In this document: positions 1 through 24,330 of the stretch, piece by piece | Numbering within the stretch: position 1 is the first letter of the stretch | How the letters are laid out: every line of letters starts with the position of its first letter | Source: a virus | DNA: 24,330 nt | IMG/VR virus record: IMGVR_UViG_3300024299_000057 | Span: 1-24,330 of that record | Direction: 5' to 3' (one strand) | Notes under the pieces: generated by a model | What the model saw: only the letters and a program-made list of their open reading frames with translations | What the model was told of the DNA's origin: nothing | Databases searched by the model: none | Made by a program: the position numbers and the translations under genes

Positions 1-515
1 AACATGGATAAATCGGTGCTTAATAAGTGCGTGCTTGCAGTTAGCGGGTCTAACCCCATTTCAATTAAGTAAGATACTACCATAACAGAAGTAAATACAC
101 CTGCATCATATCCATTGCGGTAAGAACCTTCTATTTCCTCTGGAAAATAAGGGCGGTGCATGCCGTATTCTGCGTCCTGTGCTATTTTTCGCACAGCACC
201 GCCCATAAATGCGTACGAACACGCACTGTAGCAGTATGCATTTATGGGGACGATAGTATTTAATTTATAATCACGTATTAGACGACCAATAACAAGGCTT
301 TCCATCATGTTCCCTCCTTCGGAGTTGAACATTATCGTGTCTATTTTATTATCAGATAGATGTGATAACATTAAATCCGCATCACCAATTTCAAATGTAT
401 CTTCTACTAATAACACGTTAGGGTAGTTATCATTAACATAAAAACTCAAAGCATAACTACACAATGGGCACAATCCTAAAATCAACACTAATGGTTTTAT
501 TATTTCCCTGAACAT
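1..515 (-). CDS. Secreted ClpP-like (COG3904-type) serine protease-like protein, C-terminus cut by window edge
   Basis: Translating the minus strand from the ATG at 515 gives an open frame of 171 codons that runs off the left edge, so the gene is partial at its 3' end. Residues 1-22 form a signal peptide (positively charged start, hydrophobic LVLILGL core, SYA cleavage site). The rest fits a ClpP/crotonase fold of the periplasmic COG3904 type. NSEGG (residues 64-68) matches the glycine-rich oxyanion motif. CYSACSYAFMGG (95-106) matches the nucleophile block, with S97 the likely serine. YGMH (117-120) supplies the likely catalytic histidine. A G-rich run (GGGGGGA) lies just upstream of the ATG. 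The product is probably periplasmic. Substrate and role are unknown, and the family assignment is from remembered motif patterns. It is the last gene after the twitch radical SAM gene on the same strand. Confidence 0.72.
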   Translation of the reverse strand, partial: MFREIIKPLVLILGLCPLCSYALSFYVNDNYPNVLLVEDTFEIGDADLMLSHLSDNKIDTIMFNSEGGNMMESLVIGRLIRDYKLNTIVPINAYCYSACSYAFMGGAVRKIAQDAEYGMHRPYFPEEIEGSYRNGYDAGVFTSVMVVSYLIEMGLDPLTASTHLLSTDLSM

Positions 516-554
516 ATCCCCCCAAATATAAACTAGTATCTGTATTTAGGTATT

Positions 555-2150
555 TTATTTTGTTCTTAAGTCGGAGTATTCGGTGAATACTTCGTCGAAA
601 TTCTCATCTCTTATTGAATCTAATCTATCAACTGTGTTAAAAAAAGAAGAAATCATTGCACTATTGTCCCTATTCCATAGGAATTTTCGTATTTCAGTCC
701 ATGTTTTTACTAATTGTATACTATCGTAATTACCAAGAAAGACAATATGTGTTTCAATCATAGTGTCCAATTCATGCTTGAACTCGAGTGGAAGTGTCTG
801 TATACATAACTCTGGAGGGTCAGTTAAAATGCTTATACTGTGTTTTGGTGGCAATAGGTTCTTGTCCTCAATCCAAAATCGCTGTGCATGAATTAAATTA
901 AATGCATTGAATATGTTTATATTGGCAGTAATTGAAAAATCTATGTTAATTGATTCATCATCGCATATGTTATCATAATTATGCACAACATTATCCCATA
1001 CTGTCCCATGTCGAATGTATTCAATGTGCTTATTCATTGCATCTAGACTGGCACCAACGTGTATGTTTGTAAACTTCCTCCAATAATTAGCTATTGATGT
1101 ATTTTTGTATTTCAAGATAGTAAAATTTGTGTTGTATGATATTTTAATATCAGTTTTCCCCAATCGTATTAGTTCATCTAATATCTGATAATGACTCGAC
1201 ATCATTAACGGTTCACCACCCGCAAAGTAAATCTGCTCTATATTGGGTAATAATTGTATAATCTGATTAGATATCTCTATGCTGTTGATTGGTAAAACTG
1301 AGTATTCAACCCCAAATTCGTCATGCTCCTCCTTGGCAATCTTACTACTGTAGTTCCCTGTACACATTCTACATTTTAAATTGCATATATTACTCAATCG
1401 AATGTCCATTGACTCAATTTTTACTTCATCAACTGTACCGTCTTTATTCAATGATTTTATTTTGTCGATGGATAGTGGAACCCTAGGTGATGCAAATCCA
1501 TCTGATTCTAACTTATAACAAGATTCACATGCAATGTTTCTTTCGCCATATAGCATAGTTTTTCGCATATCATTTGCCACGGATGATTGGTATATGTCAT
1601 TAATATTGTTTTTTGAAATATTACCAAATGTATGATTGTGGTTACTTGAACAGCATGGCAATACATCACCATTTACGTTAATGTGTAGGTGGTTCCATAA
1701 TTTTTCGCAGTTAGTGGTGTCGATTCCTATCACAGATGGGTTCGCTATACATATGATGTTTTCTGCATCATAGTGCTTGATAGTTATTGATGTATCTATA
1801 TTATAAAAATTCTGTTTATCATTTGCTAGTATTGTGTTTGCTTGTGCTAATTCGGAAACAGTTACTTTCGTTGACGTAATGAGAATTACAAAAAATGCCG
1901 ATATATCCAATTTTGCTATGAATTTTTGAAAAGTGTAAGTTAATTCACCTGGATGTCCATTATATAAGTAATTGTCATCATTAAAATAAAATACTAATCG
2001 GTAATTATTGGAATAAGAATTCCTATGATACTTCATCATTGTGTTGTATAACCATGATTCCCCTTCGGTAAAGAATGGGCTTATATCAATTGTATCAAGT
2101 GTGAATTGTTGCTCTAAATCATTGACTAAAGTTTTAAAATCCATACACAT
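555..2150 (-). CDS. Twitch-domain radical SAM protein with extra N-terminal domain
   Basis: This 531-residue protein has the radical SAM cluster motif CNLKCRMC (C256, C260, C263), which binds a 4Fe-4S cluster, and the SAM-binding GGEP motif at 311-314. Before the core lies a Cys-containing SPASM/twitch-like segment: INVNGDVLPCC (C166, C167), then CESC (C208, C211), expected to bind an auxiliary cluster. Twitch-before-radical-SAM is the order of the N-terminal twitch radical SAM family, as in the 395-residue protein at 15350-16537. Unlike that protein, it has about 135 additional N-terminal residues with no motif I recognise. The chosen ATG has no clear ribosome binding site, and a second ATG lies two codons downstream. 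It is divergent from the outer-membrane barrel gene and shares its 170-base control region. The substrate is unknown. Peptide, sugar or small-molecule modification are all possible. Confidence 0.85.
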   Translation of the reverse strand: MCMDFKTLVNDLEQQFTLDTIDISPFFTEGESWLYNTMMKYHRNSYSNNYRLVFYFNDDNYLYNGHPGELTYTFQKFIAKLDISAFFVILITSTKVTVSELAQANTILANDKQNFYNIDTSITIKHYDAENIICIANPSVIGIDTTNCEKLWNHLHINVNGDVLPCCSSNHNHTFGNISKNNINDIYQSSVANDMRKTMLYGERNIACESCYKLESDGFASPRVPLSIDKIKSLNKDGTVDEVKIESMDIRLSNICNLKCRMCTGNYSSKIAKEEHDEFGVEYSVLPINSIEISNQIIQLLPNIEQIYFAGGEPLMMSSHYQILDELIRLGKTDIKISYNTNFTILKYKNTSIANYWRKFTNIHVGASLDAMNKHIEYIRHGTVWDNVVHNYDNICDDESINIDFSITANINIFNAFNLIHAQRFWIEDKNLLPPKHSISILTDPPELCIQTLPLEFKHELDTMIETHIVFLGNYDSIQLVKTWTEIRKFLWNRDNSAMISSFFNTVDRLDSIRDENFDEVFTEYSDLRTK

Positions 2151-2211
2151 AGTTATATTTTTTTTTGTGTTTGTTTATTTTTGTGAATGGAACTGTTAGA
2201 TTATATGAATA

Positions 2212-2264
2212 TTGTAGTATTCCTATATTTACATAAATAAAAATACTACAATTTGTTGTAGTAT
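2212..2264. repeat. Three copies of a 9-bp element, two forming a perfect inverted repeat
   Basis: The sequence TTGTAGTAT occurs at 2212-2220 and 2256-2264 on the plus strand and in reverse complement (ATACTACAA) at 2243-2251. The last two copies form a perfect 9-bp inverted repeat around the 4-base loop TTTG. They sit between two divergent genes and overlap the late-type promoter at 2262, so they look like an operator set or a hairpin in the leader region. A regulator is not identified. The nearby tandem helix-turn-helix protein is one candidate by proximity only. Confidence 0.55.
2232..2239 (+). promoter_or_regulatory. Possible second late-type motif CATAAATA
   Basis: CATAAATA fits the NATAAATA form of the late motif described for cyanophages. 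It lies 30 bases upstream of the stronger TATAAATA copy in front of the barrel gene. In AT-rich DNA this could be chance. Confidence 0.3.
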
Positions 2265-2269
2265 AAATA
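2262..2269 (+). promoter_or_regulatory. T4-type late promoter motif TATAAATA
   Basis: The octamer TATAAATA is an exact match to the T4 late promoter consensus, which is read by the phage late sigma/co-activator system with the sliding clamp. It lies 51 bases before the ATG of the outer-membrane barrel gene and in the correct orientation. The window also encodes a gp45-like clamp and a DsbA-like late-transcription protein, so late transcription of T4 type is expected in this phage. Confidence 0.65.
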
Positions 2270-2274
2270 AAAGG

Positions 2275-2292
2275 TGTTGCAATTTAGCAACA
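2275..2292 (+). other. Leader hairpin in the barrel gene 5' UTR
   Basis: TGTTGC (2275-2280) and GCAACA (2287-2292) form a perfect 6-bp stem with a 6-base loop. It lies between the late promoter and the ribosome binding site AAGGA (2307-2311), 9 bases before the ATG. It could stabilise the mRNA or be incidental. There is no T-run, so it is not a typical terminator. Confidence 0.4.
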
Positions 2293-2320
2293 ACATATTA
2301 AATTATAAGGAAAAAATATT

Positions 2321-3184
2321 ATGAACAATAAATTATTACTTGCATCATTCGTTGCTACATCATTATCTGCTACTGCAGGTGTAACTATCAACGGTAACTA
2401 CGAAGGTACATTTACTGACGGTAATCCAGGTGCATCTACATATGCACAAGACTTGGATTTAACATTAAAAGGAACAGTTGCTGACGGTACATCGGTAACA
2501 GCCACGTTTGAGAATTTAACAGGTGGTTCAACAGTAACTTCTACACAAGTGTTCATTGAAACGCAGGTTGAAGGACTTAATTTTAAAGGTGGTAACTACA
2601 AATCACAAAATGGTACAGGCTTAATGCAAAAGAAGAGTGCAGTAATTAATCAATTTGAATTAGGTACAGACGTAGCAGGTTTTGGTGTATCTGTTGCACA
2701 AACTTCAGGTGACGGTAATGCTACTGGTGATGTGTCTGGTTCAGTTGCTGGTATTGATGTTACTATTCAAAATGTTACAAACGATTCACGTTACGTATCT
2801 GCTTCAACTAGTATTTCCGGTTTAGATATTAATGTTGAGACCCAGGAAACTGCTACAGGTACTACTAACACAGGTGCTTCTATTGCGACTACTATTGCTG
2901 GTATGACAGTAACAGGTGTTATCATCGAAGTTGAAGATACTACAGGTATTACACAAAACGACGGTATTTTAGGCGACATTAGCGATGCTTCTAACGGTAA
3001 AACAATTACGGGTGTAGTTGCTTCAACTGACACTGTACTAGGTACAGTTACTGGTAAGTACATTGATAAGAACGATACTACTACATACGTTGGTAAGTTA
3101 CAGCGTGGTGTTATGGAGTACGGTTACACTAAGACAGAAAACACAGATGGTGTGTTTGATGCGGTGCTTTCAGTTTCTTTCTAA
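2321..3184 (+). CDS. Outer-membrane beta-barrel (porin-like) protein
   Basis: The 287-residue protein begins with a clear signal peptide (MNNKLLLASFVATSLSATA, cleavage near residue 19). It continues with alternating hydrophobic and polar short strands rich in Gly, Thr, Ser and Val, starting VTINGNYEG, as in Gram-negative porins. It ends in VLSVSF, with the terminal Phe typical of outer-membrane proteins assembled by the BAM complex. The length is shorter than a typical 16-strand porin (about 350 residues), so fewer strands are likely. AAGGA at 2307-2311 gives a good start. A TATAAATA late motif lies upstream and a strong terminator follows, so it is a single-gene unit on the plus strand among minus-strand genes, as for an acquired moron-type gene. 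Possible roles (inference): altering permeability, replacing or masking a receptor, or serving as a decoy. It could alternatively be a barrel of unknown function. Confidence 0.8.
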   Translation: MNNKLLLASFVATSLSATAGVTINGNYEGTFTDGNPGASTYAQDLDLTLKGTVADGTSVTATFENLTGGSTVTSTQVFIETQVEGLNFKGGNYKSQNGTGLMQKKSAVINQFELGTDVAGFGVSVAQTSGDGNATGDVSGSVAGIDVTIQNVTNDSRYVSASTSISGLDINVETQETATGTTNTGASIATTIAGMTVTGVIIEVEDTTGITQNDGILGDISDASNGKTITGVVASTDTVLGTVTGKYIDKNDTTTYVGKLQRGVMEYGYTKTENTDGVFDAVLSVSF

Positions 3185-3196
3185 TTAGAAAGTAAT

Positions 3197-3227
3197 AAAA
3201 GGGTTCCTTATTTGGAACCCTTTTTTT
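3197..3227. terminator. Strong, probably bidirectional rho-independent terminator
   Basis: AAAAGGGTTCC (3197-3207) pairs perfectly with GGAACCCTTTT (3214-3224) around the loop TTATTT, followed by a run of seven T from 3221. The A-run on the left arm gives a weaker U-run for the opposite strand. It lies between the convergent ends of the barrel gene and the small secreted protein gene, so it can serve both. Confidence 0.9.
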
Positions 3228-3243
3228 GTGTGTGATTTATATA

Positions 3244-3576
3244 TTATCTTGAATAATATTTTCCAATCTCGTTAAACCTATTATTGTATTTTCGTTCTGT
3301 TTGGTTAAGTCGTTGTTTGATTTGCATAGTATTCATGCGACTATTAATTTCCGAATCTCTATATGTATTCACGGATTTTACTTTGTTTTTGAAGTCATTA
3401 ATCGAACTGCTGACGCCAAAATCTACACAACAACCTAAATCTTTATCACAACATGCTTCTAATATTAGTAAGTCGTCGTGTAGTGTTAAATCCATTACTG
3501 GAAATCCTTTATTGGCGTCGATTTCTGCGTTAGCAATCATAGGCACGAATAGTAGCGTTAGTAGTTTTTTGTACAT
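3244..3576 (-). CDS. Small secreted Cys-rich protein
   Basis: This 110-residue protein starts with a signal peptide (MYKKLLTLLFVPMIANA, probable cleavage at residue 17). The mature part contains two Cys-Cys pairs, EACC and GCCVDFG (about residues 42-51), that could form disulfides in the periplasm or bind metal. The C-terminal half is polar and predicted helical, with many Asn, Arg, Lys and Gln. A GGGGGAG ribosome binding site lies 12 bases before the ATG, slightly far. It ends against the bidirectional terminator and is convergent with the barrel gene. I do not recognise the family. Its export signal, and position among other exported proteins, suggest an envelope role. Confidence 0.65.
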   Translation of the reverse strand: MYKKLLTLLFVPMIANAEIDANKGFPVMDLTLHDDLLILEACCDKDLGCCVDFGVSSSINDFKNKVKSVNTYRDSEINSRMNTMQIKQRLNQTERKYNNRFNEIGKYYSR

Positions 3577-3655
3577 TATTTAGATTAACTCCCCCTTTAT
3601 TAATATTTGATTTACTATTATACAACAAAAGTCAAGTGAATATTATATAATTTTT

Positions 3656-4018
3656 TTACCATTTCCCATATAATAGTTTGTTCATTTCTAATTCTTTAGT
3701 TGTGATGCTTGGACTATCATTATTGCACTTTGTCAATGGTCTATATAAACGTTCAAGTGTATTACTGGAATTTAATCTTGTATATGCAGTATTTTTACAA
3801 CAACCAATCCTTTCCATCACATCTTCCACCTTAACTTTTGTATTTTCGATTATAAAATCTCGGCTACCATCTTCTATGCTTGCAAATAATTCATCTACCG
3901 TTTTACAATTACGCATTCGTTTTATTGCTGTAGTTCTACAACATCCAATTTTATTCATTATTTCGGTTGTGGTGTATGTTTGACTATCTATTGTAATGGT
4001 ATTATCATTTTGTGGCAT
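3656..4018 (-). CDS. Tandem helix-turn-helix DNA-binding protein
   Basis: The protein carries two tandem copies of a motif of about 41 residues. The first has IMNKIGCCRTTAIKRM followed by KTVDELFASI, and the second VMERIGCCKNTAYTRL followed by NTLERLYRPL. Each looks like a short helix-turn-helix of the kind found as DNA-binding repeats in phage homing endonucleases, but no nuclease domain is present. The tail ends MNKLLYGKW. The frame can be extended to a TTG at 4072 (138 residues). I prefer the ATG at 4018 (120 residues) because GGGAG at 4026-4030 lies exactly 7 bases upstream. The protein could be a transcription regulator or the DNA-binding remnant of a homing endonuclease. The same Cys-Cys doublet in both copies is unusual for helix-turn-helix repeats. 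Confidence 0.65.
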   Translation of the reverse strand: MPQNDNTITIDSQTYTTTEIMNKIGCCRTTAIKRMRNCKTVDELFASIEDGSRDFIIENTKVKVEDVMERIGCCKNTAYTRLNSSNTLERLYRPLTKCNNDSPSITTKELEMNKLLYGKW

Positions 4019-4025
4019 TACCATG

Positions 4026-4030
4026 CTCCC
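4026..4030 (-). promoter_or_regulatory. Ribosome binding site deciding the HTH gene start
   Basis: GGGAG on the minus strand, with 7 bases to the ATG at 4018, favours this internal start over the TTG at 4072, which lacks a clear site. Confidence 0.5.
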
Positions 4031-4213
4031 ATTACTAAATTTCGCATACGAGACTCTGTTGTGTAATTCCAATTTCTTACTGGGGTAATTGCGTTGAATT
4101 CTTTATTTTTGATTGAATATGTTTTATACATGGGTGCGTTAGTGATATTTAAAATCTTAAGTATTATATTATAAAATTTATATGGTGTGCAATGAAATTA
4201 ATAAGTAGATGAT

Positions 4214-5197
4214 ATGCTAAAAAATTATACCAAAGTTAATAACATAATTCAGTTCAATTCCGTAATTTCAGAGGGTTTGGGCGGGTATAAGTTATATCCC
4301 AGTATATTAACATCAATGCATGATTGTAAGAATACATTTTGGAATATGAACTTACCGAATATTCATCCGAATAAAAAGATAATATTGCATACACAAGACC
4401 ATTTGAATGTTCATCCAAATGGATATCTCCCAGAGTTAGATATTATTGAAAATTTTTATGAGGGTTTTGACTTGAATAATATAATTTTAATACATTGGAA
4501 TCATGGGTTGGCGAAATTGTATGATGGTGATATTAATTTAATCGAGTTTCCAACCCATAGTTTTGATTTTGTACAGCATTTGATAAATCGAAAGGATGAG
4601 TGGTTATCATTAATTGATGACAGAACTAATGAATATGATTTAATATGCTTGAATGGTAAAACTCGTGACCACCGTATAAATGTTTGCAATAAGTTAAGAG
4701 GATATAACCACAATGCAAAGATAACTCTTGGGTGGGATGACAGTTATGAGAATGCATCCTACCGAGATTATGATTTCGATAATGCTGATAATTTTATTAA
4801 GTTAATAGATATATATCGGGGTTCCAATGTCAACGTGGTGAATGAAACTTTATATGATGAATGCAGTGGTATTATTTCTGAAAAAACATTAGACGCATTT
4901 GTTGCATTGCAATTGCCGATTATTATTGGGTACAGAGGAATAATCAGTGATATTAGAAATTATGGATTTGATGTATTTGATGATATAATAGACCATAGTT
5001 ACGATGATATGCCAAATGAAATTAGATGGGAACGTGCAATTGAAATGAATACACATCTTTTTAGGGGTGAGTTTGATTATGAAGGTTTATTGCCTAGGTT
5101 AAAGAAAAATCAAGAATATATTATCGATGGTTATCTAGATTGTATCGTTAATAACTTCCAATTCCAAGTTAATGATATGTTTTCAGGAATGAATTAA
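4214..5197 (+). CDS. Glycosyltransferase-like protein (exostosin/GT10-like C-terminal motif)
   Basis: This 327-residue protein has a C-terminal half resembling exostosin or alpha-fucosyltransferase-like glycosyltransferases. CSGIISEKTLDAFVALQLPII (about 217-237) fits the 'sEKt..a...g.Pii' sugar-nucleotide-binding pattern. It is followed by RGIISDIRNYGFDVFDDIID and SYDD (about 241-265), the usual continuation 'lr..Gf.tF....desYD'. The middle has LICLNGKTRDHR (144-153), as often seen before the nucleotide-binding domain. There is no signal peptide or membrane segment, so it is probably cytoplasmic. It is one of only two plus-strand genes, and its last 29 bases overlap the end of the opposing gene at 5169. 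The start has no strong ribosome binding site. The likely role is transfer of a sugar to surface glycan, virion protein or DNA. The acceptor cannot be read from the sequence. Confidence 0.6.
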   Translation: MLKNYTKVNNIIQFNSVISEGLGGYKLYPSILTSMHDCKNTFWNMNLPNIHPNKKIILHTQDHLNVHPNGYLPELDIIENFYEGFDLNNIILIHWNHGLAKLYDGDINLIEFPTHSFDFVQHLINRKDEWLSLIDDRTNEYDLICLNGKTRDHRINVCNKLRGYNHNAKITLGWDDSYENASYRDYDFDNADNFIKLIDIYRGSNVNVVNETLYDECSGIISEKTLDAFVALQLPIIIGYRGIISDIRNYGFDVFDDIIDHSYDDMPNEIRWERAIEMNTHLFRGEFDYEGLLPRLKKNQEYIIDGYLDCIVNNFQFQVNDMFSGMN

Positions 5198-5549
5198 AAT
5201 CCGTGTACAGGCTTATTATTGTCGCTTCCGCTCCACCAAAAATCACTATTTTTGACTCAACACACCCCAATCCATCTATATAATACGGACATTCCAAGTG
5301 TTTGTCCATAATTAGTAAATTAGTTGGTGATGTCGGTTTTCTTACATTAAAGCGATACGTTGCATATTGCATCTTCGAAAGAAGTTTGTAACCATTACTG
5401 GTTAATCTCATCCCACCGGTTTTCCTAGAATTAATCCACCATTTAATAAATGCCGTTCGCAAATCATACCTTGAATTTTCAGGGAATGTATTGAGCATTT
5501 CATTCGTAACGATAAGTTTTTTATTCTGAATAGATAGTCTTTGTGTCAT
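5169..5549 (-). CDS. Conserved phage hypothetical protein
   Basis: This is an open frame of about 126 residues from the ATG at 5549. A further in-frame start at 5582 would overlap the upstream gene by 62 bases, so the shorter form is preferred, although neither has a clear ribosome binding site. The sequence has a basic central part (FIKWWINSRKTGGMRLTSNG, then GYKLLSKMQY) and a hydrophobic end (KIVIFGGAEATIISLY). The pattern recalls small hypothetical proteins of marine T4-like phages, but I can name no function. It follows the 95-residue gene with a 29-base overlap and is convergent with the glycosyltransferase-like gene. Confidence 0.6.
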   Translation of the reverse strand: MTQRLSIQNKKLIVTNEMLNTFPENSRYDLRTAFIKWWINSRKTGGMRLTSNGYKLLSKMQYATYRFNVRKPTSPTNLLIMDKHLECPYYIDGLGCVESKIVIFGGAEATIISLYTDFNSFLKTYH

Positions 5550-5808
5550 TGGAAATAACAACTGTAAATTCAGTTGTGTCAAATTGTTTATTCAGTTTTT
5601 TGGCTAGATTTATGGCATGCCCTTTGTTTGCAAATGATGTTGGTTTATACCTAGGTGTAGAAAATGCCATTGTAGATGCGGTTCTAAGATTAATTGGGCT
5701 ATCTTTGTAATGCACAGACCAAACCCCATCACTTTGTATTACCTGTTCGAATTTATATGATGGTGATGGTTTGGATTCTAGTAAAATATTCGGAGAAGGT
5801 CTCGGCAT
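5521..5808 (-). CDS. Conserved phage hypothetical protein (95 aa)
   Basis: The 95-residue protein begins MPRPSPNILLES and includes SPINLRTAST and a region YKPTSFANKGHAINLAKKLN, followed by FTVVISN. From memory, similar small proteins (MP+PSP..LLES...INLR...F.NPGHA..LA++LN) occur in marine T4-like phages, without a known function. It has no signal peptide, membrane segment or metal motif. A CATAAATA late-type motif sits in the 41-base gap upstream, so it may start a two-gene late unit with the overlapping downstream gene. Confidence 0.75.
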   Translation of the reverse strand: MPRPSPNILLESKPSPSYKFEQVIQSDGVWSVHYKDSPINLRTASTMAFSTPRYKPTSFANKGHAINLAKKLNKQFDTTEFTVVISNDTKTIYSE

Positions 5809-5838
5809 AAATGCGGTTCATTGGAAACAATACAATGA

Positions 5839-5846
5839 TATTTATG
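5839..5846 (-). promoter_or_regulatory. Late-type promoter motif CATAAATA
   Basis: On the minus strand CATAAATA fits the NATAAATA late motif of cyanophages. It lies entirely inside a 41-base intergenic gap, 30 bases before the ATG at 5808, the right place for a promoter of the 95-residue gene. Confidence 0.45.
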
Positions 5847-5849
5847 AAA

Positions 5850-6458
5850 TTACCTTGGATTATCTTCTATGCATAAACTGTAGTATACATCGTAATAATC
5901 TGAAATCATGTCAGTAACCACTTCGGAGTTTATTATCGTGCAATGGTTTATAAATTTATCTTTATTTAAAATGTCATTGTATGGCAAATTGTACCATTTT
6001 TTGGATTTGGTGAAATTGGTAAGAAAATTAAAGTCATTGTAGTAGTTTATCTCTTTTAATAAATATGTGTCATAGTGATATTTATTGCTGAAATGTGATA
6101 TGGCTTCCTCATCCAATGTTATCACTATGAATTTGGAATTTGGTAAGTCCATCAAAAACGACATTGAAATTAAGTGACTGCAGTGGAAATAATGATTTGA
6201 AGAATCAGAATTGGATAATCGTTCTCTTGAATCTCCTGCCAATCCATCTACATGACCTGGTCCCCATGGTGGGTTATCCGTAATAGATGGATGTGATAGT
6301 ATTCGTTTTTTGTATAATTCCACACGAGATTCAGAATTTGTCATTTTTAATGAGGCATCCGCCACATTTGGAGAAAGTGTTAGACAATTCCTGACAAAAT
6401 TTCCTCTGGTGTTAGGAGCAAATATAATTGATGTATTTGTCGCCAATTCATTGAACAT
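5850..6458 (-). CDS. P-loop/sulfotransferase-like protein, short form
   Basis: This 202-residue protein begins with a strand-turn-helix segment, SIIFAPNTRGNFVRNCLTLS (about 9-28). It parallels VIICYPMFAGGKFLINSIGLS in the 250-residue protein at 13587-14339. Both then have a polar region, a second strand (SKFIVITLDEEA here, NALIVLFTNSAQ there) and a similar ending: a Trp or Tyr-rich stretch, an Ile-Asn segment and a final IS-x-YYDVYY / YLELYYNAW helix. I infer that they are distant members of one family. The N-terminal loop resembles the phosphosulfate-binding loop of sulfotransferases, but is not a canonical Walker A. A catalytic role is therefore uncertain. It lies 6 bases after the gene at 6465. 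Confidence 0.5.
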   Translation of the reverse strand: MFNELATNTSIIFAPNTRGNFVRNCLTLSPNVADASLKMTNSESRVELYKKRILSHPSITDNPPWGPGHVDGLAGDSRERLSNSDSSNHYFHCSHLISMSFLMDLPNSKFIVITLDEEAISHFSNKYHYDTYLLKEINYYNDFNFLTNFTKSKKWYNLPYNDILNKDKFINHCTIINSEVVTDMISDYYDVYYSLCIEDNPR

Positions 6459-6464
6459 ATCCTA

Positions 6465-6668
6465 TTACCAATCACCACCATCGACTGATGTATCCGATGA
6501 ACTTTGTGTCATTTGATTATTATGTGATTGGTGTTCTTGTATTACCAATAATAATTTTGTTATATCTGTGTGTAGGTTTTTTGCCTCTGTTAGTGGGATA
6601 ATAAAATCTTTACTATTCTTTGATTCAAAAAATTTGACTTTATCGATGAATCTATTGATGTGAATCAT
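6465..6668 (-). CDS. Small conserved phage hypothetical protein (67 aa)
   Basis: The 67-residue protein starts MIHINRFIDKVKFFESKNSKDF and is predicted mostly helical (LTEAKNLHTDITKLLLVIQEHQ), with a polar, Ser/Asp-rich tail. It recalls a short family in marine T4-like phages (MIHI.RFID+...FE.+.S+DF...). It overlaps the end of the upstream 171-residue gene by 4 bases, which suggests translational coupling. Function unknown. Confidence 0.7.
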   Translation of the reverse strand: MIHINRFIDKVKFFESKNSKDFIIPLTEAKNLHTDITKLLLVIQEHQSHNNQMTQSSSDTSVDGGDW

Positions 6669-7180
6669 TTAAACCATTTGACTAGAGGTGAGTTATCACC
6701 AAATGATAATTTAGATACAATATCACCGCCGTATGGTTCTACAATCACTTCGTTATCATTTGGTATAGTTTTGAATGGTCCTTTATATTCATTTCTTTCC
6801 AATATTAACAACTTTGGTGATAATATTGTTCTCCATTTTCCTTTGATTTTTACTGAGAAATAACCAGCAACAAACCAAGATTTACTATCATCGCTCTTTG
6901 TAAATAATGGCATTTGTGTTTTGATATTCCACGTTTCATTGAATTTATCACCACTATATGGAAACCCATATATTGTTTTACAATCATCCATTGGTTTTGT
7001 ATGAATTTTGGTAAATTCAATACCAGTGTCGGTTTTTAGATTTTCCAACGAATCAAATGTAACTTTATTGCCATTAATATTAATAGTGTACCCACTTCTA
7101 ATGGCATTAATTTCACCAATTTTTCCACTATCATCTTTTAAAATCCAAAATTTATTGGACACTGCCTTTGCTTTAATCAT
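6665..7180 (-). CDS. Conserved phage hypothetical protein (171 aa)
   Basis: The 171-residue protein begins MIKAKAVSNKFWILKDDSGKIG and contains IYGFPYSGD, LFTKSDDSKSWFVAGYFSVK and SPKLLILERNEYKGPFKT. This arrangement matches, from memory, a conserved hypothetical protein found beside the 5' nuclease gene in cyanophages and pelagiphages. It is rich in beta-strand patterns and has no catalytic motif I recognise. AAAGGAG lies 6 bases before the ATG. Its start overlaps the end of the FEN nuclease gene by 8 bases, so the two are co-transcribed and it may have a replication-linked role, which is an inference from position only. Confidence 0.8.
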   Translation of the reverse strand: MIKAKAVSNKFWILKDDSGKIGEINAIRSGYTININGNKVTFDSLENLKTDTGIEFTKIHTKPMDDCKTIYGFPYSGDKFNETWNIKTQMPLFTKSDDSKSWFVAGYFSVKIKGKWRTILSPKLLILERNEYKGPFKTIPNDNEVIVEPYGGDIVSKLSFGDNSPLVKWFK

Positions 7181-8174
7181 TTATTACTCCTTTATATGTC
7201 TTGTTTAACCATTTGGCATATTGCTGTGGATATCTCGATATACTATTTAAATCATATTCCCCACAGAACCGTAGAAAGCGTATTCCTACATTACCGACGT
7301 CACTTGAGGTTATTGATGTATTAATTGTAATATCGATTGATTCCTTAATGCTTAATGGTTGTTGTGTTAAATCAATTAACTGCTTGTTGCGTTTGTAGTC
7401 GTCCATCACACGGTGTTCTATATCGTTATGGTCAGTCCAATGTTGTAGCATGAGATTGTTCCATGCGTAACCTTTGTTATCCATATCGTCGAATGCTTCA
7501 ATTAACCCAATACGTTTTTTGGTACTTTTCGTTCTTACTCCTGGAAAAGCACTAAAAACGTTATCTGATGAATCGCCACGCATACATTTTTCAAACAATA
7601 GCCATTTAGGGTTGGGGGGCAACTTTGGTTCTTTTGTTTTTTTGTCTATGACGAGCATATCCTTCGAGTCGAAGAATCCATCAAGGGTGATTAATTGGTC
7701 TGAGATTCCGTTGTATTGCGCAACATGATTAGTGAGTAACTGATAAAAATCAGAATCACTACTTACTATGATATGCTCATCCGTGGGATGTAGGGCAATC
7801 CATCTTGCAATTAAGTCGTCTGCCTCTGCATTGTCATTTTTGAGAACAGTGCAGTTAGACTGTTCTTGTAAGTATTTATGAAATTTCTCATAAATTTCAA
7901 AAAACACTTCATCATCTTCACGGTCTTTGTCGGACATTTTATCTCGAAGTTCTTTTCTATTTTTCTTATATGGTTCATAAACATCTTTCCGCCAACTACG
8001 ACCATCCAAACAGAATACCACATGGTCAGCACCTAACTTATTAACCACTTTGTTTACAGCACTGAACATAATATGTAAACAAAATCCCAATTTTGTCCAC
8101 GTATCACTTGCTCGATGAGATGAATGTTTCGCCCTAAAGAACAAATTCATTGTATCTACTAAAATGTATTTCAT
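7173..8174 (-). CDS. rnh: RNase H / FEN-family 5'-3' exonuclease
   Basis: This 333-residue protein has the acidic metal-binding residues of the FEN/5' nuclease family in order: VDTMNLFFRA (D7), FCLDGRSWRKDVYEPYKKNRK (D57, plus the basic DNA-binding stretch), AEADD (E117, D119, D120), SSDSD (D140, D142) and MRGDSSDN (D201, D204), followed by a helix-hairpin-helix-like FPGVRTKST. Length is close to T4 RNase H (305 residues). The T4 enzyme removes RNA primers and nearby DNA from lagging-strand fragments with gp32 and clamp support, so a lagging-strand maturation role is likely here. It sits 3 bases after the SGNH gene and overlaps the next gene. Confidence 0.95.
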   Translation of the reverse strand: MKYILVDTMNLFFRAKHSSHRASDTWTKLGFCLHIMFSAVNKVVNKLGADHVVFCLDGRSWRKDVYEPYKKNRKELRDKMSDKDREDDEVFFEIYEKFHKYLQEQSNCTVLKNDNAEADDLIARWIALHPTDEHIIVSSDSDFYQLLTNHVAQYNGISDQLITLDGFFDSKDMLVIDKKTKEPKLPPNPKWLLFEKCMRGDSSDNVFSAFPGVRTKSTKKRIGLIEAFDDMDNKGYAWNNLMLQHWTDHNDIEHRVMDDYKRNKQLIDLTQQPLSIKESIDITINTSITSSDVGNVGIRFLRFCGEYDLNSISRYPQQYAKWLNKTYKGVIND

Positions 8175-8177
8175 GTA

Positions 8178-8882
8178 TTAAATAAGTTTATTTTTGATAA
8201 TATATTTTAACATATAGTTTGACCACTTGGTATGTCCATCTTCTCCAAAATGATACGAATGGTTGGATACAGTATATATCCCATTGTTAATTAAATAATC
8301 ATTGTAACTGAAATTTTTATTATATGGCTCTATGTATGATGTACCGAAATCAAATTTAGTTTGGATTTGTTCGAATGTGTTGTTGCCGTTAAAGAATATG
8401 TGCTTAATGTTTTTATCGTCTAGCCATTCGTGTAGTTTGATGATATCGTTATGTGCTTGGTTGGTCTTATGACGCCAATTAACACTTGTTACATATTCTT
8501 TGTACTTTTCAACGTAGTCATCGGGTACTATATCAGTGCCACTAGCATTGATTTGATAATAAACATCATCTATTGTCCATTCTTCGCGTTCCCACGTACT
8601 CCAACCAATAACCACAAATAAACCAGAAACGTCCTGTGTGTAGTTATCAATGTACTCTTTGGTGGTGCGTATGATTCTATCATTACTCGCCGCACTTTCA
8701 GCATCACAAAAGAAAGCCATTTTTAATAGCGTACTAAGTTTTTTACCCCATGATACTGCTAAGTTATCGGGGTGTGGCATGCGTCCTAAGTGTGCTAAAT
8801 TTCCGTCATCTTCAGCAAATGCATGTGTATTAACTGCTTCTGCAGCGGCAGTGTGGCTATCACCATTAACATATAAAATCAT
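8178..8882 (-). CDS. SGNH/GDSL hydrolase-like protein
   Basis: The 234-residue protein shows the blocks of an SGNH hydrolase. NGDSHT (6-11) supplies block I with S9 as nucleophile. ASNDRII (66-72) supplies the block III asparagine N68. GWSTWERE (93-100) is an aromatic active-site segment, and SYHFGEDGHTKWS (209-221) supplies the C-terminal His block. The usual Asp three residues before that His is not present, so the catalytic dyad/triad may be altered. There is no signal peptide. Family members cleave acyl or acetyl esters of lipids and glycans. A similar protein is encoded at 18274-19029. The start follows the previous gene's stop almost directly. Confidence 0.75.
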   Translation of the reverse strand: MILYVNGDSHTAAAEAVNTHAFAEDDGNLAHLGRMPHPDNLAVSWGKKLSTLLKMAFFCDAESAASNDRIIRTTKEYIDNYTQDVSGLFVVIGWSTWEREEWTIDDVYYQINASGTDIVPDDYVEKYKEYVTSVNWRHKTNQAHNDIIKLHEWLDDKNIKHIFFNGNNTFEQIQTKFDFGTSYIEPYNKNFSYNDYLINNGIYTVSNHSYHFGEDGHTKWSNYMLKYIIKNKLI

Positions 8883-9239
8883 TTAACTAATTTCAGACCT
8901 GCCATTGCCCAAGTCTACTTTGCGTATATTAGGGTCACTTTGTTCTTGTTCGTATGTTTCCATTACGATATTTCTACATATGCTTTGAAACCATTGGTCT
9001 ACCATGTCGGCATCCGTTTTCCCTTGATAACCAGCCTTCATTAAGCGAGTGACGAACATGTCGTTCCAATCTAATTCAAATGACCCATTGCTAATATCTT
9101 TCATATCCACTTCCATGTCTAGAACAGATACCCATGGTTCATTGTTATTTGTTGCGGTCTGTTTTGCACTTAGAAGTTTCTTTTTATGTATTTCTTTCTT
9201 CTTGCTCTTTCTACTCTTGAACGGGTTGCTAAATTTCAT
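8883..9239 (-). CDS. Conserved phage hypothetical protein (118 aa)
   Basis: The 118-residue protein has a very basic N-terminus (KSRKSKKKEIHKKK). It is followed by VLDMEVDMKD, then SFELDWNDMFVTRLMKAGYQGKTDADMVDQWF and CRNIVMETYE. The second part matches, from memory, a small protein conserved across marine T4-like phages ('GSFELDWN..F...L..AGY.G.tD...VDQWF...CR'). No enzymatic motif is seen. The Lys-rich tail suggests nucleic-acid or membrane contact. No obvious ribosome binding site precedes the ATG. It is directly followed by the SGNH gene. Confidence 0.78.
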   Translation of the reverse strand: MKFSNPFKSRKSKKKEIHKKKLLSAKQTATNNNEPWVSVLDMEVDMKDISNGSFELDWNDMFVTRLMKAGYQGKTDADMVDQWFQSICRNIVMETYEQEQSDPNIRKVDLGNGRSEIS

Positions 9240-9318
9240 ATATGTTATTCCGACATAATTAATTACATTACATTATTATATAGCAATAAACTTAGGTAAC
9301 TTAAAATTTTAAACCGTT

Positions 9319-9506
9319 TTATGGATTATCAATTAGAATAATATTAAATGTAGATGAGACAAGTGAGTTGTTTGTTGTTGAGTACGCACGCACTTCAATA
9401 TCAAATTTTTCAGGTACCATAAGCGGAATTACATAGTTTTTACTATACGTTTTTGGTCCTGCCTATCGCGTTTTAATGCTTGATGTGATATACCGTTTGC
9501 TGACAT
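9319..9506 (-). pseudogene. Small frameshifted phage gene (or recoded/sequence-error gene)
   Basis: From the ATG at 9506 the minus strand encodes MSANGISHQALKRDRQDQKR and stops at 9429. A second open frame, shifted by -1 and starting around 9462, encodes YSKNYVIPLMVPEKFDIEVR and more, ending at 9319. One extra A in the AAAAA run (about 9446-9450) would fuse both into one 62-residue protein. The beginning resembles a small phage protein that I remember as 'MSANGISHxAxKRxRQ..K', but the second half does not resemble the usual continuation. Options are a recent frameshift, a sequencing error in the run, programmed -1 frameshifting, or a chimeric remnant. An internal ATG at 9420 could also produce a 33-residue fragment. 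Confidence 0.4.
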
Positions 9507-9533
9507 AATATACAACCATAATTAATATGTTTG

Positions 9534-9541
9534 TATTTATG
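9534..9541 (-). promoter_or_regulatory. Possible late-type motif CATAAATA
   Basis: CATAAATA on the minus strand overlaps the stop region of the 39-residue membrane protein and lies 28 bases before the ATG of the frameshifted small gene. It fits the NATAAATA late motif, but it could be chance in AT-rich sequence. Confidence 0.3.
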
Positions 9542-9656
9542 TTCTTTTGTGGTTGGTGTACTTAGTCCACGCTTGGTACGATATAGTCACTAACAATACA
9601 ATCCATGCAACCATGCCTAGTGTAAACACAATTGCTAATATATCAAATAGTTTCAT
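9537..9656 (-). CDS. Tiny single-pass membrane protein (39 aa)
   Basis: A 39-residue frame encodes MKLFDILAIVFTLGMVAWIV and continues with LLVTISY, giving one transmembrane helix (about residues 5-27), and a basic tail (KYTNHKRT). AAGGAA lies 9 bases upstream of the ATG, a convincing ribosome binding site. It begins one base before the stop of the 30-residue gene, i.e. nearly overlapping, so both are likely translated together with the protease gene upstream. Function unknown. Small holin/antiholin, inhibitor or accessory factor are possibilities without direct evidence. Confidence 0.6.
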   Translation of the reverse strand: MKLFDILAIVFTLGMVAWIVLLVTISYQAWTKYTNHKRT

Positions 9657-9749
9657 TTATTGATTCCTTATTAATGATGTAAAACAAACCATAGCAATAC
9701 ATAAAAAAACTAACATAGGCAAACCAATCATCATAAGTAAAACTTCCAT
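9657..9749 (-). CDS. Tiny hydrophobic membrane protein (30 aa)
   Basis: A 30-residue frame encodes MEVLLMMIGLPMLVFLCIAM and ends SLIRNQ, which is almost entirely one transmembrane segment. AGGA about 9-12 bases upstream and GAGAT nearer the ATG make the start plausible. It starts 18 bases after the stop of the protease gene and runs straight into the 39-residue membrane protein. This order suggests a three-gene unit with the protease. Function unknown. Confidence 0.55.
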   Translation of the reverse strand: MEVLLMMIGLPMLVFLCIAMVCFTSLIRNQ

Positions 9750-9767
9750 ATCTCTTTTTCCTTTAAA

Positions 9768-12700
9768 TTAAAATTTATATTCAAATGTAACATTAAACGA
9801 ATGGTTGCCATTTCCATCAGCAATTACATCTGTGTTTAATGACGTATCTTCATCTTCTTTTCTAAAATAATATGTATGACTAGCACCTACAAATGGTACG
9901 GTACTTGTTCCATAATTATTAGATGCAGTATTATAATGCATGATGCCATTTGAATCAACACTATTTGGAATATATAAATCAATTCTACTATTATTTATTA
10001 CCTTTGGTTTAACACCTGCATAAAAAGTGAAGTCATCTAAAGTAAATCCACTAAGAGCATAAGCGGAAAGTGCATCGTCGATGTTAACAACAAGACCTTT
10101 TTTAATATCTGTTTTAGTATTCATAACACCTACCTGTGCCCATAAGTTATCATCCTTCCAAGTGATACTGGTATCAATAGTAGTAGCACCCGTAACGTCT
10201 CCCCAAACACCATACATACTTAACCACGGACTATCTTTGGTTTTACTGTACGTAACATTTAAATCCAAATCATTATTAAGATTATGTGTGTATCCAAGTA
10301 CATACGTATCTTCGTTGTCTGTGCCAACAGTAAAATTCATATAATCACTTGTGCTAATATTTGCTTGTTTAACCGCCCAAGATTGTCCACGTTTATGTCT
10401 AAGTTGTTCGATAGACCCAACTGTGTTATTAACCATAGAACTTAAATCTACGTTAAAGTCTCTGTCAAAATCATCAATAGCACTTACTGAACTTACATCC
10501 GCATCAACGCCATCTGCTGAAATACTACCACTAATACTAGCAGAGTTGCCAGTGCGTCCTGTTGTACTAATACTCAATGAGCCTATTGGCTGTGTTGCTT
10601 TGTCTAAGTCCATAAGTCCTTGACCGTGTGTGGTGACACTGTAGTTTGTTAGGTTCTTGTTAGCAGTTTGTAATAACACCTGTGCAATGTTCTTACCCTT
10701 CATATAAGGCCACATTTGGTGTACGATAGATACACCAGCAGTTACAGCAGGTGCGGCTTGTGAAGTACCGGACATATTAGTATAGCCACCACCGTTCTGT
10801 GTACTTTTGATATTAGTACCGGGTGCTAGAATGTAAAAATCACTGGTTTTATATGCATCATTACATTGAGCAGTGTAATCTTTACATACATGACCAGACT
10901 TAGCACCGTCGATGGTTTGTGTGCTCGTGTTCCAATTACCTGCTACAAGCATTCTGCCATCTAGTTCTAAGTTACCACTAGCATCAACCGCAGTTGCCAT
11001 AGTAGCAGGATTCTGTACATATCCTGCATCAGTGTTACCCGCAGAAACAACAAGTACCAGTTCGGCTGGAATAACATCTTTCCATGAACTAACCGTTTCT
11101 AAATTGTAATAATTGCTACCACCGTACACAGCATGATTGTTAGTGAACACACCATTGCCGTTGTCTGTCATTGCACTTTTATATGATGAACTGTAATTAG
11201 TGTTAGCACTAAGATTAGCAACTACAATATCATCATATTGTTTTGCCCAATTAAGCGCCTGTTTGGCGGCACTTAAACTAATACCATTTGCTTCGCCAAT
11301 CTTGGCAATTGCTAACTGTGTGTCGTACGCAACACCGTGGATACCTGTTCCATCTTTGTTAGCAGATACAATACCTGCAACGTGTGTTCCGTGTCCATTT
11401 TCATCTTCGTAAGGAGTATTGTATCCAGCATCCCACTTGTACTTAATTTTTCCTGCGAACTCTGAGTGGTCTTGGTCAATGCCTGTGTCCATAATAAGTG
11501 CAGTAGAACCCTTACCTGTCCAACCCCTTGCGTAAGCATGATTTGCATAAGTTACTAATGTTGAACCATTCTCTGCTTCCGATGTATTGTATGAGGCAGG
11601 GTCGTTATTAACACCTACTGTTGCTGTTCCTAGATTGGCATCGTTGTAGTACGCAGAGGCATCATAATTTGTCTTGTTATGATTTGGGTTTCTTATAATA
11701 TGTGTGTACGAACCATTAGATGAACTGTCTGTTGGAGCAGTAGGATTACCAATAAATGGAACATTAGAATTGGTTTTGATTGCGGTCATTGATAGTTCTT
11801 GTGACCCGTCGGCGAATGTTTTATAAAGATATACTTTAGTCGGACTACTATTAGTGGTAACTGTTCCAACTAATGCTTCTGTTACTGTTCCATCAGTATA
11901 GGTTGTCTTAGTGTATTCGTCCTTTTCTGTCGTAGTGTATGTATTCTTGTACCACTTAAAGTACGTTGTAGTCATCATCCCATAACTCCCGTCGGGAAGA
12001 GTAGTATTACTGTCGACCCCCGCTGAGTTGAATTCCGATGTTAACGCACCTTCGGTTTGTGATGTAGATTCGTTTTTGTAAATTGTTTCTGTGCTAACAA
12101 CGTTGGCAGTAACTACAGTATTAGTTAGTTCTTCTCTAGTAGCAGTTGTTACACTATTTGCTACACTGTCAGAAGTGCTAGTATTAATAACAGCGGTTGT
12201 TGTGGTGTTATCTGTCCATAATGTAGTACGAGTAGTTGTTACAACCGATGTTGTTGTAACAGGTGTTGATGTTGTATCTGTGTAAACCTTATATGTCTTT
12301 GTTACTGTGCTTCCATTGGCATCTGTGCTTGTTCTATCTTCTGTTACGTTGGTTGTATTAGTTACAGCAGTTCCATTTGCGGTGCTTGTACTCGTACTGT
12401 CACTATCACTTGTGCTTTTTACATTAGCAGTAACTACTGTATTGGTTAGTTCTTCTCTAGTAGTAGTTGTTACACTATTTGCTACGTTACTTGACGTACT
12501 TGTACTAACCACTTCATTGGTAGTCGAATCGTCGCTGTACGTGGTGGTTCTAGTTGTAGTTACAGTAGTGGTTGTGGTTAATGGTGTTGTAGTGGTGTCA
12601 GTGTAAACCTTATATGTCTTTGTTACAGTGCTACCATTACTGTCTGTGCTAGTTCTATCTTCTGTTACGTTGGTTGTATTAGTTACAGCAGTTCCATTTG

Positions 12701-13085
12701 ATGTTGATGAACTACTTGTTTCCGCATCAGAAGTTGATACCACAGTCGGTGAACTTGAGATACTAGAAGTACATTGTTCGTTACGGTTTTCGGTGTCTGT
12801 TCTAATCAATCCACCTTTGATTCCAGTTTTTACGCCATTGACATTCTTTTCCCACCATACACTACGACTATAAACATCAACAGTACAGTTTGTACTTGAT
12901 GTTACTCCTTGGCTTGTTCGTACCCATGTGCCGTATACACCGTTTGTCCATGTGATTACATCCTCTTGTACGGGTGGAGTTGGTTGCACATTGCCACCTC
13001 CACCACCACCACCGCCACAACCTGTCATGAATGCAATTGATGCTGTGATTAGAATTGTTCTGATTGACTTCCCTAAAGTAATCAT
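9768..13085 (-). CDS. Subtilisin-family (S8) surface protease lipoprotein with autotransporter-like C-terminus
   Basis: This 1105-residue protein starts with a lipoprotein signal (hydrophobic stretch, MTGC, lipidated C23) followed by eight consecutive Gly residues. Residues 103-345 are Thr/Ser-rich and hold a 107-residue tandem duplication. The S8 domain spans about 510-835. Its catalytic residues are Asp in IMDTGID (D533), His in NGHGTHVAG (H568), oxyanion Asn in SAGN (N684) and Ser in MSGTSQAAPA (S775). All are intact. The last 260 residues show alternating strands and end FNVTFEYKF, with the terminal aromatic of outer-membrane barrels, so the domain order resembles S8 autotransporters such as SphB1 and NalP. 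It would then be a surface-anchored protease. Its promoter looks host-type. Such a gene in a T4-like phage is unusual, and proteolysis of surface proteins or receptors is a reasonable inference. The barrel could be incomplete. Confidence 0.88.
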   Translation of the reverse strand: MITLGKSIRTILITASIAFMTGCGGGGGGGGNVQPTPPVQEDVITWTNGVYGTWVRTSQGVTSSTNCTVDVYSRSVWWEKNVNGVKTGIKGGLIRTDTENRNEQCTSSISSSPTVVSTSDAETSSSSTSNGTAVTNTTNVTEDRTSTDSNGSTVTKTYKVYTDTTTTPLTTTTTVTTTRTTTYSDDSTTNEVVSTSTSSNVANSVTTTTREELTNTVVTANVKSTSDSDSTSTSTANGTAVTNTTNVTEDRTSTDANGSTVTKTYKVYTDTTSTPVTTTSVVTTTRTTLWTDNTTTTAVINTSTSDSVANSVTTATREELTNTVVTANVVSTETIYKNESTSQTEGALTSEFNSAGVDSNTTLPDGSYGMMTTTYFKWYKNTYTTTEKDEYTKTTYTDGTVTEALVGTVTTNSSPTKVYLYKTFADGSQELSMTAIKTNSNVPFIGNPTAPTDSSSNGSYTHIIRNPNHNKTNYDASAYYNDANLGTATVGVNNDPASYNTSEAENGSTLVTYANHAYARGWTGKGSTALIMDTGIDQDHSEFAGKIKYKWDAGYNTPYEDENGHGTHVAGIVSANKDGTGIHGVAYDTQLAIAKIGEANGISLSAAKQALNWAKQYDDIVVANLSANTNYSSSYKSAMTDNGNGVFTNNHAVYGGSNYYNLETVSSWKDVIPAELVLVVSAGNTDAGYVQNPATMATAVDASGNLELDGRMLVAGNWNTSTQTIDGAKSGHVCKDYTAQCNDAYKTSDFYILAPGTNIKSTQNGGGYTNMSGTSQAAPAVTAGVSIVHQMWPYMKGKNIAQVLLQTANKNLTNYSVTTHGQGLMDLDKATQPIGSLSISTTGRTGNSASISGSISADGVDADVSSVSAIDDFDRDFNVDLSSMVNNTVGSIEQLRHKRGQSWAVKQANISTSDYMNFTVGTDNEDTYVLGYTHNLNNDLDLNVTYSKTKDSPWLSMYGVWGDVTGATTIDTSITWKDDNLWAQVGVMNTKTDIKKGLVVNIDDALSAYALSGFTLDDFTFYAGVKPKVINNSRIDLYIPNSVDSNGIMHYNTASNNYGTSTVPFVGASHTYYFRKEDEDTSLNTDVIADGNGNHSFNVTFEYKF
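12093..12698 (-). repeat. Tandem duplication (321-bp period) in the protease gene
   Basis: Residues 130-236 (12698-12378) and 237-about 331 (12377-12093) are near-copies with a period of 107 residues, e.g. NGTAVTNTTNVTEDRTSTD in both and VTKTYKVYTDTT in both. The DNA is also highly similar, so the duplication looks recent. It lengthens the Thr/Ser-rich stalk in front of the S8 domain and could vary by slippage or recombination. Confidence 0.9.
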
Positions 13086-13116
13086 TCCCGTACTCCCTTT
13101 TGTTAAGTATGGGGGT

Positions 13117-13145
13117 ATTATAACCTAAATGATTATTTAGGTCAA
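13117..13145 (-). promoter_or_regulatory. Near-consensus sigma70-type promoter for the protease
   Basis: On the minus strand TTGACC (13140-13145) is followed, after exactly 17 bases, by TATAAT (13117-13122). This is five of six at -35 and a perfect -10 with ideal spacing, located 32 bases before the ATG of the protease gene. A GGGAG ribosome binding site lies close to the ATG. Host RNA polymerase should be able to use it without phage factors, as expected for early or constitutive expression. Confidence 0.85.
13123..13142. promoter_or_regulatory. Operator-like palindrome inside the protease promoter
   Basis: ACCTAAAT (13123-13130) and ATTTAGGT (13135-13142) form a perfect 8-bp inverted repeat separated by 4 bases. 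It fills the spacer and overlaps the -35 hexamer, the position of a repressor operator. The binding protein is unknown. Confidence 0.65.
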
Positions 13146-13181
13146 GTCTTTATATGTTATTTCATGTTAAATGGTGTTGCA

Positions 13182-13571
13182 TCATTCCCACGGGAACAAC
13201 ACGCCATAATCTTGTTCCATTGTGTTTATATGTTTATATGCATAATCCACATCCACGTCACTCGCTTCATTATGTAATATACACGCTATCCTCGACTTCT
13301 TTGTGTTCGTTAAATCATTGGGTAACTTCTTTAATGAAGTCCCACATTTGTTGAAGTCAGTGAGGATTAATATGTTGTCATTGGTGATGACTGACGTGGT
13401 GCCAAACACTACACTTATATCTAATTTGTTACTCAGCATTGTCGATGGGATTATACTACCGTGGGTTAATCCAATTATTAAATTTGGCATCCAATCATCC
13501 TTAAACATTTGTGTAATGATGTTATTAATTGATGTTTCTATTTCTTGCCATGTGTAATGAATTTCAGTCAT
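13182..13571 (-). CDS. Phosphoribosyltransferase-like protein with degenerate PRPP loop
   Basis: The 129-residue protein starts MTEIHYTWQEIE and has the type I phosphoribosyltransferase layout: PNLIIGLTHGSIIPSTMLSNKL (29-50), then NILILTDFNKCGTSLKKL (66-83) at the position of the PRPP loop, then ACILHNEASD and a terminal FPWE. I recall this order in small phosphoribosyltransferase-like proteins of marine phages. The loop differs from the usual LIVDDI.DTG.T: the first acidic residue is Thr and the second Asp is replaced within FNKCGTS. The protein is also about 40 residues shorter than the members I remember. PRPP binding may be impaired, so it may have lost enzyme activity or act on another ligand. 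It starts 15 bases after the P-loop gene. Confidence 0.65.
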   Translation of the reverse strand: MTEIHYTWQEIETSINNIITQMFKDDWMPNLIIGLTHGSIIPSTMLSNKLDISVVFGTTSVITNDNILILTDFNKCGTSLKKLPNDLTNTKKSRIACILHNEASDVDVDYAYKHINTMEQDYGVLFPWE

Positions 13572-13586
13572 GATTATTTTTAGTTA

Positions 13587-14339
13587 TTAAGAATGGTATT
13601 TCGAAAAGGTGCATTTCCATGCGTTGTAGTATAGTTCTAAGTAGCGTGAATTAACATCGGAAATTTGAATATATTCATATAGTTTTTTAATATTTTTTAA
13701 AGTTGTATTGATATCTGTGTACCATTCACAATCCCATGTTATTTGTTTATTCTGTATTCCATGTGTGAATTTAATCAATTCTTGCTCGAATGTAGTGGGG
13801 GATATAACATTAATTGCGTTTGGATGTTTGTCAGAGATGATATTGGTAATCTCATTTGATAACTCATTTGGTATCGTCTTATTCCAATCCTTCTCTTTAA
13901 TTGAGTTCCATTTTGATGTACGAATGTCATTTAAATCCATATTATTCCTATGTTCAATGAACTGTGCTGAATTAGTAAACAGTACAATCAATGCATTTGG
14001 GTATGTCGTTAAGTAGTTTTGTAATTCTGGAATACTATGTATCCCCAAGATGATATGATGTTTCTTAAATACTTTCACAAGGTTGACAGCAATATCACCG
14101 TTGAATATTTCATTCTCACCCAACCCAAGGTCATCCCATTGTTTTGGAGTATCTGCTAACGCATCTAATAGGTATTTCAGTTTTTGATTTGTACCGAAGT
14201 CGCCTTGCAATTGTTGATTAATTAACGACGATGACTGAAATACGGCATCATCTGAGAGCCCTATACTGTTGATTAAGAATTTCCCACCAGCGAACATCGG
14301 ATAACATATAATTACAACCTTATCGTTGAAGTAAGTCAT
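13587..14339 (-). CDS. P-loop/sulfotransferase-like protein
   Basis: The 250-residue protein opens with a hydrophobic strand and Gly-containing loop, IICYPMFAGGKFLINSIGLS (9-28). This resembles the phosphosulfate-binding loop of sulfotransferases and the remembered 'YP.GAGG.FL.N.L.LS' marine phage family. A second strand NALIVLFTNSAQF follows, then SKWNSIKEKDW and ITWDCEWY with a helical C-terminus (YLELYYNAW). A shorter relative is encoded at 5850-6458. The start overlaps the upstream 97-residue gene by 20 bases. If it is a sulfotransferase, a sulfated surface molecule or virion glycan would be the product, but the acceptor and activity cannot be deduced. Confidence 0.5.
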   Translation of the reverse strand: MTYFNDKVVIICYPMFAGGKFLINSIGLSDDAVFQSSSLINQQLQGDFGTNQKLKYLLDALADTPKQWDDLGLGENEIFNGDIAVNLVKVFKKHHIILGIHSIPELQNYLTTYPNALIVLFTNSAQFIEHRNNMDLNDIRTSKWNSIKEKDWNKTIPNELSNEITNIISDKHPNAINVISPTTFEQELIKFTHGIQNKQITWDCEWYTDINTTLKNIKKLYEYIQISDVNSRYLELYYNAWKCTFSKYHS

Positions 14340-14613
14340 TGTTATCTACTATAAGAGTAATAAACGGAACGCTCGTTGTGGTATATTTTGCGTTGTAACT
14401 TATACCACAACGCCCTAACCTCAATTTGATATTTTCCTTGCGTATTTCAAACTCACCACTGCATGCATTTGAAATTTGCAAACAGACTTGACCTACTTCC
14501 TTTATCGAATCCTTTACTTGTTTTATATCGGTGTCTGTAAAGTGTACGAACTCGCCTATTAGTAATAATGCTGTCGGGTTATTCCATTGATATACTGAGT
14601 ATTTACTAAACAC
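14320..14613 (-). CDS. Hypothetical protein (97 aa), GTG start
   Basis: The 97-residue frame uses a GTG at 14613, which overlaps the stop of the upstream gene by 8 bases, and it overlaps the next gene by 20 bases. Its position between two genes with tight overlaps supports it as real. It contains YSVYQWNNPTALLLIG, an EFVHFTDTDIKQVKDSIKE helix and a few Cys (CLQISNACSG, RCGIS). No family recognised, no signal peptide or membrane helix. Confidence 0.6.
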   Translation of the reverse strand: MFSKYSVYQWNNPTALLLIGEFVHFTDTDIKQVKDSIKEVGQVCLQISNACSGEFEIRKENIKLRLGRCGISYNAKYTTTSVPFITLIVDNNDLLQR

Positions 14614-14905
14614 GATTAATGATTTTTATATTATCTGCCAAAAACCAAATACCACCTTGTATTACTGGACGTTTAAACTCTTGGTATCCATCCATCTCCA
14701 CTTCCATCCATACTCGGTTCTTGTTGGATAAATGAGGTGCTTCTGGCTTACTCGTGCAATGCCAATATGGGCGTAACTTAAACCCTTTGGTTGGGAAACT
14801 TTCTGCTTCCATCCAAGTATTTAGTTCGAGTCGTTTCTTCTTATTAATGAATAGCGAGGTTATCTCACCACTCTTTAATTCTCTGAATAATTTATATGCC
14901 TTCAT
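14606..14905 (-). CDS. Conserved hypothetical protein (99 aa)
   Basis: The 99-residue protein begins MKAYKLFRELKSGEITSLFI and has PTKGFKLRPYWHCTSKPEAP, HLSNKNRVWMEVEMDGYQEF, then RPVIQGGIWFLADNIKI. The regular placement of Trp, His and Cys suggests a small folded domain. I recall similar sequences in phages and bacteria as a conserved uncharacterised family. It overlaps the 50-residue membrane protein upstream by 14 bases and the 97-residue gene downstream by 8, so it is part of one translated run. Function unknown. Confidence 0.75.
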   Translation of the reverse strand: MKAYKLFRELKSGEITSLFINKKKRLELNTWMEAESFPTKGFKLRPYWHCTSKPEAPHLSNKNRVWMEVEMDGYQEFKRPVIQGGIWFLADNIKIINRV

Positions 14906-15044
14906 TTTTGTTTATGCCAAACATGCATCTTAGTATTGCTAATGGGAATACCACTAACATTACCATCAATACTGCCCATGCTCCAAATACCAACACTACA
15001 GAAAACATAGTTATCGCGAATATTGTTATTAGTTTATCTTTCAT
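14892..15044 (-). CDS. Small membrane protein (50 aa)
   Basis: A 50-residue frame from the ATG at 15044 encodes a basic start (MKDKL), then a long hydrophobic stretch of about 38 residues (ITIFAITMFSVVLVFGAWAV onward) that can form two membrane helices or one long one, and a short polar tail (GINKNEGI). It ends inside the start of the 99-residue gene (14-base overlap), which supports coupling. No clear ribosome binding site is visible. Function unknown. It is an inner-membrane protein by appearance. Confidence 0.55.
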   Translation of the reverse strand: MKDKLITIFAITMFSVVLVFGAWAVLMVMLVVFPLAILRCMFGINKNEGI

Positions 15045-15093
15045 TTATTAGTTAAGTTCGATACTCTATTTACATAATGTACGAAGATGAAGA

Positions 15094-15294
15094 TTACTCT
15101 TCATCACAACACATCTCCTGTTGACATATCATGTCACGTATCGAACTATAACACCATACACAGAATGTCACTGGGCAAATTCCAAAGTGTCCTTGAATCC
15201 CACCTTCATCTTCGTCATATTCTGACCCACAAATACTACATTCATCCTTTGGGGAAAATGCCTCTTCTATTAATTCTTTTGATTTCTTGTTCAT
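15094..15294 (-). CDS. Small Cys-rich zinc-ribbon-like protein
   Basis: The frame from the ATG at 15294 encodes 66 residues. An upstream TTG at 15318 would give 74, but the ATG fits the usual MNKKSKELIEEAF start of similar phage proteins that I remember. CSIC and a second CVWC, with GICP between, make a zinc-ribbon or treble-clef pattern (CxxC...CxxC), followed by an end rich in Cys and acidic residues (ICQQEMCCDEE). Zinc-dependent protein or nucleic-acid binding is likely. It lies just after the twitch radical SAM gene. Confidence 0.65.
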   Translation of the reverse strand: MNKKSKELIEEAFSPKDECSICGSEYDEDEGGIQGHFGICPVTFCVWCYSSIRDMICQQEMCCDEE

Positions 15295-15349
15295 GTGTAT
15301 TATTATATAACATGCCAAATGTTAAAAGGGTATGTATTCGACCATTTTC

Positions 15350-16537
15350 CTAACAATTGTCCATGTAAACTTTTAATTTTGGTAATGGATTTGATTGTTT
15401 GCGGATTTCGTCTAGTTTGTTTGAAAAAGCAGATACTGCCAAAAAATCAATCGTTGGTTCACATTTGATGTGTGATATGATAATGTTTTTTAAATTGATG
15501 GGCAAGTTGATAGTTTCGTAGTTTTTTATAACTTCATCTTTGTAATCTGATGGTAGATTGCGAATGTCTAATTCCGGTGGGTAGATACATAAGTTATAAT
15601 CAAAATTATCTTCGTGTATTCCCTGCGCCATCAGCCAATTATGTAACACATTGATGTTGGCAACGTTATAAATGTTAATGACAGTGTTTATCCTTAATTC
15701 CCAATTGTGTTTTTTGGATTCATTAATATAAAACATCAAATTATCTTCAATCACATCCCATGTACTTCCGTGCCTAAAGTAATCATTCTCTTTATCATAT
15801 GCATCTATACTAACAATTAAATGTAATTTTTTAATATCCTTCCACATTTCCAATGTTTCATCAGATGGTAGAATCATTCCGTTAGTATAGTACTGTAATA
15901 CTTTGTTCTTCTTATTTGCATCATTGTTCACCAACTCTGTTAGTTCGTTATTCTGCTTCATGTAAAACGGTTCACCACCGTACATAGTAATGAAATCCAC
16001 ATTATTGAAATCGAATCCAAATTCATCGAGTTTTGAGTTTTGTAGTGGGTATGGGTTAATGCCCAATTTCTCTTCATCTTTACGCCATTTTGTACTTAAT
16101 AAACTATAGCACCCACGGCACGCCAAATTGCACGTATTGGATGCATGTAATGCTACCCATTTTATATTTGGTACCAAATTTTTAAATATGTCTACCCACT
16201 CTTCATCTTCGACAGGTAGTCGGTCTATGTACCCTTCTTTCCATGGTAGAACATTATCGTTGTGAATTAATGAATGGAACCAATTATTCATAAATGTACG
16301 CAAACTTTGTCCATCGTTGACTGTATCCTCGTGATAGCATTTCTCGCACCCAGTGACACATTGTCCATTTTCCATTCGTTTCCTAACATTCTGCATCTTT
16401 TCAGAGTTGAAAATCTCTTTTGGTGTGTTATTATTAAGGTTACCAATCGGAATAGATTTTCTTGAACAAAGATGTACGTCTTTATTTGGTTTAATATGCA
16501 TGTGCACCCATGGCAAAACACAGTACGTCTTATTCAA
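15350..16537 (-). CDS. Twitch-domain radical SAM protein, TTG start
   Basis: This 395-residue protein has the N-terminal twitch pattern first: YCVLPWVHMHIKPNKDVHLC (C6, C24), then CVTGCEKC (C60, C64, C67), expected to hold an auxiliary Fe-S cluster. The radical SAM motif follows: CNLACRGC (C136, C140, C143) and GGEP (187-190). The start is TTG at 16537, supported by AGAGGAG at 16546-16552, 8 bases upstream. The TTG overlaps the stop of the preceding radical SAM gene (TTGA). This strongly suggests that the two enzymes are made together. Its substrate is unknown. Twitch-type radical SAM proteins of this order are known in marine phages by name but not, to my knowledge, by reaction. Confidence 0.9.
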   Translation of the reverse strand: MNKTYCVLPWVHMHIKPNKDVHLCSRKSIPIGNLNNNTPKEIFNSEKMQNVRKRMENGQCVTGCEKCYHEDTVNDGQSLRTFMNNWFHSLIHNDNVLPWKEGYIDRLPVEDEEWVDIFKNLVPNIKWVALHASNTCNLACRGCYSLLSTKWRKDEEKLGINPYPLQNSKLDEFGFDFNNVDFITMYGGEPFYMKQNNELTELVNNDANKKNKVLQYYTNGMILPSDETLEMWKDIKKLHLIVSIDAYDKENDYFRHGSTWDVIEDNLMFYINESKKHNWELRINTVINIYNVANINVLHNWLMAQGIHEDNFDYNLCIYPPELDIRNLPSDYKDEVIKNYETINLPINLKNIIISHIKCEPTIDFLAVSAFSNKLDEIRKQSNPLPKLKVYMDNC

Positions 16538-17568
16538 AAGAATAACTCCTCTAACATTAATGGATTATTGATAACTTGTTGTATATTTGTATTATGTGAA
16601 TTAGGTCTGCACGCAGGGCATTTGGAAATATCAAACTCGTTGTATATTTTCGTATGTTCGCTGTTGCACCATTTTTCCTGCCAATCTTCTGTTATCCAAC
16701 TACCGATTGATAAGTCTTTGTTCCCCCTATTTTCACAGCACAGGTATATATATCCATCCGCACAAAATATTGGCAAGAGATACAGTGCGTGACATTTCGA
16801 ATAACACCGAGTGTTCATCGCATCACGTTGTGTCGCCCTGAAGTTGATATTAAAGATTCCCCCTAATTTCTCGATATACTTCATTAGTCCCTTTTCTATG
16901 ACAAACGCATCAGCCTTGCCTTTTTCTAGTACAGCAGAGCGAATATAAAGCATTCGTGATTTAGTTTCTTTAACGTATTCGAATAATTGCAATATGTTTT
17001 GCTTGTTAGCAGTTTCTTCTAGTACTAATGCTTTAATATCAACCTTTCCACCTGCAGATACAATACGTTTTATGTTATCTTTCACTTTTTCGAACTGCCC
17101 ATCCGTCTTTGGCATCCTTACGAGGTTGTACATATCATTATCTGCACTATCGATATCGACACCAATCCATTGCATTTTCTTTATGTATTCTGAACCAATA
17201 TTCAATAACTTATCTAACTTGGTGCCATTGGTGATTAGGGATGTTAGGAATCCTTTGTCGATACTGTATTTAATGAGTTGTTCATAGTTCTTAAACAACG
17301 TTGGCTCACCACCACCAACGAAAACAACAGATACCAACCCACCCTTCGCATTACTTAATGTCCAATTACTTAACTCATCTAATAGTTTAGTAAAATGTTC
17401 AAATTTCACACTTGATGGATTATCCTTTCTATATATCGCAGAACAGCAGTATATACAATCCTGATTACATGAATTTGTTAAATCAATTTCAACAGTTGGT
17501 GGGATAATTCTTGGATTGTTATTGTTTATAAACTCAGTCGCGTATAACGTATATAAATTCTTTTGCAA
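16534..17568 (-). CDS. Radical SAM protein with SPASM-like C-terminus, TTG start
   Basis: The 344-residue protein carries CNQDCIYC (C34, C38, C41) for the radical SAM 4Fe-4S cluster and VGGGEP near residue 85 for SAM binding. The C-terminal third is Cys-rich: CYSKC, IFCADGYIYLCCE, EKWC and KCPAC, which is a SPASM-like auxiliary-cluster domain. The frame starts with TTG at 17568, preceded by AAGGAA at 17577-17582, which settles the start. It is followed directly by the twitch radical SAM gene in a TTGA overlap. SPASM enzymes modify peptides, sugars or other cofactors through radical chemistry. The neighbouring DegT-like and SGNH genes point toward glycan or small-molecule chemistry, but this is only context. 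Confidence 0.9.
   Translation of the reverse strand: MQKNLYTLYATEFINNNNPRIIPPTVEIDLTNSCNQDCIYCCSAIYRKDNPSSVKFEHFTKLLDELSNWTLSNAKGGLVSVVFVGGGEPTLFKNYEQLIKYSIDKGFLTSLITNGTKLDKLLNIGSEYIKKMQWIGVDIDSADNDMYNLVRMPKTDGQFEKVKDNIKRIVSAGGKVDIKALVLEETANKQNILQLFEYVKETKSRMLYIRSAVLEKGKADAFVIEKGLMKYIEKLGGIFNINFRATQRDAMNTRCYSKCHALYLLPIFCADGYIYLCCENRGNKDLSIGSWITEDWQEKWCNSEHTKIYNEFDISKCPACRPNSHNTNIQQVINNPLMLEELFF
16546..16552 (-). promoter_or_regulatory. Strong ribosome binding site for a TTG start
   Basis: AGAGGAG lies 8 bases before the TTG at 16537 and decides the start of the twitch radical SAM gene. It lies inside the end of the upstream radical SAM gene, so translation is coupled. Confidence 0.7.
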
Positions 17569-17576
17569 TATCTTAT

Positions 17577-17602
17577 TTCCTTGCGAACAGTGTTCATTCG
17601 CA
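17577..17602 (-). other. Nested inverted repeat and RBS in the radical SAM leader
   Basis: TGCGAA (17582-17587) and TTCGCA (17597-17602) are inverted repeats, with a smaller palindrome GAACA-N-TGTTC (17585-17595) inside. They abut the AAGGAA ribosome binding site (17577-17582). As RNA this could form a small hairpin near the start; as DNA it could be an operator. The GAAC/GTTC core recalls LexA-like boxes but has the wrong spacing. Confidence 0.35.
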
Positions 17603-17690
17603 TCGACGATAAATTATAATTAATGGCACATTTGTGATTAATATATTTAGTCACTACGGAAAGCCATTGGATTAAATGGGTGCTAATCTA

Positions 17691-18302
17691 TCACTTTATT
17701 GCAATTTTTGATAAGTCTGGGTAGTTGTGGTTGTAGTTGTGTGTTATTTCGTCGTTGTTTATTTTATTTATTCCCACTACGCACTCTTCGGGTCGCATCA
17801 TATAATGGTAACCCACTTGAAATGTTTGCTGTTTTTCCCATGGTACAAATGATAAATCCCTACCATCATATGCTGCCATTTTAAGCCAACGGTACATATC
17901 CACGTCGTCCAATAATATTGCACCACCTCTGCCGATTTCTAGTGGCTTTGTTCTCCCGAAACTAAGGCACTGTATTTGTCCATTTTTATACATGTTGATG
18001 GACAATTTTCTAGCACTATCCCATATATTGGTAAACCCGAAGTTATATTCTTCCTTCCAATCACCACTTATTAATGTATATGGTATTCCTAACTTGTGGA
18101 ATATCATTGGAACACTTAGGTATGTGTGCTTGGGGATGGTTATCGATTTGTACGCAGTGTACCTAAAGCATAATTCAATCGCATGCGAGCAACAGTCCGT
18201 AGTTACTACATATGGTGCTCCTGTGTAGTTTGAAAGTGTATTCTCAAACTCATCAATTGCATCAAATGGGTTATTATAATCTTGTATTTTTAATTCTATC
18301 AT
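17691..18302 (-). CDS. Short DegT/DnrJ-type PLP aminotransferase-like protein
   Basis: About 203 residues from the ATG at 18302. A TTG at 18317 would add five residues, and neither start has a clear ribosome binding site. The sequence shows the N-terminal PLP fold of DegT-family sugar aminotransferases: YVVTTDCCSHAIELCFRY, then TIPKHTYLSVPMIFHKLGIP, IWDSARKL (the Asp that contacts the PLP ring), and LSFGRTKPLEIGRGGAIL with the Lys that binds PLP. VGYHYMMRPEECVVGINKIN matches the following family segment. Full-length members have about 370 residues, and the usual C-terminal domain is missing, so it is a compact form that may need a partner or a dimer. Amino-sugar formation is the family's usual role. 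It overlaps the SGNH gene by 29 bases. Confidence 0.72.
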   Translation of the reverse strand: MIELKIQDYNNPFDAIDEFENTLSNYTGAPYVVTTDCCSHAIELCFRYTAYKSITIPKHTYLSVPMIFHKLGIPYTLISGDWKEEYNFGFTNIWDSARKLSINMYKNGQIQCLSFGRTKPLEIGRGGAILLDDVDMYRWLKMAAYDGRDLSFVPWEKQQTFQVGYHYMMRPEECVVGINKINNDEITHNYNHNYPDLSKIAIK

Positions 18303-19029
18303 GGAATAATTCGGCAATTTTTGAATGACCGTTTATACTAAAGTGATGGTCATTTTTTGAAATGTACCATTTTTTCTTATTTGAAAATTCCAATATACCT
18401 AAGTCATTTGGAAAGAACCAATTCGCATCTTGGAGCATTGCTTCTATATTTTTACTTTCTGGTAAATTCTCGTCAATCAGTGATGCTGTCAATGAAGAGA
18501 ATATATAATTAATATTATTGTTATCTAATAACATCTTTACTAATAATATTTTCTCCATATCTGCCAAGTGTTGTTTGTGGTCTGAGTAGTATTTTTGGAA
18601 GAAGGTATCATAATACGGACGATTGTAGTTGATGGAAAATGACGAAAATGGATTCCAACTTTTTGCACATGCTCCCTTACTACGTATCCATACAACAGAT
18701 GGGTCACCACTATGGCTATGGCACACCAAACTGTCGTCCCTGATAGAATCTAGTAAGTCTCCGCCACTATCTACACAAAACATCACACGACTCCAAACCC
18801 CCCATAAAACGATTACTAAGTCTGTACTAGCAATCGAATCGAGGGTTTGTATGAGTTCACTGCCGATATAAGAATTGCACACACCTGGTTCTGCATGAAC
18901 TTTAAGAGCGTAATTTAACTTTTCAGCAAGTACATGAGGCCATGAATAACGTGAGTCTCCTAAGCCGTGTTCTTCTGAGTAGTTCAATGCGGTACTTGCT
19001 CCAAATACATGTAGAGTCTGTTGTGTCAT
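18274..19029 (-). CDS. SGNH/GDSL hydrolase-like protein (second copy)
   Basis: The 251-residue protein has VFGASTALNYS (8-18, block I, with Ser12 in the GDS position), CNSYIG (51-56, block III Asn), VLWGVWSR (about 74-81) and NDHHFSINGHSKIAE near the C-terminus, aligned with HFGEDGH in the SGNH protein at 8178-8882. In block I the Asp of GDS is Ala, a departure from the usual motif. No signal peptide. It is located between an unknown gene and the DegT-like gene, with a 3-base gap and a 29-base overlap respectively. A deacetylase or acyl-esterase role on a sugar made by its neighbours is plausible but not shown. Confidence 0.68.
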   Translation of the reverse strand: MTQQTLHVFGASTALNYSEEHGLGDSRYSWPHVLAEKLNYALKVHAEPGVCNSYIGSELIQTLDSIASTDLVIVLWGVWSRVMFCVDSGGDLLDSIRDDSLVCHSHSGDPSVVWIRSKGACAKSWNPFSSFSINYNRPYYDTFFQKYYSDHKQHLADMEKILLVKMLLDNNNINYIFSSLTASLIDENLPESKNIEAMLQDANWFFPNDLGILEFSNKKKWYISKNDHHFSINGHSKIAELFHDRIKNTRL

Positions 19030-19032
19030 GTG

Positions 19033-19572
19033 CTATTTGTCCGGAATTATAACTGTATCGTCTGCGTACTCACCCCAATTTGTATATTTGTCATATGCCA
19101 TTAAATCATGAACTTGGTGACACCAAATGCCATGATTTGAATGATTGAATCCAATATCATCGATTTTAACGACTGCATTGTATCCAAGGTCAGAAGCGTA
19201 CGGAATCTTGACTGATAGCATTGGTATAAATTTATTCCATGATGTCAAATCAGTCTCGTGGATGAAATTAATTAACGATAAATCCAAGTCGAGTGTGCAC
19301 CAATAGTCCAATGTCAAAAAGTGTTGAATAGTCGGTGACCATTCTTCCATATCTTCGTACGTAGCAACCTTGAAACTTTGTTCAGCACCAAAGTATATGT
19401 GTGTGATTTCATCTTCACCTGCGTACTGAGTTAATATACGCATTATTTCTTCTATGTCTGGCACCCCAATAACATACAATGTATTAATGCCATTTGTTGG
19501 TGTATGGTCTACCGTTTTGCCAACAAAGAATTTTATATCAGATGAATCTATTCGATTTTTATACTCACGCAT
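19033..19572 (-). CDS. Conserved hypothetical protein (179 aa)
   Basis: The 179-residue protein begins MREYKNRIDSSDIKFFVGKT and contains TLYVIGVPDIEEIMRI, THIYFGAEQSF, then HFLTLDYWCTLDLDL and VKIDDIGFNHSNHGIWCHQV. Its strand-helix alternation suggests a globular alpha/beta protein. The pattern IDDIGFNHSN-x-GIWCH recalls a small conserved protein of marine T4-like phages, but I cannot name a reaction. The start ATG lies directly against the stop of the sliding clamp gene, so it is co-transcribed with the replication genes. Confidence 0.8.
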   Translation of the reverse strand: MREYKNRIDSSDIKFFVGKTVDHTPTNGINTLYVIGVPDIEEIMRILTQYAGEDEITHIYFGAEQSFKVATYEDMEEWSPTIQHFLTLDYWCTLDLDLSLINFIHETDLTSWNKFIPMLSVKIPYASDLGYNAVVKIDDIGFNHSNHGIWCHQVHDLMAYDKYTNWGEYADDTVIIPDK

Positions 19573-20307
19573 TTACTTACTTTGTGCTGGTAAAATATAT
19601 TCATAAGACGCAATGCCACTATTTACAGTGATTTTGCTCACGCCCTTATTACTGATATGCATAGTTTTATCACCTACCAAACTAAGTATATTAATTACTC
19701 GTTTGATTGGGTATTTCCATGTTTCATTAATAACTCCATCAATATTGGATGCGAATGTGAAACTACCAGCATGTGTGCTATGGTCACCAATGGAAAATAT
19801 CAAATTGTTATCCTTTGTGCTTATTGAGAAATGGTCAGCCTCTGGCATTGCTTGATATTGCATCTTTAATCGTTGTAAGTTACCCACGTTAGGCTCAAAT
19901 TCAACATCCCATGTTGCACCTTTGAATTTAACTGAAGATAATGCTTCATCGACTACTTCTTTAACCATGAATCTATAATCGTTGTTGAAATCATTATTCT
20001 TATTTTGGAAATGTAATCCCACTGGGGTATTTTTTTCTTCCTTTCGGTCTTGTCGCTTTACTGTGATTTGACCATCAGTACCATATTCAGAAATGTTTAA
20101 TAAATTTTTTAAGTTACTAAGGCTAGGCATACCAAACGTTCCCTTGAACTCTTTGACTGGTGCGTTGAAATTGGCATTAATTACAACACTATTATCTGAT
20201 GCCAATCCTGTTATATATGTGTTATCTTCCTCGCCTGTGATTTTAATAAAATCGATGCAACCTAAATCGTGCGTGTGGCTTACTAAGTCTAGTAGTTGGT
20301 CTCTCAT
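19573..20307 (-). CDS. 45: Sliding clamp (T4 gp45-like)
   Basis: The 244-residue protein is close in length to T4 gp45 (228). Its content fits the clamp fold: IDFIKITGEEDNTYITGLAS near the start, FGMPSLSNLKNLLNI (about 58-72) as the inter-domain segment, MPEADHFSIST and NLIFSIGDHS in the second domain, and SKITVNSGIASYEYILPAQ at the end. The clamp encircles DNA, holds the polymerase and, in T4 phages, also activates late promoters. AGGAG lies 7 bases before the ATG. It follows the methyltransferase-like gene after an 80-base gap that may hold a promoter. Confidence 0.9.
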   Translation of the reverse strand: MRDQLLDLVSHTHDLGCIDFIKITGEEDNTYITGLASDNSVVINANFNAPVKEFKGTFGMPSLSNLKNLLNISEYGTDGQITVKRQDRKEEKNTPVGLHFQNKNNDFNNDYRFMVKEVVDEALSSVKFKGATWDVEFEPNVGNLQRLKMQYQAMPEADHFSISTKDNNLIFSIGDHSTHAGSFTFASNIDGVINETWKYPIKRVINILSLVGDKTMHISNKGVSKITVNSGIASYEYILPAQSK

Positions 20308-20338
20308 TGTTGAACTCCTGTGTATTAAAATAAAATAT

Positions 20339-20367
20339 TATATATGATACATATATCGGTGGTACAA
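20339..20367 (-). promoter_or_regulatory. Weak promoter candidate before the clamp gene
   Basis: TTGTAC (20362-20367) and TATATA (20339-20344) on the minus strand lie 17 bases apart in the 80-base gap before the clamp gene. The -35 is poor (TTG only), so this is a candidate only. Confidence 0.25.
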
Positions 20368-20387
20368 AAAAACAACATGGATTTTAC

Positions 20388-21332
20388 CTAAATGTTGATT
20401 TTGCCCAAGCACTGTCCACCGCGTAAGGTAGACAATTTGCCAGGTTTCTTTACTTCAATCCAATTGGTATTGTCATTGGAGTCACTAAATGTTGTAGTTA
20501 CTTCGAATCCTATAAATTCAAGCATTTTTATTATTAATGAACCAGGTGTATATGTGTATAAAAGATTTTCAAAATTTCTAACAGCATTTGCATAATCGCA
20601 GTTGTTGTATGTGAATATCATTGACCCACCTGGTTTTAACAATCCGTATATTTCCTGTGTGTACTTTTTAATTATGTCAAATGGTTTGTAGTTAAAAAAA
20701 TCATTAACTAAGACGAATCCAAATTGCGATTTGGGGAGATTTTTGAATATATCATTACTTTGGTCATCGATAATGCCATATCTAATGCGAGATTGGTATA
20801 TTTCATTCCATAGTGATTTCACATGGTCTAGTAATAATAAATTCTCATCCATTATATACAAAGGGTCTAATGCAATCATTGGGTCGATAATATCTGCAAG
20901 TCCAGGTCGTATAATTAACCCTGGTTGCTCCCAACTACAATGCATTGATATCGAATGTATGATTCGTTTTTTGATTTCTTTATTTGATGCAATTGGGTGC
21001 GTATGAAATCGTTTGATTATGTATTCTGGTGTATCCCCATTCCTAGAATCTTCATATGCTTTTTGGCTTTTATTTAAATAGGATAATTCACGTTTCCTTA
21101 AGTCAACATCCACGGTTGATTTAAATGAATCCAATAATAAGTCAAATTCATTTAAATCCTGCTTTATCTTTTCCCGTTGATTGAGTAATTTATCCACATC
21201 GAAATCAACATCAGATGATAGTATTCCTATGGCATCTGTGATTAGATTGATGAGGTGTTCACTGTTGGATGAAACAGATACGTTATCTACTGCTTCTTTG
21301 TATTTGACAAAATAACTTAGTGGTTTAAACAT
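20388..21332 (-). CDS. Methyltransferase-like phage protein
   Basis: The 314-residue protein has a helical, possibly coiled-coil N-terminal part (about 1-95, with NQREKIKQDLNEFDLLLDSF). Its C-terminal part looks like a Rossmann-type methyltransferase: ALDPLYIMDENLLLLDH, FGFVLVNDFFNYKPF, then LYGLLKPGG-like GLLKPGGSMIFTYNNCDYAN. The LKPGG...F.YNN pattern is characteristic of class I SAM-dependent methyltransferases, although the usual glycine-rich motif I is not obvious, so activity is uncertain. It starts immediately after the DNA polymerase gene with no gap. From memory, methyltransferase-like genes occur in this region of marine phages. The substrate is unknown. Confidence 0.7.
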   Translation of the reverse strand: MFKPLSYFVKYKEAVDNVSVSSNSEHLINLITDAIGILSSDVDFDVDKLLNQREKIKQDLNEFDLLLDSFKSTVDVDLRKRELSYLNKSQKAYEDSRNGDTPEYIIKRFHTHPIASNKEIKKRIIHSISMHCSWEQPGLIIRPGLADIIDPMIALDPLYIMDENLLLLDHVKSLWNEIYQSRIRYGIIDDQSNDIFKNLPKSQFGFVLVNDFFNYKPFDIIKKYTQEIYGLLKPGGSMIFTYNNCDYANAVRNFENLLYTYTPGSLIIKMLEFIGFEVTTTFSDSNDNTNWIEVKKPGKLSTLRGGQCLGKINI

Positions 21333-24038
21333 TTAAAAATCGAAAAATTGTTGGAATGTGTTGCTAATATCAGTCCTATTTAACAAATCCCACTCCAACA
21401 CTCCTAATAAGTTGCTAATTTTATTATCGATTGCTGTGGTTTCCATTAATGTGTCGTCGAATGGAAGTTCCTTAAACCACGGTGGTATATTACTTTCATC
21501 TATTGGAATGCTAATACTTTTAAATTTCATTGGATTATCTTTGAGTTTACACACAACAGTTTTCATACCATCTGAAATTTCCATACTGTGGTTATCTTTA
21601 TTTAATTTACGCAAGAAGTTCCAATTAATTGCTGCCCTCACATGCCCAGGGATTGTTGGAACCTTCTTGCCATTACGCCTATCATCAATTTCTGTTTTCA
21701 TGATAGTACCATACTTGGTTAAGTTATTGACACGTTTTGGAGTTCCTTTCTCCCAACTAGGCTTATCTGCGAACTCTTTCTTAAATTTAATAATATGCTC
21801 AATGATGTAATCCTTGCCTTTTTCTGTCAGTAAATCATCAAGTACATCTTTTAGAAAATCTTGTATGATTGCCGGAGTATCACTGCGTTTTAAATCTAAC
21901 CCCATTGCTTTGATTTTTCCAGGTTTATCACCGACATCATAACGTGTACCTTCATTGTCATATACCATAATAGCATAACGTTTCTTCTTAATAAATAATC
22001 CACTAAGACCCGTTACTTCTCGCCCACATTTAATAATTTCACCTTTAACTGTGGGAACATTATGTGCGCTTTTCATATACAGGGGAAAACTGATGTTTAA
22101 TTTATCGGCAATAGTCTCGTACAGTGCTGTTGCAATTTCCTTATCCCATTCAGCACCTTCTTCAACCGCCTTTTCCATCACTGGCCAAGCACTGAAGTAA
22201 CAACTATCCGTGTCTCCATATATGATGCATTCACCATCGTAATCGTACTTTCCAGTCATACATTCGTTTGCGTATGCGTCCATGTGCTTTGCAATCGCTC
22301 TACCTGTTAATGTTGTTGATTGACCAATACGCTTGTCGAAGAATCTACAGTGTTTATTGAGAATCGCACCGTACAATGAGTTAAGTCCAATCTTTTTAAC
22401 TAACTGCCGTTTATCCCAAAACACTTTATCCTCGGGTGTCGTTGCATTTCGTTTTTTTGCTTGCATCTCCTTTCGTTCACTATTCCATCGTGCCAATAAC
22501 CCAGGTATCACGCCCTCGGTCTCTAATGAAAATATAGTTCCATTTGCACTTAGTGTGTAATTACCATCACCCTCGAATATTATTTTATATATCTCATCCG
22601 TTTGATAAACATCACTGTCGCCACTTTCCCAATCTATTGTAATAGATGTATTTGGTGTTTGCTCCATTACCGCAGTATATTCTAACGAACCAAATAAACC
22701 TTCCCAAGCGCCAGCAAATGAACTCCCCTTGTGCTTTTTTCCTTTGTCATTGCGTTGGTCATCCATTTTGCTTTTGATATATGCATCAGTTTTCTCTAAT
22801 CTTAATTGCCCCACAATCGTTTCTGGTGCCATATTTAATGCACGAATTACGGATGGATACAAACTATTGATATCGACTGAACCAATCCACTTGTGTATTC
22901 CTTTCTTTGGATACGCTACGTACGCCCCAGCCGCTTGTGTGTTTTCTCCTTCATCACGATTTCGGTCAGGTACTACAAACCCACGTTCATGTGCCTCGTT
23001 GATAATTGCCTGTTCAGTGATACCAACGGAACCCATCGTGGATGGGATTGATACTGTATTTGCGTGAGCGATTTCATTTGATAAGTCAATGAACTTCAAC
23101 TTCTCATCCATCTTCGCCAATAACATTGTATCTTGTCTGGAGTAGTCAATAAATTTTTCAAAATCGTCATTATACAATTGGTCTAATGTACCTGTGTACG
23201 CGACTTTTTTATCGCCCAATTCATATTCTGATATAGCATCCAATGAGTACGAATGCATTTCTTGGTACGTGTACTTTCTGTACAGTTGCATGTAGTCTAA
23301 GTGGATTCTACCAATAAACGCATAAGTTTCCTTTTCGGCACCATATCGTTCGTACTTCTTTACTTTGGGTGTAATACCCCAAAGGCAGAATTTTTTAGTT
23401 TCTTCCACTGATAGTATTCGCCTAATACGATTAACCATGTACGGTATATCAAACCCTTCGCTATTCCACCCACTTAGAATATCTGCATCATCGATTAAAC
23501 TTAAGAATGTCAATAACATTTCACCCTCGTCACTGAACATGAATGTATTGTCGAATTTCTTTGATATTGCTGATGCTTCATCGTCCGACATACCATTTGG
23601 TGGTATCGCCAAGCATATCAAATCTTCAGTCCAATCTAAGTATAGTGAGACGGCAGTTATCTTGTTGAATGGGTCTTCTGGTGGGCTGAATCCTTTTTCT
23701 TTATGAAAATCGGTCTCAATATCAAAGAATACAGTATGTAGTTTTGGTGATTCTTTGCCTTTGTAGTTTTCTTCTAGACACTTGTTGACGACATTGATAT
23801 CACTTTCGTAAAGGCGTTTGCCTGTATGACTCCGTTGCATATGGTAGAACTCACTTCTGCTTTTGGCATGTGCTCTGGTAACCGGAGTACCGTAAATACT
23901 TTTATGCTTTCCGATTTCATCATCATAAAAAAACTCATACTTGGGTCTAAATGTACGTTGTACTCGCTTGCCATCAACTCTTTCGGCAACTAATACCTTA
24001 TCGGATTTTTTATCATATATCGCATCAACGTATGACAT
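21333..24038 (-). CDS. 43: Family B DNA polymerase (T4 gp43-like)
   Basis: The 901-residue length matches T4 gp43 (898). The proofreading exonuclease has FFDIETDF (D106, E108), SGWNSEGFDIPYM (D197) and YSRQD (D303). The polymerase domain has motif A SVDINSLYPS (D389), motif B KKIGLNSLYG (about 548-557) and motif C IIYGDTDSCYF (D609, D611). The C-terminus TFQQFFDF is a clamp-binding peptide like the FDMFDF tail of T4 polymerase, which pairs with the clamp encoded nearby. The start ATG overlaps the stop of the DsbA-like gene (TAATG). It is a complete replicative polymerase with 3'-5' proofreading. No insertion or intein is visible. Confidence 0.99.
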   Translation of the reverse strand: MSYVDAIYDKKSDKVLVAERVDGKRVQRTFRPKYEFFYDDEIGKHKSIYGTPVTRAHAKSRSEFYHMQRSHTGKRLYESDINVVNKCLEENYKGKESPKLHTVFFDIETDFHKEKGFSPPEDPFNKITAVSLYLDWTEDLICLAIPPNGMSDDEASAISKKFDNTFMFSDEGEMLLTFLSLIDDADILSGWNSEGFDIPYMVNRIRRILSVEETKKFCLWGITPKVKKYERYGAEKETYAFIGRIHLDYMQLYRKYTYQEMHSYSLDAISEYELGDKKVAYTGTLDQLYNDDFEKFIDYSRQDTMLLAKMDEKLKFIDLSNEIAHANTVSIPSTMGSVGITEQAIINEAHERGFVVPDRNRDEGENTQAAGAYVAYPKKGIHKWIGSVDINSLYPSVIRALNMAPETIVGQLRLEKTDAYIKSKMDDQRNDKGKKHKGSSFAGAWEGLFGSLEYTAVMEQTPNTSITIDWESGDSDVYQTDEIYKIIFEGDGNYTLSANGTIFSLETEGVIPGLLARWNSERKEMQAKKRNATTPEDKVFWDKRQLVKKIGLNSLYGAILNKHCRFFDKRIGQSTTLTGRAIAKHMDAYANECMTGKYDYDGECIIYGDTDSCYFSAWPVMEKAVEEGAEWDKEIATALYETIADKLNISFPLYMKSAHNVPTVKGEIIKCGREVTGLSGLFIKKKRYAIMVYDNEGTRYDVGDKPGKIKAMGLDLKRSDTPAIIQDFLKDVLDDLLTEKGKDYIIEHIIKFKKEFADKPSWEKGTPKRVNNLTKYGTIMKTEIDDRRNGKKVPTIPGHVRAAINWNFLRKLNKDNHSMEISDGMKTVVCKLKDNPMKFKSISIPIDESNIPPWFKELPFDDTLMETTAIDNKISNLLGVLEWDLLNRTDISNTFQQFFDF

Positions 24039-24295
24039 TAATCAGTGCGACCTACCGTTTCGAGAATAGTTTCTAGTACGTCGTAATCATCCTGTGCTTG
24101 TTGGAAGTTTACTTTGTATGCTACCCGCACTGCTTTTTTAAGTACAGTAGGTTTAATTTCAAATTCTTCTGCTATTGCTTTGATTGTGTCCGCTAATCCT
24201 TCGTTAAGCACTTCGACTTCCGACATTACAATAATTCCTTCTTTGAATAGTTGCTCTAATTTCTTCTTTTGGTCTGGGTTAAATGTTAATGACAT
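24038..24295 (-). CDS. dsbA: DsbA-like dsDNA-binding / late transcription protein
   Basis: The 85-residue protein starts MSLTFNPDQKKKLEQLFKEG and contains EVLNEGLADTIKAIAEEFEI followed by KPTVLKKAVRVAYK. This helical, conserved pattern matches the short DsbA-type proteins of T4-like phages as I remember them. In T4 DsbA binds double-stranded DNA and stimulates late transcription, and it lies next to rnh. Here it precedes the polymerase gene in a TAATG overlap. AAGGAG lies 6 bases before the ATG, giving a well-supported start. It is consistent with the TATAAATA late motif seen at 2262. Confidence 0.8.
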   Translation of the reverse strand: MSLTFNPDQKKKLEQLFKEGIIVMSEVEVLNEGLADTIKAIAEEFEIKPTVLKKAVRVAYKVNFQQAQDDYDVLETILETVGRTD

Positions 24296-24330
24296 GGTGA
24301 ACTCCTTGGTTGTTTAAAATTACATATTAT

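Follow-up and report, generated by a model that had tools for sequence, protein, structure and literature searches.

The window analyzed here, the whole 24,330-nucleotide stretch of viral DNA, contains a minus-strand ORF with an ATG start that codes for a protein of 1105 residues (Table 1). The protein begins with MITLGKSIRTILITASIAFMTGC followed by GGGGGGGG; an N-terminal signal for Sec export, as in classical type Va autotransporters, leads into a lipobox, MTGC (..IAFMTGC), at Cys23 and then GGGG, placing a lipobox at the mature N terminus as in the SphB1/NalP-type lipidated subtilase autotransporters. A stalk of imperfect Thr/Ser-rich repeats, a Peptidase_S8 domain, a linker, and a predicted C-terminal beta-barrel follow. 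A preliminary description of this DNA had claimed a lipoprotein signal, a long Thr/Ser stalk, and a subtilisin domain with all four catalytic positions intact, and each of these is present. The protein belongs to peptidase family S8 (subtilases), with the Asp/His/Ser triad and oxyanion Asn in an S8 fold, and a Cys pair is also invariant in all 64 aligned family members. The stalk type varies, and relatives have other stalks, such as EARLAEE coil-like repeats, instead of Thr/Ser repeats.

Table 1. Features of the protease gene and its upstream region in the window, and copies in metagenome-assembled genomes (MAGs)
Feature	Position	Strand	Basis
Whole gene (1105 aa): signal, stalk, S8 protease, C-terminal barrel	9768..13085	-	sequence, S8 match, model
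Signal peptide, residues 1-22	13020..13085	-	sequence; present in 57/58 relatives
Lipobox Cys23 then Gly run, residues 23-31	12993..13019	-	sequence; SPII-type in 38 relatives
Thr/Ser-rich repeat stalk, approx. residues 120-345	12051..12728	-	sequence
Peptidase_S8 domain, residues 525-816	10638..11513	-	PF00082 E 1e-31
Catalytic Asp533	11487..11489	-	invariant 64/64
Catalytic His565	11391..11393	-	invariant 64/64
Oxyanion Asn684	11034..11036	-	invariant 64/64
Catalytic Ser775	10761..10763	-	invariant 64/64
Protease-barrel linker, residues 817-912, conserved D-x-x-x-R motif (D871, R875)	10350..10637	-	family alignment
Predicted ~12-strand outer-membrane-like beta-barrel, residues 913-1105, terminal Phe	9771..10349	-	model, Foldseek, strand pattern
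Sigma-70 promoter TTGACC-17-TATAAT (11/12), ~60 nt upstream of ATG	13117..13145	-	motif score
Palindrome ACCTAAATaatcATTTAGGT filling promoter spacer, possible operator	13123..13142	.	not conserved in sequence across family
MAG copies of phage protease	L094 1-10540; L095 1-17890		chromosomal setting, nested in phage tree

AlphaFold2 (64 homologues) models residues 476 to 1105 with a pLDDT of 91.5, and its S8 half resembles subtilisins in a Foldseek comparison (E 1e-19). Modeled alone, the C-terminal 263 residues (pLDDT 91.4) are predicted to form about 12 consecutive strands, within the 8 to 12 that the preliminary description had asked about. The barrel strands alternate between hydrophobic and polar residues far above shuffled strands (p < 2e-4), whereas strands from the S8 domain show no such alternation (p = 0.88). 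The C-terminal residue is F1105, and a terminal F is present in 46 of the 64 family members; the barrel that it closes is a prediction. In one subclade (L012, L055-L057, and L081-L092), a C-terminal extension of ~70 to 100 residues ending in ..KHGLVYDLETDKFVPI follows the barrel and would sit beyond its last strand.

Foldseek matches of the barrel are almost all to bacterial outer-membrane barrels (OmpT/Pla, porins, KdgM, and FapF), but are weak, with a best E of 3.6e-3, none at E <= 0.001, and TM scores mostly of 0.3 to 0.4; none of the Foldseek matches to the barrel is NalP-like. PF03797, the autotransporter translocator family, is matched at E<=0.1 by 0/64 family members in a search that recovered all five bacterial beta-domains used as positive controls. 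Profile comparison (hhalign) of the phage barrel with five bacterial PF03797 beta-domains gives a probability of 1%, and the same method links it to the propeller-fused barrels described below at 99.7% (E 8e-26), showing these two to be homologous. Membership in the PF03797 autotransporters is thus not borne out, and because neither search nor profile finds PF03797 homology, we describe the protein as working like a type Va autotransporter rather than as being one. The earlier label of "SphB1/NalP type" therefore stands as an analogy (a lipidated subtilase with a C-terminal barrel) and not as family membership.

Homology to the S8 autotransporters is found for the S8 part, which matches the NCBIfam model of EprS (2.4e-23), and Ssp is the best PDB sequence match of the phage protein; it does not extend to the barrel. 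The subtilisin-like autotransporters (SphB1, NalP, EprS, and Ssp; type Va group 15) are exported, with an S8 passenger preceding a C-terminal ~12-strand barrel, a layout that the phage protein is predicted to share. The phage protein differs from them in its Thr/Ser or coil stalk, its phage-borne location, a passenger that can be replaced by a propeller, and a barrel without PF03797 homology. SphB1 and NalP are both lipidated, and the lipid keeps the protease at the surface, where other surface proteins are its targets; for NalP, lipidation of this surface subtilase is needed for action on cell-surface proteins (PMC9289746, PMC9977779).

Export appears to be a constant feature of the family. 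All but one of the 58 relatives with an intact N terminus carry a signal peptide (38 of the lipoprotein, SPII, type and 19 of the SPase I type), compared to 7.5% of the other ORFs in the same loci under the same rule; the family tree implies about three changes of signal type, with export kept throughout. The protein is very probably exported and anchored in the envelope. Sigma-70 promoter scores of 11 or 12 are seen for 36% of family genes but only 6.3% of other ORFs, an enrichment of about six-fold, and scores below 10 are seen for 39% of family members, some through mis-called starts. The T4-late motif TATAAATA is absent upstream of the window gene and its phage relatives, although a match does precede one of the two MAG copies. 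The near-consensus sigma-70 promoter points to transcription by the host RNA polymerase, and expression is hence probably early. A role in lysis, as had been raised, is disfavored because the promoter is of the sigma-70 and not the T4-late type, and nothing points towards the virulence factor also proposed. Several family members have differing palindromes in the promoter spacer (ACCTAAATaatcATTTAGGT in the window and AGTAAGATGTCTTACT in the L010 upstream region), which are possible operators.

The designation of the phage as T4-like is supported, as the window encodes a T4-type B-family DNA polymerase (phrog_262, E 3.5e-191), a clamp-like protein, and a 5'-3' exonuclease. By polymerase, Phosso (47.5%) and Atu_ph07 (44.8%), both jumbo phages, come closest among cultured phages. 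PF07068 (gp23) capsid matches were not found in 15 contigs, in a search run without a positive control. In Atu_ph07 and in two jumbo phage contigs (G020:196631-202778 and G027:34716-38822), the polymerase gene is broken up into two or three separate ORFs, which suggests introns or other insertions.

A profile scan recovers at least 118 relatives of the protease in viral contigs of up to 353 kb, near the same polymerase, answering the call for a scan of related phages for the same gene in the same place. Both the gene and the polymerase recur at ~100% on a second contig, from another metagenome. The polymerase is present in 9 of 15 contigs from the first scan and 16 of 21 in a second set, mostly at 55 to 71% identity and typically within about 10 to 30 kb of the protease gene; in two contigs the distance is about 75 kb. 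In the set tested, each of the seven contigs with a length of 196 kb or more has Terminase_6N, and gene-cluster comparison identifies shared neighbors (queuosine-type genes, a phosphoribosyltransferase, a virion-associated protein, and an exonuclease) that are kept on more distant contigs. Divergence of the protease protein tracks that of the polymerase (r 0.57, p 0.0002), and S8 divergence tracks barrel divergence (r 0.87). Together, the shared polymerase, Terminase_6N, neighbors, and correlated divergence from the polymerase indicate a resident phage gene. Far from being a stray bacterial gene unexpected in a lytic phage gene set, it represents a family that resides at a fixed locus in aquatic, T4-related jumbo phages. 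The gene is not essential, as related jumbo phage contigs lacking it exist.

An assembly chimera or a misplaced bacterial gene, the event by which the preliminary description proposed that it might fail, would fit the higher GC content of the ORF (about 0.40, versus 0.33) and the existence of S8 autotransporters in bacteria. However, independent contigs share the synteny in both identical (~100%) and diverged forms, the neighborhood is conserved on distant contigs, and only two related copies, both in MAGs and nested within the phage sequences, were found among the bacterial genomes searched. Chimerism and host contamination are refuted by the independent contigs, and we regard this explanation as almost certainly wrong.

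Searches of a cultured-phage database return only S8-domain similarity (20 to 44%), and Phosso has no annotated protease in a 45-kb stretch around its polymerase. The phrog_3677 "protease" matches all 64 family members and is named by its S8 domain only. Two UniProt entries from uncultured Caudovirales also match: A0A6J5TBB6 matches the S8 and barrel model (TM 0.75), and A0A6J5L9S5, which bears the name of a repeat-domain protein, matches part of the structure (TM 0.46). In the open-access literature we found no description of the barrel, export, locus, or passenger exchange for any of these three, and no paper on phage autotransporters or on such a family.

In related phages, the family profile picks up a further set of proteins whose match is confined to the linker and barrel. 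These barrel proteins start with a lipobox of the poly-Gly kind, and FG-GAP propeller repeats (E down to 1e-15) stand where the protease would be. The propeller versions occupy the same slot, with the same flanking gene clusters at 60 to 88% identity, and two have perfect (12/12) sigma-70 promoters. No contig among those tested has two barrel copies, and in a 374-kb contig without a protease or barrel match the slot holds a propeller lipoprotein that has no barrel. Exchange of protease for propeller would suit a locus whose role is to act on a surface target that varies.

Bacterial copies are rare. A single-sequence scan of prokaryote genomes gave no match, and an alignment scan using conserved peptide patterns, which more distant bacterial copies could escape, found only two relatives with the full architecture among 84,980 prokaryote species genomes, together with three unrelated subtilases. 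Both relatives, which share 94% identity, are in MAGs titled Hylemonella; when 401 genomes from that bacterial family were searched, one of the two was recovered and no other. Their neighbors match and include amino-acid ABC transporter-like and other non-phage genes but no phage genes, a chromosomal setting that rules out these contigs being phage. They are nested with full support beside the phage copy L038, whose contig has the phage gene order. Given this nesting and the chromosomal setting, transfer of the protease gene from phage to bacterium is the simplest reading, and the Hylemonella copies are candidates for a co-opted surface protease.

We propose an autotransporter-like, early-type phage protease that is displayed on the infected cell and remodels its surface, most likely for superinfection exclusion, a reading to which we give an even chance. 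Host sigma-70 RNA polymerase would transcribe the gene from the incoming genome using the promoter found upstream, Sec would export the protein by its signal, the lipobox would be lipidated, and Bam would insert the predicted barrel in the outer membrane. The protease, with its conserved catalytic residues, would then stand on the cell exterior, anchored by both the lipid and the barrel; surface display by way of this barrel is likely. There it would cleave surface proteins of the infected cell and, in the outcome we prefer, receptors would be removed or masked such that related phages could not superinfect and the host surface would be remodeled. Blocking of superinfection is a plausible and favored role, but that it is the main benefit is a tentative view that we would put somewhat below even. 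PADLOC does not match the protease as a defense system.

The protease could instead face the periplasm, since its barrel lacks PF03797 homology and has only weak structural matches, none of them NalP-like; the barrel would then be a mere outer-membrane tether and the targets might be, for example, host defense or stress proteins. We consider this unlikely, as a predicted 12-strand barrel preceded by a passenger and a long stalk is an autotransporter layout, and different passengers on a common barrel are characteristic of surface display. That exchange also bears on a nutritional role, in which jumbo phages with long infections digest environmental protein to feed the infected cell: the S8 fold is of broad specificity, the protein appears to be surface anchored, and the settings suggested by contig type are aquatic and often nutrient poor, but a swap with a propeller lacking a known hydrolase motif misfits a purely digestive role, and no linked transporter genes recur beside the gene in phages, making feeding quite improbable. 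Equally doubtful is a late release factor that rids debris and the dying cell of receptors and so keeps progeny from being trapped, or that helps to disrupt the outer membrane. Its biochemistry would be that of receptor removal and the predicted surface location agrees, but the near-consensus sigma-70 promoter, the lack of TATAAATA upstream in the window or phage relatives, and the position of the gene among replication and nucleotide genes rather than lysis genes all speak against it.

Phage remodeling of the host outer surface is mainly attributed to small lipoproteins and O-antigen modifiers. It is possible, at a little under an even chance, that a separate autotransporter lineage arose in jumbo phages, its barrel unrelated in sequence to the bacterial PF03797 translocators, in a dedicated display locus driven by host sigma-70 and with either a protease or a propeller as passenger, and that the protease passed from a phage into at least one bacterial lineage of fresh water, possibly as protection. 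A widespread phage family whose surface-anchored protease is probably transcribed by the host polymerase as soon as infection begins would open surface shaving to testing as a means of exclusion. The family also suggests that an outer-membrane secretion barrel arose outside the bacterial autotransporter family, and the bacterial copies would be a test case for whether such genes protect hosts. The superinfection-exclusion products Cor, Imm, and Sp likewise work at the host envelope and prevent a second phage from infecting, but block the receptor or DNA entry, and none is described as a protease in the passages of the source that deal with them (PMC9311878). T4-like aquatic phages also encode another outer-membrane secretion component, the CsgGF curli pore of pelagimyophage and methylophage (PMC7029224, PMC9004378), but its proteins are unrelated to the phage protease and no protease is found there.

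The window codes for other putative envelope proteins. A porin-like ORF of 287 residues (window 2321-3184, plus strand) has a signal peptide and a C-terminal SF and lacks Pfam or PHROG matches; the only TATAAATA in the window (5 expected by chance) is 52 nt upstream of it, suggesting that it may be a late gene. The ORFs beside it (3-515 and 3244-3576, both minus strand) have apparent signal peptides, and the phage may thus export several envelope proteins. There are also three radical SAM genes (555-2150, 15350-16537, and 16534-17568 on the minus strand), one of which matches N_Twi_rSAM (3.6e-76), and one resembles prokaryotic viperin, below the cut-off (PADLOC 5e-24).
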